Source of the DNA: Microscillaceae bacterium
GTDB lineage: Bacteria; Bacteroidota; Bacteroidia; Cytophagales; Microscillaceae
Length of the DNA: 64,000 nucleotides
Assembly: GCA_011390205.1 (NCBI GenBank)
Contig: JAABSX010000006.1
Location: forward strand, 62,001 to 126,000
Direction: 5' to 3'
Shown here: positions 1-64,000 of the stretch, in pieces
How the letters are laid out: every line of letters begins with the position of its first letter
Numbering within the stretch: position 1 is the first letter of the stretch
Translations under genes and position numbers: made by a program
Notes under the pieces: generated by a model
What the model was told of the DNA's origin: nothing
Database searches by the model: none
Seen by the model: the letters and a program-made list of their open reading frames with translations, nothing else

Positions 1-1376
<1,376 letters not shown>

Positions 1377-1412
1377 GATATAGGTTTTAAGTTTTATTCA
1401 CATCTTATAAGA

Positions 1413-1444
1413 AAGGCAAGCCCGTAAAATGGCTTGCCTTTTTT
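1413..1444 (+). terminator. Rho-independent terminator of katG
   Basis: Perfect 10-bp stem (aaggcaagcc / ggcttgcctt) with an 8-nt loop, followed directly by a T run. It lies 37 nt after the katG stop and before the convergent cysN stop. Confidence 0.9.
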
Positions 1445-1477
1445 GATGCTTTAGCTAGAATTTATTCAGAAACCAGC

Positions 1478-2740
1478 TTAGATAATCATTCCTGCTGCCA
1501 CGGTTTCGTTGGTGGCTTCATCTACCAAAATGAGGCTTCCTGTAAAGCGATTTTTGCGGTAGCTATCCACAAACAAAGGTTGTGTGGTGCGGAGGCGTAC
1601 CCTTGCGATGTCATTCATTTGAATCTCTACATTGTCTGTGATGCGGTGCAATGTATTGATATTCATTTTATAGACTACATCTTTGATGATGGTGCGGGCT
1701 TCTCTGGAGGTGTGCTGCACATAGTATTTGGCACGAGGCACGGGAGGCTTGGGGTGTAGCCAGCAAATCATCAAATCTATGTCTTGGGTTACTTCGGGCT
1801 GATTGTTGGTGCGTACAATCATATCTCCACGGCTCACATCTATGTCATCTTCTAATGTAAGGCTGACAGACATCGGGGCAAAAGCTTCTTCTAAACTGCC
1901 ATTGACGGTATCTATGCTTTTAATCTTAGAGTTAAATCCAGAGGGGAGCACAGTTACCTCATCACCAGGTTTGAATATTCCACTGGCGATTCTGCCTGCG
2001 TAGCCTCTGTAGTCGTGGTGCTCATCTGTGTGAGGGCGGATGACATACTGCACAGGGAAGCGGCAATCTATATGGTTGTAATCACTGCCTATGTAAATAT
2101 TCTCTAATAAATACAAGAGTGTAGCTCCATCAAACCAAGGCATGCTTTCGGAGCGAGTTACTACATTGTCTCCTTTTAAGGCACTAATCGGCACGAAATG
2201 AATGTCAGGCACTTCCAGTTTGGCAGCAAAGCGTTTAAACTCCATTACGATTCTCTCATAGGCCTCTTGGTCATAATCTACCAAATCCATTTTATTGACA
2301 CAGAGAACCAAGTGCGGGATTTTGAGTAGAGAAGCGATAAAAGCATGTCTTCGGGTCTGCTCCAGGATGCCTTTTCGGGCATCTACCAGCACAAGGGCAA
2401 GATTGGCAGTGGAAGCCCCCGTAACCATGTTGCGGGTATATTGGATATGCCCAGGGGTATCTGCAATGATAAATTTACGCTTTGGCGTGGCGAAATATCG
2501 GTAAGCCACATCAATGGTGATGCCTTGCTCACGCTCTGCCTTGAGTCCGTCAGTGAGCAGAGATAAGTCCACGTGCTCTAGCCCCTTGTGTTTGCTGCTT
2601 TTTTCTACGGCTTCTAATTGGTCTTCAAAGATAGTCTTAGAATCGTATAGCAATCGGCCAATCAAGGTGCTTTTGCCATCATCTACGCTTCCTGCAGTGG
2701 TAAAGCGGAGGAGTTCCATATCAAAATAAGTGTCTTGCAT
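1478..2740 (-). CDS. cysN: Sulfate adenylyltransferase subunit 1 (GTPase subunit CysN)
   Basis: GTP-driven subunit of ATP sulfurylase; with CysD it makes adenosine 5'-phosphosulfate (APS) from sulfate and ATP. Elongation-factor-like GTPase: P-loop GSVDDGKST near residue 16, DTPGH, and NKMD are all present, followed by EF-Tu-like beta-barrel domains. I chose the ATG at 2740 (420 aa; protein starts MQDTYFDMELLRFTTAG). The open frame extends further upstream to 2905, but that part overlaps cysD and carries no family sequence. It lacks a fused C-terminal APS kinase; that activity is encoded separately by cysC. It is last in the order cysC-cysD-cysN, 76 nt after cysD. Confidence 0.95.
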   Translation of the reverse strand: MQDTYFDMELLRFTTAGSVDDGKSTLIGRLLYDSKTIFEDQLEAVEKSSKHKGLEHVDLSLLTDGLKAEREQGITIDVAYRYFATPKRKFIIADTPGHIQYTRNMVTGASTANLALVLVDARKGILEQTRRHAFIASLLKIPHLVLCVNKMDLVDYDQEAYERIVMEFKRFAAKLEVPDIHFVPISALKGDNVVTRSESMPWFDGATLLYLLENIYIGSDYNHIDCRFPVQYVIRPHTDEHHDYRGYAGRIASGIFKPGDEVTVLPSGFNSKIKSIDTVNGSLEEAFAPMSVSLTLEDDIDVSRGDMIVRTNNQPEVTQDIDLMICWLHPKPPVPRAKYYVQHTSREARTIIKDVVYKMNINTLHRITDNVEIQMNDIARVRLRTTQPLFVDSYRKNRFTGSLILVDEATNETVAAGMII

Positions 2741-2816
2741 TTGAGTGTATTTTAAAGCCTCGGCACAGCGAGGGCATATTTTTTTGAATGAGAGTAAGTC
2801 TTTTTGGTATATTTTT

Positions 2817-3722
2817 TTAGAAGTATCCTTGTTTTTTACGGTCTTCCATGGCAGTTTCGGAGCGTTTGTCATCTGAGCGTGTGCCTCTTTCGGTGGTGCG
2901 TGCACTGGCTACTTCTTCTATAATTTCTCGGATGGTAGCGGCTTTTGATTCTACGGCACCTGTGCAGGTCATATCTCCTATGGTCCGAAATCTGACAATC
3001 ATTTCTTTGATTTCTTCTTCGGGCCTCATATTGATAAAATCTGACTGTGCAAGGAGGGCGCCATCTCTAAGAAAGCATTTACGGGTATGTGATAAGTAAA
3101 TAGAAGGGATTTCTATGTTTTCGCTGAGGATATACTGCCATACATCCATCTCTGTCCAGTTGCTGATAGGGAATATCCTAAAATGCTCTCCTACATTTTT
3201 TTTGCCATTGAACAGATTCCATAGTTCGGGTCTTTGGTTTTTGGGGTCCCACTGTCCGAACTCATCCCTGTGTGAGAAGAACCGCTCTTTGGCACGGGCT
3301 TTTTCTTCATCACGCCTTGCACCGCCCATGGCAGCATCAAATTTGTACTCTTCTAAGGTATCTAGCAGCGTAACAGTCTGTAGTGCGTTTCGGCTTGCAT
3401 TGAATCCTTTTTCTTCTGTGGCTCTTCCTTTGTCTATGGATGCTTGCACAGACCCTACGATGAGGTGTACGCCCAATTCTTTGACCAGTTTATCCCTAAA
3501 TTCAATGGTTTCAGGAAAATTATGTCCTGTGTCCACGTGCAAAAGCGGAAAAGGAATTTTGGCAGGGTAGAATGCTTTTTTTGCCAAATGCGCAATGATG
3601 AGCGAGTCTTTTCCTCCCGAAAAGAGGAGTACAGGCTTTTCAAATTGTGCGGCTACCTCTCTGATGATATAAATGGACTCAGATTCTAATTCTTTGAGGT
3701 GGTTAATGTGGTAATCTTGCAT
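2817..3722 (-). CDS. cysD: Sulfate adenylyltransferase subunit 2 (CysD)
   Basis: Catalytic subunit of ATP sulfurylase (PAPS reductase / PP-loop ATPase superfamily), partner of CysN. The PP-loop SGGKDS is at residues 35-40. Further family sequence includes LLHVDTGHNFPET, GGARRDEEKARAKER, and the C-terminal RFRTIGDMTCTGAV. The start is placed at ATG 3722 (MQDYHINHLKELESES, 301 aa), which matches family length; an in-frame ATG eight codons upstream is less likely. A candidate -7 box (TAAATTTG on the minus strand, 3775-3782) lies in the 100-nt gap after cysC, so cysDN may have its own promoter. Confidence 0.96.
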   Translation of the reverse strand: MQDYHINHLKELESESIYIIREVAAQFEKPVLLFSGGKDSLIIAHLAKKAFYPAKIPFPLLHVDTGHNFPETIEFRDKLVKELGVHLIVGSVQASIDKGRATEEKGFNASRNALQTVTLLDTLEEYKFDAAMGGARRDEEKARAKERFFSHRDEFGQWDPKNQRPELWNLFNGKKNVGEHFRIFPISNWTEMDVWQYILSENIEIPSIYLSHTRKCFLRDGALLAQSDFINMRPEEEIKEMIVRFRTIGDMTCTGAVESKAATIREIIEEVASARTTERGTRSDDKRSETAMEDRKKQGYF

Positions 3723-3774
3723 AGATTTATTTTTTTGGCTAATCAATTCAAATATTATTCAACTAGACTGGTTA

Positions 3775-3782
3775 CAAATTTA
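3775..3782 (-). promoter_or_regulatory. Candidate -7 promoter box before cysD
   Basis: TAAATTTG on the minus strand matches the Bacteroidetes sigma-A -7 consensus TAnnTTTG. It is 53 nt upstream of the cysD ATG, in the only sizeable gap of the cys cluster. No clear TTG -33 box was found at the usual spacing. Confidence 0.4.
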
Positions 3783-3822
3783 TGAATTAAGATGAAAGGA
3801 TACACTATATAGGAGAAGTATT

Positions 3823-4425
3823 CTAAGATAACTTAAGTCTAGTCTTTAAAAAGTTATATAATATATTTACAGAGTCCTCTAAATCCTGTTCGTTGGTTTT
3901 AAGGTGAATTTCGGGTGTTTTGGGGGCTTCAAAAGGAGAATCTATGCCCGTAAAATTGGGGATAAGCCCAGCACGTGCTTTGGCATAAAGTCCTTTGACA
4001 TCTCTTTGCTCACAGATTTCTAGTGGGCAATCTACGAATATTTCCACAAAATCTCCTTCGGGCAGTAACTCTCTGACGAGCTGCCTATCACTTTCAAAAG
4101 GAGAAATGAAAGCACTCAGCACTAGCACGCCTGCATCCACCATGAGTTTGGCTACTTCCCCGATTCTTCTAATGTTTTCTTGGCGGTCTTCTGTGCCGAA
4201 TCCCAAGTCTTTGTTGAGTCCTGCACGGACATTATCACCATCTAAGATATACGTATGCACAGCTTCTTGATGGAGTTTTTGCTCCAAAAGATTGGCAAGG
4301 GTAGATTTTCCTGAGCCAGACAAGCCCGTAAACCAGAGCAACAATGAGCGGTGCTGATGCAGTTGGTTTCTATCTTTTTTTTGTATTTGGTGTTGTTGGG
4401 GGATGATATATTTTTTTTCTTCCAT
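3823..4425 (-). CDS. cysC: Adenylyl-sulfate (APS) kinase
   Basis: Phosphorylates APS to PAPS, the donor for sulfotransferases and a substrate for assimilatory reduction. P-loop GLSGSGKST near residue 34; the typical kinase segments [27 protein letters not shown], and [18 protein letters not shown] are present; 200 aa is the normal length. ATG 4425 is the only sensible start. It lies 26 nt after the stop of the 4,6-dehydratase-like gene on the same strand, suggesting cotranscription. Having CysC as well as CysDN means this cell makes PAPS. No PAPS reductase (CysH) or sulfite reductase is in the window. Confidence 0.95.
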
Positions 4426-4451
4426 ATCAAATAGTAATTTTTAGTGTGTAT

Positions 4452-5507
4452 TTACAAAAGTTGTTGTGTGAGCAGGTGGCTCTCAAAATCATTGCCGAAT
4501 AGTTTTTCATTTTCTATAAAACGTTTTACTTCTTTTTTGATGTCGTTTATTTCTAGCCATTGCTCATTATTTTGGGAGGTATAATTAAATTCGGGGGCTA
4601 CTCTCTGGAAATCTTCTGTTTCGGTCAGTTTTTTGGGAAATGGATAAATCACAAAAAAATCACCACAGCGGTAAGTATAAGCCGCCTCTGATGCACTGAT
4701 AAGTTCCTCAAAGACCTTTTCGCCTGGCCGCAGCCCTATCGGGGTGGTCTGGCATTGTGTGCAAATGGCTTTTGCCAGCACTTCTACACGGTAGGAGGGG
4801 GCTTTGGGTACGAATATCTCTCCGCCTTGCCCTCTCTCTATGGCAAACAAAATCAAATCACTTTCTAAGCCGTAGGGGATGCTAAAACGTGTCATTTCAG
4901 TATGTGTAAGCGGAAGGGCTTCTCCTTTTTTTGCTTTTTCTAAAAACAAAGGCACTACTGAACCCCTTGCCCCGAATACATTGCCATACCTCACTACCAT
5001 AAAAACCGTATGCAGTTTGTTTTGGGCTTGAGTGGCTGCCAAGAATAGCTTATCAGCACATAGTTTTGTGCCTCCATAAAGACTCACAGGATTGACTGCC
5101 TTGTCGGAGGAGAGTGCCACTACCTTCTTTACTTTGTTATAAATGGCTGCTTGGATGACATTCTCTGAGCCTAAGATATTGGTTTTTACAAATTCCATCG
5201 GGTTTGTCTCTGAGGTATCTACCTGCTTGAGTGCTGCTGCATGGATGACCAGTTCTATGTCTTGCAGGCTTTGGTTGAGTTTTTCACGGTCTCTGACATC
5301 ACCCAGTATGAATTTGAGCTGGGGGTATTTATCTTCGGGAAATCTCTGCCGCATGCGGTATTGCTTGTATTCATCTCTAGAAAAAATAATGAGTAACTCT
5401 ATATGCTCAAAATCAGTCAATAATTTATGCACAAAACGCCTCCCGAAAGAACCCGTTCCTCCTGTAATAAGTATGCGTTTATAATTTTTTATACTATCCA
5501 TATACAT
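4452..5507 (-). CDS. UDP-GlcNAc 4,6-dehydratase-like SDR (PseB/FlaA1/CapE family)
   Basis: Short-chain dehydrogenase of the polysaccharide-biosynthesis type, acting on a UDP-N-acetyl-hexosamine (4,6-dehydration, possibly with C5 inversion). NAD-binding motif TGGTGSFGRRF near residues 16-26; SSDKAVNPVSLYGGTK holds the Asp-Lys and the Tyr-x-x-x-Lys used by inverting PseB-type enzymes instead of the usual Ser/Thr-Tyr-Lys set; GLRPGEKVFEELI is the family C-terminal motif. 351 aa from ATG 5507, or 349 from ATG 5501; I cannot decide between them. First gene of a leftward group with cysC/cysD/cysN. The exact product (pseudaminic acid, FucNAc or similar) is not decidable from sequence alone. Confidence 0.88.
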   Translation of the reverse strand: MYMDSIKNYKRILITGGTGSFGRRFVHKLLTDFEHIELLIIFSRDEYKQYRMRQRFPEDKYPQLKFILGDVRDREKLNQSLQDIELVIHAAALKQVDTSETNPMEFVKTNILGSENVIQAAIYNKVKKVVALSSDKAVNPVSLYGGTKLCADKLFLAATQAQNKLHTVFMVVRYGNVFGARGSVVPLFLEKAKKGEALPLTHTEMTRFSIPYGLESDLILFAIERGQGGEIFVPKAPSYRVEVLAKAICTQCQTTPIGLRPGEKVFEELISASEAAYTYRCGDFFVIYPFPKKLTETEDFQRVAPEFNYTSQNNEQWLEINDIKKEVKRFIENEKLFGNDFESHLLTQQLL

Positions 5508-5519
5508 TTATTTCCACCC

Positions 5520-5527
5520 CAAAAATA
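5520..5527 (-). promoter_or_regulatory. Candidate -7 box upstream of the dehydratase-cysCDN group
   Basis: Minus-strand TATTTTTG fits TAnnTTTG. It sits 13-20 nt upstream of the ATG at 5507, implying a very short leader. The -33 element is not obvious. Confidence 0.35.
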
Positions 5528-5607
5528 CGAAGCTCTTTCAAGTATCCCCTATATTTAGAGAGAATCCTTGCTAAATCACAAAAAATAGTATGATATAATA
5601 GACCAAC

Positions 5608-7812
5608 TTACGTTTTTTGTGCAGAGATATGAATGCCCATCAAGAGTATATCATCGGTTTGTTCGTATTTATCTCTGACCCAATCATTAAGGACTTGTTT
5701 TACTTTTTTCTCTTGTGCCGTAATGGGTAAATTGTATATTTCTAAGAGTAATTCTTTGAATCTTTTTCGCATAAATTTGCCGCCGAGCTCTCCACCGAAT
5801 TGGTCTTGATACCCATCAGAAAACATATATAGATACGTATCACCTATTTGATTCAAATCAAAATTATGGGTTTCAAACACCCTGTTTTTCTCCATTTGTA
5901 AGCCTCCTATGGAGTATGCCCCCCCTTTTATCTGTTGTAGTTTGCCATTTTGGATTAAAATAATGGGGTTATGAGCGCCCGAAAATTGGAGGGTATTTTG
6001 TTTTTTATCCCAGACTACCAGTGCCATGTCCATTCCGTCTCGGTTGTTGGTTTCTTCTTGTTGGAGTGCTTTTCTGATTCCTTCGTGCAGCAAGCTCAGG
6101 ATAGTTGCGGTGTGCGTAACTCCTTGATTAATAATGATTTGGTTCAGCAGTTCATTACCAATCATACTCATAAAAGCTCCTGGCACGCCGTGCCCTGTGC
6201 AGTCTGCGGCTACTATAAATACCTTCTCGTGTTTTTCTTCTATCCAGTAAAAATCTCCAGAGACTAAATCTTTGGGCTGATAAAGTAAAAAATAACTTCC
6301 GAGCATTCTCTGTAATTCTTCGGGAAAGGGCAGCATCGCCTGTTGTATTCGGCTTGCATAGGTGATGCTAGCGAGGATGTTGTTGTTTTTTCGGGAGATT
6401 TCTTGGTTGAGAGATTTCAATGTTTCGTTTGTGCTATCTAGTTCTTCTATGGTCTGATTGAGTTCTTCGTTGATTTGTTTGAGTTCTTCGGTTCTTTGTG
6501 TAACGGTTTCCTCTAATTCTATATTTTTTTCTTTGATGAGATTTTGTACTTTTAGGATATTTTCTTTTTCTATTTTCTCAGCTTCTAGTTTCTTTTGGTT
6601 AATTTCTTCTCTGAGGATGTTGATTCTGGCAGCCAAAGCCAAAGAGAAAAGCAATAACTGACCCAAAAAGCCTATTTTTAGGCTGATGCTTCCTAGCCAG
6701 CTTGCAGGCAACAGATTGATGAAGGAGGGCTGTAGTAAGTAGTAAACTGCAAACACAAAGAAAAAAGCCATTGAGATAAGGTAATATTTGGCAGCAGGAA
6801 TGCCTTTGCGGTAGCTGTAAATAGAAAGAGAGGTAGAATAAATGATGCTTATAAGCAGCGTGATATTGACAGCAAATACTGTGATAGGATAGACCTCTGA
6901 TTCAAAAAAGTATGAAATAAAGAAACATAGCAATAGAATATTTAGGATTTTAAGCCCCAAATCCCATTTTTTTAATGTCGTGCTTGTCTTGTAATAATGC
7001 CTTGTAAATTGAGTTAAAAATGCAGACATAAATATAATGGCGTAGTTGCCTAGTAAATCACCTCTTCTGACTCCGAAAAGATACTCTGAAAGCCCATCTA
7101 TACCAATAAAATAAAACACAGCAGAAATCATCGCTAAAGTATAGTACAAATAAACCCTATCTCTGATAAACAGAAAGAGCATCAAATTATAAAAAGCCAT
7201 CACCAACAAAACAGAAGTTGTGGCAGTAGATTCAATAAACACAGTGGCTCGGCGCTGCTTGCTTACTCGGTCATCATGGCTATGGATGCGAAGTGGCAAG
7301 ATACTACCCTCTTCTAAAAAATCACTAATGGAACGTATGTAGATGGTGTTTTCTTCTTGGGGTGTTAATCTGAGATGAATATGACCTGCATCCGTAATTT
7401 CTGGTCTTTCTTCCATAGACAATCCAAAGCCGTTTCGGAGTGTACGGTATTTGCCCGAGCCATCAAATATATAGGCAGTAAAATCTCGCACCAAGCTGAT
7501 GCCTATGGAGACATCAATGGGGGTGTCAGAAGTGTTTTTTATCCTAAATCTGTACCAATACGCGTTGATACCTGTTTTTGCCAGTGTATTTGTATCAAAT
7601 TTGCTCAGGTAAGGCGGCTTCATTACATCTTCTATGCTCAATAAACCCTCTTTATCGGCCAAAAACTCAACTCCATTCAGTGTAGCCTGCTCTAGATTAT
7701 TGGGGTTGAACTCAGTCAGAACCTTGGGGTATTGTGTAATTACTTGAGCAAAAACAAAAGCTTGTTGCAAACACAAAAATAGGATGATAGCTAAAATATT
7801 TTTATTTGACAT
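5608..7812 (-). CDS. 7TMR-DISM sensor with SpoIIE (PP2C-type) phosphatase output
   Basis: Membrane-bound serine/threonine phosphatase, expected to act in a partner-switching type pathway. Start ATG 7812 (734 aa; the upstream TTG at 7818 is ignored). Order: signal peptide (about 1-23, ending FVFAQ), an extracellular DISMED-type beta domain (about 30-190), seven hydrophobic helices (about 195-400), a coiled coil (about 405-480), then a SpoIIE domain (about 480-734). The phosphatase keeps the metal-binding acidic motifs: LVSGDFYW, DCTGHGVPGAFM, RDGMDM, FSDG and QTDD, so it is probably active. It stands alone: no histidine kinase, anti-sigma factor or STAS antagonist is adjacent. A second SpoIIE protein at 55.1-59.0 kb has a similar catalytic domain but a different sensor. 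Confidence 0.92.
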   Translation of the reverse strand: MSNKNILAIILFLCLQQAFVFAQVITQYPKVLTEFNPNNLEQATLNGVEFLADKEGLLSIEDVMKPPYLSKFDTNTLAKTGINAYWYRFRIKNTSDTPIDVSIGISLVRDFTAYIFDGSGKYRTLRNGFGLSMEERPEITDAGHIHLRLTPQEENTIYIRSISDFLEEGSILPLRIHSHDDRVSKQRRATVFIESTATTSVLLVMAFYNLMLFLFIRDRVYLYYTLAMISAVFYFIGIDGLSEYLFGVRRGDLLGNYAIIFMSAFLTQFTRHYYKTSTTLKKWDLGLKILNILLLCFFISYFFESEVYPITVFAVNITLLISIIYSTSLSIYSYRKGIPAAKYYLISMAFFFVFAVYYLLQPSFINLLPASWLGSISLKIGFLGQLLLFSLALAARINILREEINQKKLEAEKIEKENILKVQNLIKEKNIELEETVTQRTEELKQINEELNQTIEELDSTNETLKSLNQEISRKNNNILASITYASRIQQAMLPFPEELQRMLGSYFLLYQPKDLVSGDFYWIEEKHEKVFIVAADCTGHGVPGAFMSMIGNELLNQIIINQGVTHTATILSLLHEGIRKALQQEETNNRDGMDMALVVWDKKQNTLQFSGAHNPIILIQNGKLQQIKGGAYSIGGLQMEKNRVFETHNFDLNQIGDTYLYMFSDGYQDQFGGELGGKFMRKRFKELLLEIYNLPITAQEKKVKQVLNDWVRDKYEQTDDILLMGIHISAQKT

Positions 7813-8287
7813 AAGCAAATGTACTGATTTATTTATTTGATAATGTGCTGGCTATCAGGACATTACACAAAGTGTGGTGCGAACTAAATATGTTCAAACA
7901 CTTACTTTATTTTTTTATCATACATACATTAGACCAAAAGCTAGACTCAAAAATAAGCAAATACTGCTATATGCACCCTATTTTTTCTGAATACTTAGCG
8001 TTTATACAATCTGTCTTTCAGAAAATTCGTGTGGTCTTCTTTGCTCATTTCATTTACAAAGTCTATGAAATCTTGGGTGTTTATATTGGATTTATGGTAT
8101 CGAAACTGAAACCCCATTAAAATTCCGAGAAACATAGGTTTTGGATAATCCAAAGATATATCCTAGTTTTATATTTTCGATACTCAAGCGATTGTCCAAA
8201 ATGAATGTCCTTCATTTTTCTTAATAGAAGTCATTGAGAGTCATGTCTTTAAATAATTATCCATTTACTTTATATTTATCTTTTTTT
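7813..8287. other. Intergenic region between divergent genes
   Basis: About 475 nt of AT-rich sequence. The only coding candidate I find is the minus-strand 46-codon frame at 7995-8135. The plus-strand frame 7845-8120 begins with GTG and reads as unlikely protein. No RNA gene or repeat was recognised. Confidence 0.5.
7995..8135 (-). CDS. Possible small protein (46 aa), unrecognised
   Basis: Minus-strand frame with ATG at 8135 (or 8117, giving 40 aa) and TAA at 7995. The product has a natural-looking soluble composition with acidic and basic residues (segment TQDFIDFVNEMSKEDH) and no membrane helix. It lies upstream of, and on the same strand as, the 7TMR-SpoIIE gene. No family is recognised; it could equally be the 3' remnant of a longer decayed gene, since an in-frame TAG cuts it off a few codons before the ATG. 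Confidence 0.3.
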   Translation of the reverse strand: MFLGILMGFQFRYHKSNINTQDFIDFVNEMSKEDHTNFLKDRLYKR

Positions 8288-9187
8288 ATGAGCATACATC
8301 CTTTTTCACTACATCAACAAGGCAAAGTACCTAGCAATGGCATAGAGATTTATCATCAGGCTTTCGGAGATCCTCAAAACCCTGCTATTTTGCTCACCAT
8401 GGGCTTAGATGCGCAATGCACCATTTGGTCGCCTTCTTTTATTAATCCCTTGGTGGAGGCGGGTTTTTATGTAATCAGGTATGACAACAGAGATATTGGG
8501 CTTTCTACTTGGATAGAAGATTGGCAAAGAAGCCAACCTTATAGCTTAGAAGACATGGCAAAGGATGCCATTGGGCTGTTAGATGTGTTAGGGATAGAAA
8601 AAGCACATGTTGTGGGAGCATCTATGGGTGGGATGATTTCTCAGCGCCTTGCCATTAGCTACCCTGAGCGGGTGCTGAGTTTGACTTCTATTATGTCATC
8701 AGGTTATAGTTTTCAGGTGAATGTACAGCCTACTTTTCTAGGAATGCTTCAGGCTGCAGCGATTCCGTTTCTGGTTAGAAATGTAGAGTTGAAGACCAAA
8801 TTTACACATTTTGAGGTAACTGTGGGCAATTATCTGAGTGTCTATCGTAGATTGGCAGGCACAGCTTACCCTTTTAATGAGGCTTATTTTAAGGAGCTTT
8901 TTCATCACAATATCATAGAGAGAAAAGGGCAAAACCCTAAAGCGAAGATTCAGCAGCTTTCTGCCATCATTGCTTCTGGCTCACGTTTGCGAGAGCTGCC
9001 TAAAATCAAAGCCCCATCACTGGTTTTGCACGGCACAGCCGATACACTTGTGCCACCCGTGCACGCAAAAACGTATGCTCCTTACATTCCTGAGCACAAG
9101 CTGGTATGGCTAGAGGGGGTAGGGCACGAGATTCCCCGCGCCATTATTCCGCAGGTGCACCAAGAGATGCTCGAGTTAATGAGTTGA
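8288..9187 (+). CDS. Alpha/beta-fold hydrolase
   Basis: Serine hydrolase of the haloalkane-dehalogenase/esterase-like group; substrate unknown. Nucleophile elbow GASMGGM, acid in GTADTLVPP and histidine in GVGHEIP form the expected triad; the oxyanion segment is LLTMGLDAQ and the strand RYDNRDIGLST is typical of the group. The start is set at ATG 8288 (MSIHPFSL, 299 aa), because the upstream ATG at 8243 and TTG at 8234 only add a stretch without family sequence. Cytoplasmic by sequence. It is monocistronic, and its neighbour on the right runs the other way. Confidence 0.88.
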   Translation: MSIHPFSLHQQGKVPSNGIEIYHQAFGDPQNPAILLTMGLDAQCTIWSPSFINPLVEAGFYVIRYDNRDIGLSTWIEDWQRSQPYSLEDMAKDAIGLLDVLGIEKAHVVGASMGGMISQRLAISYPERVLSLTSIMSSGYSFQVNVQPTFLGMLQAAAIPFLVRNVELKTKFTHFEVTVGNYLSVYRRLAGTAYPFNEAYFKELFHHNIIERKGQNPKAKIQQLSAIIASGSRLRELPKIKAPSLVLHGTADTLVPPVHAKTYAPYIPEHKLVWLEGVGHEIPRAIIPQVHQEMLELMS

Positions 9188-9260
9188 TTTTTTAATTTGG
9201 CTATGAGTTGATTTGCTGCTTACTATGCTCCTTGTTTTGTGTCTTCACAAAGCGAAATGC

Positions 9261-9803
9261 TTATTCAAAATCTATACTGTGCTGTATTTGGGCTCTTGTG
9301 CAGAGGTATGTTTTTTTGGCTTTGAGGTAAAAGAAATTGACCATGTTAATTTGGTCTGCAAATACTTCGGTAAACATAGAATTATGAATTTGATAGCCTT
9401 TGAGTGATTTCTTTACAGAAATCTCAAAGTACAGCCACGTAATGTCGGCTTCCATTTCTTTTCCATAAAAAACAAGGGCTTCTTTTTGATTTTTAGCATT
9501 GAGCAAATAAAAATGCTCTTTTAGATAGCTCTCTATTAGGGCATTGTGTTTTTTTCCTTTGTCCAGATAAAATTTATCAAGTTGGTTGGCTTGTGAGAGT
9601 GCCTTTTCAAAATCATCTGTAAACACCCGCAGGCTTACCTCGAAGCTTTTGGTGTCGGGGTTATAGTTAAGCTCTGCCAAGCTTGTATGAAAATCATGCA
9701 AGGGAGTAGGAGGGAAGGGGCTACTTTTGCCCTCTTGCCCACTTCCTAACAGGTATAAAAACACTAAAAAACAGCCAAAAAATTTAGGGGAAGGAAATCT
9801 CAT
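9261..9803 (-). CDS. DUF6702 family exported protein
   Basis: Bacteroidetes-specific family of unknown function. 180 aa from ATG 9803: a short N-terminal hydrophobic signal segment (FFGCFLVFLYLLGSG) followed by the family start HDFHTSLAELNYN, and then SLRVFTDDFEKAL. The start codon is only one nucleotide after the stop of rseP, so the two genes are almost surely cotranscribed and translationally coupled; the longer frame to 9833 would overlap rseP. A periplasmic or outer-membrane location is inferred. Confidence 0.75.
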   Translation of the reverse strand: MRFPSPKFFGCFLVFLYLLGSGQEGKSSPFPPTPLHDFHTSLAELNYNPDTKSFEVSLRVFTDDFEKALSQANQLDKFYLDKGKKHNALIESYLKEHFYLLNAKNQKEALVFYGKEMEADITWLYFEISVKKSLKGYQIHNSMFTEVFADQINMVNFFYLKAKKTYLCTRAQIQHSIDFE

Positions 9804-9804
9804 T

Positions 9805-11121
9805 TTATCGTATAAAAATATTGAAAATATCATTAAAAATCACAAAGACCATCAAAGCAAGTAAGATAATGACTCCTGCGGCCTGTGCATTTTGTAAGAA
9901 TCTATCTGAGGGTTTGCGTCCTGAGATGATTTCATAAGTGATAAACACCACGTGCCCCCCGTCTAATGCAGGGATGGGCAGAAAATTAAGAAACGCCAGC
10001 CACATAGATAAGATTGCCACGATTCTCCAGAAATCAAACCAAACCCAAGTAGTCCCGAATATCTGTGCGATTCCTATGGGCCCGCTCAATGCCTTGGTAG
10101 AGACCTCTTGCCTGAATAACTTACCGATGCCCTGAATATTATAGACTACAGACATTACCGCCCTGGAAGTACCCAAACTGGCAGCCTCTGCAATAGAATA
10201 TTCTGTGTTTTTCATTTCTAAATTATCTTTTGCCTGAAATCCAAACTTTCCTTCTTCGTCTGGGCGTACATTTAGGCGCTGTATTTTGCCATCTCTTTTG
10301 ATTTCTATACTGACGGGTTTATCCTTGTTTTTTTCTTGGAGTGCCTGAAATTCGTGAAAAAACGCTATGTCTTTGCCATCAAAGCGCACGATGACATCTC
10401 CAGCTTTGAGTCCTGCTTTGGCAGCTGGAGAGTCAGGGACTACTTCTCCTACCGAAAAAGGCTGTACTATCCAGAAAAAACGCTGTGGATTTTTGCGGTC
10501 AGATATTTTTTCTACCAAATCATTGGGGAGCATTACTTTTTTGCGCTCCCCTTCTCTTTCAATGGTGTAATAGGCATCACTGCCTAGCAGCACTTCGGGG
10601 CTGAGCAAGTCAAAGAATTTTTCATAAGGCTCTCCATTGACATTGATGATTTTATCACCTGTCTTCAAGCCTACCTGCTCGCCCAGTTCGTAGGCTACTA
10701 TTCCGTGTTTTTTGACTTCATCTGCGGGGATGTAGCTATCTCCCCAATAATACACGATGCCGATAAACATCAGGATGCCCGTAACCACATTGATGACGAT
10801 GCCCCCCATCATTACGATAAGCCTCTGCCAAGCGGGTTTTGAGCGAAACTCATAGTCTTTGGGTGCTTCTTTGAGGTGCTCAGTATCAAAAGATTCATCA
10901 ATCATTCCCGATATTTTTACAAATCCCCCCAGTGGCAAAGCCCCTACTTCGTAGGTCGTTTCGCCCCATTTCACCCCAAAAATACGGGGAGGAAAACCAA
11001 TAGAAAATCGCTCTACCCTCATCCCGAATAGCTTGGCGGTCAGTAAGTGTCCTAACTCGTGCAAACCTACAATAATAGACAGCCCCAAAATGAGCTGCCC
11101 AACCATGATTACTGTTCCCAT
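9805..11121 (-). CDS. rseP: RIP metalloprotease RseP (site-2 protease, M50B)
   Basis: Intramembrane zinc protease that cuts membrane proteins within the bilayer, such as anti-sigma factors after site-1 cleavage. HExxH motif HELGH near residues 21-25 in the first helix; two PDZ-like regions (FVKISGMID onward, and the clear VVPDSPAAKAGLKAGDVI); the second metal motif NFLPIPALDGGH in a C-terminal helix; 438 aa is normal. ATG 11121 is used (an alternative at 11106 is possible). It is followed without a gap by the DUF6702 gene. dxr lies upstream, 168 nt away on the same strand; dxr-rseP neighbourhood is common in Bacteroidetes and Proteobacteria. Confidence 0.96.
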   Translation of the reverse strand: MGTVIMVGQLILGLSIIVGLHELGHLLTAKLFGMRVERFSIGFPPRIFGVKWGETTYEVGALPLGGFVKISGMIDESFDTEHLKEAPKDYEFRSKPAWQRLIVMMGGIVINVVTGILMFIGIVYYWGDSYIPADEVKKHGIVAYELGEQVGLKTGDKIINVNGEPYEKFFDLLSPEVLLGSDAYYTIEREGERKKVMLPNDLVEKISDRKNPQRFFWIVQPFSVGEVVPDSPAAKAGLKAGDVIVRFDGKDIAFFHEFQALQEKNKDKPVSIEIKRDGKIQRLNVRPDEEGKFGFQAKDNLEMKNTEYSIAEAASLGTSRAVMSVVYNIQGIGKLFRQEVSTKALSGPIGIAQIFGTTWVWFDFWRIVAILSMWLAFLNFLPIPALDGGHVVFITYEIISGRKPSDRFLQNAQAAGVIILLALMVFVIFNDIFNIFIR

Positions 11122-11289
11122 TTAATTTTATTTATGATTTTTACTCCTGAAACTATCGAAATTACCTTGGGAGTAAGTCCTGTTATACCAATTTATTAAA
11201 TTTATGCTAAAATAGCCATCTTGTGGGCTAATTGTTTATCATTTGCTTATAAAGACTTGTTAAATATGGATGTTTCTTTTTTCTTTTTT

Positions 11290-12453
11290 CTATTTGCCAC
11301 AAAGCTCCAGTGCCAAACGCCTTGTTTCGGCATCTGTCTGCACATACTCTTGGTAAGAAGGTTTTTCTATGTAGGGTATTTTGGCGAGGCAATCTGCGAT
11401 GACATCAGACATTTCTAAAAACTTTACTTTATCTTCTAAAAATTTGGCAACAGCGATTTCATTGGCTGCATTGAGCACACAAGGCATATTTCCAGCCTTT
11501 TGCAAAGCAGCAAAAGCTAAAGATAAATTCTGAAAAGTATCCATATCGGGCTGTTCAAAAGTGAGCTGTGGATAATCTAAAAAATTAAACCGTTTAAAAT
11601 CAGTCTTCAGACGCTTGGGGTAGCTGAGGGCATACAATATGGGCAGCTTCATATCAGGCAAGCCAAGCTGTGCTTTGAGAGAGCCATCTTCAAACTGCAC
11701 CAGAGAGTGAATGATAGATTGCGCATGTACGACCACTTCTACTTGTGCCGCTTCTAATCCAAAAAGCCACTTAGCTTCTATCACTTCCAGCCCTTTGTTC
11801 ATCAGAGATGCCGAGTCAATCGTAATCTTTGCACCCATCGTCCAGTTGGGGTGTTTGAGGGCTTGTGCCTTGCTCACTTGCAAGAGTTCATCCCGTTTTT
11901 TTCCTCTAAAAGGGCCACCTGAGGCAGTCAAGATGATTTTCTCAATGGGGTTTATCTCTTCTCCTGGCAGGCACTGAAAGATGGCAGAATGCTCCGAATC
12001 TACGGGCAATATATTGACCTGATGCTGCTTGGCAAGTGCCATAATGAGTTCTCCTGCCACCACAAGGGTTTCTTTGTTGGAGAGTGCAATGTCTTTGCCA
12101 TGCTCAATGGCTGCTATCGTGGGGGCAAGCCCACAATAACCCACTACTGCCGTAAGCACGATGTCTATCTCAGGGATTTTGACTACTTCTAGCAGGGCTT
12201 CTTTGCCTGTATGTACTTGTATATCAAGTTGTTGGAGGGCTTCTTTTACTTTTGGATACAGCGTTTCTTCTGTGATGACGACATGCTTGGGGCGGAATCT
12301 TTTACTTTGATTGATGAGCAAATCAGCATTGCGCTGGGCTGTGAGTACTTCTACCGAAAAGAAATCGGGCTGACTTGCGATTACCTCTAGAGCCTGTGTG
12401 CCTATGGAGCCTGTAGAGCCTAAGATGGCAATGCGTTTGGGGTGAATATTCAT
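11290..12453 (-). CDS. dxr: 1-deoxy-D-xylulose 5-phosphate reductoisomerase
   Basis: Second enzyme of the MEP isoprenoid pathway: NADPH-dependent conversion of DXP to MEP in the cytosol. NADPH loop ILGSTGSIGTQALEV at the N terminus; metal and substrate residues in PVDSEHSAIFQCL; TASGGPFRGK; MNKGLEVIEAKWLF; and C-terminal LNAANEIAVAKFL are all intact. 387 aa, full length. A later MEP enzyme, ispH, is at 32.4 kb, so the window confirms this route. A 40-codon membrane microprotein gene precedes it by 43 nt, and a -7 box upstream of that microprotein may serve both. Confidence 0.97.
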   Translation of the reverse strand: MNIHPKRIAILGSTGSIGTQALEVIASQPDFFSVEVLTAQRNADLLINQSKRFRPKHVVITEETLYPKVKEALQQLDIQVHTGKEALLEVVKIPEIDIVLTAVVGYCGLAPTIAAIEHGKDIALSNKETLVVAGELIMALAKQHQVNILPVDSEHSAIFQCLPGEEINPIEKIILTASGGPFRGKKRDELLQVSKAQALKHPNWTMGAKITIDSASLMNKGLEVIEAKWLFGLEAAQVEVVVHAQSIIHSLVQFEDGSLKAQLGLPDMKLPILYALSYPKRLKTDFKRFNFLDYPQLTFEQPDMDTFQNLSLAFAALQKAGNMPCVLNAANEIAVAKFLEDKVKFLEMSDVIADCLAKIPYIEKPSYQEYVQTDAETRRLALELCGK

Positions 12454-12496
12454 AAGTAATTGCTCAATAATTTAATGACAGATGATGCTTAGAATT

Positions 12497-12619
12497 TTAA
12501 GATTTGAGTTTCTTTTTTTTCCTTTTTTGAGAAGCCTTCCAGTCTAAATAATAACCTACTGCTGGAAAAACAATGCTCCCGATAAGCACTACCAGAATCA
12601 TGACGAGTTTAGATGACAT
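12497..12619 (-). CDS. Small single-pass membrane protein (40 aa) upstream of dxr
   Basis: ATG 12619 to TAA 12497. The N terminus is MSSKLVMILVVLIGSIVFP, a single hydrophobic helix of about 17-19 residues. It is followed by VGYYLDWKASQ and a strongly basic tail (KRKKKK). The layout suggests an inner-membrane microprotein with a cytoplasmic basic tail. A TATATTTG box (minus strand, 12641-12648) is positioned correctly just upstream, which supports real expression. It lies 43 nt before dxr on the same strand, so the two may form a transcription unit. No family is recognised and no function is assigned. Confidence 0.6.
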   Translation of the reverse strand: MSSKLVMILVVLIGSIVFPAVGYYLDWKASQKRKKKKLKS

Positions 12620-12640
12620 ATTTTTTTTAATTTTTGTTTG

Positions 12641-12648
12641 CAAATATA
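12641..12648 (-). promoter_or_regulatory. Candidate -7 box for the 40-aa protein and dxr
   Basis: Minus-strand TATATTTG, an exact match to TAnnTTTG, 22 nt upstream of the ATG at 12619. No TTG is found at the preferred -33 distance. Confidence 0.45.
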
Positions 12649-12741
12649 ACTCAATCATGGCGTAATCGTTTGAGCTATCTTTAAATTATTGGCTAGGAGA
12701 AGGATTTTTAGGGAAATGTGTAGGAGTCCGAAGAATCATTG

Positions 12742-12749
12742 TAATTTTG
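12742..12749 (+). promoter_or_regulatory. Candidate -7 box for the glycosyltransferase gene
   Basis: TAATTTTG fits TAnnTTTG, 27 nt before the ATG at 12777. The -33 element is not convincing. Confidence 0.4.
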
Positions 12750-12776
12750 TAAGACAATAGAAAGATACAAACTGCC

Positions 12777-13556
12777 ATGAAACCTACACAAACGCCTGAT
12801 TTACCACTTGTGAGTATCATTAGTATTACTTATAATGCCGAATCTTGTTTGGAAGAAACGATTTTGAGTGTCATTGCTCAGACATACCCCAAGATAGAAT
12901 ACATCCTCATAGATGGTGCTTCTCAAGACAATACCCTTCAGATTATTCAAAAATATGCCTCAAAAATCACCTATTGGCAGAGTGAACCCGACCAAGGAAT
13001 CTATCATGCGATGAACAAGGGATTGCAAATCGCAAGTGGGGATTATGTTTGGTTTATGAATGCAGGAGATGCCATAGAAGCCCCTGACACTCTAGAAAAA
13101 GCCTTAAAAACTGCCCCGAATGCAGATATTTATTATGGAGAGGCAGCCTATTATGATTTGGAAAACCACTATTTGGGGCTGAGAAGTGAGGTCATGCCGC
13201 ACCGTCTGCCGCAGCTTTTGCGTTGGCAAGATTTTGACAAGGGCATGGTCGTTTGCCACCAAGCAGCCATTGTCAAAAAAGAAATTGCCCCTCTTTATGA
13301 CCTCAATCACCCTTTTAGTGCAGACATAGACTGGCTCATCAAAGCACTCAAACAAGCCAACTCAGTGCAAAACACAGGGCTCATATTGGCAAAATACAAG
13401 CAAGGTGGATTTTCAAGAAAGCACTTACTCAAATCTCTCTGGGACAGGGCTGCCATCTTACAAAGACATTTTGGATGGAAAGTTACTTTCTTCAATCACC
13501 TCAAAATAGCAGGGAGGGGCATTGCTTTTATCTTGAAAAGAGGTAAAAGCTACTAA
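12777..13556 (+). CDS. Glycosyltransferase family 2 (WcaA/WcaE-like)
   Basis: Transfers a sugar from a nucleotide-sugar donor; acceptor unknown, probably for a surface polysaccharide. GT-A fold: SIISITYNAESCLEETILS, then YILIDGASQDNTL, the SEPDQGIYHAMNKGL segment, and the metal-site region GDYVWFMNAGDAI. 259 aa, with no membrane helix. Monocistronic, and convergent with the amidase gene, whose stop is only 11 nt away. Confidence 0.9.
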   Translation: MKPTQTPDLPLVSIISITYNAESCLEETILSVIAQTYPKIEYILIDGASQDNTLQIIQKYASKITYWQSEPDQGIYHAMNKGLQIASGDYVWFMNAGDAIEAPDTLEKALKTAPNADIYYGEAAYYDLENHYLGLRSEVMPHRLPQLLRWQDFDKGMVVCHQAAIVKKEIAPLYDLNHPFSADIDWLIKALKQANSVQNTGLILAKYKQGGFSRKHLLKSLWDRAAILQRHFGWKVTFFNHLKIAGRGIAFILKRGKSY

Positions 13557-13567
13557 ACTGACAAAAT

Positions 13568-14461
13568 TTACTCATCAATATAACGCTTCAAAATAGGGGC
13601 ATAACTCTCAATCCGTCTATCCCTCAAAAAAGGCCAGACCCTTCGATATTGTTCAGATTCGGCAAGGTCTATCTCTTGGATGTGGCTGACTTCCTCTTCA
13701 AAAGGTGCTTGATAAACGATGCTGCCCATAGAATTTGCCACAAAAGAACCACCCCAAAAAGTAGTACCCTGCTCTTTGCCTACTCTATTGACAGCCACTA
13801 CAGGCACTCCATTGGCAATGGCATGCCCTCGCTGCACCGTCTGCCAAGCAAAATATTGCTCTTGGTTGATGTGTGCTTGCTCACCATCTTCCCAACCGAT
13901 GGCAGTAGGATAAAAAAGAATCTCTGCCCCCATCAGGCTAGTGATGCGTGCAGCCTCAGGATACCACTGGTCCCAGCAGATAAGCACCCCTATCTTGGCA
14001 TAAGCCGTCTCGAAGATTCTGTAGCCTGTATCTCCTGGAGTGAAGTAAAATTTTTCATAAAACCCTGGGTCATCAGGGATGTGCATTTTGCGGTACTTGC
14101 CCAGATAGCTTCCGTCTGCATCTATGACTGCTGTAGTATTGTGGTAAAGCCCTGCTGCACGCCTTTCAAAAAGAGAGGCAATGATGACCGTTTTGGTTTC
14201 TAAAGCTACTTCTTGAAGGATGTTTGTGGTTTTGCCAGGTATGGTTTCTGCAAGGTCAAAAAATGCTAGATTTTCTTCATAGCAAAAATAAGGTGTCAGA
14301 AAAAGCTCTTGCAGACAAATTATTTGAGCGCCTTCATTTGCAAGTTTCTTGATTTGGGCAATGGCTTTTGCTAGATTTTCTTCTGGATGCTCGGCACAAG
14401 ACATCTGTACCATTCCGATTTTGATATTTTTTGTATTCAATGCTTTTGATTTTTGCTGCAA
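13568..14461 (-). CDS. aguB: N-carbamoylputrescine amidase-like carbon-nitrogen hydrolase
   Basis: Nitrilase-superfamily enzyme expected to hydrolyse N-carbamoylputrescine to putrescine in the agmatine route. The Glu-Lys-Cys triad is visible in CLQELFLTPYFC, RKMHIPDDPGFYEKFYF and GVLICWDQWYPEAAR; the close fit of these segments to plant/bacterial AguB is the reason for the specific name. No ATG is available near the N terminus: the frame opens with TTG at 14461, and a second TTG at 14440 (giving MNTKNIKIGMVQ) is about as likely. The agmatine deiminase partner (AguA), usually adjacent in Bacteroidetes, is not in the window. Confidence 0.88.
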   Translation of the reverse strand: MQQKSKALNTKNIKIGMVQMSCAEHPEENLAKAIAQIKKLANEGAQIICLQELFLTPYFCYEENLAFFDLAETIPGKTTNILQEVALETKTVIIASLFERRAAGLYHNTTAVIDADGSYLGKYRKMHIPDDPGFYEKFYFTPGDTGYRIFETAYAKIGVLICWDQWYPEAARITSLMGAEILFYPTAIGWEDGEQAHINQEQYFAWQTVQRGHAIANGVPVVAVNRVGKEQGTTFWGGSFVANSMGSIVYQAPFEEEVSHIQEIDLAESEQYRRVWPFLRDRRIESYAPILKRYIDE

Positions 14462-14941
14462 AATTAACTACAAAATCAAAAAATAAAGCAATACCCCCTA
14501 AGTAAATGGAGAATTGAAAGTGAAAACCTTTCCTTAGTTCAAGTGTCTTCGCCTGAGCTCCCACATCCTAAACTTACGGAAGAAATAAAACTTCGCTCTA
14601 TTCAGTTGTCTCACTTTGTTCCGAACGGCAATTTGAAAGGAATGTATGATAATTTATTTTGAATGAGTATGTACAGACAAGAAAATAACGTAATCATAAA
14701 CCTTTATTCACTCAAATAAAATCAAAAGCGTCTAACATTTACCTTATGATTATGTTGATTTTTCGTGAATGGAATTTATGTTTTTTGCTATCCAGTCTAA
14801 ACAAGATTCTATAAAAAAAAAGTATTGCTATACAAGCTAAAAATAATTTAAGCGTTCAAGTTTTAAAATATGATTTTCCATTAACAAAGTATTAAATATA
14901 AATATAGTTCTTATTACTAAGAAAATTATCCACACCTTAAT
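14462..14941. other. AT-rich divergent intergenic region
   Basis: 480 nt between the amidase and the giant T9SS protein gene. It contains the motif aaatggagaattgaaag (near 14504), seen again in other gaps, and a run of about 70 codons without a stop on the plus strand that has no ATG near its beginning. No convincing gene or clear TTG/TAnnTTTG promoter pair was found. It presumably carries the promoters of both flanking genes. Confidence 0.5.
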
Positions 14942-17900
14942 ATGCATAAAAATTATCAATTATTACAGATTTTATTCTCTATTTGTATTGCATCACTCAT
15001 AGGGCTAGGCTCAGTAAGAGCCCAAGGAGATGACTGTGCAGCAGCGACCACTGTCACATCCAACTCCGTAGGCCCCGCCTCTTTAGGAACTGAGACAGGC
15101 TTTTCAGGATTTAGCACGGGCTGTGCTGCCGTAGTAGGTGGGCAACGAGATAGTTGGCGCACTTTCACCGTCAATACACCTCAGCTTGTACGCATAGAGT
15201 TTACCCACTTAGATGCGGGAACAGACAACATTGCCTTAGCAGCTTGGAGTGGCACTTGCGGCACACTTACCAACCTAGGTTGTGTCAATACAGTAGGGCC
15301 GGGACTTGGCAACACCGAAGCCATTACCTTCAATGCTGTGGCAGGCATTACCTACTATATTCAAGTAGTAAATATGACCAACAATGCTGCCGTAGTAGGC
15401 TCACTGAGCGTCTCTAATCAGTTTCAAATCAACGCTACCAACATCGCCGTAGGCTCTTGTGGCATGCCCTTTAACATCACTGGCGGGCAGACACCTTTGC
15501 TCACCTCAGCACCTTGTTTTGTTCCTGCAGGTACTACTACCGAGCGTTGGGTCAAGTTTATAGCCACTGCCACCACCCAAGTGAGGGCACGCTATACCAA
15601 TACTGATGAAGATGCCAACATCCTTGCCTATAATTCTGACGGAAACCCCATACTCACCGCCTGCGGAAATGCAGCAATAGGAATAGGCACAGAAGAGGTT
15701 CGCTTTGCTGTCACGGCGGGGCAAGAATACTATCTACGCTTGATGAACCCCAACAACCCAAACGCCGTTGCAGGCACTATTTGCCTAGAAAACATAGCCC
15801 CAGAAACTCGAACCAACGCCCTTTCAGTACCTTCATTGGGCTGCACAGACAACTTCTATGTTTTTGGAACTGGATCACCTGACGCAACAAGCTGCCTCGG
15901 TGCAGGCGCAGACCGAGATGGTTGGGCAAGATTTACAGCTTCTGTTACAGGAACTTATACTGTAAGTTATTTCAATGAAAATCAAAATGCTGGGATTGCC
16001 ATTTACGACAATGCAGGCATAGCTATCGGAGGAGCTTGCGCTGATGGAGTAATAGGTACTGGTACAGAGGAGGTTACTTTTGCAGCCACAGTAGGAGATA
16101 CATACTTTATCAGGGTGAGTAATATGAGTAATACCAACTTGATGAATGGAACACTTTGTGTCTATCCTAACTCATCTATCGCGACTACTGTCAATACACC
16201 TGGTTGTAACTCCGAACTTGTCATAGACTTAAGTGATGGAGTACTTGACTGTGGCATTGGTTTCACAATACCTGTGGGTACTCAGGATGCTGTAACCTAT
16301 CCTACAAGTTGCTCTCCTACTGGAACAGCTTTCCGTGAGGGATGGGCATCCTTCATAGCACCTTTCACAGGGCCAATTACTGTTCAGTACAATAACCTCA
16401 GCCCTCTAGATGCGAGCATCGTCATCACCCGTGACAACGGAGCTGACTGCACCAACGGCACACTTAACCAGTGCGCCAATGCTGTAGCTGGCTTCGGTAC
16501 AGAATCTGCCACCATCAATGCCGTAGGTGGTGTAAAATATTACATCAGAATCGTAAATACTACCACAAACACCCAACCCATGCCTGGGGAGCTATGTGTT
16601 ACTACGGGCAGCCCCCCCAATGCAGATTTGTGCAGCAATGCCCAGCCTGTAAATATCGGCACTTGTGGTTATCAGTTTGATATCCCTGCGGCGGCATTCA
16701 ACAACCAAAATGTAGCCCTCCCTGCGGGTTGCCCCGTAACGGTGTTTAGAGATGCTTGGGTATCTTTCCCAGTGGTAGCTTCTCAGACATTCACCGTCCG
16801 CTACAATAGCCTCGAAAGTGATGCCGCACTAGCCCTCTACCAAGGGAATTGCTCCAGTCTGACTCCCTTGGCTTGTGCCAATAGTGTAAATGACATAGGG
16901 CAAGAGGAACTTACTTTTTCACCTAATTTTACAGGCACTATCTATCTCAGAGTCATGAAAATAGACAATGCCGACCCCATGACGGGTACACTGTGCATTA
17001 GTGAGATGGTGGCACGTGATGCCTGTGCAGAGGCACTTAGTTCACCTACCTACTTACAGACGGGTGATTGTGATGTTGATTTTAATGTAGCAAGTACTTT
17101 TGCTAGTACACCTGGTGACTTAGACTGTACTCCTGAGAGTCCGGATGCATGGGTGGCTTACACAGCAGATTTCACGGGTCAGCTACGAGTAGATTATACA
17201 GCTATCAATGGAGAGAGACCAGCTCTTGCTGTTTTTGAGCAAACCCCTAGTTTCGTCTGCGGAGATGCACCAGCCGTAGTTGAGTGTGGTAGTGCAACTG
17301 TACCTCCTGATTTTGTTACAGTCAATGTCCCCGTTACTACTGGCAGGACTTACCTCATTAAGATTGTGAGTGTAGATGGCACTACCATGACAGGAAAGAT
17401 ATGCCTCTACAATACAAGCCTGGCAGCGGCCGATGATTTCTTCAATGCACCCACTTATGTGGAAGGTACTAATTGTGGAGAACAGTTCAATATTTCTCCA
17501 ACCTTCGGAAGCAGCACAGGAAATGCCCCTGGTGTAACCGAAGCAATTAGCTGTGCCCCTGGGCAGCCTTCCATTCTTGATGGTTGGGCAAAGTTTATCC
17601 CTGCAGCCACTGGAGATGTGGTCATAGAATACGATAACCGTGTAAATGACCCTGAGCAAGCAAATGACGTGGCATTGCTAGTCTATGAAGGTAGCACTGT
17701 TACTACTGCCCCTGCTACAGGATTTGTAGAGGATATCTACACTGCCATCACTACCTCACTTGCATTGAATACAACCTACACGGGTGTCGGTATAGACAAT
17801 ACAGGGCTGGACGCTGATAGCCCAGGAACAGACCACGATAACTCATCTGCATTCGGTACTTTTTCAGGAGATGCCATTGCTAGATTTACACTAGCTGCTC

Positions 17901-20900
17901 CCACCAATATCACGATTTCATTCCTCTCCAATTCTCCAACACAAGTACCCATGGTAGTGTATGATGATGATGGTTCTTTCGGTACTCCTTTCCAGACCAC
18001 ATCACTTAGCAATGTAGCTGAAAACACGGGTGTATATTCACTTCCTGCGGGTAATTACATCATCCACATCCTGAATCCACTTGTTGTACCTATTACAGGG
18101 GCATCTTTGACAGTTTATTCAGGGATTACCCAAGTCGCTTGCATCAATGCCCTGAGCGACCAATTAGGCATAGAGCGGCTTACATTGAGTGCTACGGCAG
18201 GTACTACCTATTATGTGCGAGTGGCAAACATAGAAGATGGAACTAGAATCACAAACGGTACACTTTGTATTAGAGATGCCGTAGTGCCTCAGGGTGATTT
18301 ATGCGATGACCCCATTACTACTACCCCCCCAGGCTCTTTCTGTGATTATGACTTTAACTTAGATGCAGGCTTTGTGAACGATCAGCCCATTCCTGACCCA
18401 ATATGTATGGGTAGTTATAATCTTTATAAGGATGGTTGGCTTAGTTTTACAGCTACATTGAATAGAACCACTATCCAGTACCAAAGCCCCTCTACTGACA
18501 ATGTGTCCATGATAGCCGTTTATAGAGGAGGCTGTGCTACTCCGTTTTTGATAGGATGTACTGACCCAGGAGCAGCCTTAGAGCCCAATAGAGTACGTAC
18601 ACTTCGTGTAAATACCATTCCAGGCTTAGAATACAAAGTCAGGATTATGAGTGTGGGACTGAGTGCCACTCCTACGGCTGCAGAAGAAAACATGAATGGA
18701 AAAGTATGTATCTTTAATACTGTGGAAAGTGATGTATGTAATGACAATGACCTCGTAACCCTCAATGTGAATGACTGTAATGTGAGATTTGATGTGCCTG
18801 CAGCCTTTACCCTCTCAGGTGCAAATTTACGTAACTTTGACAGTGGCACACTCCCTTTACTTGTTACCACAGGCTCACTTCCTCAAAATATAGAATCTAG
18901 CTGTGAAACAGAAAGTCCCTTCACGGCTACTGATACCAACGTACAGCCCATTGTAGGTGAATCAAGAGATGCTTGGGTAAGGATGAATGGCTCAGGGGGA
19001 GCCGTTACGCTTACCTACCAAAACAATGAAGCAGGTACACTTGCCAATGATGGCAGCAATCCTTCTATCGTGGTTTATACTGCACTAGAGGATGTAGGCC
19101 CCGTAAACTGTGGTGTAGGAGGGAATGGAGCAGGCAATCTACTTAACCAATATGCTTGTGCCAATAATTTTAATGTCATCGGCAAACAAACCGAGTCTGT
19201 TACCTTCATCGCCAATGCAGGGCAGAGATACATCATCCGAATCATAGATATGAATGGAGGCAACACGAATGGAATGACAGGCACACTCTGTATCTCTGAT
19301 GGTGCTCAAAATTACGATGATTGTGCTGATGCAAGAGAGATAGAAATAGGTGAATGTAGTGTGCCACTCAATGTGTTGCAGGGCCGCAATACCTGCTATG
19401 TGCCCGGCACCAACGCCGCAAATTATCCAGACATTACCACTGCACCACTTTGTGATATCACTGGCTTAGGTGCTGATGGCTGTGATGGTGGTACAAGTGA
19501 TGCTTGGGCTACCTTTACGGTAGATAAGTCTTTACTTCCAGGAAATACACTACCTCAGACGAATGGCACTCAAACGGATGTAACCATAGAATATGACAAC
19601 CGAAATTACACTTTTGATGTGGCAGCGGATGTAGCACTTTTGGTATATCGTGTTACAGATTGTGCTGATGGAGCTACCTTCACACTGATAGGATGTGCAG
19701 ATGAATTAGGGTCTGGCATAGAAGGGGTAGAAAAAGTGCTTATCCCCAATGTAAGCGATTTAGATACTTACCATGTCAGAGTAATCAACAGAACCAGTGG
19801 GCAAAGCCTTTTTGGGAAAGTATGTATTTACTACGGCACAGACATCGCCGACGAAAACTGCCCCACTACACAAAGCTATGGGGAACTGAGTGGTGAGTTT
19901 AGAAGCTTTACCGTAGGCAACACTGCTCCTTGGAGAAATACAAGCAATCCTCAAAGCTCTATCATAGACCCTGCTTGTGTAGTACCTGGGGGCAGTAATC
20001 CTAGAACACGTGGCACAGACCCTATCCGTGCGCATGGCTGGGTAAACTTTACTGTGCCTGTGAGTGGGCTACCTGTGGGAGATCCTAGTAGGACTACGGC
20101 CGTAACAGTGCAATATGACAATAGTGGATTCTCATCTGGAGGTAGTTTGCAAAATGCTGCCCTCGCAGTCTATACCGTCAATAATGCAGACCCTGCTACT
20201 GCATTACTTAACTGTGAAGAAGCAGCTGCTACAGGTGATAACAAACTACTACTCATAGACTGTGTAGATACTGTCTTTGAAGGAGCGGAATCCGTTACCA
20301 TCGGTGTAGAAGAGGGACGTACCTACTATGTGAGGGTGATGAACATTGCCAACTTGGCTACTCCTGGTGTAATGCCTGGTCGTATTCGTATTTTTCCTTA
20401 TGCTCCCTGCCAAGTGGGGGATGAGCTCGTGGTAGATGGAGGCTTTGAAGGATGGCCTGGCATAGACCCAGGTGTGGATGGTATAGCGAATAACACAGAC
20501 CTCGCTGGTTATAACAGACAACTGGATGACGTAATGGTAACTACTTTCCTCACTACGACCTCAGCTTACCCTAACAAACTAGATGGCAATGCCAAGTTTG
20601 CGACTGACTATGGATTCGTAAGAGATCGCAATGGTGGCAACAACAGTGGAAACCTACCCAATAATAGGAGTATCACAGATAGTACAGCTACCTATGCTAG
20701 GTTTATAGAAAACAGAGGGGAGCTAGGCCCAGAGGGTAGATACGTCGTGAAGCAGAGCCCTTGGACAGTCAAAGGAGATTGGTTCTCTTTTGGAAATGGA
20801 TACTCAGGTTATGGAGGACGTACGGGCGGTGGTGTGCCTGTAGCAAGTTACTGTCTCACTGGTGGGGGAGGCTTTGAAGGAGAACCTTGTGTAGAAATCA

Positions 20901-22252
20901 CACGTAACTTCGCCAATGGCCCAGCGACTACTGTGGGTGAATACAACATAGGCATTGATAGACCAAGCCCTTTTCCTTATACATCAGATGCCAATTTTAT
21001 GATTGTAAACGGCTCTTATGACCCTGGCTCAGGGCTTCCCCCAGGGAAGGTATGGTGTCAGACTGTACGTAGAGATGGTGGAACAGTAGGCTACTATGTA
21101 TTTACGATATGGGTGCAAAACATGATCAGTGCAGGTCGTAACCTAGACGTGCCTCAGTTACGCCTCACTGTATGTGATATGCAAGACCCCATTACGGGTG
21201 ATATTCCCTTATCAACGAATCCCGCAAATCTACTTGTGCAGGCAAGTGACAACCCTGCTGGCATCTCTTCTATATTGCCAGGCATTAGTATATTTGACCC
21301 CACAGTCAAGCCATATACTATACACTCTCCTGCACCTCCTACTGACAGGCTAAAAGCACCCAGAGTAGATTTTTCTTATGGAGCGGCTGCACCTTGTAAT
21401 ACGCCTTCAGAGGCACGTGATGCACGAATTAAAATACTTGGTTCTTCCTTCTTGATAGACGAAAGGCCAGATGCTTGGCAAGTGATACGTTGTATCTATC
21501 GTGCCCCTGCGGGCATAGAGGCGATGAATATCTGTATAGAAAACTTATCCCTTACTAAGAATGGAAATGACTTTGCTGTAGATGACATTTCATTTAGAGA
21601 GTGTTTAAACCCAGATACCGAAGCCTTTGACCGTCTGCTGCGTGGAGACCCTTGCGAGCTGGCAGATACTCCCAATGCATTAAACATTCCACTAGGTGTA
21701 ACCATGCTTGATTTTAGTGGCCGTTTATTGGGTGATAAAGTGCTGCTTAACTGGATTACACTCAGAGAAAACAATGCAGCTTATTTTGAGGTGCAGCGCA
21801 GCCTTGATGGAGCTAACTTTAGCCCTATCGGTGAAGTGCTTGCCAAAGGAAGCGTAACTACACTGAATGACTATAATTTTACAGACATTCAGCTCCCCAA
21901 AGGGATAGAACACATCTATTACAGATTAAAAATCTACAATGAAGATGGCACTTCTAAAATGGGACCTCTGGTGCGTGTCAATATCTCTGGCTTAGATACC
22001 TTTGATTTACAGATTATTCCTAACCCTATCACACAAGGTGATAATGTAACACTCCGCTTCAATGTGGCAGCAGGAAAATCTGGACTTATCGTAGCGGATA
22101 TGATGGGCAATGTACTTCAGCAGAGCATCATCGAAACCATTAATGGAATCAATGATGTAACACTTAACACAAGCAAACTGCCTTCTGGAGTGTATATCGT
22201 TCAAGTAAGTCAAGATGGCAGAAAAGTAGCCAAAAGGCTCGTAGTATATTAA
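14942..22252 (+). CDS. Giant secreted repeat protein with T9SS type A sorting domain
   Basis: 2436-residue surface or secreted protein. A signal peptide (1 to about 28, ending SVRAQ) is followed by about 11 tandem units of 120-180 residues (about 30-1820). Each unit has the plan: Cys-rich start, AW-F/V-T-F, V-x-Y-x-N, LA-x-Y, CAN-x-x-G-x-E, TYYIRV-x-N and an M-x-GTLCI end. Two conserved Cys per unit suggest disulfides. A non-repeat region follows (about 1820-2250) beginning VVDGGFEGWPG. Next comes a fibronectin-like segment (about 2260-2355: NWITLRENNAAYFEVQRS). The last 75 residues are the T9SS type A domain (PSGVYIVQVSQDGRKVAKRL). The units resemble pre-peptidase C-terminal/jelly-roll modules, but no catalytic domain is seen. 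Likely adhesin or matrix protein; the function is inferred. Base composition is richer in GC than the flanking gaps. Confidence 0.9.
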   Translation: MHKNYQLLQILFSICIASLIGLGSVRAQGDDCAAATTVTSNSVGPASLGTETGFSGFSTGCAAVVGGQRDSWRTFTVNTPQLVRIEFTHLDAGTDNIALAAWSGTCGTLTNLGCVNTVGPGLGNTEAITFNAVAGITYYIQVVNMTNNAAVVGSLSVSNQFQINATNIAVGSCGMPFNITGGQTPLLTSAPCFVPAGTTTERWVKFIATATTQVRARYTNTDEDANILAYNSDGNPILTACGNAAIGIGTEEVRFAVTAGQEYYLRLMNPNNPNAVAGTICLENIAPETRTNALSVPSLGCTDNFYVFGTGSPDATSCLGAGADRDGWARFTASVTGTYTVSYFNENQNAGIAIYDNAGIAIGGACADGVIGTGTEEVTFAATVGDTYFIRVSNMSNTNLMNGTLCVYPNSSIATTVNTPGCNSELVIDLSDGVLDCGIGFTIPVGTQDAVTYPTSCSPTGTAFREGWASFIAPFTGPITVQYNNLSPLDASIVITRDNGADCTNGTLNQCANAVAGFGTESATINAVGGVKYYIRIVNTTTNTQPMPGELCVTTGSPPNADLCSNAQPVNIGTCGYQFDIPAAAFNNQNVALPAGCPVTVFRDAWVSFPVVASQTFTVRYNSLESDAALALYQGNCSSLTPLACANSVNDIGQEELTFSPNFTGTIYLRVMKIDNADPMTGTLCISEMVARDACAEALSSPTYLQTGDCDVDFNVASTFASTPGDLDCTPESPDAWVAYTADFTGQLRVDYTAINGERPALAVFEQTPSFVCGDAPAVVECGSATVPPDFVTVNVPVTTGRTYLIKIVSVDGTTMTGKICLYNTSLAAADDFFNAPTYVEGTNCGEQFNISPTFGSSTGNAPGVTEAISCAPGQPSILDGWAKFIPAATGDVVIEYDNRVNDPEQANDVALLVYEGSTVTTAPATGFVEDIYTAITTSLALNTTYTGVGIDNTGLDADSPGTDHDNSSAFGTFSGDAIARFTLAAPTNITISFLSNSPTQVPMVVYDDDGSFGTPFQTTSLSNVAENTGVYSLPAGNYIIHILNPLVVPITGASLTVYSGITQVACINALSDQLGIERLTLSATAGTTYYVRVANIEDGTRITNGTLCIRDAVVPQGDLCDDPITTTPPGSFCDYDFNLDAGFVNDQPIPDPICMGSYNLYKDGWLSFTATLNRTTIQYQSPSTDNVSMIAVYRGGCATPFLIGCTDPGAALEPNRVRTLRVNTIPGLEYKVRIMSVGLSATPTAAEENMNGKVCIFNTVESDVCNDNDLVTLNVNDCNVRFDVPAAFTLSGANLRNFDSGTLPLLVTTGSLPQNIESSCETESPFTATDTNVQPIVGESRDAWVRMNGSGGAVTLTYQNNEAGTLANDGSNPSIVVYTALEDVGPVNCGVGGNGAGNLLNQYACANNFNVIGKQTESVTFIANAGQRYIIRIIDMNGGNTNGMTGTLCISDGAQNYDDCADAREIEIGECSVPLNVLQGRNTCYVPGTNAANYPDITTAPLCDITGLGADGCDGGTSDAWATFTVDKSLLPGNTLPQTNGTQTDVTIEYDNRNYTFDVAADVALLVYRVTDCADGATFTLIGCADELGSGIEGVEKVLIPNVSDLDTYHVRVINRTSGQSLFGKVCIYYGTDIADENCPTTQSYGELSGEFRSFTVGNTAPWRNTSNPQSSIIDPACVVPGGSNPRTRGTDPIRAHGWVNFTVPVSGLPVGDPSRTTAVTVQYDNSGFSSGGSLQNAALAVYTVNNADPATALLNCEEAAATGDNKLLLIDCVDTVFEGAESVTIGVEEGRTYYVRVMNIANLATPGVMPGRIRIFPYAPCQVGDELVVDGGFEGWPGIDPGVDGIANNTDLAGYNRQLDDVMVTTFLTTTSAYPNKLDGNAKFATDYGFVRDRNGGNNSGNLPNNRSITDSTATYARFIENRGELGPEGRYVVKQSPWTVKGDWFSFGNGYSGYGGRTGGGVPVASYCLTGGGGFEGEPCVEITRNFANGPATTVGEYNIGIDRPSPFPYTSDANFMIVNGSYDPGSGLPPGKVWCQTVRRDGGTVGYYVFTIWVQNMISAGRNLDVPQLRLTVCDMQDPITGDIPLSTNPANLLVQASDNPAGISSILPGISIFDPTVKPYTIHSPAPPTDRLKAPRVDFSYGAAAPCNTPSEARDARIKILGSSFLIDERPDAWQVIRCIYRAPAGIEAMNICIENLSLTKNGNDFAVDDISFRECLNPDTEAFDRLLRGDPCELADTPNALNIPLGVTMLDFSGRLLGDKVLLNWITLRENNAAYFEVQRSLDGANFSPIGEVLAKGSVTTLNDYNFTDIQLPKGIEHIYYRLKIYNEDGTSKMGPLVRVNISGLDTFDLQIIPNPITQGDNVTLRFNVAAGKSGLIVADMMGNVLQQSIIETINGINDVTLNTSKLPSGVYIVQVSQDGRKVAKRLVVY

Positions 22253-22275
22253 TCAAAGCCATTTTTTTATTTTTT

Positions 22276-22310
22276 AAAAAAGCTGCACTCCTAGAGTGTG
22301 GCTTTTTTTT
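22276..22310 (+). terminator. Terminator of the giant T9SS gene
   Basis: Stem agctgcactc / gagtgtggct with two G-T pairs, a 3-nt loop, and an eight-T tail, 24 nt after the stop. Confidence 0.85.
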
Positions 22311-22360
22311 ATGATATTATCAATTATCTGCCTATTTGAGAGATAGATTTCAGTCAGATG

Positions 22361-22391
22361 TTGGTCAATCCTTAGGCTTTCATTACTTTTG
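22361..22391 (+). promoter_or_regulatory. Promoter of the S9 peptidase gene
   Basis: TTG at 22361-22363, 20-nt spacer, TACTTTTG at 22384-22391: a good match to the Bacteroidetes -33/-7 pair. The ATG is 38 nt downstream. Confidence 0.65.
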
Positions 22392-22429
22392 TATCAGCGA
22401 AAAAAGAGCATACAATTAAAATAAATCTT

Positions 22430-25400
22430 ATGAAACTGACATATTTACTCAAATATACCTTAGCGGGCATGTGGGCTTTTGCTCTATTTCAGAATACCAG
22501 TATTCAGGCACAAAGTAAAAAGCCGCTTGATGCCACCGTCTATGATGGCTGGAAGACTGTGAGAGCGCAAAAAATCTCTTTTGATGGCAACTGGGTCATT
22601 TACTCCCTTACACCACAAGAGGGAGATGCCAACCTATTCATCAAAGACATCAGACAAAGAGAAGACAAAACCAAAACCATCCCAAGGGGTGAAGATGGCA
22701 AGATAAGTCCAGACTCAAAATTTGCGGTTTTCCAAATCAAACCTCAGCTAGACAGTGTGAAAGCGCTTCGCCGAATCAAAACCAAAAAAAATGATTTACC
22801 CAAAGATACACTTGGCATTTATGCACTGCTAGGAGACAGCCTTGTCAAAATTCCTGAGGTACTTTCGTTCCAGTTGCCCGAAAAATCAGGTACACACCTC
22901 GCCTACCACCTTGCCCCCCAAAAAGCAAGCAAGCCTTCAAAAAGCCCCTCAGACTCTGCAAGCATAGATACACTCAGTATTAAAAGAGAAGAACCTAAAA
23001 AAGAGGATAAGAAAGAAGAAGAAATCAGCGAAGAATTCTCAGAACTAGAAAAAGCCCAGATAACCATCAAAGAACTACAAGCAAAACTTGAAGAAAAAGA
23101 AAATCAAAAAAAGAAAGCCCCACAAAAACCCAAAAAAATCAAAAAAGAGAGTGAAGAAAATGGCTCTAAACTTATCCTGAGAAACCTTGTCAATGCGCGC
23201 CAAGATACTTTCCTGTTCGTAACACAATACGCCATAGACGAAAATAGCTCCAAAATTGCCTTTGCTTCTACAGGAGACGACAGCACCTTCTTGGCAGGAG
23301 TGTATGTATTTGACATCCAAAAACGAAGCCTCGCCCATGTACTTAACCAACCTGGCAAACACCTTAACCTTACTTGGGATAAAATGGGTACACAACTGGC
23401 ATTCGTGTCTGATACAGATACCCTCAAAGCCAATGAAAAAGCACCCATCAGATACCATGACCTCTACTACTGGGCCGAAAAACAAAAAACAGCCTCCAAA
23501 CTTGCCGAAAAAGGCTCGGCAGGCATCCCCAAAGATTGGCTCGTCAGTCAGTATGGCCGCTTACAGTTCTCAAAAGATGCCTCTAAACTGTACTTTGGCA
23601 CAGCCCCGACACCTCTCGTAAAAGATACCACCCTTCTGCCCGAAGAAATCGTGCGTGTGGATGTCTGGAACTGGCAAGACCAACGCTTGCAAAGCCAACA
23701 AAATGCAGAATTGGGGAGAGACCAAAAGGCAAGTTTTACTGCTGTAGTCTATCCCAAGGCACGCAAAATCATTCAATTGGCAGATTTAGAAATGCCTCGT
23801 GTGCTGCTCGGCAATGAAGGAAATGCCGACTATGCCATCGGGATAAACACACAGCCCTATCTCAAAAGTGCATCTTGGGAAGGCTACCCACCTTATACCG
23901 ATGTCTATTATATCAATTTCAAAGACGGACGGAAGCAGAAGCTCAAAGAAAAACTCCGTGCCAGTGTCAGTCTATCGCCCAATGCACAATACCTTTATTG
24001 GTATGCTGTGCAAGATACGGCTTGGTATGCACACTCCTTTCGCACAGGGCAAACTACCAACCTCACTGGAAAAGTTCGTAATAAGTTTTATGATGAGCTA
24101 CACGACTCGCCCGATTACCCAAGTGACTATGGCGATGCAGGATGGCTTGAGAATGACAGTCATTTCTTGATTTATGATAGATTTGATATTTGGAAATTTC
24201 ATCCTGAAATGCGTGAAAATCCAGTCAGAATCACACAAAACGGACGTGAAAATAAAATCAGATACAGGTACATCAGCCTTGACCCCGAAGTGCAGTTTAT
24301 CAAAGGAAATGAAACATCTCTTCTCTATGCCTTTGATGAAGAAACAAGGGCAAGTGGGTATTTTGCGAGTAATCTAGGACAAGCTGCTCCACCCCGAAAA
24401 CTCATCTTTGATGATTACAGGTTCTCTTATCCTGATAAATCAAAAAACAGCAATAAATTTATCTTTACAAGGGAAAATTTTCAAGAATCTCCCAATCTTT
24501 ATTATGCGGATATGAGCTTTGCCAAAATTAATCCATTGAGCGATGCCAACCCACAACAAGCAGCGTATATCTGGGGAACAGTGGAGCTGGTCAAGTGGAC
24601 AGCCATGAATGGAGACGAACTCCAAGGGCTTCTCTACAAACCCGAAAACTTTGATCCAGGTAAGAAATATCCGATGATTACCTATTTCTATGAGCGTGTA
24701 ACCGATAGATTACACAGCTACATTCCGCCTACACCGAGCCCCTCTACCATCAGAGCGAGTGAGTATGTCAGCAATGGCTACCTTGTTTTTATGCCTGATA
24801 TCCCTTACAAAATAGGCTACCCTGGGCAAAGTGCTTATGATGCCATCATCTCAGGAGTAACGAGCTTACTCAAAGAGCCTTACATAGACCGAGACAAACT
24901 AGGCATACAAGGCCAAAGCTGGGGCGGCTATCAAGTGGCTTATCTCGTAACACGCAGTAAATTATTTGCGGCTGCGATGGCAGGTGCACCCGTTTCTAAC
25001 ATGACAAGTGCCTACGGGGGTATCCGCTGGGGCACAGGAATAAGCCGTATGTTTCAGTATGAGCACACCCAAAGCAGAATAGGCAAAACCCTCTGGGAAG
25101 ACCCTCTCCTTTATATGGAAAACTCTCCCTTATTCAGTGCCCATAAAATAGAAACGCCACTGCTCATGATGCACAATGACGAAGACGGCTCAGTGCCTTG
25201 GTATCAAGGAATTGAAATGTTTGTGGCACTGCGCAGGCTCAACAAACCTGCCTGGATGCTTACCTACAATGGCGAAGACCATAACTTACGTTTCCGCCAG
25301 AACAGAAAAGACTTGTCTATCCGAATGATGCAGTTTTTTGATTATTACCTCAAATTCAAGCCTGCTCCTTACTGGATGAAGGAAGGTGTGCCTGCCATTG

Positions 25401-25441
25401 AGAAAGGCATCAAGATGCGCTACGAACTTACAGATAAGTAA
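22430..25441 (+). CDS. S9 family (prolyl oligopeptidase/DPP-IV-like) serine peptidase, exported
   Basis: Periplasmic or outer-surface oligopeptidase. Signal peptide 1 to about 28 (ends SIQAQ). A beta-propeller-like N-terminal region (to about 700) is followed by an alpha/beta-hydrolase domain with nucleophile Ser830 in GQSWGGYQ, Asp919 in NDEDGSVP, and His951 in NGEDHNLR. 1003 aa is longer than typical relatives. Residues about 164-246 are a highly charged Lys/Glu-rich insertion with a predicted coiled coil (KELQAKLEEKENQKKK) that is not part of the peptidase fold. No T9SS domain is visible, so a periplasmic location is more likely. It follows the giant T9SS gene but has its own promoter and terminator. 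Confidence 0.93.
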   Translation: MKLTYLLKYTLAGMWAFALFQNTSIQAQSKKPLDATVYDGWKTVRAQKISFDGNWVIYSLTPQEGDANLFIKDIRQREDKTKTIPRGEDGKISPDSKFAVFQIKPQLDSVKALRRIKTKKNDLPKDTLGIYALLGDSLVKIPEVLSFQLPEKSGTHLAYHLAPQKASKPSKSPSDSASIDTLSIKREEPKKEDKKEEEISEEFSELEKAQITIKELQAKLEEKENQKKKAPQKPKKIKKESEENGSKLILRNLVNARQDTFLFVTQYAIDENSSKIAFASTGDDSTFLAGVYVFDIQKRSLAHVLNQPGKHLNLTWDKMGTQLAFVSDTDTLKANEKAPIRYHDLYYWAEKQKTASKLAEKGSAGIPKDWLVSQYGRLQFSKDASKLYFGTAPTPLVKDTTLLPEEIVRVDVWNWQDQRLQSQQNAELGRDQKASFTAVVYPKARKIIQLADLEMPRVLLGNEGNADYAIGINTQPYLKSASWEGYPPYTDVYYINFKDGRKQKLKEKLRASVSLSPNAQYLYWYAVQDTAWYAHSFRTGQTTNLTGKVRNKFYDELHDSPDYPSDYGDAGWLENDSHFLIYDRFDIWKFHPEMRENPVRITQNGRENKIRYRYISLDPEVQFIKGNETSLLYAFDEETRASGYFASNLGQAAPPRKLIFDDYRFSYPDKSKNSNKFIFTRENFQESPNLYYADMSFAKINPLSDANPQQAAYIWGTVELVKWTAMNGDELQGLLYKPENFDPGKKYPMITYFYERVTDRLHSYIPPTPSPSTIRASEYVSNGYLVFMPDIPYKIGYPGQSAYDAIISGVTSLLKEPYIDRDKLGIQGQSWGGYQVAYLVTRSKLFAAAMAGAPVSNMTSAYGGIRWGTGISRMFQYEHTQSRIGKTLWEDPLLYMENSPLFSAHKIETPLLMMHNDEDGSVPWYQGIEMFVALRRLNKPAWMLTYNGEDHNLRFRQNRKDLSIRMMQFFDYYLKFKPAPYWMKEGVPAIEKGIKMRYELTDK

Positions 25442-25511
25442 AACTTCGATAAATTAGTAGTTTTTGATGGTGAATGATCATAAAATTACCTAGCAAGGCA
25501 TTCACCAAAAT

Positions 25512-25558
25512 AAAAAAGCCTAGTATCTACGAAATTTCATAGATACTAGGCTTTTTTT
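25512..25558. terminator. Bidirectional terminator
   Basis: 17-bp perfect stem (arms aaaaaagcctagtatct and its complement), 12-nt loop, with A run on one side and T run on the other. Sits between the convergent S9 peptidase and T9SS type B genes and can serve both. Confidence 0.93.
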
Positions 25559-25585
25559 TTAAATGATGTAAAGCACAGAATTACC

Positions 25586-28081
25586 CTACCGTATCAAAGT
25601 GAGTTTGCCTTGCTTATAAAAAATACGCTCAGGATAAATAGGGTGCTTGTAGCTTGCTTTCCAGTAATAAAGTCCCGTGGGTGCGTCTTTGCCATTGAGT
25701 GTGCCATCCCAAGGGGTATCTTGTCGGTAGCTCACAAACACAATCTCCCCCCAGCGGTTGTATATTTTGAAATCAAGTTGGTTAAAATCAGCCCCAAAAA
25801 TTTCTAACACATCATTGAGCCCATCTCGGTTGGGTGAGAATGCCTGAGGTAGATAAAATACAGGCGTACACCTGCCAAATACCTCAAAACTATGTGAAGT
25901 TTCACAGCCGTAGCCATTGCTCATGCTTACTTCATATACACCTGGGCTACGCACTTCTATGACCCTGCTGGTATCTCCTGTGCTCCATTGGTAATGCTTT
26001 GCTTCCGAAGCACTCAAAAGAAGCCCTTGCTCATTGGGTGGGCACACAAAAAGGGAATCTTGACTTGTGAGGATGGGCAATGGAAATCCTACTACTTCTA
26101 TTTCTTGGCTTATCTCGTGAACACAGCCCAAATAATCAGTATAAACATAGCGAACTTCGTGCTGCCCCACACCCAGTTCCGAAGGATTAATTTGTGTACG
26201 GCTTTGTCCGTTGATGCTGAAAAGCCCTCCTGTGGGCTGTGCAGAGAGCATAGTGGGGGCATCTGCAATACAATAAGCTGTTGCAAAATCATCAAACTGC
26301 AAATCTGCAGGAGGAGGAATCACCTCAAAACGCTGACTTATGATCCCTTCACAGCCAAATTGATCTTGATAGACATAACTAACCTCAAATGTACCTACAC
26401 CAAGTATTTGAGGATTCAGGACATTGCTGGTAACCCCATGGATTCGGAATACGCCTCCAGCAGGGCTTGCAGTAAGGGTAGAGGCAGCCCCATCAGGGCA
26501 GTATTGGGCTTTGAGATTGGTGAAAACTGGCTGTGGAATGGGTTTGAAATCTACCAAAATGGTATCTTGAGAAATACATTCACCTCTGCTCACCCTAACC
26601 CAATAAAGCCCTGTTCTGTCCACATCTATGCTAGATTCTGTAGAGCCATCAGACCAAAGGTAGGCATTGGCACCTGCCCCTGCTTGCAGCCTAACCGCAC
26701 CTTGCCCTTCACAGGCAATGATGTCAGGCCCTAAATTTAGGCTAGAAAAATCTGAAAAGTAGCCATATTCTGAGCTTGCCCCTAGGTTATTAAGCACACC
26801 CAAATGAAATCGCCCCGTACTGTTGCTAATCAAATTTGCCTGCCCGACAGGCAGTTGTACCGTGCTAAACTCTTTACGCATTGCTACCCATTCGCCATTG
26901 CTACCAGGAACTTCAATAAAATCGGCAGCAGTTACGAGGCTGTTGCTTCCGTTGAGTACAAAGTTTCCTTCATTTCCTTTTTGAGTAAGCAGAAACAAGG
27001 CAAAATCATCTGGGCTTGTACGAACAAAACCCATTTGGGATGAGCCCGTGCAGTCTATGTGTGGCAGCAAAGCACTTCCTGCCTCTTGTGGATGCCCAGA
27101 GAGGTGCAAGACATAGACATTTTTGCTGCTTTCTATAAATATGCTGGGGCTACCTACTGTTGTCTTGTATTGCTGAAGAGCGTTGAGCGTACTCACCAAA
27201 CTTCCATTGATATAGATTTCAGTATTGTCTTCTATGGCGAGGATATAGACCTTGTCTGCAAAGCCTGCGAAGCCCTGCACAGCGATGTATGTTTTGCCTG
27301 TAAGGTTGGTAGGCACCATTTGGTCGCCTATTAAGTCCCACCCATTTTCTATGACGATAGAGTCATCACTCATGGTTACGGCGATGGGTCTGTTGCTTCG
27401 GATGACTGTACCTTTGAGGGAAACGGCGGCAGATTTGCCTACGGCCCTTGCCGAGTAAGTTTGTCCTTTTTGAAGCGTGATTTGGTAAGGAACATTGGCG
27501 GCATGCCCAAAAACGGCTGTGGTGGGGGTGATGGTAACTTGAGTATTGTTTTCAGTTGCCACGATATCTAAGACTTCATTCCCCAATTCATTCAAAAAAT
27601 CATCTTGTGAAGGAATTGCGAAAGACAAACCAAGCGCGTTTCGTCCTTTGAGCGGGTATATCTCAGGATTTACACTACTGGCTACCTCGTAATAAGCCGT
27701 GATACTTTCATTGGAGGTGATGTGTAAGCCATAATTTCGGATGGTATTGGCGGGTTGATTTTCTAAGATTCCTTTGCGTGAGGTGAGGTCTATGCTGCGG
27801 GTATCATTGGCAGGGATGATGAACTGGATAGGTGCAAAGCTGGCATTGGCTGGCTGGGTAATGATTACCTGAGCTGCTTTATCAAAAGAAGATATTCTTA
27901 AGAAAATAGGCGAATCTCCGTGGTTGGCATCTACATCGGGTGCTACAAACCAAAATTCTGTGTCTATCTGTGCCTGTAGTGTGGGGCTTGTCATTAAATA
28001 GGCAAGACATAGCAGAAATATAAATTTACCATTGCAATAAAAGCATATTTGTGGGCTTATTTTTTTTTTAAGAAAGTTCAT
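25586..28081 (-). CDS. IgGFc-binding-like adhesin with gliding-motility C-terminal domain (T9SS type B)
   Basis: Large exported surface protein, 831 aa from ATG 28081; the frame upstream to 28162 is rejected because it lacks a signal. The signal segment FIFLLCLAYLMTSPTLQAQ is followed by TEFWFVAPD and the IgGFc-binding N-terminal domain type (to about 470), with features such as RNALGLSFAIPSQDDFLNELGNE. Then comes a Cys-containing Ig-like region with two similar 75-residue repeats (AYCIADAPTMLSAQPTGG and QYCPDGAASTLTASPAGG), and finally the gliding-motility-associated domain FSPNRDGLNDVLEI ... YNRWGEIVF ... WDGTLNGKDAPTGLYYW. That domain is the type B T9SS signal. The ligand is unknown; adhesion is inferred. 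Monocistronic, with a bidirectional terminator at its 3' end. Confidence 0.9.
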   Translation of the reverse strand: MNFLKKKISPQICFYCNGKFIFLLCLAYLMTSPTLQAQIDTEFWFVAPDVDANHGDSPIFLRISSFDKAAQVIITQPANASFAPIQFIIPANDTRSIDLTSRKGILENQPANTIRNYGLHITSNESITAYYEVASSVNPEIYPLKGRNALGLSFAIPSQDDFLNELGNEVLDIVATENNTQVTITPTTAVFGHAANVPYQITLQKGQTYSARAVGKSAAVSLKGTVIRSNRPIAVTMSDDSIVIENGWDLIGDQMVPTNLTGKTYIAVQGFAGFADKVYILAIEDNTEIYINGSLVSTLNALQQYKTTVGSPSIFIESSKNVYVLHLSGHPQEAGSALLPHIDCTGSSQMGFVRTSPDDFALFLLTQKGNEGNFVLNGSNSLVTAADFIEVPGSNGEWVAMRKEFSTVQLPVGQANLISNSTGRFHLGVLNNLGASSEYGYFSDFSSLNLGPDIIACEGQGAVRLQAGAGANAYLWSDGSTESSIDVDRTGLYWVRVSRGECISQDTILVDFKPIPQPVFTNLKAQYCPDGAASTLTASPAGGVFRIHGVTSNVLNPQILGVGTFEVSYVYQDQFGCEGIISQRFEVIPPPADLQFDDFATAYCIADAPTMLSAQPTGGLFSINGQSRTQINPSELGVGQHEVRYVYTDYLGCVHEISQEIEVVGFPLPILTSQDSLFVCPPNEQGLLLSASEAKHYQWSTGDTSRVIEVRSPGVYEVSMSNGYGCETSHSFEVFGRCTPVFYLPQAFSPNRDGLNDVLEIFGADFNQLDFKIYNRWGEIVFVSYRQDTPWDGTLNGKDAPTGLYYWKASYKHPIYPERIFYKQGKLTLIR

Positions 28082-28239
28082 TGTGTCTTTATTTTGTAGT
28101 GAATTTTGTTTGCGTACAAATGGATTGGGAGTACATTTTAAAAACACTATAAAGATACACAAATATTCTGATTAAAGTATAAATACTGTGTGCAATGCAG
28201 TATAAAATGCGTGGTTTAGGTATATTTTAACAGTGTATG

Positions 28240-30759
28240 TTAGCTGTAAAAGACACGCTTCACTCGCTCACTGATGCTCGTCAGGATTTCATAAGGGATG
28301 GTATCTAGTTTTTCTGCCAGCTCTAGTAGGCTGTGTTCGGGGCTAAATACAATCACTTCATCTCCTTCTTGGGCAGGTATATTGCCTAAGTCTATCATGG
28401 TCATATCCATACATACATTTCCGATTACTGCTGCGGGCTTTCCTTTTATCCAGACTTTGCCCACGCCTTGGCTGAGTTTGCGGCTAAACCCATCTGCATA
28501 GCCTATGGCGATGGTTGCGGTTCGGGTATCTTGCAGAGCTTTGCCTCTTCTGCCGTAGCCGATGCTTTCTCCTTTGGGGATGGATTTGATTTGAGAAATG
28601 GTCGTTTTGAGTGTGCCGATGGGCATCAGCATGGCTTGCTGCTGGGCGTTGGCTTCTATGCCATAAAGCCCAATGCCAAGGCGAACCATGTCTAGCTGTG
28701 CCTCAGGAAAACGCACAATGCCTGGGGAGTTGAGAATATGCTTTAAAAAGGTATAGCCAAGTGTATCTTCTATTTTTTGAGCCATTCGTCTGAATGTAGC
28801 GATTTGATTCTTAGAAAAATCTTCGTGCTGGGCATCATCTGCCCCTGCCAAGTGGCTAAATACGGAGGCAACTTGCACGTGATACGGGATTGACTTTTCT
28901 AGTAGATCAAGAAGCTGCTCTAGTTCAGATTCTTCAAAGCCGAGGCGGTGCATGCCTGTATCTAGTTTGAGGTGTATCTTTTGTGTCTTTGCAGAAGGAG
29001 ATTTAACCAACTCTTGGTAGGCACTGAGGTACTGTTGCATCACCTTGAAGCTATAAATCTCAGGCTCTAGGTCATAGCTAAATATTTTTTCCCAAGTTTC
29101 TTCGCCTGGGTTCATGACCATAATCGGGAGGTGAACGCCTTGCTGTCGGAGAGCTACACCTTCATCTGCATAGGCTACGGCAAGGTAATCTACCTTATGA
29201 AATTGCAGCAGGTTGGCGACTTGCCCAAGCCCACTCCCATAGGCAAATGCTTTGACCATGACCATTAACTGTGTGTTGGGTTTGAGCAGGCTTCTGTAAA
29301 AATTAAGATTGTGGACAAGTGCTTCTAGGTTGATTTCTAGTACAGTGCCGTGGTTTTGTTTTTCTAGTCTTTGGACAATCTTCTCAAAGGCAAATTTTCT
29401 AGCTCCTTTTACCAGAATTGTGGCTTCTTTGAAGTTTTTCCAGAGGAGGCTCTCGAGAAAGCCTTCGGTATTTTCAAAGAAATGTGCAGGCATTTGAAAA
29501 AGGTCTTGGTATTTGGCAAAGTTTTCTCCGATGCCCACCAGTTGGCTTAGCTTTTTTTCGGATAAAAGCCTTGCCATACGTTGATAGAGGATTTTTTCGG
29601 GAAGCCCTGATTCTTTAATTTCTGATAGAATGGCTATCTGTGTGCTGTGCTGAGATTGGGATATTAGAAAATCCAAGGCTATCTGCAGCCCTGCAAGGTC
29701 ATTGTTGTAAGAGTCATCTACCAGCACACATTGGTTTTGCCCAGCCTTTAAGGTGAGCCGCATCTCTACATTGGGCAGCGTATGCAGCCCTTGCTGTAGG
29801 GCATTGTCTTCTAGCCCTAGTTTTAAGGCGGTGATGAGTGCGTGGCTTATATTCTCCAAGGAGGCGTGCTCATGGAGTGCGAAAGGCAGTAAAAAATTTT
29901 TTTGAAGTGAAGCAGAGAAAAACAGGTCTATCTGTGTCGTTTGTGGGCTTTGGCGAGTGTATTTTACATAAATGATTTTGTTTTCTGTATCAAAAACAGG
30001 CTCAGAAGCAATGGGCTGCCATGCAAGCCACTGAGTAGGTGAAGTTTTTTTTTGAGCTAGGGATTCATCTAATGCTGAGATACCTCTCTTATAAATCACA
30101 AATTTGGCTTCTTCAAAGAGTTGCAGTTTTTCTTGCAGTTTTTCTTCTTTGCTGCTGAAGCCCTCATCATGGGCTGTGCCTAGATTGGTAAATATGCCAT
30201 ATTCTGGACGAATCATTGCTTGAAGTTTTTTCATTTCTCCTTTTTGGGAGATGCCTGCTTCAAATATCGCCAATTCGTGCCAGTCTTGCATTTCCCAGAG
30301 GGAGAGCGGCACGCCTACTTGTGAGTTAAAACTTTTAGGACTTTTGATGACTTTGTATTTGCCTGCCATGAGGTGGGCGAGCCACTCTTTGATGATGGTT
30401 TTGCCATTGCTGCCTGTGATGCCCACCACTGGATATTTAAAACAAGCACGGTGCATTGCGGCCATGTGTTGTAGTGCTTCTTTCGTGTCAGGCACTTTGA
30501 GCAGGTTTGCTTCGGGCAGGTGTGCCTGTATTTCGGGAGTAATCTGGGAGACGACAAAATTTCGGACACCTTTTTGGTAAACCTCCTTGAGGTGTGCATG
30601 CCCATCGTGTCTATCTCCTTTGAGTGCAAAAAAAAGCCCCTGATTTGCAAAGGATATTTTACGACTGTCAATGAATAAATGCCTTATTTCAGCCTCTTTG
30701 AGTGTGTTTTGGAGTATTTTCCCTTGTAGGGCTTCTGCTATTTTTATAAAAGAAATCAT
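28240..30759 (-). CDS. Bifunctional MurF / alanine racemase
   Basis: Fusion of UDP-MurNAc-tripeptide:D-Ala-D-Ala ligase (about 1-460) and alanine racemase (about 465-839), linking D-Ala supply to peptidoglycan precursor synthesis. MurF: ATP loop GITGSNGKTIIKEW, FTNLGTAHDEGF, and VDDSYNNDLAGLQIAL. Alr: PLP lysine in VMVKAFAYGSGL, LDTGMHRLGF, catalytic-Tyr motif SIGYGRRGKA, and NVCMDMTMIDL. All key motifs are intact, so both activities are expected. This fusion is a known Bacteroidetes trait. It is adjacent to the NDH-2 gene on the same strand (78-nt gap). Confidence 0.96.
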   Translation of the reverse strand: MISFIKIAEALQGKILQNTLKEAEIRHLFIDSRKISFANQGLFFALKGDRHDGHAHLKEVYQKGVRNFVVSQITPEIQAHLPEANLLKVPDTKEALQHMAAMHRACFKYPVVGITGSNGKTIIKEWLAHLMAGKYKVIKSPKSFNSQVGVPLSLWEMQDWHELAIFEAGISQKGEMKKLQAMIRPEYGIFTNLGTAHDEGFSSKEEKLQEKLQLFEEAKFVIYKRGISALDESLAQKKTSPTQWLAWQPIASEPVFDTENKIIYVKYTRQSPQTTQIDLFFSASLQKNFLLPFALHEHASLENISHALITALKLGLEDNALQQGLHTLPNVEMRLTLKAGQNQCVLVDDSYNNDLAGLQIALDFLISQSQHSTQIAILSEIKESGLPEKILYQRMARLLSEKKLSQLVGIGENFAKYQDLFQMPAHFFENTEGFLESLLWKNFKEATILVKGARKFAFEKIVQRLEKQNHGTVLEINLEALVHNLNFYRSLLKPNTQLMVMVKAFAYGSGLGQVANLLQFHKVDYLAVAYADEGVALRQQGVHLPIMVMNPGEETWEKIFSYDLEPEIYSFKVMQQYLSAYQELVKSPSAKTQKIHLKLDTGMHRLGFEESELEQLLDLLEKSIPYHVQVASVFSHLAGADDAQHEDFSKNQIATFRRMAQKIEDTLGYTFLKHILNSPGIVRFPEAQLDMVRLGIGLYGIEANAQQQAMLMPIGTLKTTISQIKSIPKGESIGYGRRGKALQDTRTATIAIGYADGFSRKLSQGVGKVWIKGKPAAVIGNVCMDMTMIDLGNIPAQEGDEVIVFSPEHSLLELAEKLDTIPYEILTSISERVKRVFYS

Positions 30760-30837
30760 AATCTACGGAGGCTGATAATTGAGTGCCAAGTATTTTGCTA
30801 AGAGGGTACTTTGCTGAGGCTTTGTTAGAAGTTTTGT

Positions 30838-32166
30838 TTAGGTTTTTTCGAGGGTTTGTTCAAAATGTTCTTCTCCTTTGTCTATGATGAGGCGGTTGCT
30901 TTTATCATAACTGATATAACTCCATAGCCAGCTCCAAAAGACGAAGATGCGATTTCGGAAGCCCACCAAAGACATCAAATGCACAAACATCCAGATAAAC
31001 CAAGCAAAGAAACCTTGTGTCTTAAATTTACCAACTTCTACCACTGCCTTGTTGCGCCCGATGGTTGCCATTGCTCCTTTGTTCAAGTATTTGAAGGGTT
31101 TTAAGCCTTGCCCTTTAAAAATTTGGGGAAGGTTTTTGGCAAGGAGTTTTCCTTGCTGCATAGCCGTCGGGGCTACTTGCGGGTGTCCGTAAGGGTATTT
31201 GTCAGTAATCATGGCAGCTATGTCACCGATTGCAAAAATATTTTCGTAGCCTTTTACTCGGTTGTATTCATCTACCAAGAAGCGGTTTCCTCTGCCAATT
31301 GCCGAAGCATCAATGCCCTCAATGGGTGTACCTGTAACTCCTGCTGCCCAGATAAGGTGCTTCGTAATCATCTCTGTGCCATCATTAAGGATGACCTTGT
31401 AGCCATCATAAGATTTTACTGATTTTCCTAGGTGCACCTGCACGCCCATCTGTTCTAAGAACTCTTTGGATTTTTTACCTGATATATCTGCCATTCCATT
31501 GAGCAAATGATGATTGGCTTCTACCAAGTGAATGTCCATTTCTTTGAGGTCAAGTTCTTTGTAATCTCTAGGAAAGACGTGTTTTTTGAGCTCTGCCAAT
31601 GCACCAGCTATCTCTACTCCTGTGGGACCTCCGCCCACGACCACAAAATCCATGTAGCTATTCATCATCTCAAAATCATCTGTTAGGAGGGCTTGCTCAA
31701 AACCCCTGATGATGCGGTTTCGGAGTCTGATGGCATCTTGGATTGATTTCATCGGGACGGCATACTTGCTGATGTCTTCCATGCCGTAATAATTGGTGGT
31801 AGTGCCAGTGGCTATCACAAGATAATCATAGCTTACATCTCCTATTGAGGTGTAGATTGTCCGTGCTTCAGGGTCTATTTTCTCTACTTCTCCCATTCTA
31901 AAATAGAAATTTTTGACTTTCTCAAAGAGTTTTCGGAAGGGGTAGATGATGGAGTTTGTTTCTAGCCCTGAGGTAGCTACTTGGTAAAGTAGTGGTTGAA
32001 AAGTGTGGTGGTTATTTTTATCAAATAAAATTACCTGACAATCTACCTTACGCAATGATTTGGCAAGCTCCAGACCGCCAAATCCTCCACCTATGATGAT
32101 GATGCGTGGAGAACTTGTATCTGGGATTTTGACTGTTTTTCTGTTTTTTGAAGGTGTTTCGTCCAT
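30838..32166 (-). CDS. ndh: Type II NADH dehydrogenase (NDH-2)
   Basis: Single-subunit, non-proton-pumping NADH:quinone oxidoreductase on the inner face of the cytoplasmic membrane. Two dinucleotide-binding motifs: FAD, IIIIGGGFGGLELAKSL, near residue 22; NAD, VVVGGGPTGVEIAGALAEL, near 170. Also IFAIGDIAAM and the quinone-site stretch GHPQVAPTAMQQG. The C terminus is hydrophobic (AWFIWMFVHLMSLVGF) and serves as membrane anchor. The start is set to ATG 32166 (442 aa); an upstream frame to 32241 adds only a non-family extension. Confidence 0.94.
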   Translation of the reverse strand: MDETPSKNRKTVKIPDTSSPRIIIIGGGFGGLELAKSLRKVDCQVILFDKNNHHTFQPLLYQVATSGLETNSIIYPFRKLFEKVKNFYFRMGEVEKIDPEARTIYTSIGDVSYDYLVIATGTTTNYYGMEDISKYAVPMKSIQDAIRLRNRIIRGFEQALLTDDFEMMNSYMDFVVVGGGPTGVEIAGALAELKKHVFPRDYKELDLKEMDIHLVEANHHLLNGMADISGKKSKEFLEQMGVQVHLGKSVKSYDGYKVILNDGTEMITKHLIWAAGVTGTPIEGIDASAIGRGNRFLVDEYNRVKGYENIFAIGDIAAMITDKYPYGHPQVAPTAMQQGKLLAKNLPQIFKGQGLKPFKYLNKGAMATIGRNKAVVEVGKFKTQGFFAWFIWMFVHLMSLVGFRNRIFVFWSWLWSYISYDKSNRLIIDKGEEHFEQTLEKT

Positions 32167-32368
32167 GGGTTTTGTACTTTTTGTAAGTGATTTATAGGTG
32201 ATAAAACAAATGTGCCAGATTATCAATGTGCTAACTATCAATACAGTACACGAAAAACAACAAGCCGTGGTTCTTGATTAGAGTGTGTGTAGTTATTCTA
32301 AACATTTGACAACACTCATTTAAAAATATCTTGTTACTGTTTTTAGAGAGATTATGAACTGTATTAGA

Positions 32369-33214
32369 TTAATAAGTCATCAATACATCTCTGACATTTT
32401 CCATGAGCCACATCGGGGTAGAGGTAGCCCCACAGATGCCTATGGTGTCATTTTCTTTAAACCAAGCCTTGTCTAAATCTTCGGCATTGGAGATAAAATA
32501 AGTATGCTCGTTTACATCCTTACAGACATTGTATAAGACTTTCCCGTTAGAAGACTTTGTGCCAGCCACGAATATAATCTTGTCAAACCTTTGAGCAAAG
32601 TGCCGAAGTTCTTTGTCTCTGTTAGACACTTGCCTACAAATGGTGTCATTGGCATTGACTTCTATGCCCTCATTTTCTATGATTTGTTTGATTTCGTAAA
32701 ATTTATCGGTGCTTTTGGTAGTTTGGCTGTAGAGTGTCAGGTTTTTGGGCAGTGATTTCAGGTCAAGTTCGCTGATATCTTGGAATACCACTGCTTCATT
32801 GTTTGTCTGCCCGAGTAGTCCCTTTACTTCAGCATGTCCGTGTTTTCCGAATATATAAATAGGCTCTTTCTTATCGTGTGAGTTTTTGATTCGGTTTTGG
32901 AGCTTAAGTACTACAGGGCAAGAAGCGTCTATCAGTTCTAGGTTGTTATTGAGGGCGGTTTCATAGGTAGATGGAGGCTCTCCGTGTGCTCTGATGAGCA
33001 CTTTTTCGTTATGTAAGGTGGCAAGTTCATCATAAGAGATAATCTTTAGCCCTTTAGCTTCTAGGCGTTTGACTTCCTCATCATTATGGACAATATCCCC
33101 CAAACAATACAAATAGGATTGCTCTTGTAGGATATCTTCTGCCATCTCAATGGCATAGACCACGCCGAAGCAAAAGCCTGAATTTTGATCGATATTTACT
33201 TGAAGATTTAGCAT
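32369..33214 (-). CDS. ispH: 4-hydroxy-3-methylbut-2-enyl diphosphate reductase IspH
   Basis: Last enzyme of the MEP pathway: 4Fe-4S reductase producing IPP and DMAPP. The three cluster cysteines are in SGFCFGVVYAIEMAE (Cys15), DASCPVVLKLQ, and DTICRQVSNRDKEL; GKHGHAEVKGLLGQ carries the conserved His and Glu region; IFVAGTKSSNGKVLYNVC and GICGATSTP follow. 281 aa, normal length. Monocistronic, with gaps on both sides. Confidence 0.96.
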   Translation of the reverse strand: MLNLQVNIDQNSGFCFGVVYAIEMAEDILQEQSYLYCLGDIVHNDEEVKRLEAKGLKIISYDELATLHNEKVLIRAHGEPPSTYETALNNNLELIDASCPVVLKLQNRIKNSHDKKEPIYIFGKHGHAEVKGLLGQTNNEAVVFQDISELDLKSLPKNLTLYSQTTKSTDKFYEIKQIIENEGIEVNANDTICRQVSNRDKELRHFAQRFDKIIFVAGTKSSNGKVLYNVCKDVNEHTYFISNAEDLDKAWFKENDTIGICGATSTPMWLMENVRDVLMTY

Positions 33215-33476
33215 AATGATTAAAAAAAATGAATGTAAGTAGTTATAAATTAGGAGTATTTAATTTTCAGTTATTATGGGTCAAGTAAACGTATTACTTA
33301 CAAGTGCATTACAGAAACAATCATGTAAATCAAATCTGCTTAGATACTTTATAAATAATATGGGTTTATCATGGTACTGTGTTTAAGATACTTTGTTTGA
33401 TGATTAGTATCAAATTTTCGCCCAAAAAAATGACCAAATCAACAATAGAAGGATAACCCACAAAAAAACTAAAAGT

Positions 33477-33938
33477 TTACTTTGCTAGATAACTTTTTAA
33501 CATCTCAATTTGAGCAGGATTTGCCAATTTTTTTTCTAGTAGGTATCTGGCTATTTCGGGGCGCATGGCTTCGGGGACTTCTTTTTGGTTTATGTTTTCT
33601 ATAATCTGTTTTTGGTCTTCTTGAATATGTGCACTAAACCCCAAAATACTTGGCGTATTGGATTGAATAGAAAAACGCAAAAAGCGAATTTCTACACTTT
33701 CGGGCGCTTCACTGACAGCCTCCGCAAAGCGTGTGTTTGCTTTGCGCACAAGGTCTAGTTTTTCTAAAGGATTCCAGGCATCCCTTGCTTGTAAGGCAAG
33801 CCCTGCTGCTTGGTATGCCCAGTAAAGAGGGTTTTCGGCTTGATTTTCTATGCTTTTGAGTGCTTTCAAAAACATCTGTGCCTGTGGGTAGCCCTCACTT
33901 GCGGCAGCGAACAGATCACGTATTTCCTCAATTTCCAA
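33477..33938 (-). CDS. TPR-like conserved hypothetical protein
   Basis: 153-residue, helix-rich soluble protein without signal peptide. It carries the segment KLDLVRKANTRFAEAVSEAP followed by SVEIRFLRFSIQSNTPSILG and a C-terminal IQEDQKQIIENI. I associate this pattern with a Bacteroidetes conserved family of unknown function with a tetratricopeptide-like N-terminal part. The start is TTG at 33938, only 2 nt after the stop of the nucleotidyltransferase gene; there is no ATG candidate. The tight junction argues for translational coupling. The function is not known. Confidence 0.65.
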   Translation of the reverse strand: MEIEEIRDLFAAASEGYPQAQMFLKALKSIENQAENPLYWAYQAAGLALQARDAWNPLEKLDLVRKANTRFAEAVSEAPESVEIRFLRFSIQSNTPSILGFSAHIQEDQKQIIENINQKEVPEAMRPEIARYLLEKKLANPAQIEMLKSYLAK

Positions 33939-33940
33939 GT

Positions 33941-34942
33941 TTATATGTTGTGTTTAAAGGTTTGATAAAATTCTAAAATATCTTTTTGTATTTGGGCCTC
34001 AGTATTTCTGAGTATATAATGCTTAAAGTTAGTGGCTTGATTTTTAAAACCCACTATAAAAGCGCCTAAATTTTTAGTGTTGAGCTCAGGGAGAAGGTTT
34101 AAAACAAGGTTTCCATTGAATTTTTGATGGATTTCTTTTGTGATTCGTTCTTTTTCTTGCTCTTCTATCATCCAATTAATTAGATTGGATTCAGAAAAAT
34201 AAATGTCTATCAGAGGAAGATACACCTCTTTGTTGCGATGAAAAGGGTATTCTCTTTGAATTTGTTTGTCTTCTAGGTAGTCAATGAATGCCTGCATGGT
34301 GGGGCGTTCTCGGATTCGTTTAAGTGTATTGGGTGCGGGCTGAAGATAGGGGCTAGATGTGAAATAAGGGCTAGAAAGCAGCCATTCAAACATATCTTCC
34401 AGACCTTCAAAGCCCTGCTGCCAAGTGCTGTATTTTAAACCTATGAATGCAATTATCTTCTTGAAGTCTCGGCTTATGATTTTTTCTTTCTTGTAATTTC
34501 CTTCCGAATGTCGATACACATAGCTTAGCCCATCTTGCCCATATTTGAGATTAAAGCGGTGAAATATTTTCCCCAAAAGATTTCCTAAATCATTGAAAGA
34601 CAGGTAATGATACATTATGTCTAAATTTTCTGCTGAGGTCTCAAAAAAATCAACTTGTAGCCCTTCGTAGGAGATGGATAAAATATTTCCCACTGATTTG
34701 AAATCTTTGATGTGAAGCTCTTGTATGATTGCTTGCTTGAATGCTGACCAGCCAAAAGCCCCGTTTTTTTGTAGGGAGACAAGCAGGTCTAAGTCTCCAA
34801 AATCTGCTTTTTGATGATAATAACGAGGGATTCGGTAAGCATCTGTACCTATTTTTTGGCTGAGGTACTCACTCACTTTTTGTTCTATCTGGATGTATTT
34901 TTTTCTTTCTACTCTACCTAAGTTAAATAATTTGCCTCCCAT
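33941..34942 (-). CDS. Pol-beta-superfamily nucleotidyltransferase-like protein
   Basis: 333-residue soluble protein. From ATG 34942 it begins MGGKLFNLGRVERKKY and reaches the nucleotidyltransferase signature DFGDLDLLVS (Asp50, Asp52), with a third acidic residue in LQVDFFE (Asp98), a complete Asp triad as in active polymerase-beta-fold enzymes. Later conserved-looking segments are DLGNLLGKIFHRF, YGQDGLSYVYR and KRIRERPTMQAFIDYLE. From memory, proteins with this MGG-start and segment order occur in large phages and some eukaryotes, mostly unannotated; this was not checked. Substrate unknown. An ATG at 35014 would add 24 residues without family character. Cotranscribed with the TPR-like gene; a TerY-like gene is divergent. 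Confidence 0.72.
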   Translation of the reverse strand: MGGKLFNLGRVERKKYIQIEQKVSEYLSQKIGTDAYRIPRYYHQKADFGDLDLLVSLQKNGAFGWSAFKQAIIQELHIKDFKSVGNILSISYEGLQVDFFETSAENLDIMYHYLSFNDLGNLLGKIFHRFNLKYGQDGLSYVYRHSEGNYKKEKIISRDFKKIIAFIGLKYSTWQQGFEGLEDMFEWLLSSPYFTSSPYLQPAPNTLKRIRERPTMQAFIDYLEDKQIQREYPFHRNKEVYLPLIDIYFSESNLINWMIEEQEKERITKEIHQKFNGNLVLNLLPELNTKNLGAFIVGFKNQATNFKHYILRNTEAQIQKDILEFYQTFKHNI

Positions 34943-35137
34943 ATTGTATATAATCGTTTTTTGCTGCGGTATTTTGTCTTGCTTTTTTTTGGATAATGAA
35001 GAAAGATAAGCCAAATATTGCCAAAATAAAAAATTGAAATTGTTAAAAAATAAGGATAAATTAAAACTTTATCGATTACTTTTAGGTAGTTTTCAAGTAA
35101 AGAAACCAAATAAATAGGAATCCAAACTCAGATAAAT

Positions 35138-35812
35138 ATGGCATTTGATGATTTTGTAGCAGAAACCCCTGATAATTTTGAGCAAAAATGCTTGTGTGTC
35201 CTTGTGCTAGATGTTTCTGGCTCAATGACTGGCGAGCGTATCAAAGAATTAAACCGAGGCTTAGATGAGTTTCACAGGCAAGTCCGCAATGATGAAATTG
35301 CTTCTCAGAGATTAGAAGTCTGTATCATCGCATTTAATTCTAACATCTCTTGTATTCAAGAACCTGCCTTGATTGATAAATTTGTGATGCCCATCTTGAA
35401 GGCAAGGGGCACAACCAAACTCGTGGATGCAGTCAGGGCAGGCATAGACAAGACCGAAGCTCGCAAACGCTGGTACAAAGAAACAGGACAATCTTATTAC
35501 CGTCCTTTTGTGATTTTGATTACGGATGGCACCCCTGACTCTGACCAAGACGTGGACGGGCTCTCGATGGAAGTTAATGAGGGAGTCAATGATAAACGTT
35601 TTATGTTTTTCCCGATAGGTGTCCAAGATGCCAATTTGGGGGTTCTCAAAGAAATAGCTCACCCTTCTACACCTCCTATGATGCTCAAAGGCTTGAATTT
35701 TATTGCTTTTTTTCAGTGGCTTAGCAATAGCATAGGCATCATCACCAAATCCAATGAAGGTGATAAAGTAAACTTCCCTGATGCTTCAGGTTGGGGGCAA
35801 ATGGAAATATAA
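35138..35812 (+). CDS. TerY-like von Willebrand factor A (vWA) protein
   Basis: 224-residue cytoplasmic vWA protein. MIDAS site complete: DVSGSMTGER near residues 26-35, the Thr in ARGTTKLVDAV, and ITDGTPDSDQD. The family name follows from the TerY-type pattern (GLDEFHRQVRND, FFPIGVQDANL, LKGLNFIAFFQWLSNSI). TerY proteins usually occur with a PP2C phosphatase and a kinase (the TerY-P triad) or with tellurium-resistance genes; neither is present here. The divergent neighbour is the nucleotidyltransferase, 195 nt away. A bidirectional terminator separates it from rfbB. Confidence 0.85.
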   Translation: MAFDDFVAETPDNFEQKCLCVLVLDVSGSMTGERIKELNRGLDEFHRQVRNDEIASQRLEVCIIAFNSNISCIQEPALIDKFVMPILKARGTTKLVDAVRAGIDKTEARKRWYKETGQSYYRPFVILITDGTPDSDQDVDGLSMEVNEGVNDKRFMFFPIGVQDANLGVLKEIAHPSTPPMMLKGLNFIAFFQWLSNSIGIITKSNEGDKVNFPDASGWGQMEI

Positions 35813-35853
35813 ATTTTGGGAGGTCGAATGGGTAAAATTTCATTAAAAAAAGA

Positions 35854-35885
35854 AAAACCTCACTTTTTGGGTGAGGTTTTCTTTT
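35854..35885. terminator. Bidirectional terminator
   Basis: 10-bp stem aaaacctcac / gtgaggtttt, 7-nt loop, A run upstream and T-rich tail downstream. Lies between the convergent TerY-like and rfbB genes. Confidence 0.85.
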
Positions 35886-35892
35886 GGAGAAT

Positions 35893-36942
35893 TTATCTTC
35901 CTTCGTATTGCTCTTCATAGTATTGCTGATATGCCCCACTTGTTACTTCGTGAAGCCAGTCTTGATTTTCTAAATACCAATCTATAGTTTTTTCAAGTCC
36001 TTCTTCAAACTGAAGGGAAGGTTTCCAGCCTAGTTCGTTCATGAGTTTGTGGGCATCAATGGCATAGCGAAGGTCATGCCCCGCACGGTCAGTTACGTAG
36101 CTGATGAGTTGCTCTGATTCGCCTTCGGCACGTCCTAGTTTTTTGTCCATGAGCTTGCAAAGCACCTTGATGAGGTCAATGTTTTTCCATTCATTAAAGC
36201 CCCCGATGTTGTAGGTTTCTCCGTGTTTGCCTTCATGAAAAATCACATCAATGGCATGGGCATGGTCTATCACATAGAGCCAATCACGCACGTTTTCGCC
36301 TTTGCCATAGACAGGCAGCGGCTTTTTTTGCTGAATGTTGTTGATGAAAAGCGGAATCAGTTTTTCAGGAAATTGGTGTGAGCCATAGTTATTAGAGCAG
36401 TTAGAAATCACAAAAGGGAGCTTGTAGGTATTGCCATAAGCCCGCACAAAATGGTCTGAGCTTGCCTTAGAAGCGGCATAAGGGGATTGTGGGTCATAGG
36501 GGGTTTCCTCTGTAAAAAAACCACCTTCATCTAGTGAGCCATAGACCTCATCTGTGGAGATATGGTAGAATAATTTTCCTTCGTAGTTATCTTTCCAAAG
36601 ATTCTTGGCGGCATTCAAGAGATTGACTGTACCTATGACATTGGTCTGCACAAACTCAAGTGGGTTGAGGATAGACCTGTCCACATGTGATTCGGCGGCT
36701 AGGTGAAGCACGCCTTCAAATTGATGACGCTCAAAAAGGTCTTGGATAAATACCCCATCTGTAATATCTCCCCTGACGAAAGTATAATTCGGATTGTCCT
36801 CTATGTCTTTGATGCTCCTCAGATTGCCTGCATAGGTTAGGTTATCCAGATTAACTATCTGATAATCAGGGTATTTATTGACAAACCAACGTACTACGTG
36901 TGAGCCAATAAAGCCCGCTCCGCCTGTGATTAATATTTTCAT
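35893..36942 (-). CDS. rfbB: dTDP-glucose 4,6-dehydratase
   Basis: Second step of dTDP-L-rhamnose and related deoxysugar synthesis. SDR fold: TGGAGFIGSHVVRWF at the N terminus, STDEVYGSLDEGGFF with the Thr-Asp-Glu catalytic set, and SPYAASKASSDHFVRAYG with Tyr-x-x-x-Lys; 349 aa, full length. It is downstream of the UDP-sugar dehydrogenase on the same strand (87-nt gap that contains a palindromic repeat). rfbA, rfbC and rfbD are not in the window, so this is not a complete rhamnose operon. Confidence 0.95.
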   Translation of the reverse strand: MKILITGGAGFIGSHVVRWFVNKYPDYQIVNLDNLTYAGNLRSIKDIEDNPNYTFVRGDITDGVFIQDLFERHQFEGVLHLAAESHVDRSILNPLEFVQTNVIGTVNLLNAAKNLWKDNYEGKLFYHISTDEVYGSLDEGGFFTEETPYDPQSPYAASKASSDHFVRAYGNTYKLPFVISNCSNNYGSHQFPEKLIPLFINNIQQKKPLPVYGKGENVRDWLYVIDHAHAIDVIFHEGKHGETYNIGGFNEWKNIDLIKVLCKLMDKKLGRAEGESEQLISYVTDRAGHDLRYAIDAHKLMNELGWKPSLQFEEGLEKTIDWYLENQDWLHEVTSGAYQQYYEEQYEGR

Positions 36943-36998
36943 ATTTTTTGGGTGAGTTATTTAAAATTATTTCTAAAAATAGTTCCTGATAATCAGGT

Positions 36999-37030
36999 GA
37001 AATCCCCCCTTCGGAGGCTAGGGGGCTGCT
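36999..37030 (-). repeat. Palindromic intergenic repeat, copy 3 (inverted)
   Basis: On the minus strand this reads as a degenerate copy of the 38331-38370 element: matching blocks are GCCCCCT, CC-GAAGG and GGGGATTT. It starts right at the stop codon of the UDP-sugar dehydrogenase gene. Together with copies 1 and 2, in opposite orientation, it brackets that gene. Confidence 0.6.
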
Positions 37031-38325
37031 TACAAACTCCAGTATTTCATGTTCTTAATTTTCCCTTTGTAAGTACCTTTAATATCTACCAGAAGTGCAT
37101 CTTCCTTGGTGATAGATTGGAAGTATGCCTCATCAAAATCAAGATATTCCCTATGATTGACCGCCACAATCACAGCATCATAGTCTTTGCCTATCCGTTG
37201 GTTTAGGTGGATTCCGTATTCATGCTCAAATTCTTCGGCATCAGCCATAGGGTCTGCTATGTCGAGGTCAATGTTAAAGTCGTTTAATTCACGGATAATG
37301 TCCACTACTTTGGAATTACGAATGTCTTTTACATTTTCTTTGAAAGTAACCCCCATGAGCAAGATACGCAATTCATTGAGTTTTTTACCTGAAGATTTCA
37401 GTACATTTTTGATGGTCTGATTGGCTACATAATATCCCATTGAATCATTGATATTTCGCCCGCTGAGGATTACCTTTGGGTTATGCCCTAGTTTGCTTGC
37501 TTTGTAGGTGAGGTAATAAGGGTCGACCCCGATACAATGCCCACCTACTAGCCCAGGCGTAAATTTCAAAAAATTCCATTTAGTGCCTGCCGCCTCGAGC
37601 ACTTCGTAGGTGTTGATGTTCATTTTATTGAAAATCAGCGAAAGCTCATTCATCAATGCAATGTTCAAATCCCGTTGTGTATTTTCAATGATTTTGGCAG
37701 CTTCTGCCACTTTGATAGAAGAGGCTCTATGCACACCCGCTTCTACCACAAGTTCATATACCTTGGCTACTTCTTCGGCTGATGTGGCACAACTGCCTGA
37801 TACGACTTTGATGATGGTTTCAAGCGTATGCACTTTATCGCCTGGATTGATGCGCTCAGGGGAGTAACCCACTTTGAAATCTTCTTGAAACTTCAAACCA
37901 GATTCACGCTCTAGCACAGGAATACAATCTTCTTCTGTGCAGCCAGGATAGACTGTGGACTCATAGACCACATAATCACCTTTTTTCAAGACCTTGCCCA
38001 CAGTCCGAGAAGCAGAAAGTAGTGGTGTCAGATCAGGGGTGTTGCTTGCATCAATGGGTGTAGGCACTGCCACTACAAAGAAAGTGGCTGCTTTGAGTTC
38101 TTCCAATTGATTTGTAAAAGTGATGTCTGCCCCTTCAAAAGCCTCATCTTCTAACTCAAAGTTAGGGTCTTTGCCTTGGTTGAGGGTTTTGATTTTGGCT
38201 TCGCTGATGTCAAAGCCGATTACTTTCACTTTTTTGGCAAAAGCCAAAGCCACGGGTAATCCTACATAGCCCAAGCCTATCACAGCAAGGGTCTGGGTTT
38301 TGTTAAGTAAATTTTGGTATATCAT
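37030..38325 (-). CDS. UDP-N-acetylhexosamine 6-dehydrogenase (WbpO/TviB-like)
   Basis: Nucleotide-sugar dehydrogenase that oxidises a UDP-HexNAc to its uronic acid with two NAD+. Rossmann motif VIGLGYVGLPVALAFA near residue 14; VAVPTPID; ESTVYPGCTEE; GYSPERINPGD; catalytic Cys in GLVGGHCIGVDPYYL; C-terminal domain LLMGVTFKENVKDIRNS. 431 aa. The YSPERINPGD and GHCIGVDPYY forms favour the GalNAc/GlcNAc group over UDP-glucose dehydrogenase. It heads a leftward pair with rfbB and is bracketed by palindromic repeats. Confidence 0.92.
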   Translation of the reverse strand: MIYQNLLNKTQTLAVIGLGYVGLPVALAFAKKVKVIGFDISEAKIKTLNQGKDPNFELEDEAFEGADITFTNQLEELKAATFFVVAVPTPIDASNTPDLTPLLSASRTVGKVLKKGDYVVYESTVYPGCTEEDCIPVLERESGLKFQEDFKVGYSPERINPGDKVHTLETIIKVVSGSCATSAEEVAKVYELVVEAGVHRASSIKVAEAAKIIENTQRDLNIALMNELSLIFNKMNINTYEVLEAAGTKWNFLKFTPGLVGGHCIGVDPYYLTYKASKLGHNPKVILSGRNINDSMGYYVANQTIKNVLKSSGKKLNELRILLMGVTFKENVKDIRNSKVVDIIRELNDFNIDLDIADPMADAEEFEHEYGIHLNQRIGKDYDAVIVAVNHREYLDFDEAYFQSITKEDALLVDIKGTYKGKIKNMKYWSL

Positions 38326-38330
38326 ATTTT

Positions 38331-38370
38331 TTTTAAAGCCCCCTCGCCCCCAAAGGGGGGATTTTTGAGG
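38331..38370 (+). repeat. Palindromic intergenic repeat, copy 1
   Basis: 40-nt element beginning ttttaaagcc; the core is a hairpin cccc-caaa-gggg. It is repeated exactly 60 nt downstream with four substitutions (copy 2). Confidence 0.8.
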
Positions 38371-38390
38371 ATTTTTGTTGGGTAATTGGT

Positions 38391-38430
38391 TTTTAAAGCT
38401 CCCTCGCTCCCAAAGGAGGAATTTTTGAGG
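38391..38430 (+). repeat. Palindromic intergenic repeat, copy 2
   Basis: 36 of 40 bases match copy 1. Two of the four changes are compensatory: C to T and G to A at paired positions convert the stem cccc/gggg to ctcc/ggag, keeping the hairpin. Confidence 0.8.
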
Positions 38431-38441
38431 GTCTTAGGGTG

Positions 38442-38951
38442 TTAAGACCTCTTTATCACAAAAAAGATGTCTTTTTTCTTAACTTCTTTTTTCTCAACAG
38501 CCATACATACCATATCAGCCACGGTCAAGGCATCAGGATTCCACTGTTTTTTATTCGGTTTTCTGTAGTTTGGCTCATTGTTAAATAAATTTGATATTAA
38601 ATTTGCTATCAATAAGAAAGCTATTATTCCTACCAAAAACATCAAGAAACTCAGAGGATAATAAAATAATATACTAAGGAGAAATAGCAATACACCCATG
38701 AGAGTTATAAAAGAAAACCAAGTTGGTGAGGAAGTATTTTCTTCTAAATCATCTTCTACTGTAATATCAAATGCTTTTGCAAAGTCATCACCCATGTAGA
38801 ATATATCTTCATCATATATCATTAGGTCATCTTCCAAACCTGCATAAATACCTATTTCATGGCTTTCGATTCCTGTATGGTCAGCTAAAAATGCTTTTAC
38901 CTTTTCGCAATGTGTTCGAAGTTCGGCAAATGTGATTTCTTTGGTTATCAT
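38442..38951 (-). CDS. Putative membrane protein with DUF1493/acyl-carrier-like N-terminal part
   Basis: 169 aa from ATG 38951 (the longer frame to 39014 is rejected). The N-terminal 75 residues (VKAFLADHTGIESHEI, then LEDDLMIYDEDIFYMGDDFAKAFDI) resemble the acidic, four-helix, carrier-like pattern of DUF1493 proteins. Two adjacent hydrophobic helices follow (about 80-122: FITLMGVLLFLLSILFYYP and FLMFLVGIIAFLLIANLI), then a basic stretch, then LTVADMVCMAVEKKEVKKK, which looks like the last helix of the same fold. So the membrane hairpin appears inserted within a carrier-like domain. No Ser of a canonical phosphopantetheine DSL motif is present. Function unknown; the family assignment is tentative. 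Confidence 0.6.
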   Translation of the reverse strand: MITKEITFAELRTHCEKVKAFLADHTGIESHEIGIYAGLEDDLMIYDEDIFYMGDDFAKAFDITVEDDLEENTSSPTWFSFITLMGVLLFLLSILFYYPLSFLMFLVGIIAFLLIANLISNLFNNEPNYRKPNKKQWNPDALTVADMVCMAVEKKEVKKKDIFFVIKRS

Positions 38952-39055
38952 ATTCTTGTTTTGTTTAAACTGTATATACTTGTATGTACTCTCGTTATCA
39001 ACTGAAAATCCCAAACTTCATTATTTACATTAAATTTGTCTTAGCCCCTTGTAAC

Positions 39056-39080
39056 ACACCTTCAGATTCCTACGGAATGA
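39056..39080 (+). repeat. 25-nt direct repeat, left copy
   Basis: Core ttcctacggaatga; 22 of 25 bases match the sequence at 40741-40765. The two copies bracket the Uma2/toxin-antitoxin patch. Confidence 0.55.
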
Positions 39081-39403
39081 TAGAATAATAAGTAGGATAC
39101 AACAAAAGTAGCATTTTTGAATGTTCTATTTAAAACTTCAATATGTGATATTTTCCCCCAAATATAGTACTTTTTTCCAAAAGGCATTCCACCTATGGTG
39201 TTTTTAGATGAATACCATACTTCTATACAAAAATTGATTAGACAGAATTTCAGGATTGACAAGATGGGCGATGTATCTGTTTTTTTTAAATTGCGCTTCA
39301 AATCCCACCAAACCCCTCTATGTGTTCTATGATTCTATGTGTTTTTTTATTTTGTATAGTAGTATGGATGAATACTTATGTGTGTTCATTACTAAAATTT
39401 TCT

Positions 39404-39411
39404 TATGTTTG
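39404..39411 (+). promoter_or_regulatory. Candidate -7 box for the Uma2 gene
   Basis: TATGTTTG fits TAnnTTTG, 43 nt before the ATG at 39455. No TTG at the right distance. Confidence 0.35.
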
Positions 39412-39454
39412 TAAGAAGTATCATTCGCAAAATTTCCCAAAAAATTAAAAGAAT

Positions 39455-40039
39455 ATGTCCACACGCACTAAAATATCTGTAGAAGAATACCTCGAGCGAG
39501 AGGCAAAAGCAGAGTATAAGAGCGAATACCATGGTGGCGAAGTCCTAGCAATGGCAGTAGCATCAGAAAAACACAACACAATTGTAAGCAATTTGATATT
39601 CCTAATCAACCGCTGTATCTGGGACAAAGATTGTAAAGTATATGCCAATGACTTATTGCTAAAACTTGAAAAGTGCGATAAATATGTCTATCCCGATGTA
39701 GTGTTGGTCTGTGGGGAGGTACAGCTAGAGCAGCACAAAGGGATAGATGCCTTACTCAACCCGATGGTGGTGATAGAAGTGCTTTCTGAAAGTACCCAAG
39801 GCTATGATGGCAATGAAAAAATGCAGTGCTACTTTGAATTGACAAGCCTCCAACAATACATATTAATCGATAGCAAAAAAATGTATATTCAAGATTACCA
39901 AAAAACCAACTCAGAGGATTGGCTCATGAAAATCGTCAAAAATGAGCAAGACAAAATTAAGATTCAAGACTGTGAAATCAGCTTAGAAGATATTTATAGG
40001 AAAGTGGGGTTTGAGGTGAAGGGGGGAGAAAAGTCCTAA
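39455..40039 (+). CDS. Uma2 family protein (DUF820, PD-(D/E)XK endonuclease-like)
   Basis: 194-residue soluble protein of a family abundant in Cyanobacteria and Bacteroidetes, predicted to have a restriction-endonuclease fold. Visible motifs: SVEEYLEREAKAEYKSEYHGG at the N terminus; the metal-site Asp in YPDVVLVCG; Glu in PMVVIEVLSEST; and YILIDSKK. The biological role is unresolved; links to mobile DNA are only suggested. Its last 25 codons before GGEKS are repeated at 40869-40943 with synonymous changes only. Confidence 0.85.
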   Translation: MSTRTKISVEEYLEREAKAEYKSEYHGGEVLAMAVASEKHNTIVSNLIFLINRCIWDKDCKVYANDLLLKLEKCDKYVYPDVVLVCGEVQLEQHKGIDALLNPMVVIEVLSESTQGYDGNEKMQCYFELTSLQQYILIDSKKMYIQDYQKTNSEDWLMKIVKNEQDKIKIQDCEISLEDIYRKVGFEVKGGEKS

Positions 40040-40095
40040 TTACAGAAAATCAAACTTTTAGCCCCTTGGATTTTGTTACATCTAAAAAAAGAGGA

Positions 40096-40323
40096 ATGAT
40101 GAGCATAGAAAGCAAAAAACTAGATTTTATTCAATCTTTCTTATTACTTCAAGATATGGAAACTGTCTTGGTGTTAGAAAGAATTTTGAAAGAAGCCCTA
40201 ATGCAAGAGTGCACAGACAATGGTTTTGAAGTGGAAACATTCGTAAACGAAATCGAGAAGCGCAGAGAAATTTCAGGGCAAGTATCCGCACATAAAATAG
40301 ATCAACTTTTTAAAGATATATGA
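40096..40323 (+). CDS. Antitoxin of a VapBC-like pair
   Basis: 75 aa from ATG 40096 (ATG 40099 is equally possible); short, charged and helix-rich (SKKLDFIQSFLLLQDMETVLVLERIL, shortened here to its first 20: SKKLDFIQSFLLLQDMETVL). The stop overlaps the toxin start by 4 nt (ATGA), as is usual for these modules. The N terminus does not show a clear AbrB or RHH DNA-binding motif, so the antitoxin type is undefined. The call rests on context with the PIN gene. Similar short proteins accompany PIN toxins in Bacteroidetes and Cyanobacteria. Confidence 0.75.
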   Translation: MMSIESKKLDFIQSFLLLQDMETVLVLERILKEALMQECTDNGFEVETFVNEIEKRREISGQVSAHKIDQLFKDI

Positions 40324-40724
40324 ATCAGGCATTGATAGATACCAATATCATTTCTTATTATTTGTTTGGGGATTATCCAAATGTAGTCCAGAGCTTTGAT
40401 GCGTATATCCAACAATATGCTTTTGTGTCTATCGGGAGACCTACTATTTATGAAATTTTGAGTGGCTTAAAAGCTAAAAATGCTTCTCAAAAACTAAAGC
40501 AGTTTGAAGCTTTTATAATGCAACACAAAGTGCTTGAAATTACTGAAAAGAGTACACAAATATCTTCTGATATTTATGCCATTCTGCGAAATAAAGGGAT
40601 AATTATTGGTGAAAATGATATTTATCTGGCAGGAATAGCACTTGAAAATAATTTAGAACTCTGCACAAACAATAGCAAACATTTTAGGGACATTCCTAAC
40701 CTTAGACTTGTAAATTGGGTTTGA
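40320..40724 (+). CDS. PIN-domain ribonuclease toxin (VapC-like)
   Basis: 134-residue PIN nuclease. Acidic active site: Asp7 in LIDTNIISYYLFGD, Glu in PTIYEILSGL, Asp in GENDIYLAGIA, and the C-terminal TNNSKHFRDIPNLRLVNW, typical of VapC. All key residues are kept, so it is probably active and neutralised by the adjacent upstream gene. The pair lies inside a segment bracketed by a Uma2 gene and a Uma2 fragment. Confidence 0.9.
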   Translation: MNQALIDTNIISYYLFGDYPNVVQSFDAYIQQYAFVSIGRPTIYEILSGLKAKNASQKLKQFEAFIMQHKVLEITEKSTQISSDIYAILRNKGIIIGENDIYLAGIALENNLELCTNNSKHFRDIPNLRLVNWV

Positions 40725-40740
40725 AAATGAAGCAGATTGG

Positions 40741-40765
40741 ACACCTTCCTATTCCTACGGCATGA
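40741..40765 (+). repeat. 25-nt direct repeat, right copy
   Basis: Core ttcctacggcatga; 22 of 25 identical to 39056-39080, same orientation. Starts 16 nt after the PIN toxin stop. Confidence 0.55.
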
Positions 40766-40868
40766 GCATAGCCATCAAACTATAGAGCTGTCACGTATTG
40801 ACTTGGAAGCATTTAGTAATTTAAGAGCTACATACAAACATAGAATGCTTGGTTTTTTGATTCTTTTG

Positions 40869-40949
40869 CAAGACAAAATCAAGATTCAAGATTGTGAAAT
40901 CAGTTTAGAGGATATTTATAGGAAAGTGGGCTTTGAGGTGAAGGCTTAG
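40869..40949 (+). pseudogene. 3' fragment of a second Uma2 gene
   Basis: 25 codons, from QDKIKIQDCEIS to VGFEVK, are protein-identical to the Uma2 gene at 39947-40021. There are five nucleotide differences, all at synonymous third positions, followed by Ala and a TAG stop. The sequence upstream of it (back to a TTG at 40737) has no Uma2 character, so the fragment has no proper N-terminal region. It is interpreted as the remnant of a once-functional paralogue. Confidence 0.75.
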
Positions 40950-40954
40950 TATTA

Positions 40955-40985
40955 GACGTGGCATTTTGTTGAAAAATGCCACGTC
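40955..40985. terminator. Hairpin between the Uma2 fragment and thrS
   Basis: Perfect 13-bp stem (gacgtggcatttt and its complement), 5-nt loop. Sits just before the thrS stop on the opposite strand. There is no long T run on either side, so the terminator role is likely but not certain. Confidence 0.6.
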
Positions 40986-40990
40986 TTCAA

Positions 40991-41034
40991 ACCCTCATCA
41001 AACTCTCCCTTCGGGAGTTGTGGGGCTGAAAGCC
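40991..41034 (-). repeat. Palindromic repeat, copy 4, overlapping the thrS 3' end
   Basis: Minus-strand reading GCCCCACAACTCCCGAAGG, then GAGAGTTTGATGAGGG, follows the element at 38331-38430 (AAAGCYCC, YCCC hairpin, GGG-rich arm, TTTGAGG). It encodes the last residues (about [11 protein letters not shown]) and stop codon of ThrRS. Confidence 0.55.
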
Positions 41035-42971
41035 GTCACTTTATCTGTTTCATCTTTAAATCGCTGTACAAACTCTTCGGGGGTGAAGCTACCCAAATCA
41101 CCTTCGCCTTGCTTGCGGAGAGAAACTTGCCCTGCTTCTGCCTCTTTTTCACCTACGATGAGCATATAAGGCACTTTGCGTACTTCAGCATCACGGATTT
41201 TTCGGCCGATTTTCTCGTCACGGTCATCCATAAAGCCCTTGATGTCATGCTCTTGGAGTTCTCTGAATACTTTTTGGGCATACTCGTGGTATTTTTCAGA
41301 GATAGGCAATACAGCAATCTGCTCAGGGGCAAGCCAAAGGGGAAATTTACCTGCAGTACTTTCTATCAAAATGGCTACAAAACGCTCCATAGAGCCAAAA
41401 GGTGCACGGTGAATCATCACAGGACGGTGTTTTTGATTGTCTGAGCCTGTATATTCTAGCTCGAAGCGTTGAGGTAAATTATAATCTACTTGTATTGTGC
41501 CTAGTTGCCATTTTCTACCAATGGCATCTTTGACCATAAAATCTAACTTAGGGCCATAGAAAGCAGCCTCTCCGAGTTCGGTTACGGTGTTTAAGCCTTT
41601 CTCAATGGTTACTTCGGTGATTTCACGCTCGGCACGCTCCCAGTCTTCATCTTTGCCGATGTATTTCTCACGGTTTTCGGGGTCTCTGAGCGAGATTTGG
41701 GCAGTATATTCTGAAAACCCAAGGGCAGTGAAAACGTATTGCACAAGGTCAATCACTTTTCCAAATTCTTCTTTGACTTGGTCGGGGCGGCAAAAAATAT
41801 GTGCATCATCTTGAGTAAAACCACGCACACGGGTCAAGCCGTGCAGCTCGCCACTTTGCTCATAGCGATAGACTGTTCCAAACTCTGCAAAACGCACAGG
41901 TAAATCTTTGTAAGAATGTGGCTTGGCTTTGTACATTTCGCAGTGATGCGGACAGTTCATTGGTTTGAGTAAGTATTCTTCGTCTTCATCGGGCGTGCGG
42001 ATAGGCTGAAAAGAGTCCTTACCATATTTGGCATAGTGCCCTGAGGTAATGTAAAGTTCTTTGCTGCCAATGTGTGGCGACATTACCTGCTCATAGCCTG
42101 CCCTTACCTGTGCTTTTTTCAAGAAATTTTCCAATCTTTCACGCAAAATTGCTCCTTTGGGGAGCCAAAGCGGAAGCCCTTTGCCTACTTTTTCAGAAAA
42201 AGTAAAGAGTTCCATTTCCTTGCCTATCTTGCGGTGGTCTCGTTTTTCGGCTTCGGCACGCAGTTCTAAAAACTCTTTGAGCTCTTTGGCTTGCGGAAAA
42301 CTGATGCCATAAATACGGGTAAGTTGTTTGCGGTCAGTTTGTCCAAGCCAGTAAGCCCCTGCTACATTGAGCAGTTTTACAGATTTGATTTTATCTGTGG
42401 TAGGGATGTGTGGCCCTCGGCAAAGGTCAGTAAAATTGCCTTGCTCATAAAAAGTAATGCTGCCATCTTCAAGTCTTTCTAAGAGTTCTAATTTGTATTC
42501 ATCTCCTTTTTGTTCAAAGTATTGAATGGCTTCTTGCTTAGAAATATCTTTGCGAAGGTATTCATTTTTTTGCTTGGCGAGCTCGGTCATTTTTTGCTCT
42601 ATCTTCGGGAAGTCATCTTGTGAAATTACGACTCCTTCGGGCGTATCTATGTCATAATAAAAACCTTGCTCAATGGCGGGCCCGATTCCGAACTTCGTAC
42701 CAGGGTAGAGTGCCTCGAGTGCCTCTGCCAAGAGGTGTGCAGAAGAGTGCCAAAAGGTGTTTTTGCCAGCATCATCTTTCCAAGTGAGTAGCTGTAGGCT
42801 ACTGTCTGTATGAATGGGGCGGGTAGCGTCCCAGACTTCTCCATTTACTTTGGCTGATAATACATTGCGCATCAAGCCTTCGCTGATGCTTTGAGCTACC
42901 TCTAGGCTCGTAGTGCCTTGTGGGTATTGACGCACGCTGCCATCGGGCAGGGTGATGTTGATTTGAGTCAT
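40998..42971 (-). CDS. thrS: Threonyl-tRNA synthetase
   Basis: Charges tRNA-Thr. Order: TGS domain (1 to about 65, [19 protein letters not shown]), editing domain with the [11 protein letters not shown] His motif, class II catalytic core ([13 protein letters not shown], motif 2 [29 protein letters not shown]), and anticodon-binding domain ([14 protein letters not shown]). 657 aa, slightly over the usual length of about 645. The final dozen residues (SPTTPEGRV) are not family sequence and coincide with a palindromic repeat. ATG 42971. Confidence 0.97.
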
Positions 42972-43114
42972 AATCTTTATTTTTTAGAGAAAAATCCTCG
43001 ACCTTACAAACAATCGAGGTCTAAGCCTCTGGGTTTAATTACGGCAAAATTGCGTATTTTTAGGCATAAAACCAATAAATTATCAATGAGAGAAAATCAA
43101 TGAAATATATACAT

Positions 43115-43122
43115 TATTTTTG
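43115..43122 (+). promoter_or_regulatory. Candidate -7 box for the class V aminotransferase gene
   Basis: TATTTTTG fits TAnnTTTG, 21 nt before the ATG at 43144. No clear -33. Confidence 0.4.
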
Positions 43123-43143
43123 CAAAAAAAATTGAAGATTAAA

Positions 43144-44232
43144 ATGAGCCATCAAACCTTCCTTACACCTGGTCCTTCTGCACTTTATCCTAGTTTTGAG
43201 AAGCACCTCCGCACAGCCCTTGATGCACAGATTCCTTCTATTTCACACAGAGGCAAGAAGTTTCAGTCCATTTACAGAGAGACTTTTGAGGCATTGCAGG
43301 AGTTGTTTTCTTTGCCCGAGGAGTATGCTGTGTTGTTTTGTGGCTCTGCCAATGAAATCTGGGAACGTCTTTTGATGAATTGTGTAGAAAAACATTCTTT
43401 TCACTTGGTCAATGGGGCTTTTTCTAAGAAGTTTTACCAATTTTCGCAACAGCTACACCTGCAAAGTGGGCAACAAACGGCTGCTTTTGGAGCGGGTTTT
43501 GAGCTAGAAAATACCCAAATTCCCAAGGATACTGAGCTTTTGGCACTGACACATAATGAAACCAGTGCTGGAGTCATCATGCCCGAAGAAGTCATACATC
43601 AACTTGCCACACAAAACCCTGATGCACTCACCGTAGTAGATATGGTTTCGTCTGCTCCTTACCCTCAGCTAGATTTTAGAAAGATTGATTCGGCCTATTT
43701 TTCGGTACAAAAAGCCTTCGGAATGCCTGCGGGTTTGGGCGTATGGCTCGTCAACAAGGCTTGTCTTGCCAAAGCAGAGGAAATAGAAAAAAACATCGAA
43801 GGCCGTTCCACAGGTACTTATCACCGCCTTACACACCTCTGGGAAACCTTTGAAAAGTTTGAAACACCCGAAACGCCCAATGTGCTAGGCATTTATTTAT
43901 TGGGGAAAATAGCCCAAGATATGCTCCAAAAAGGCCGTGATACCATCCGAAAAGAAACCGACCTAAAAGCCAACATGCTTTATGATTTTGTAGAAAAAAA
44001 AGAAGGATTGGAGATTTTTGTGCAAAACCCCGCACATCGCTCGCCCACAGTAATCGTGGTGAATACTGCCACTGAGTCAAGCAAAATCATCCAAAAAATA
44101 GCCGCAAAAGGCTTTGAGATAGGCAGCGGATACGGTGAGTATAAAAACAAGCAAATCAGAATTGCCAATTTTCCTGCCACCTCCGTGGCTCAGATAGAAG
44201 AATTTATCAAAGTTTTAGACCAATCTGTTTAG
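43144..44232 (+). CDS. Class V PLP-dependent aminotransferase (phosphoserine aminotransferase-like)
   Basis: 362 aa from ATG 43144; the TTG at 43120 is ignored. N-terminal TFLTPGPSALYPSFEKH and SISHRGKKFQSIY, then FCGSANEIWERLL, LTHNETSAGV, VVDMVSSAPYPQLDF, and the PLP-lysine site SVQKAFGMPAGLGVW. This sequence type is annotated in Bacteroidetes as SerC-like, but differs from classical SerC, so the substrate (3-phosphohydroxypyruvate versus alanine/glyoxylate) is uncertain. Followed by sufE 67 nt later, which has its own promoter candidate. Confidence 0.85.
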   Translation: MSHQTFLTPGPSALYPSFEKHLRTALDAQIPSISHRGKKFQSIYRETFEALQELFSLPEEYAVLFCGSANEIWERLLMNCVEKHSFHLVNGAFSKKFYQFSQQLHLQSGQQTAAFGAGFELENTQIPKDTELLALTHNETSAGVIMPEEVIHQLATQNPDALTVVDMVSSAPYPQLDFRKIDSAYFSVQKAFGMPAGLGVWLVNKACLAKAEEIEKNIEGRSTGTYHRLTHLWETFEKFETPETPNVLGIYLLGKIAQDMLQKGRDTIRKETDLKANMLYDFVEKKEGLEIFVQNPAHRSPTVIVVNTATESSKIIQKIAAKGFEIGSGYGEYKNKQIRIANFPATSVAQIEEFIKVLDQSV

Positions 44233-44247
44233 TTTGTTGTTCTATGA

Positions 44248-44280
44248 TTGAATTTGATTGAAAATTCATGACTAAATTTG
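44248..44280 (+). promoter_or_regulatory. Promoter candidate for sufE
   Basis: TTG at 44248-44250, 22-nt spacer, TAAATTTG at 44273-44280: a Bacteroidetes-type -33/-7 pair, 19 nt upstream of the ATG. Confidence 0.55.
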
Positions 44281-44299
44281 CAAAAACAAAAATACCAAT

Positions 44300-44725
44300 A
44301 TGTCTATCAACAAAATCCAAGACGAAATCATAGAAGAATTTGATTTATTTGATAACTGGGAAGATAAATATGCTTACCTCATAGAGCTAGGCAAAAAACT
44401 ACCCGCACTCGAAGAAAATCACAAAACAGACGGAAATAAAATCAAGGGCTGCCAATCCAATGTGTGGATACACTCCCAACTCCAAGATGACAAACTCATA
44501 TTTAGGGGAGACAGTGATGCCATCATTGTCAAAGGGCTGGTCAGTACACTGATTCGGGTGCTTTCGGAGCAAAACCCCGCAGAAATCGCTCAAGCAGACC
44601 TCTATTTTTTAGATAAAATCGGAATGCAGCAGCACCTCTCTATGACACGTGCCAATGGGCTGGCATCTATGATTAAGCAAATGAAAATGTATGGCATCGT
44701 CTATCAAAGCAAGCTAGAAGGCTAA
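44300..44725 (+). CDS. sufE: SufE cysteine-desulfurase activator
   Basis: Takes persulfide sulfur from SufS to the SufBCD scaffold for Fe-S cluster assembly. 141 aa with the active Cys in GNKIKGCQSNVWIHSQL and the family segments GLVSTLIRVLSEQNPAEI and LSMTRANGLASMI. The rest of the suf operon is not here, but the SUF accessory gene sufT follows. Confidence 0.94.
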   Translation: MSINKIQDEIIEEFDLFDNWEDKYAYLIELGKKLPALEENHKTDGNKIKGCQSNVWIHSQLQDDKLIFRGDSDAIIVKGLVSTLIRVLSEQNPAEIAQADLYFLDKIGMQQHLSMTRANGLASMIKQMKMYGIVYQSKLEG

Positions 44726-44857
44726 CTGACTCCACTGACAAAAAAGAAGCCCAAGCAAGCAAACTTATTTTTATTGATTCTTGTTAAATGGTCAAATCGT
44801 ATCATAGCTGGGTAGAATATACCTTGCCTTATTTTATTTTAACTTCTTTTCGTAAAT

Positions 44858-45184
44858 ATGAACTCCACAGAAATAGAAATTACCGACTTAAAAGACAAGG
44901 TCGTCAATGCCATCAAAAGCGTATATGACCCCGAAATACCCGTAGATGTCTATGAATTGGGCTTAATTTATGACCTCAAAATCTATCCCGTTAATAATGT
45001 CTATATCCTAATGACACTGACCTCGCCCAATTGCCCTTCTGCCGAAGAGATTCCTTCCGAAATACGTACCAAAGTACAAATGGTAGAAGGAGTCAATGAA
45101 GTAGAGGTAGAGCTTACTTTTGATCCACCTTATCACCAAGATATGATGTCAGAGGCAGCTCAGTTAGAGCTAGGGTTTTTATAG
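44858..45184 (+). CDS. sufT: SufT / DUF59 (MIP18-like) Fe-S assembly protein
   Basis: 108 aa. The DUF59 pattern is clear: AIKSVYDPEIPVDVYELGLIY, MTLTSPNCPSAEEIP and VELTFDPPYHQDMMSEAA. The Cys in SPNCP is the conserved one of this family. Helps maturation of Fe-S proteins. Located 132 nt after sufE on the same strand, consistent with a SUF accessory role. Confidence 0.9.
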   Translation: MNSTEIEITDLKDKVVNAIKSVYDPEIPVDVYELGLIYDLKIYPVNNVYILMTLTSPNCPSAEEIPSEIRTKVQMVEGVNEVEVELTFDPPYHQDMMSEAAQLELGFL

Positions 45185-45220
45185 TTTTTTATTCATTATT
45201 CATTTAATTAATTTATACAT

Positions 45221-45637
45221 ATGTATCCAGAACATTTAGTAGCCCCCATGCGTGCAGACTTGACTGTAGCAGGTTTTCAAGAATTGAAAAATGCAGAGGA
45301 AGTAACACAATACCTCAGTGCTCAAAAAGGCACTGCCCTCTTAGTAGTAAACTCCGTCTGTGGCTGTGCTGCAGGTGCCGCTCGTCCAGGTGTAAAACTC
45401 GCCGTGAGCCAAGGCAGCAAATCACCCGAGCAGCTTGCTACCGTATTTGCAGGTGTGGACCAAGATGCCGTAGCCAAAGCACGCGAGTTTATGTTGCCAT
45501 ATCCTCCTTCTTCTCCTTCTATTGCATTATTTAAAGATGGGGAGTTGGTTCATTTTGTAGAAAGACACCATATAGAGGGGCGTACAGCACAGATGATTGC
45601 GGCGCACCTTGCCGAAGTATTTGAGGAGTATTGCTAG
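45221..45637 (+). CDS. BrxA/BrxB-type bacilliredoxin (YphP/YqiW family)
   Basis: Thioredoxin-fold protein with the CGC active site in NSVCGCAAGAARPGVK (near residues 48-50), plus a C-terminal Cys138. 138 aa, matching the Firmicutes family (MYPEHLVAPMR start). BrxA/B proteins remove bacillithiol from mixed disulfides; finding one implies that this organism makes bacillithiol or a similar thiol, but no bsh biosynthesis gene is in the window. Follows sufT by 36 nt, probably in the same transcript, and ends in a strong terminator. Confidence 0.92.
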   Translation: MYPEHLVAPMRADLTVAGFQELKNAEEVTQYLSAQKGTALLVVNSVCGCAAGAARPGVKLAVSQGSKSPEQLATVFAGVDQDAVAKAREFMLPYPPSSPSIALFKDGELVHFVERHHIEGRTAQMIAAHLAEVFEEYC

Positions 45638-45664
45638 ATGATAAGCGTTTTTCTTTATAAAGAG

Positions 45665-45697
45665 AGCCTTCAAGTGAAAATTTGAAGGCTTTTTTTG
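45665..45697 (+). terminator. Terminator of the sufE-sufT-brx group
   Basis: 9-bp stem agccttcaa / ttgaaggct, 8-nt loop, seven-T tail, 28 nt after the bacilliredoxin stop. Confidence 0.9.
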
Positions 45698-45712
45698 GTA
45701 AAACACAAAAAA

Positions 45713-45745
45713 ATAGACTTCCCAGATAGTATCTAGGAAGTCTAT
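45713..45745. other. Second hairpin (10-bp stem)
   Basis: Stem atagacttcc / ggaagtctat with an inner agat/atct pair. It has an A run on its left side, so it can act as a terminator on the minus strand, although no minus-strand gene is near. Confidence 0.55.
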
Positions 45746-46033
45746 GAAACCTAACTAATCAAAAACTTACAATTATGAAAACCTGAACATAGAACTACTT
45801 GAGTTCAATAATGTTTTGGACTTTATAAAAATAATTGTTTTAACATGTAAATTAGTGTTTTGCTCAGCCTACTTACAAATCTTACGCAGTTTTATTTTCA
45901 TAGATTTTTGTGTACTTTTGGAGGCTTTGAGGTGCTTTTGTGCCTTGTGTTTATCTGCCAATCTATGTGTCAATCTACTGACTAGAAATACTTGGCTCTA
46001 AAAAATCAAGAAATAACTGATTATTATATTCGC

Positions 46034-47083
46034 GTGAAAACTACTCAAATCCCTTTGCTTCCTTTTACTTGGCTTTACCAAGGCATCACACAGTTTCGGA
46101 ATTATCTCTATGACCATTCTTATATCAAATCTTTTGATTTTGAGACAAGGGTAATCAATGTGGGCAACCTCACAGTAGGAGGCACGGGCAAAACGCCCCA
46201 TGTGGAGTACCTGATTAGGCAGTTAAGGTCTGAGGCTTCTATCTGCACACTGAGCCGTGGATACGGACGCAAGAGTAGTGGCTTTATTTTGGCAGACAAG
46301 ACAGCTACTGCTGATTTGATAGGAGATGAGCCTATGCAGTTTTTCAGAAAATTCTCTCCAAAAGTCGGCGTGGCAGTGGGTGAAGACCGAGTAGAAGCGA
46401 TTCCTAACATTTTATTTGAGCGTCAAGAGACGAATCTCATTATCTTGGATGATGCCTTTCAGCACCGTGCTGTAGTGCCTTTGCTTAATATTTTGCTTTG
46501 TGATTTTAACCGACCTTTTTATGAGGATTATCCATTTCCGGCTGGGCGGCTGCGTGAGGGTAGGTGTGGTGCTAGGCGTGCAGACATCGTGATTGTGAGC
46601 AAGTGCCCTGCTACACTTTCAGTATCTGAGCAAGAAGGCATACAACAAAAAATACAAAAATATACACGGAGTGGCACAGCTGTTTTTTTTACTACAATGC
46701 ACTATGCCCCCGTGCATCACAGTAAAAATAGAACTGCCAAAGAAGAAGCTAAATTGCGACAAGGAGATGCCGTCTTGCTTGTTTCGGGTATTGCACAAGC
46801 CCAGGCATTAGAAGCGTACGTGGGTACACATTTTAATCTGGTAGAACATTTAGAATTTCCTGACCACCACCATTATCAAGAAAAAGACCTTGAGAAAATC
46901 AAGAAAATAGCTAAAAAACACAGAGATATTGCGGTGCTGACCACCGAAAAAGATGAGGTAAAACTTGCTGCTGCTGCCTTTGGAGATTTTTGGAAAGACA
47001 TTTCTAGGCATTATCTCCCGATTGAGGTCAGGTTTCTTGGCCGAGAAGAAGAGTTTTTGGATTTGCTCAAAAAGGCACTCTAA
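46034..47083 (+). CDS. lpxK: Tetraacyldisaccharide 4'-kinase LpxK
   Basis: Phosphorylates the lipid A precursor at the inner face of the cytoplasmic membrane. P-loop VGNLTVGGTGKTPHVEYLI near residue 39; DDAFQHRAV (metal-site region); LREGRCGARRADIVIVSKCP; TTEKDEVKLAA. I prefer GTG 46034 (349 aa; VKTTQIPLLPFTWLYQ), since the family begins with a short hydrophobic N-terminal helix at this point. TTG 45992 is a less likely alternative. Full length, with no truncation. Monocistronic. Confidence 0.92.
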   Translation: MKTTQIPLLPFTWLYQGITQFRNYLYDHSYIKSFDFETRVINVGNLTVGGTGKTPHVEYLIRQLRSEASICTLSRGYGRKSSGFILADKTATADLIGDEPMQFFRKFSPKVGVAVGEDRVEAIPNILFERQETNLIILDDAFQHRAVVPLLNILLCDFNRPFYEDYPFPAGRLREGRCGARRADIVIVSKCPATLSVSEQEGIQQKIQKYTRSGTAVFFTTMHYAPVHHSKNRTAKEEAKLRQGDAVLLVSGIAQAQALEAYVGTHFNLVEHLEFPDHHHYQEKDLEKIKKIAKKHRDIAVLTTEKDEVKLAAAAFGDFWKDISRHYLPIEVRFLGREEEFLDLLKKAL

Positions 47084-47090
47084 TGCACAA

Positions 47091-47127
47091 AAAAAGACCA
47101 GCTTTTTAGCCAGTCTTTTGGTTTTTT
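47091..47127 (+). terminator. Weak terminator of lpxK
   Basis: 7-bp stem aaaagac / gtctttt followed by ggtttttt. The stem is short, so this is a moderate call. Confidence 0.45.
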
Positions 47128-47171
47128 AGGATAGAAAATTACTGGTAAGTCATGGATTGCCAATGGATTGT

Positions 47172-47633
47172 TTATTCATCTTCACTGTTGCCCTGTCCTA
47201 TTCTCATCATATTCCAGACAAGATGACACTCTGCAGCTTCACCAAGGTGAGCTATCATCTTGTCTTTAAACTCTTGGCTATCATCATAATATGCGTAGTG
47301 TTCTTTTACACCTTCACAATAATACTCAATTTCTTCTCCTGCGTTTTGCATACGCATGACATCCGATTGTATCTGTGCTTGCTCTTCCGAAGAAGCTGAT
47401 ATAAGGTACTCCATAAAGTTTGCCTGAGCTTCTTCTTCTCCTACTTCTATCATATCATTCATGAGTTGGATAAGCTGCGGGTGCAGTTCATTGAAAAAGT
47501 TATTCATACACTCACACATTTCTAAGGCGGCTGATTGGGCATCATCGTCTAGGCTTTGTGCTTTTGCAGGGGAGATGAAAGTGAAAGCACTCAATAAGAC
47601 CACAAGTGAAAAGGAATAAATGGTTTTGTTCAT
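47172..47633 (-). CDS. Small exported acidic protein, unknown function
   Basis: 153 aa from ATG 47633: signal peptide (MNKTIYSFSLVVLLSAFTF to AKAQ), then a strongly acidic, helix-rich chain with four Cys (CECMNNFF, YYCEG, ECHLVW) that could form two disulfides. I recognise no named family; small secreted proteins with a CECMN-type start occur in Bacteroidetes. The longer frame to 47738 is rejected because it places the signal internally. No operon partner; convergent to lpxK. Confidence 0.65.
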   Translation of the reverse strand: MNKTIYSFSLVVLLSAFTFISPAKAQSLDDDAQSAALEMCECMNNFFNELHPQLIQLMNDMIEVGEEEAQANFMEYLISASSEEQAQIQSDVMRMQNAGEEIEYYCEGVKEHYAYYDDSQEFKDKMIAHLGEAAECHLVWNMMRIGQGNSEDE

Positions 47634-47862
47634 ATTTTTTATGTTTTTAAATTTAAGATACATACGGCTAAAAACTGATTGAGTTAAAATAAATTGTATT
47701 GAAGAAAGTAAATTTATCATCAAGAAATAGCCCAACACTATCTAAAATACATCAAAACACAGGTTTGGCACATAAAAAACCCTTACTGCCAAAAGGCGTA
47801 TAGAATCACAGCAGTCTATTGCGTTATATGTAGTGAACATCTTTATTCATCGAAACAACAAT

Positions 47863-49077
47863 ATGAAAAAATACCTGATTTTCTTATTCTTCTTTTATCT
47901 ATCTTTTTTTGTCCAATCTTACCAGCCTCTCATGGCACAGCCCGAAGAAGATGCTACAAGGCTTTTTAGAGAGGGCGCTCGTAAGCTAGTCGCACGTGAG
48001 TATCGCACAGCCATAGATTTGTTTACACAAGGAATAGCCCTAGATAAATATAACCCCAAAGCCTACGGCAGCCGAGGGCTTGCTTATGCAGCTCTAGGCA
48101 TGCTAGACAGTGCCATCCAAAACTATAACTACAGCATAGAGCTTGCCCCCAATGACGAAAAAGCCTATTATTACAGAGGGCTTGCCCTCATGGAATACCC
48201 TGACTGGAAGGCTGCCCTCTATGATTTTCAAACCGTAGTGAAGCTAAACCCCAGAAACGCCGCAGCTTATTATCATTATGGGCTTATCAAATACAAGCAA
48301 GAAAAATACAAGGATGCCATCGATAGTTTTGATTATGCCCTTGGTATAGACCGACAGAATGTGCGCTACTGGAACAACAGAGGGGCTGCCAAAGACAAAA
48401 TGCAAGATTATGAAGGAGCCATCACTGATTATGGCGAAGCCATCAAGCTAAAACCCAATGAAGAACAGGCTTACTACAACAGAGCCATCGCCTACGGAAA
48501 TATGGAGAAATTTGCTGAAGCCATTGCCGATTTTGACAAAGCACTCAGCGTCAACCCCCAGCAGACAGGCATTTATACACAAAGAGGGCGTGCCAAGTCC
48601 CAAAGCAAAGATGCAGCAGGTGCAATCGCTGATTTTGACAAGGCAATTAGCCTCAACCCTCAAGATGCACTTGCTTACTATTACAGAGGCATCGAGAAAA
48701 GCAAAACAGATGCACAGCTTAAGGAAGCCATCGCTGATTTTGACCAAGCCATCAAGCTAGATGCCAAGCTAAAAGGGGTTTACCTTCACCGTGCCTTGTC
48801 TTATGCAGGCCTGGACAAACTACCTGAGGCTTTGATAGACATTGAAAGGGAACTCAAGCAACAAGCCCAAAACCCGTACATTCATATGATGAAAGGAAAC
48901 CTACTTGCGGCTCAAGGCAGCAATGAAGAAGCGCTCAAAGCTTATGAGCAATCCCTCAAAATAGACCCTAAATTTGGAGATGCATATTATAACCGTGCCA
49001 TGCTCAAATTCAAAATAGGAGATGTAGAAGGCGGAAATGCAGATTTACAGGCCTTAGAAAAGATGAATAATAAGTAA
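47863..49077 (+). CDS. Exported protein of about ten TPR repeats
   Basis: 404 aa from ATG 47863 (a GTG at 47833 is ignored). Signal peptide about 1-25 (LFFFYLSFFVQSYQPLMAQ). Then ten tandem tetratricopeptide units, recognised by AIxxFxxAIxLxPN-type endings (for example AIADFDKALSVNPQ, AIADFDKAISLNPQ, ALKAYEQSLKIDPK). Likely a periplasmic or outer-membrane protein-protein interaction scaffold; partners unknown. Followed by a strong terminator. Confidence 0.85.
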   Translation: MKKYLIFLFFFYLSFFVQSYQPLMAQPEEDATRLFREGARKLVAREYRTAIDLFTQGIALDKYNPKAYGSRGLAYAALGMLDSAIQNYNYSIELAPNDEKAYYYRGLALMEYPDWKAALYDFQTVVKLNPRNAAAYYHYGLIKYKQEKYKDAIDSFDYALGIDRQNVRYWNNRGAAKDKMQDYEGAITDYGEAIKLKPNEEQAYYNRAIAYGNMEKFAEAIADFDKALSVNPQQTGIYTQRGRAKSQSKDAAGAIADFDKAISLNPQDALAYYYRGIEKSKTDAQLKEAIADFDQAIKLDAKLKGVYLHRALSYAGLDKLPEALIDIERELKQQAQNPYIHMMKGNLLAAQGSNEEALKAYEQSLKIDPKFGDAYYNRAMLKFKIGDVEGGNADLQALEKMNNK

Positions 49078-49107
49078 TAATAAAGTGTTTACAGGTGTAT
49101 CATTTAA

Positions 49108-49146
49108 AAAGGTCGCTTCCTGAGCCAACTGGCTGGAGCGACCTTT
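49108..49146 (+). terminator. Terminator hairpin
   Basis: Stem aaaggtcgc / gcgaccttt extended by inner pairs including agcc/ggct; the tail is gttt. It lies between the convergent TPR and M1 peptidase genes. Confidence 0.75.
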
Positions 49147-49175
49147 GTTTGAAATATTTAATAAGTGAAAAAAAA

Positions 49176-50834
49176 CTACTCCTTTTTGTCTAACTTCACA
49201 TAAAAAGACCGAGGCTTTATTTTCAATTCAGTGAGTTTAGAAGCTAGTTTGTAGCTTTGCCACTCGCTGCTAGGGGTGAGCCATTCAAATTTTCCTTTTT
49301 CTAATGCTACTTGGATGGGCATTCTAAAATCAGCTACATCTGCCTTCCAGCGATACTCGAGGACTGTTTTCTTGCCTTTTTGATTGATTTTGTATTCTAA
49401 GCTAGGGATGCTTGCGTAGCGGAGGTATTGGTCAAAGAAATAGGTATAATCTTTCCCTAGTTTTTGACTGATATAAGCCACCAATTCTTTGGTGTCAGTG
49501 TTTTTGATTTTAAAATCAGTAGAAATGTCTTTGAGCAATTTGAACCATTGTGTGTCATCATTGACTACATTTCGGAGGGTGTGCAGCATGGCAGCCCCCT
49601 TGGGGTACATATCTCCGCTGCCTGACGAGTTTACGTCGGGAGGCCCGATAATGGGCTTGCGGTTAGAGATGCCCGAAGCCAGCCCAAAGGTGTATTCATA
49701 GCCTTGCTCCTTGCCAAACATACATTCTACATACAGCCCTTCAGTGTAGGTGCAAAAAGACTCATGAATCCAGAGTTCTCCGTGGTCTTTGCAGCTTACG
49801 CTGTTGCCCCAGTATTCGTGCCCTACTTCGTGGATGATGATGTAATCAAACTTAAGCCCGATGCCCGTTCTTGACAAATCTCTCCCCAAATAGCCTTGCA
49901 TATATTGATTGCCATAGGCGACAGCCCCTTGATGCTCCATGCCGAGATAGGGCGTTTCTACCAGTGCAAAACCATCTCTCCAAAAAGGATATTTTCCAAA
50001 ATAAGCCTCGTAGCAAGCCAGCATGGGCTTCACTTGTGTAAATTGTTTTTTGGCTTTGTCTAGGTTATAATCCAATACATAATAATCTAGGTCTAGCTTT
50101 TCACCATCTTGGGCAGTGTAGATTTCTGAAAAATGGACATAATTGCCGATATTCAGGCTTACGTTGTAGTTATTGATGGGGTAAGTTACGAGCCAAGTAT
50201 AGCTGGTGTAGCCATCTCCTAAGTCTTTACTTCCTTTGTCTTGCCCATTAGAGACACAGATAAGTTCTGAAGGTACTTCGCAGGTGATTCGGATGCCGTT
50301 GTCAGGCTCATCACTGAGGTGATCTTTGTTGGGCCACCAGACGCTTGCCCCGAGTCCTTCACAAGATACACCAATCCAATCCCTTCCTTTTTCATCTTTT
50401 TTCCAAGAGAATCCGCCATCCCAAGGGGCATTGATGGCAGGGCGAGGCTTGCCGCTGTAATAAATAGTGATAGAATCTTCCATCCCTTTTTTGAGTAGCT
50501 GCCCAAAATCTATGAAGGTAGCATTGCCTTCACGCTCATATTTTAAGGGGGCATCGTGGTAGAGGATTTTTTCTATTTCTAGGTTTTCAAACAAATCAAT
50601 TTGTATTTTCTGAAAATCATCTTGATTGGTGAAGTGAATCGTATTTTGCCCTTTGATAGATTTTTCGCTGGGGTTTACACGCAGATGAAGGTTGTAAAAA
50701 CTCACATCAAAGCAAGTACGCAGGGGCGTAAGCTGCCCCCTGAGTGAGTCTTGGCGGGTGTATTCTTGGGCTTGGCTGATGAGGGCAAAACCTGTGTGTA
50801 GGATGAATAAAAGACAAATGATTTTCGTTTTCAT
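49176..50834 (-). CDS. M1 family metallopeptidase, exported
   Basis: Zinc aminopeptidase-like enzyme, 552 aa. Signal peptide about 1-21 (ALISQAQ). Gluzincin motif HEVGHEYWGNS followed, after the usual 18-residue spacing, by the Glu of HESFCTYTE; the substrate-side motif GAVAYGNQY, in place of the canonical GxMEN-type, precedes it. It is shorter than full M1 aminopeptidases and lacks the C-terminal ARM/helical domain, like other Bacteroidetes short M1 proteins. Monocistronic. Catalysis is likely; the substrate is unknown. Confidence 0.9.
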   Translation of the reverse strand: MKTKIICLLFILHTGFALISQAQEYTRQDSLRGQLTPLRTCFDVSFYNLHLRVNPSEKSIKGQNTIHFTNQDDFQKIQIDLFENLEIEKILYHDAPLKYEREGNATFIDFGQLLKKGMEDSITIYYSGKPRPAINAPWDGGFSWKKDEKGRDWIGVSCEGLGASVWWPNKDHLSDEPDNGIRITCEVPSELICVSNGQDKGSKDLGDGYTSYTWLVTYPINNYNVSLNIGNYVHFSEIYTAQDGEKLDLDYYVLDYNLDKAKKQFTQVKPMLACYEAYFGKYPFWRDGFALVETPYLGMEHQGAVAYGNQYMQGYLGRDLSRTGIGLKFDYIIIHEVGHEYWGNSVSCKDHGELWIHESFCTYTEGLYVECMFGKEQGYEYTFGLASGISNRKPIIGPPDVNSSGSGDMYPKGAAMLHTLRNVVNDDTQWFKLLKDISTDFKIKNTDTKELVAYISQKLGKDYTYFFDQYLRYASIPSLEYKINQKGKKTVLEYRWKADVADFRMPIQVALEKGKFEWLTPSSEWQSYKLASKLTELKIKPRSFYVKLDKKE

Positions 50835-51157
50835 AAGAATGAATAATTGATATGGTCAAATATAGAAAAGGCTTTTCAAAAGAAAAATTTTCACGTATTA
50901 TTTTCACGCATTTTCTACGGCCTCTTTTTGAAAATCAATGATTTACAGGGCTTGTCATCTTTGTAGCAAAAGAGGTTTAAAAGCCTACCCATCCTCTCAA
51001 GGTGTGGCATCTTGGAGGCCGCAAATCATCCTGCCAATAAATGGCACTTATTGCTTTAATTTTAAAATTAAATGCTTATTTTTGTAGCAAAATTGTTTTT
51101 TTCGCTAAAAATTAGCAATATTGCTTTTTAAAGCAAACCATTAGAATCCAAACACAA
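50835..51157. other. Divergent promoter region between M1 peptidase and parE
   Basis: 323 nt, AT-rich. It holds the parE promoter candidate and two copies of ttgtagcaaaa (near 50961 and 51082). No gene is seen. Confidence 0.5.
51051..51084 (+). promoter_or_regulatory. Promoter candidate for parE
   Basis: TTG at 51051-51053, 23-nt spacer, TATTTTTG at 51077-51084; the ATG is 73 nt downstream. Confidence 0.5.
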
Positions 51158-53014
51158 ATGAGTGTAACTTATACCGAAGACAATATAAAAACCCTAGACT
51201 GGCGTGAGCATATCCGTAAAAGACCTGGTATGTATATCGGAAAGCTCGGCAACGGCACTTCTCCCGATGACGGAATTTATGTCCTTACCAAAGAAATCAT
51301 GGACAATGCCATAGACGAACACATGATGGGTTTTGGCAAAAACATAGAATTAGAAGTATCTGAAAAAAGAGTTCGTATCCGTGATTTTGGAAGAGGAATC
51401 CCCCTTGGCAAAGTCATTGACTGTGTATCTAAAATCAACACAGGCGGCAAATATGACTCGGATGCTTTCCAAAAATCTGTGGGACTTAATGGCGTAGGCA
51501 CGAAGGCTGTCAATGCCCTTTCCAAATATTTTAAAGTACAATCTTTTAGAGAAGGAGAAAGCAAAGCCGCAGAGTTTGAGCAGGGAGTGATTACCAAAGA
51601 TTATCCCGTCCAAAAAATAAGTGCCAAAAACGGTACGGAGGTCATCTATGAGCCTGACGAAGAAATATTTGAAAACTACCAATATAACCCTGAATTTTTA
51701 GAAGAACTGACTTGGAACTATGCCTACCTGAATGCAGGGCTCAAGATATTTTTTAACAAAAAAGAATATTTTTCTAAAAATGGCTTGTTTGATTTGCTTC
51801 AAAACAAAACTGACGAAAACGACCTTTGCTACCCCATTATTCACCTCAAAGGAGACGACATAGAAGTAGCCATCACCCATGCCAATCAGTATGGTGAGGA
51901 ATATTACTCCTTCGTCAATGGGCAAAACACCACACAAGGCGGCACACATTTATCCGCTTTTAAAGAAGGCTACGTCAAAGTCATCAGAGAGCATTTTGGG
52001 CAAAACTATGAGCCTGCCGACATCCGCAGCTCCATCGTGGCAGCCGTCAGTATCAAGGTGCAAGAGCCCATCTTTGAATCTCAGACCAAAACCAAACTAG
52101 GCTCACAGCACACAGGCCCAGATGGTACGACAATTCGTACTTTTGTCGGAAATTTTTTGGCAGAGCTAGATAATTACCTCCACAAAAACCCCAAAGTAGC
52201 CGAAGAACTCAAAAAGAAAATCAAGCAAAATGAGAAAGAACGCAAAGACATTGCGGGCATTAAAAAACTAGCCAACCAAACTGCCAAAAAAGCCAATTTA
52301 CACAATAAAAAATTACGGGATTGTAGGATTCACTACACAGACCAAAAGAAAGACGAACGCTATAATACCACTATTTTTATTACCGAAGGAGACTCAGCAA
52401 GTGGCTCATTGACCAAAGCTAGAGATGTGCAGACCCAAGCCGTGTTTAGCCTCAGAGGCAAGCCGCTCAACTGTTTTGGGCTTACCAAAAAAATAGTCTA
52501 TCAAAATGAAGAGTTTAACCTCTTGCAGCACGCGCTTGATATAGAAGAGAGCATCGAGAACCTACGCTTTAACCGTGTGGTGATAGCCACTGATGCAGAC
52601 GTGGACGGAATGCACATCCGCCTGCTGCTAATGACTTTTTTCTTACAGTTTTTTCCTGATTTGGTCAAGCAAGGGCATTTATACATCTTAGAAACGCCTT
52701 TGTTTAGGGTCAGAAATAAAAAACAAACCATCTATTGCTATGACCACAAAGAGAAGCAAAGTGCCATCCGTAAGTTAGGCCCTAACCCTGAGATTACCCG
52801 TTTTAAGGGCTTGGGAGAGATTTCTCCAGGTGAGTTTGAGCAGTTTATAGGCAAAGACATTCGCTTAGAGCCCATTGTCCTCAAAAAAGACACTTCTATC
52901 AAAGAAGTCCTGACGTATTATATGGGCAAAAACACAATGGACAGGCAGCTATTTATCGTGGATAACCTTAGAATAGAAAATGATGAAATAGAAGAGGGTG
53001 AAGTAGTGGAATAA
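51158..53014 (+). CDS. parE: DNA topoisomerase IV subunit B (ParE)
   Basis: ATPase subunit of type IIA topoisomerase that decatenates chromosomes. GHKL motifs: [37 protein letters not shown] and [20 protein letters not shown] region: [16 protein letters not shown] and [12 protein letters not shown]. 618 aa, the length typical of Bacteroidetes ParE rather than GyrB. The A subunit (parC) that often follows is absent: the next gene, gldG, is on the other strand, 314 nt away. Confidence 0.92.
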
Positions 53015-53328
53015 AGCGGGTTTGCTGCCAACCCAAATGCTTATGAAGTAAACTAGTTTTTACTATTAGAGACTCAGAAAAAGTTTTACGTCTAAAATTT
53101 GTTTTGAAGACAAATATCTTTTGAGAATTGAAAACTTGTTCAATGGAAAATGAGTGAAATATCTGTGAAAGTAGTTGCCCTACAATTTTCAATTTACTTG
53201 CTTACCATTCAGTTGCCACCAGATTAATCTGGTAGCAACTGAATGGCTAAAATTTGCTCCAGAATAATGTAAACCAAATATACTCAGACACTTGAGTTCT
53301 ACAATTTTCAATTCTCCATTTATTTAAA
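53015..53328. other. Intergenic region with long palindrome
   Basis: 314 nt between parE and the convergent gldG stop. It contains the 42-nt palindrome (53205-53246) and repeated tacaattttcaatt-type sequence (53181, 53300), which also recurs in other gaps. No gene is seen. Confidence 0.55.
53205..53246. repeat. 42-nt near-perfect palindrome
   Basis: Outer arms ccattcagttgc / gcaactgaatgg, one C-A mismatch, inner accagattaatctggt fully self-complementary. No T run follows, so this is not a classical terminator. Sits between convergent parE and gldG. Confidence 0.85.
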
Positions 53329-55023
53329 TTATTTGGCATATTTTCTTTTTCTGAGAAAGAAAAACAAGAATCCGAAGAGAACCATGAGCAGTATCGGCAA
53401 GGACATATTCAAAATCTGCCAGTAAGTTTTTTCTTCTTTGAGTTTGATTTTGTCTAAGGGTCTGAGTGTAATTTCTTTGTTTTTGGATGACATAATTCCT
53501 TGGTCATCTATCATAAAATCAATGGCATTGATTAAAAAATCTGCATTAGAGTAGGTTGTTTTTCTGAATATATCCAAGCCAAGAGGCACGGGTTCACCAT
53601 CACGGTTGATGTCATTTCGGAGGATATCACCATCTGCACAGACAAGAATTTTGTTTTGAGGGCTTTGGGCTATGAACCCTTTTCTCTTGCTAAAGCTTTT
53701 GGATTGGTAGATAGATTTGAAGCTCCCTTCTAAGAGGTATGCTACAGGCAATGGCCCTTGATTAAAGAGGGCAGGGTCTGGAGGTGTTCTTTCTTCTTCA
53801 TAGAGTACTTCGGCTGGGGTCTTGATGATGCGTGCGTATTGAGAAGAGTAGAGTAGGGGTGTTTTTCGGATTCCCTCCGCCTTTATGGTGTCTATGGTGC
53901 TGATAAACTTACTTTGTATAGGGCCTAAATTTTTGACGATGGGGTGCTTGCCAAAAGTATTGAGCAAGGGGTAATAAGTCCAGGGCAGGGGCTGTATGTT
54001 GGGGCGGTTGTCAGCTATGTTTCCAATCACGATAGGAATCGACCCTGCATTGAGGTCTTTGACAAGGTCAGGGTTTAGCCTTACACCATATTTAAAAAAC
54101 ATATCTAGCAGGTTATGCTCTACGGGGAAGGTAAACGAACCCTTATCACGCAAGACACTATCCATATAAACACCGACCACATCCACAAAAAAGAGGGCTT
54201 TGCCTCCTCCCATGATGTATTGGTCTATCTTATATTTTTCATCTTCATTAAAAGCAGAATCAGGCTTGGCGATGATGATGGCATCTACGCCTTCTTTGAT
54301 TTTATCATCAAGTGGCAAGGGGATTTTGACCACATCATAAAACTCCTGCAAGCGAGTGATGACAGAAGCCATTTCTATATTTTCTAATTCTCCGTGTCCT
54401 TCTATGAGTCCGACTCTTTTTTTGTCGTTATTGGTAAGTTTTCGGAGTGCCGACATGAGGTTAAATTCCACATTTTCGGCAGATTGATTGAGGATTTGTT
54501 CGGGGCTAGGAGCACCCTGCACGCTTTGGTCTATGACCTTGAAGAGCATGGCAGTAGTTTCGTAAGCTTGCCCTGTTTTGCCATCAAAATAAGTAATGCT
54601 TGCCCCTGGAAAGATGAGTTTTTCTACTCTTTGTCCGTCTTCATTGGCGAAGATATTGGTAGGCTGTATTCCACGCTTCATGAGTTCTTGAAAAAACTCA
54701 TTTTGTTCTTTCTCATTTTTGCCAGCCATGGGGTCTATGAATCGGTAGGTAAGTTTTGAGCCTGCATACACCTTAAATTCGTCTAGGGTTTCTTTGACAG
54801 CCTTCTGCAATCTCTGAAAACCTGGTGGAAACTTGCCCTCTAGATAAACTTTGATGACGATTTCGTCCTCTAGATTTTGGAGTATATTTTTGGTAGCAGG
54901 GCTAAGGCTGTATCGCTGCTCTTGGGTGAGGTCTAGTCTAAAAAAATATTGATTTGCAAGGAGATTGACCACTAATAAGCCAACCAAGCCGAGGAGGAGT
55001 TGAGTCAGGTGCTTTCGCTTCAT
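53329..55023 (-). CDS. gldG: Gliding motility-associated ABC transporter protein GldG
   Basis: 564 aa. N-terminal helix (LLLGLVGLLVVNLLANQYFFRLDLTQ, of which LLGLVGLLVVNLLANQ is the core), the ABC-type uncharacterised domain RYSLSPATKNILQNLED and VKVYLEGKFPPGFQRL-type segment, IDPMAGKNEKEQN, GLIEGHGELENIEMASV, and a C-terminal membrane helix (ILNMSLPILLMVLFGFLF). GldG is a membrane partner of GldF/GldA in the ABC complex needed for gliding in Flavobacterium. Neither gldF nor gldA is adjacent here. Confidence 0.92.
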   Translation of the reverse strand: MKRKHLTQLLLGLVGLLVVNLLANQYFFRLDLTQEQRYSLSPATKNILQNLEDEIVIKVYLEGKFPPGFQRLQKAVKETLDEFKVYAGSKLTYRFIDPMAGKNEKEQNEFFQELMKRGIQPTNIFANEDGQRVEKLIFPGASITYFDGKTGQAYETTAMLFKVIDQSVQGAPSPEQILNQSAENVEFNLMSALRKLTNNDKKRVGLIEGHGELENIEMASVITRLQEFYDVVKIPLPLDDKIKEGVDAIIIAKPDSAFNEDEKYKIDQYIMGGGKALFFVDVVGVYMDSVLRDKGSFTFPVEHNLLDMFFKYGVRLNPDLVKDLNAGSIPIVIGNIADNRPNIQPLPWTYYPLLNTFGKHPIVKNLGPIQSKFISTIDTIKAEGIRKTPLLYSSQYARIIKTPAEVLYEEERTPPDPALFNQGPLPVAYLLEGSFKSIYQSKSFSKRKGFIAQSPQNKILVCADGDILRNDINRDGEPVPLGLDIFRKTTYSNADFLINAIDFMIDDQGIMSSKNKEITLRPLDKIKLKEEKTYWQILNMSLPILLMVLFGFLFFFLRKRKYAK

Positions 55024-55125
55024 AAAATCTTAATTACTGTACTGAAAGTAAACAAACAAGATAGACCGACAAAAATACTCTAGTCTTGAGTAGAAAGCCA
55101 CAAAGTTAAGAAATTTATTTGTTTT

Positions 55126-58100
55126 TTAGAATTGCAGCCCAATCACGAGCATATCATCGGTTTGTTTTCTATCACCTTGCCACTCCTGAATGGTCTTGTG
55201 GAGGATTTCTTGCTGTGTGGCCATGGGCAGGAGGTGAATCTTAAGGAGCAACTCTCTGAACCTTTTGGAGCTGAACTTGCGGTCTTGCGGCCCTCCAAAT
55301 TGATCTTGGACACCATCCGAAAAAAGGTAAAATACATCTCCACTTTGAAAGGGAATACTCTCTGAAAAAAATTCTTTTTGTTTGATTTGAGAGCCACCTA
55401 TGGGGTGAATAGAGCCTTTTATTTGGTGAAGCACTCCTTCTCTGATGTAGTAGAGGGGGTTTTTGGCCCCTGCGAACTCTATGCACTGCTCAAGGTCATC
55501 AATGATGATAAGTGACATATCCATGCCATCTTTTGAGCCTCCGTCTTCTTGTTTGAGGTATTCTTTTACACTTCGGTCTAGCTTGTCTAGGATAAGGTGT
55601 GCACGGGTGATTTTATCTTCAAACACAATGGTATTGAGGAGGTCATTCCCGATTACGGTCATAAAAGCCCCTGGCACTCCGTGTCCTGTGCAGTCTATGG
55701 CAGCAATCATGGTCTTTACATCATCAAAACCTGTGAAGATAGAAGTGCCGCTTCCCTCTCTCAGCGTATCTGTTTTGGTAAAAAGAGGTGCGGGTACAGT
55801 TTCGGCAAACCAATAAAAATCACCACTTACAATGTCTTTGGGCTGATAAAATATAAAAAAATCTTGAAAGAAGCTGCCTATTTCTTCGTATGATGGCAAA
55901 ATGGCGTGTTGTATTCGGCGGGCATAGCGGATACTGTCAGAGATTTTGCGGAATGATTTTTCTATTTGAGTATTTTTTTCTTCTAATTCTTGCAAAATAC
56001 TTGCCTTTTCAAATGCCGATACTGCCTGCTCTTTAAATCTGATGAGCTTGGCAATGTCTTTTTGGCTGATTTCTTGGAATGCCCTAGGGCTATCAAAAAA
56101 CACCAAGCCCACTAGCTGATTGTCTAGCACGATTTGCATCGCCAGTGAAGACTGAGGCTGGTAATTTAAAGCAAAGGAGGGCTGTTTGAGCAGCTCGGTA
56201 GGGAGGTGATAAAGACCTTTGGCAAGCTCTACGCCTTTGTCGCAGTATTTGTGTAAGGTATCTTCTTGAAAAGTTTTTTGCTGGAAGATGTCATCGGGAT
56301 ATCCTTGAGTGGCTGCAAGTTTAAAATGATTACTTTCTTTGTCTCGGAGTAAAAACAAACTTTGCTCAGATTGAGGAAACAAGCGAAGCCCTTGCTCTAG
56401 AAGCGACTGTAAGACCTTTTCAAATTTGACCTCTTGATTGATAATTTGGATAATCTGATTGATGGTTTCTAGCTCACGTGCTTGCTGTGTGATTTCTTGG
56501 TATTGAGCCTGTATTTTTTGGGTACGTTCATCCACGCTTTTTTCCAGTGCTTTTTTGCTTTGCTCTAGTGCCCTGATTCTCCAGTAATAGATTAAAAAAC
56601 CTGTGGTGATGATGGCTAAAGCCATCAAGATATAAAAAGCCCAAGTTTGATAAAAGAAAGGTGCGATATAAAACTCGATAGACTGGCTCTGCTCACTCCA
56701 GATGCCGTCATTGTTGCTGGCTTTCATCTCAAATCTGTACTTTCCTGGGGGCAGATTGGTGTAGTAGGCTTCTCTTTTATTGCCTGCCTTTATCCATTCT
56801 TCTTGGTAGCTGCTTCCTAAGAGTCTGTATTGATATTGGATACGGGCAGGGGCTAAGAAACTCAGTGCAGCAAAATCAATTTCAATTTTGTTGTTGCCTG
56901 CTTTCAGACGAATCTCTTGTGAAGGGAGGTACTCTTGGTTATCTGCGATGAGCGTCTTGATGGCCAAGGATGGGGGGATGTAGTTGATTTTGATTTGTAA
57001 GGGATGGATGACAGCAAGCCCTTCTGTGGTAGGATACCAAAGTCTGCCTTGCTGGTCTTTGAGTACGGAGGGCTGTGCAGAGGTAGCACAGTCGCTGCTT
57101 TTCATTCCTTCTTCTTCTTGGTAGAGGGTGCACTGGAGCTTGGTTTTAGGTTCGTTGCCATTTTGTCTGGCATCTAAAAATGAGTCAAGTGCTTGTTTCT
57201 CTACCCAAAAGATGCCATTGTTAGAGCTAAACCACATACGCCCTTTGTCATCTTCTATGATGCTATGAATGTCATCATTGGCAAGCCCATCTCTTGCGAA
57301 GATACTTGTAATTTTTCCGTCTTTGATGCGTGAAAGCCCTCCTTTAGTGCCTATCCAGATATTTCCTTTTGTATCTTCATAGATTGTAAACACGAGGTTA
57401 TTGGCGATTCCGTTTCTTTGTTTGTATGTAATGATATTTTGGTCAGGCCTGATACAGTTTACGCCTCCATTCTCTGTACCTACCCAGATATTTCCTTTTT
57501 TGTCTTTGCTGAGGCACATGATAGAGTTGTCGGAGAGTCCTATTTGGCGGGTATAGTTATAAAATTTTTCATTCTGAAATTTACTCAAACCCGTTTTAGT
57601 ACCTATCCAGACAGCCCCTTTCTCATCTTGCAAGAGCACCCTTGCGATGTCTCCTGCTAGCCCGTCATTGCTGTTGAATTGCTTGATGTTGTTTTCTGAT
57701 TGCTTGGGCTTAAGCGTGATGACATTGACCCCCCCCCCATAAGTAGCCACCCAGATGTTTCCATTAGTATCTTGTGTGATAGAGCGGACATAATTGCTGC
57801 TGAGTCCGTTTTCTTTGTCAAATACTTGGATAAATTTTCCATTTTTGAATCTGTTTACTCCTCCCCCTGTAGTACCTATCCAGATATCGCCCTCTTTGCT
57901 TTGGTAGAGGCAATTTGTTACATTGTCACTGAGTCCTTCTGAGCTGGTATAATTGGTAAATTTACCATCTCTGAGCCTATTGAGTCCACCTCTGTTAAGC
58001 CCTATCCAGAGGCTTCCTTCATAGTCTTCAAAAATATCTGAGATGCTATTGGAGCTAAGCCCTTCACGGACAGTAAAGGCTTCAAACTGTATAGAATCTT

Positions 58101-59019
58101 TTTGGCGTTGTGCATCGGTGATTCTGCTGATTCCGCCACTTTGTGAGCCTATCCAGAGGGTGTTTCGGGAGTCTAAGAATATTTTGGTAACATAATCATC
58201 ATTAAATCCTTCTGAGATGCGGTATATTTTGTATTGATTATTTTTTTGGTCATATCTTACCAATCCACTTTGTGAACCTATCCAGAGCATATTTTGGCTA
58301 TCTTCGGCAATACTTGTGATATATTTATTGATAAATATAATCTTGTTTCGGCTATAATCTTCAAATTTCCCTTTTTGATACATGCTCACCCCACGAGAAG
58401 TACCTATCCACAATATGCCATTTTTGCCGAGCGAAAGTGCAGTAATATCTCTGGATGAAAGCCCATCACGGGCAGAAAATATTTTAAACCTACTTCCTGT
58501 CCATTTGCAAAGCCCTTTATGTGTGCCTACCCAAAGTTGCTGTTCGGCATCTTCAGAGATGCAGGTGATGCTGTTGTCTGCCAGCCCGTCTTCTGTGCTG
58601 TATCTGATAAATTTTCCATTTTGGTAACATATCAAGCCTCCATTGTTTGTGCCTATCCACAATCTTTTTTGCTTGTCTTCGTAAATACTGAGAATGCTAC
58701 TGGTCTCAAAAGCAGGGGTATTGTTGGTATTGTAGGTCTTAAACTGCAAGCCATCAAAGCGTGTAAGCCCTTCGGGAGTAGCAAGCCATATAAAACCATC
58801 TGTAGTCTGTATAATGGCAGATATGCTGTTTTGGGGCAATCCGTCATTTTTTTTCCAGACATCACACTGGTATTGAGAGATGCTTTTTTGAGGAGATAAG
58901 CCTAAGCGAGTACTTTCGGTGAGCTTTTGGGTATATCCAGATTTTTGTGCAAACACCCATGCAGGGATGAGCAACAGAGAAACAGTACATACTAAAACTA
59001 CGAATGTATAAAATCTCAT
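55126..59019 (-). CDS. Two-component-type propeller sensor with GAF and SpoIIE phosphatase output
   Basis: 1297 aa. Signal peptide 1-24 (LIPAWVFAQ). Two-component-regulator propeller repeats, about 45-700 (recurring LWIGTNNGG, NIWVGTENGG and IWIGTKGGLSR motifs, about 14 units). Y_Y_Y domain, about 718-783 (TNLPPGKYRFEMKASNNDG). One TM helix, about 795-813 (FYILMALAIITTGFLIYYW). Coiled coil, then a GAF-like region (about 860-1005), then a second coiled coil. SpoIIE/PP2C phosphatase, about 1029-1297, keeps IVSGDFYW, DCTGHGVPGAFM, KDGMDMSL, FSDG and QTDD. The periplasmic part has the layout of hybrid two-component sensors for glycans, but the output is a phosphatase instead of kinase plus DNA-binding domains. 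A 30-residue loop follows SGDFYWF. Confidence 0.93.
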   Translation of the reverse strand: MRFYTFVVLVCTVSLLLIPAWVFAQKSGYTQKLTESTRLGLSPQKSISQYQCDVWKKNDGLPQNSISAIIQTTDGFIWLATPEGLTRFDGLQFKTYNTNNTPAFETSSILSIYEDKQKRLWIGTNNGGLICYQNGKFIRYSTEDGLADNSITCISEDAEQQLWVGTHKGLCKWTGSRFKIFSARDGLSSRDITALSLGKNGILWIGTSRGVSMYQKGKFEDYSRNKIIFINKYITSIAEDSQNMLWIGSQSGLVRYDQKNNQYKIYRISEGFNDDYVTKIFLDSRNTLWIGSQSGGISRITDAQRQKDSIQFEAFTVREGLSSNSISDIFEDYEGSLWIGLNRGGLNRLRDGKFTNYTSSEGLSDNVTNCLYQSKEGDIWIGTTGGGVNRFKNGKFIQVFDKENGLSSNYVRSITQDTNGNIWVATYGGGVNVITLKPKQSENNIKQFNSNDGLAGDIARVLLQDEKGAVWIGTKTGLSKFQNEKFYNYTRQIGLSDNSIMCLSKDKKGNIWVGTENGGVNCIRPDQNIITYKQRNGIANNLVFTIYEDTKGNIWIGTKGGLSRIKDGKITSIFARDGLANDDIHSIIEDDKGRMWFSSNNGIFWVEKQALDSFLDARQNGNEPKTKLQCTLYQEEEGMKSSDCATSAQPSVLKDQQGRLWYPTTEGLAVIHPLQIKINYIPPSLAIKTLIADNQEYLPSQEIRLKAGNNKIEIDFAALSFLAPARIQYQYRLLGSSYQEEWIKAGNKREAYYTNLPPGKYRFEMKASNNDGIWSEQSQSIEFYIAPFFYQTWAFYILMALAIITTGFLIYYWRIRALEQSKKALEKSVDERTQKIQAQYQEITQQARELETINQIIQIINQEVKFEKVLQSLLEQGLRLFPQSEQSLFLLRDKESNHFKLAATQGYPDDIFQQKTFQEDTLHKYCDKGVELAKGLYHLPTELLKQPSFALNYQPQSSLAMQIVLDNQLVGLVFFDSPRAFQEISQKDIAKLIRFKEQAVSAFEKASILQELEEKNTQIEKSFRKISDSIRYARRIQHAILPSYEEIGSFFQDFFIFYQPKDIVSGDFYWFAETVPAPLFTKTDTLREGSGTSIFTGFDDVKTMIAAIDCTGHGVPGAFMTVIGNDLLNTIVFEDKITRAHLILDKLDRSVKEYLKQEDGGSKDGMDMSLIIIDDLEQCIEFAGAKNPLYYIREGVLHQIKGSIHPIGGSQIKQKEFFSESIPFQSGDVFYLFSDGVQDQFGGPQDRKFSSKRFRELLLKIHLLPMATQQEILHKTIQEWQGDRKQTDDMLVIGLQF

Positions 59020-59194
59020 AAATACTTAGAGGCTTATTGGTTTGTGTGTGCAAAACATAGATTCTTTCTTAAATTTATGCTGTATTAAAGAAAGCTAAAA
59101 ATTGCTTTTAAATCTATTATAAAAATTTAAAATCCTATGATGTAGTTTAGCAAATAATAAGAACTACCAAAATTAAAACAAAACACCAAAAATC

Positions 59195-59572
59195 ATGCAA
59201 GAAGTGGAGAATTTTAAAAAATACAAATTATTTGAAAGTTGGGCAGCAGCATCCCGTGAGCTAAAGCCAGGGGCTATGTTGAGCAAATATTGCGGCTTAA
59301 AGAAAGTCCTTGTTTTGAGAATTTCTGAGGGCTTTTTTGCGATGGAAGATGCCTGCCCTCACAAGCTGGTGAAGCTAAGCAAGGGCGAGCTGATAGACGA
59401 GCTAGAGATAGAGTGCTATTGGCACAAATACCGATTTAATGTCAAGACAGGGGAGGAGTGCACAGGCAAGAATATCCGCCCCGTAAAGACCTACTCATGG
59501 AGTGAAGAAGAAGACGGCATTTATTTACAGATACCCGAGGATGCCACCCAAGATGACCCTTTTAGTTTTTAG
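59195..59572 (+). CDS. Rieske 2Fe-2S ferredoxin-like protein
   Basis: 125 aa, soluble, no signal. Rieske motifs CPHKLVKLSKGEL (Cys-x-His) and ECYWHKYRFNVKTG (Cys-x-x-His) hold the 2Fe-2S cluster; the rest is the short beta fold of Rieske ferredoxins (NirD/bifunctional-like). Its redox partner is not identifiable here. Its stop is 7 nt from the stop of the convergent TPM gene. Confidence 0.9.
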   Translation: MQEVENFKKYKLFESWAAASRELKPGAMLSKYCGLKKVLVLRISEGFFAMEDACPHKLVKLSKGELIDELEIECYWHKYRFNVKTGEECTGKNIRPVKTYSWSEEEDGIYLQIPEDATQDDPFSF

Positions 59573-59579
59573 AATTTGC

Positions 59580-60023
59580 TCAGGAAGAAATATCGTCAGG
59601 AAGCTCATTTTGGTCATTTTCATCTGCAGGAAAATAGGCTTTCAGTTGTGAGCCTGTGCTTTGAATGCCCTCAATGATACCCTGTGAAAATTTCTTTTGA
59701 GCAAATTTATCTTGAAGACTTATTTTGATATTCTCCCAAAAATCTTGGGGAACTGCCGCATTGATGCCTTCATCTGCAATGATGGCAAACTGGTGTGTCT
59801 GGTGGGCAATATAAAACAGTACAGCATTTTTTTGTTCGGTATTTTGCATTCCTAACGCTTGGAATACATTCAATGCCCTATCAAAAGTAGCTGCATTTTC
59901 TTCTCCTGACTCTACATGAACCCTGATTTCACCAGAGGTTCTTTTTTCAGCATCTCTGATAGCTTGTATAATGGCTTGCTCTTCTGTGGCTTGAAAAAAC
60001 TTTTTTTTGGGAAATATTTTCAT
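59580..60023 (-). CDS. TPM domain protein
   Basis: 147 aa with the TPM (PF04536-type) pattern: ATEEQAIIQAIRDAEKRTSGEIRVHVE, cited here in part as AIRDAEKRTSGEIRVHVE, then NAVLFYIAHQTHQFAIIADEG and SLQDKFAQKKFSQGIIEGI. No signal peptide or TM helix, unlike the membrane-bound TPM paralogues. The gene follows lemA by 32 nt, the usual LemA-TPM pairing in Bacteroidetes. Function is poorly known (membrane-protein quality or stress has been proposed). Confidence 0.85.
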   Translation of the reverse strand: MKIFPKKKFFQATEEQAIIQAIRDAEKRTSGEIRVHVESGEENAATFDRALNVFQALGMQNTEQKNAVLFYIAHQTHQFAIIADEGINAAVPQDFWENIKISLQDKFAQKKFSQGIIEGIQSTGSQLKAYFPADENDQNELPDDISS

Positions 60024-60055
60024 AAAAAAATGGTAAGTTTTTGATGCGTGATAGA

Positions 60056-61081
60056 TTATTCAAAGTTAATTTCGGGTATTTTGTCTGCACCCTGCTCCAT
60101 TTTGAGGTATTCTTTTTGCCCCAAACCTAGCAGCGAGCCAGGGAAAGTACTAGCGAAGGTATTGTATTTTGCGACTGCCTCATTGAACCTTTTTTTTTCT
60201 ACTGAGATTCTATTCTGTGAGCCTTCTAGCTGCACTTGCAGGTCACGGAAAGCTTGGCTTGAGCTCAGTGTAGGGTCATTTTGGGCACTTGCCATGATGC
60301 TATTGAGTGCTGATAGAAGTTCGGATTGTTTTTGTTGAAAGTTTGCTAATTGGTTTTTGTCAAGTTTATTTCGGTCTATCTGGAGTTGTCCCAGTTCTTT
60401 TTTGACTTGTATAATTTTTTGCAGGTTTTTTTTCTCAAAATTGGCTGCGGATTGGGCAGTGCGGACAAGCTGCGGCACGAGGTCGGAGCGTCTTTGATAG
60501 ACATTTTCTACCTGAGCCCATTTGCTGGCTACTTCTTCTTTGTTGGTGGCAGCAGCATTGCTCAGGAAGGTGTATAAAATAATGATTATCAGCAAGATAA
60601 GCCCTGCTACGGCAGCCAAGACATACTTTAGCGTTGTTTTGTTGTCTATTTTTGCTTCTTCTGCAGTTCTGATGTCTCGGATTATTTGGAGGGCTTCGCT
60701 GTGTCCAGGCTGTAGCTTTAGCGTTCTTTGTGCATATTTTTGGGCTTGCTCTTGGTGTGCAGGTTTTTCAGCTTCTAGCCATCCTGCTGCGTAGGCTTTG
60801 GCAAGGCTGTAGGTGGCCTCTACACTGTTTGGGATGAGGGCATTGGCTTGCTCAAGCTCTTGGATTGCCTCTTTCCAGTTGCCAAAGCGGAGATGCCCCT
60901 GTCCACTCTTCAGATGTGCCTTGGCAGTTTCTTGTGAGTCAAGCCAATCCTCCTCACTCATGCCGAGCTCTAAGGCTATTTCTTTGAGTTCTTGGTCACT
61001 GAGGGGCTTTTCACGCTGCTCATCTTGCAGTATGAGCATTCTGTTAATGTATTTTTGTAGGCGGTCATCAGAGTAATCCAT
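60056..61081 (-). CDS. lemA: LemA family protein with N-terminal TPR-like region
   Basis: 341 aa. Residues 1 to about 150 are soluble, with an acidic N-terminal part and two TPR-like units (AHLKSGQGHLRFGNWKEAI, AYAAGWLEAEK to ALQIIRDI). One TM helix, about 152-174 (LAAVAGLILLIIIILYTFL). A LemA domain, about 180-341 (ENVYQRRSDLVPQLVRTAQ, LQVQLEGSQNRISVEKKRFNEAV and ASTFPGSLLGL). LemA usually starts with the TM helix; the added cytoplasmic TPR part is the odd feature. Cotranscribed with the TPM gene. Confidence 0.88.
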   Translation of the reverse strand: MDYSDDRLQKYINRMLILQDEQREKPLSDQELKEIALELGMSEEDWLDSQETAKAHLKSGQGHLRFGNWKEAIQELEQANALIPNSVEATYSLAKAYAAGWLEAEKPAHQEQAQKYAQRTLKLQPGHSEALQIIRDIRTAEEAKIDNKTTLKYVLAAVAGLILLIIIILYTFLSNAAATNKEEVASKWAQVENVYQRRSDLVPQLVRTAQSAANFEKKNLQKIIQVKKELGQLQIDRNKLDKNQLANFQQKQSELLSALNSIMASAQNDPTLSSSQAFRDLQVQLEGSQNRISVEKKRFNEAVAKYNTFASTFPGSLLGLGQKEYLKMEQGADKIPEINFE

Positions 61082-61393
61082 AAGTATTCATCTTTAAATT
61101 TTTGACAAATAGAGATACATAAAACACGAAATTACATATTTTTCTGAAAAATCAAACTAGAAAGAAATATAAGTAAGGGGCTTGTGAGCAATCATTCAAA
61201 AATTTCAACTTAAATTATGAGTGCTTTCAACTTGTGAAGACACAGCCCGAGGGTTTGAGGCTTTTTAAAGAGGCAGGGAAAGTAAACTATTTTTTTAGTT
61301 GTAATAATACTTTTAAACTTTTATTTGTTTAAATTTGCCACAAAGCAATACACCTAAAAACAATATTTTACATTATACGCTTATTAAATTACT
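61082..61393. other. Divergent intergenic region
   Basis: 312 nt, AT-rich. A candidate -7 box TAAATTTG at 61330-61337 precedes the DUF4837 gene. No gene was found on either strand. Confidence 0.45.
61330..61337 (+). promoter_or_regulatory. Candidate -7 box for the DUF4837 gene
   Basis: TAAATTTG matches TAnnTTTG, 56 nt upstream of the ATG; the nearest upstream TTG (61299-61301) is about 28 nt away, longer than usual. Confidence 0.35.
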
Positions 61394-62506
61394 ATGCAAA
61401 AATTAAATTTAAGAATACACCCGTATCTTTTTACTACTGTACTTTGTCTTGCATCATTGCTTATGCTCGGCACTGGCTGTATAGAAAAAACAAGCAATGC
61501 AGATGGCACACCCAAAGATTTCAAGTTAAGCAGTGAGGGTGGCTCACTAGAAATTATTGCCGTGATGGACTCTATCCGCTGGAATGGTGAGCTGGGCGAG
61601 GCCCTACGCAGTGTGTACATGGAGGCAGCCCCTGGCCTGCCTAGAGGAGAAGCTCGTTTTAAACTTCTGTCGGTGAGCCCTCGTGATTTTAAACGCTTTT
61701 TGAAGCGACACCATAGCCTTATCTTTTTGACTTTGCTAGATGACAACAGTGAGGGAGGCAAACTTATGAAGTCTTTTTTTACAAAGACTTCTCTTGATGA
61801 GATTAAAAAAGATGGGGAAAAATTTATGATTGGACGTAAAGATGAATTTGCCAAAGATCAAAAAATTCTTTACCTCTTTGGAGAGACACAAGACCAACTT
61901 ATCCAAAAACTCAAAGCCAACAAAGCCCGCCTGCAAGATTATTTTTATGAATCAGAGCGGGCACGCACTATTCAAAGGCTGATGGGTTCGGGAAGTTTTA
62001 AAAATGAGCCTCTCAGCCAAAAAGTAGAAAAGGAAACAGGGCTTTCACTCAGCATTCCTGATGGCTATGCCCTTGCCAAGAAAGATTCTAACTTTTTGTG
62101 GGTCAGGCACGCTGGCAAACCCTATGACCGCAATATCTGGATTTCTTATGGCACATATACTTCCGAAGAAATGTTTTCGGATGAGCAGTTTTTGCGCTGG
62201 CGAAATCACTTTGGGTATAAATGCATGAATGACACAACCCTAGAGCTTTCTTATATGACTTCGCAAGATGATGTCATCCCTACCATCGGCCGTCAGACCA
62301 CCTTCGGGGGCAAGTTTGCAAAAGAATATAAAGGATTGTGGAAGCTCAAAAATAATACTAGAGGAGGCCCTTTTGTGGGGTATGCTTTTGTAGATCAAAA
62401 AACCAACAGATTTTACTACATAGAAGCGTTTTTGTATGGCCCTAATGAGAAGCATAAAAACGTGATGTTTGAGCTAGAATCGATTTTACATACCACCGAG
62501 TACTAA
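61394..62506 (+). CDS. DUF4837 family lipoprotein
   Basis: 370 aa. Lipobox at the end of the signal (ASLLMLGTGC, Cys about residue 29), followed by a polar linker and the DUF4837 fold: GGSLEIIAVMDSIRWNGELG, VSPRDFKRFLKRHHSLIFLT, SLSIPDGYALAKKDSNFLWV, SYGTYTSEEMFSD, and GPFVGYAFVDQKTNRFYYIEA. Bacteroidetes-specific with unknown function; expected to be anchored in the outer or inner membrane. Monocistronic; a large hairpin follows. Confidence 0.88.
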   Translation: MQKLNLRIHPYLFTTVLCLASLLMLGTGCIEKTSNADGTPKDFKLSSEGGSLEIIAVMDSIRWNGELGEALRSVYMEAAPGLPRGEARFKLLSVSPRDFKRFLKRHHSLIFLTLLDDNSEGGKLMKSFFTKTSLDEIKKDGEKFMIGRKDEFAKDQKILYLFGETQDQLIQKLKANKARLQDYFYESERARTIQRLMGSGSFKNEPLSQKVEKETGLSLSIPDGYALAKKDSNFLWVRHAGKPYDRNIWISYGTYTSEEMFSDEQFLRWRNHFGYKCMNDTTLELSYMTSQDDVIPTIGRQTTFGGKFAKEYKGLWKLKNNTRGGPFVGYAFVDQKTNRFYYIEAFLYGPNEKHKNVMFELESILHTTEY

Positions 62507-62587
62507 AGTAAATGGAAAATTGAGAATTACTCAATATACTGATTTTCCTTACCCTTCACTTTGTAGAGGTATAAAGCAAGGGAGCTG

Positions 62588-62630
62588 AAGACAGGAAGGA
62601 GGGGAGATGTCATCCCCTGCTTTCTGTCTT
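62588..62630. terminator. Large hairpin between convergent genes
   Basis: Arms aagacaggaagg...gggga and tcccc...ctttctgtctt pair over about 17 positions with one mismatch; 7-nt loop. Located between the DUF4837 and lipase genes; the T-rich tail is poor, so termination is inferred from position and stem strength. Confidence 0.55.
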
Positions 62631-62649
62631 AAAAATTAAAAGCTTTTTC

Positions 62650-63465
62650 TTATAACATGGCCAATTTTTCAATGTATGCACTTGTCTGGTGCTCAGCTAC
62701 ATCAGCAATGGCCATGTCTAGCAAATCCCAAATAGAAACCCCTAAATCGTCCCAAAAATTTTTCCAGTGGGCAGAATCCATGTGCCTGATTCCTTCTTTG
62801 TCTAAAAATACAAAAGTACCACAGTGACTGTATTCAGATTTTCGGGTGGGCACTCGGGTGATGATGTCTCCATAATTGACGATTCTGAATAACTGTGCTT
62901 TGAAATTTCGATTAAAAAAAGAAGCAAACAATAAATCTCCTACTCTTGGCTGCCCAAACGTATAGACTTGCTGCAGAGAGATGCCTACCTCTATGGCCTG
63001 AGCCGCAGCGAGGGTAGCCAGTGCACCTCCTTGGCTATGCCCACAAAAGAATATTTTTTGTGAAGGATGATGAAAATCCTGTATCGCAGCAGCGATTTGC
63101 TGCCAAACCAAATCTACAGACCGCATAAAGCCCCTGTGTACGTTTCCTCTGAACCTCTCTGTCAGTTGAGTGTCCATATTATTGACCCAGTCTTGCATTT
63201 TATTAGGTTCTGTGCCCCTGAATGCCAAAATTAACATCTCTTGATTGGCAGTAACATAGGCTTGGATGTCATCTTCATCACTGCTATATTCTATGAATCT
63301 AAAGTCATTCATTCCCCATAATTCTTTGCAGACATATTCTTTGAGTTTGGGCTGTTCATAGGCAAGGCGGGCGTGTTTTGCCAAGAAAAGGGCATTCTCG
63401 TCAGAGAATCCTTGAGCATTGGGTTGAAAATTGTGGTATTCTAGGGTGGTTTTATTTTGCGACAT
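62650..63465 (-). CDS. Class 3 lipase family protein
   Basis: 271 aa, no signal peptide. Lipase_3 pattern: LILAFRGTEPNKMQDWVNNMD, nucleophile FFCGHSQGGALATLAAAQA (Ser in GHSQG), VYTFGQPRVGD, then NYGDIITRVPTRKSEYSHCG with the expected acid, and a C-terminal His (RHMDSAHW). Looks like an active lipase/esterase; the location is unclear since no export signal is visible. Monocistronic. Confidence 0.9.
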   Translation of the reverse strand: MSQNKTTLEYHNFQPNAQGFSDENALFLAKHARLAYEQPKLKEYVCKELWGMNDFRFIEYSSDEDDIQAYVTANQEMLILAFRGTEPNKMQDWVNNMDTQLTERFRGNVHRGFMRSVDLVWQQIAAAIQDFHHPSQKIFFCGHSQGGALATLAAAQAIEVGISLQQVYTFGQPRVGDLLFASFFNRNFKAQLFRIVNYGDIITRVPTRKSEYSHCGTFVFLDKEGIRHMDSAHWKNFWDDLGVSIWDLLDMAIADVAEHQTSAYIEKLAML

Positions 63466-63611
63466 TCATTTGTGGTATTTTAATTCAAAATTTTTTCTAA
63501 GAAAAGGAATTTAAGCAGAATTACCAAAAACTTCTTTTATTTTGTCTTTACATACGTCTTTTTCACTTCCAAAAGTGAAGAGGCCTCGTATAAAAATCTA
63601 TTTTTTATGTG

Positions 63612-63643
63612 TTGTATTCATAATTAACACACTTATAAATTTG
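63612..63643 (+). promoter_or_regulatory. Promoter of the PNT/alanine-dehydrogenase-like gene
   Basis: TTG at 63612-63614, 21-nt spacer, TAAATTTG at 63636-63643, 53 nt before the ATG. The region also has two copies of aattaacaca (63622 and 63654), a possible short operator. Confidence 0.55.
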
Positions 63644-63696
63644 CATATTTACAAATTAACACATTTACTTATACCTAACAATAAAAACTAAAAATC

Positions 63697-64000
63697 ATGA
63701 AAATTGCAATCATTAGAGAGGGAAAAAATCCTCCTGATAGGCGTGTGCCTCTTTTGCCAGCCCAGTGCCTTGCTTTGCAGAAGGCATATCCTCATCTTAA
63801 ATTTTTGATACAGTCTAGCAGTGTGAGATGCGTAAAAGATGAAGCATATGAGCAACTTGGGCTTCGTGTGTGTGAGGATGTATCGGAGGCAGATGTTTTT
63901 TTTGGGGTCAAAGAAGTGCCCATACCTGATTTAGTACCAGAGAAGATGTACTTTTTCTTTTCTCATACCATCAAGAAGCAGAGCTATAATCGGGGCTTGC
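63697..64000 (+). CDS. Alanine dehydrogenase / PNT N-terminal-domain protein (3' end outside window)
   Basis: Partial: 101 codons are visible. The start MKIAIIREGKNPPDRRVPLL, and RCVKDEAYEQLGLRV, then EADVFFGVKEVPIPDL and YFFFSHTIKKQSYNRG match the N-terminal lobe of the alanine-dehydrogenase / saccharopine (lysine-forming) dehydrogenase group. The SHTIKKQ form favours the saccharopine-dehydrogenase-like branch found in Bacteroidetes. Which substrate is used cannot be told from this fragment. It has its own good promoter. Confidence 0.85.
   Translation, partial: MKIAIIREGKNPPDRRVPLLPAQCLALQKAYPHLKFLIQSSSVRCVKDEAYEQLGLRVCEDVSEADVFFGVKEVPIPDLVPEKMYFFFSHTIKKQSYNRGL

Follow-up and report, generated by a model that had tools for sequence, protein, structure and literature searches.

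In the polymerases of family X, which include Pol beta, lambda and mu as well as bacterial PolX, the palm and thumb form the arrangement for adding a nucleotide opposite a template. Another member of the Pol-beta superfamily, RlaP (PF10127), occurs in large phages and in bacteria. In the part drawn on here, a survey of 224 jumbo phages treats RlaP, CCA-adding enzymes and Thg1 as the nucleotide-restoring enzymes of phages, predicts that RlaP restores nucleotides ahead of ligation and calls Thg1 only sporadic (PMC7824862). The nucleotidyltransferase family studied below goes unmentioned in that part of the survey; an earlier survey of RNA repair, which lay outside our search, may describe it. 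The TerY-P triad combines a TerY-like vWA protein with a PP2C phosphatase and a Ser/Thr kinase, in an arrangement described in PMC11090510.

We analysed a window of 64,000 nt from contig JAABSX010000006.1 of a Microscillaceae bacterium (order Cytophagales), in which an initial annotation had proposed that a nucleotidyltransferase, a small TPR-like gene and a TerY-like vWA gene might form a small stress or defence module. All three ORFs were found where they had been called, with the gaps given. The nucleotidyltransferase gene, supported by a match to phrog_24943, by alignment and by structure, occupies 33941..34942 on the minus strand (333 aa, ATG at 34942, stop at 33941-33943); a mechanical ORF call is longer (357 aa) and reaches up to a TTG at 35014. 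An MGG start is found in 111 of 115 copies of this nucleotidyltransferase, a count subject to a start choice that favoured MGG and to one alignment set having been filtered for this start. The starts given in GenBank, which are independent of that choice, agree, with MGG in DT01, ME3, X1 and BUCT-ZZ01 and MSG in Moby. The TPR-like gene (33477..33938, minus strand, 153 aa, TTG start) follows after 2 nt, and the vWA gene (35138..35812, plus strand, 224 aa) lies divergent at a distance of 195 nt. We read this locus as a chance arrangement containing a stand-alone, phage-derived enzyme with a family X core, most likely acting in template-guided repair of RNA 3′ ends, and place the probability of this reading at about 0.5.

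The adjacency of the three genes and the membership of the vWA family in TerY-P triads tied to restriction and anti-phage systems (PMC11090510) would suit a small stress or defence module. Among 57 Cytophagales genomes, however, the nucleotidyltransferase was present in 9, the vWA gene in 11 and the TPR-like gene in 26, in differing placements, and the three stood side by side in a single genome, that from which the window comes. The sole combination to recur was the nucleotidyltransferase with the TPR-like gene, in one other genus (G009), which counts in favour of a module; this pair excepted, the three genes lay apart in all other genomes examined. The neighbours of the nucleotidyltransferase changed from genus to genus, and clustering of neighbours gave each of the three genes a separate history. 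Owing to these differing placements and separate histories, the triple of unrelated genes is best read as a chance grouping. Furthermore, no anti-phage defence model in PADLOC 2.0 matched any of the three. A three-gene module was rejected on the separation of the genes in relatives, and we hold it to be very improbable. Taken as a system the locus is ordinary. What stands of the earlier interpretation is an enzyme of Pol-beta fold that has relatives in phages, together with a TerY-like vWA gene lacking its usual partners; the module joining them is not supported.

Each of the two flanking genes has its own context. The ORF of the TPR-like gene is real; its label came without a significant Pfam match. 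Beyond it in the window lies ispH/lytB (32369..33214, minus strand, PF02401, E 3e-86), and the two genes also adjoin in L074, L076 and L080 and, with a contig end in between, in L096. In Cytophagales the TPR-like gene is old and conserved, and it accompanies ispH in several genera, which argues against a dedicated partnership with the nucleotidyltransferase. The vWA protein matches Pfam VWA and phrog_28389 (E 2e-43) and carries a MIDAS motif (DVSGS at 25, TDG at 129). It is of the same family as the vWA component of the TerY-P triad, but differs from it in having neither PP2C nor kinase: its neighbours are an rfbB-like gene and the nucleotidyltransferase gene, and neither partner was found adjoining it, as the initial annotation had noted. 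Relatives in L059, L060, L062, L065 and L066 do adjoin PP2C_2 and/or Pkinase genes, with Pfam confirmation for L059, L062 and L065. Copies 78-85% identical to that of the window, in G004 and G009 (L058, L064), are also orphans and stand without the other two genes, a further point against the module. The source genome holds a second TerY-like vWA gene on contig C124 (L062:8591-11133), 62% identical to the window copy; the next gene encodes a protein kinase with fused WG repeats, unlike the zinc-ribbon kinase of the TerY-P triad. Elsewhere in the window, on the plus strand, 39455-40724 includes a 194-aa ORF, Uma2-like by eye, near a PIN-domain gene (40320-40724, PF01850), and 14942-22252 encodes a secreted protein of 2436 aa with a Por secretion tail and PPC domains.

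We then considered the nucleotidyltransferase itself. No Pfam model matched it, DNA_pol_B_palm and RlaP PF10127 included, and its only profile match was phrog_24943, to which residues 36-247 of the 357-aa ORF align at E 8e-30. Its structure was predicted with pLDDT 96.6 and pTM 0.90, and consists of a palm and thumb core (residues 4-185) and a helical C-terminal domain (about 188-333). In a fold search the best solved matches were Pol lambda, beta and mu and bacterial PolX (Z 11.8, 170 residues, rmsd 2.8); residues 8-185 of the model superpose on residues 383-575 of Pol lambda, that is, on its palm and thumb. Independently of the structure, the sequence profile also detects Pol lambda (E 4.7e-4, with the Asp triad aligned), a weak but direct similarity. 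The residues of the Asp triad named in the initial annotation, Asp50, Asp52 and Asp98, are in place within this fold and invariant in 90 of 90 homologues. The codons of Asp50 and Asp52 (GDxD), which would supply the first two metal-binding carboxylates, lie at 34787..34795 and that of the third, Asp98 (QxD), at 34649..34651, both on the minus strand. R10, K45, G49, Q96, G124, G138 and R213 are likewise invariant across the 90 members aligned. Structure prediction and fold search agree, and the predicted model confirms the 333-aa protein as a genuine Pol-beta-fold nucleotidyltransferase.

The core thus shares with family X the palm and thumb fold, the GDxD motif and the third Asp. As judged by eye, the NDLGN motif (residues 117-121; 34580..34594, minus strand), identified in the alignment, appears to correspond to the nascent-pair-binding (templating) helix of Pol beta. 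The protein also departs from family X in several respects. No 8-kDa lyase/HhH or PHP domain is visible, and the MGG start sets it apart. The GS motif which in family X holds the triphosphate ahead of the first Asp pair is not kept: other residues align with the GS of Pol lambda, and the corresponding columns 40-41 of the family alignment are variable. The helical C-terminal domain, predicted alone with pLDDT 96.9, gave no fold match above noise. A kinship of this domain with CCA-adding enzymes, suspected from the sequence, was dropped after that search.

The main competing explanation is a minimal DNA polymerase X acting in DNA gap repair, in place of the bacterial PolX that is absent from the lineage. 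It draws on the nearest solved structures, all of them DNA polymerases of the lambda, beta, mu and PolX types, on the action on DNA of those family X relatives whose function is known, on the annotation of phage copies as ‘DNA polymerase’ and on a classical DNA_pol_B_palm match in 0 of 19 relatives. The missing lyase and PHP domains, their place being taken by an unmatched helical C-terminal domain, and the altered triphosphate-holding motif speak against it, as do the cluster partners described below, which are RNA-repair genes, and the above-chance proximity of Thg1. We consider a DNA gap-repair polymerase rather unlikely. Less probable again is an enzyme whose target is a small molecule or a protein, of the antibiotic-modifying, MNT or AMPylator type: such enzymes do exist among Pol-beta folds and the gene stands alone in this organism, but the fold match spans both palm and thumb of a polymerase with a high Z, and the clusters contain genes for RNA repair.

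The association with phages suggested initially was borne out. Using tblastn, 28 phage records matched the nucleotidyltransferase, many of them from large phages, and at least 139 loci were found in viral contigs. In the scans of viral and genome contigs, a single-sequence query gave no match and an alignment query was successful. The phage family of the window protein, phrog_24943, is labelled just ‘DNA polymerase’ in PHROG; to it the present analysis adds the members in bacteria and the clusters with RNA-repair genes. Those bacterial copies are rare and patchy, with 11 among 291 genomes of the order Cytophagales, 2 in a Bacteroidota sample of 395 and 4 among 386 genomes of the phylum to which L105 belongs. 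In an unrooted tree, 20 bacterial sequences including the window protein form a supported clade (99/91) that spans Bacteroidota, Cyanobacteriota, Deinococcota, Acidobacteriota, Myxococcota, Planctomycetota and Pseudomonadota. Its sister is phage contig L140, and further copies from Pseudomonadota fall at various points among the viral sequences. On the simplest reading of this unrooted tree, the gene is phage-derived and later spread horizontally across phyla.

A mostly viral family with scattered bacterial copies could also have left a mobile phage remnant here, of no present function in this genome. The copy in G009 (L095:229-1110, contig C10) would fit such a fate, since its reading frame is interrupted close to the start and its ND..GN motif is gone, through decay or an assembly error. 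The window copy, however, is intact with all invariant residues, and the active site is kept throughout the supported clade of 20 copies across phyla, which indicates selection. A functionless remnant is in our view unlikely. Among the viral loci, L142-L159 show a conserved order: an HNH-like protein is encoded directly downstream of the nucleotidyltransferase, and a metallophosphoesterase-like gene lies upstream of it, in most cases at 1-2 kb. A metallophosphoesterase neighbour was detected by motif search only in 18 of 64 viral representatives, partly reflecting one phage clade.

Several nucleotidyltransferase loci contain genes of RNA repair. The fullest is a compact, single-strand cluster in a Prochloraceae cyanobacterium (L105:5428-11299), in which two RlaP genes in succession are followed by the genes for the nucleotidyltransferase, an AAA_33 kinase, Thg1 and an OB-domain-containing RNA ligase. 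An RNA ligase gene stands directly behind the nucleotidyltransferase in L109 (Blastocatellia, Acidobacteriota). Phage contig L140 has RlaP and Thg1 nearby, the latter 8 nt upstream, L166 has Thg1 with an Rnl2-type ligase, and L239, a Bacteroidota contig, has Thg1 with a metallophosphoesterase-like gene. In phage DT01, a gene for a CCA-adding enzyme lies directly downstream. Thg1, only sporadic in the jumbo-phage survey, occurs in 16 of 50 phage records and is nearer to the nucleotidyltransferase than expected from random placement (combined p 0.0012). The same was not observed with RNA ligase, found above cut-off in 29 of the 50 records at distances no better than chance (p 0.61). No RNA-repair gene was found beside the nucleotidyltransferase at the window locus, nor by most bacterial copies. 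Genes for tRNA are close in some phages (ME3, X1, LR756504 and Moby) but lie near the nucleotidyltransferase in just 15 of 80 viral loci; proximity to tRNA genes was therefore not taken as proof and was dropped as the chief evidence.

RlaP deserves separate consideration, as it shares with the nucleotidyltransferase the superfamily, the occurrence in large phages and bacteria and the clusters of L105 and L140. Since the two genes stand side by side there, the nucleotidyltransferase is not simply RlaP; moreover, the window protein has no PF10127 match and the true RlaP genes of its genome lie elsewhere. Within Cytophagales, RlaP was present in all 11 genomes with the nucleotidyltransferase and in 88 of 280 without (p 5e-6). 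Counted by genus the figures are 8/8 versus 43/107 (p 0.001), and inside the organism's own family 7/7 versus 5/8 (p 0.12). Ancestry accounts for part of this co-occurrence, as probably does genome size.

Taken together, the palm and thumb of family X and the partners in RNA repair suggest templated NMP addition at 3′ ends left by RNA breakage. In the repair we propose, the enzyme, distinct from RlaP and CCA-adding enzymes, would add one or a few NMPs to such an end, probably that of a tRNA cut by nucleases; a pairing strand would guide the addition, the helical C-terminal domain would hold the RNA, and an RNA ligase would then rejoin the ends. This would complement Thg1, which works at 5′ ends. 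In the window organism the enzyme may cooperate in trans with RNA-repair enzymes whose genes lie at other places in the genome, which has two RlaP-family genes. The RNA substrate, the templating, the part played by the C-terminal domain and the action in trans are what we infer from the fold and the gene neighbours.

A bolder version of this proposal is that the family is a hitherto unrecognised template-directed polymerase for RNA 3′-end repair, a family X core joined to a new helical RNA-binding domain, which giant phages would widely encode and from which complex bacteria would have received it. Distinct from both RlaP and CCA-adding enzymes, it would be to 3′ ends what Thg1, found in the same clusters, is to synthesis at 5′ ends. 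We advance this version tentatively, as a possibility with odds of being right well short of even. The family appears largely undescribed, its members being labelled merely ‘DNA polymerase’ or ‘hypothetical’. Were the proposal true, these labels could give way to a concrete function, and the enzymes by which giant phages and some bacteria restore nucleotides to broken RNA would be of three kinds, with RlaP and Thg1 as the other two. It would also hint at the way in which tRNAs cleaved by anti-phage nucleases are fully mended once nucleotides have been lost. The family merits specialist attention.

The two RlaP-family genes of the source genome are located at G000:C45:18516-19256 and G000:C47:3618-3974. 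The match on C47 (profile positions 15-139) is part of a 359-aa protein, of a type common to all 11 Cytophagales genomes that bear the nucleotidyltransferase.
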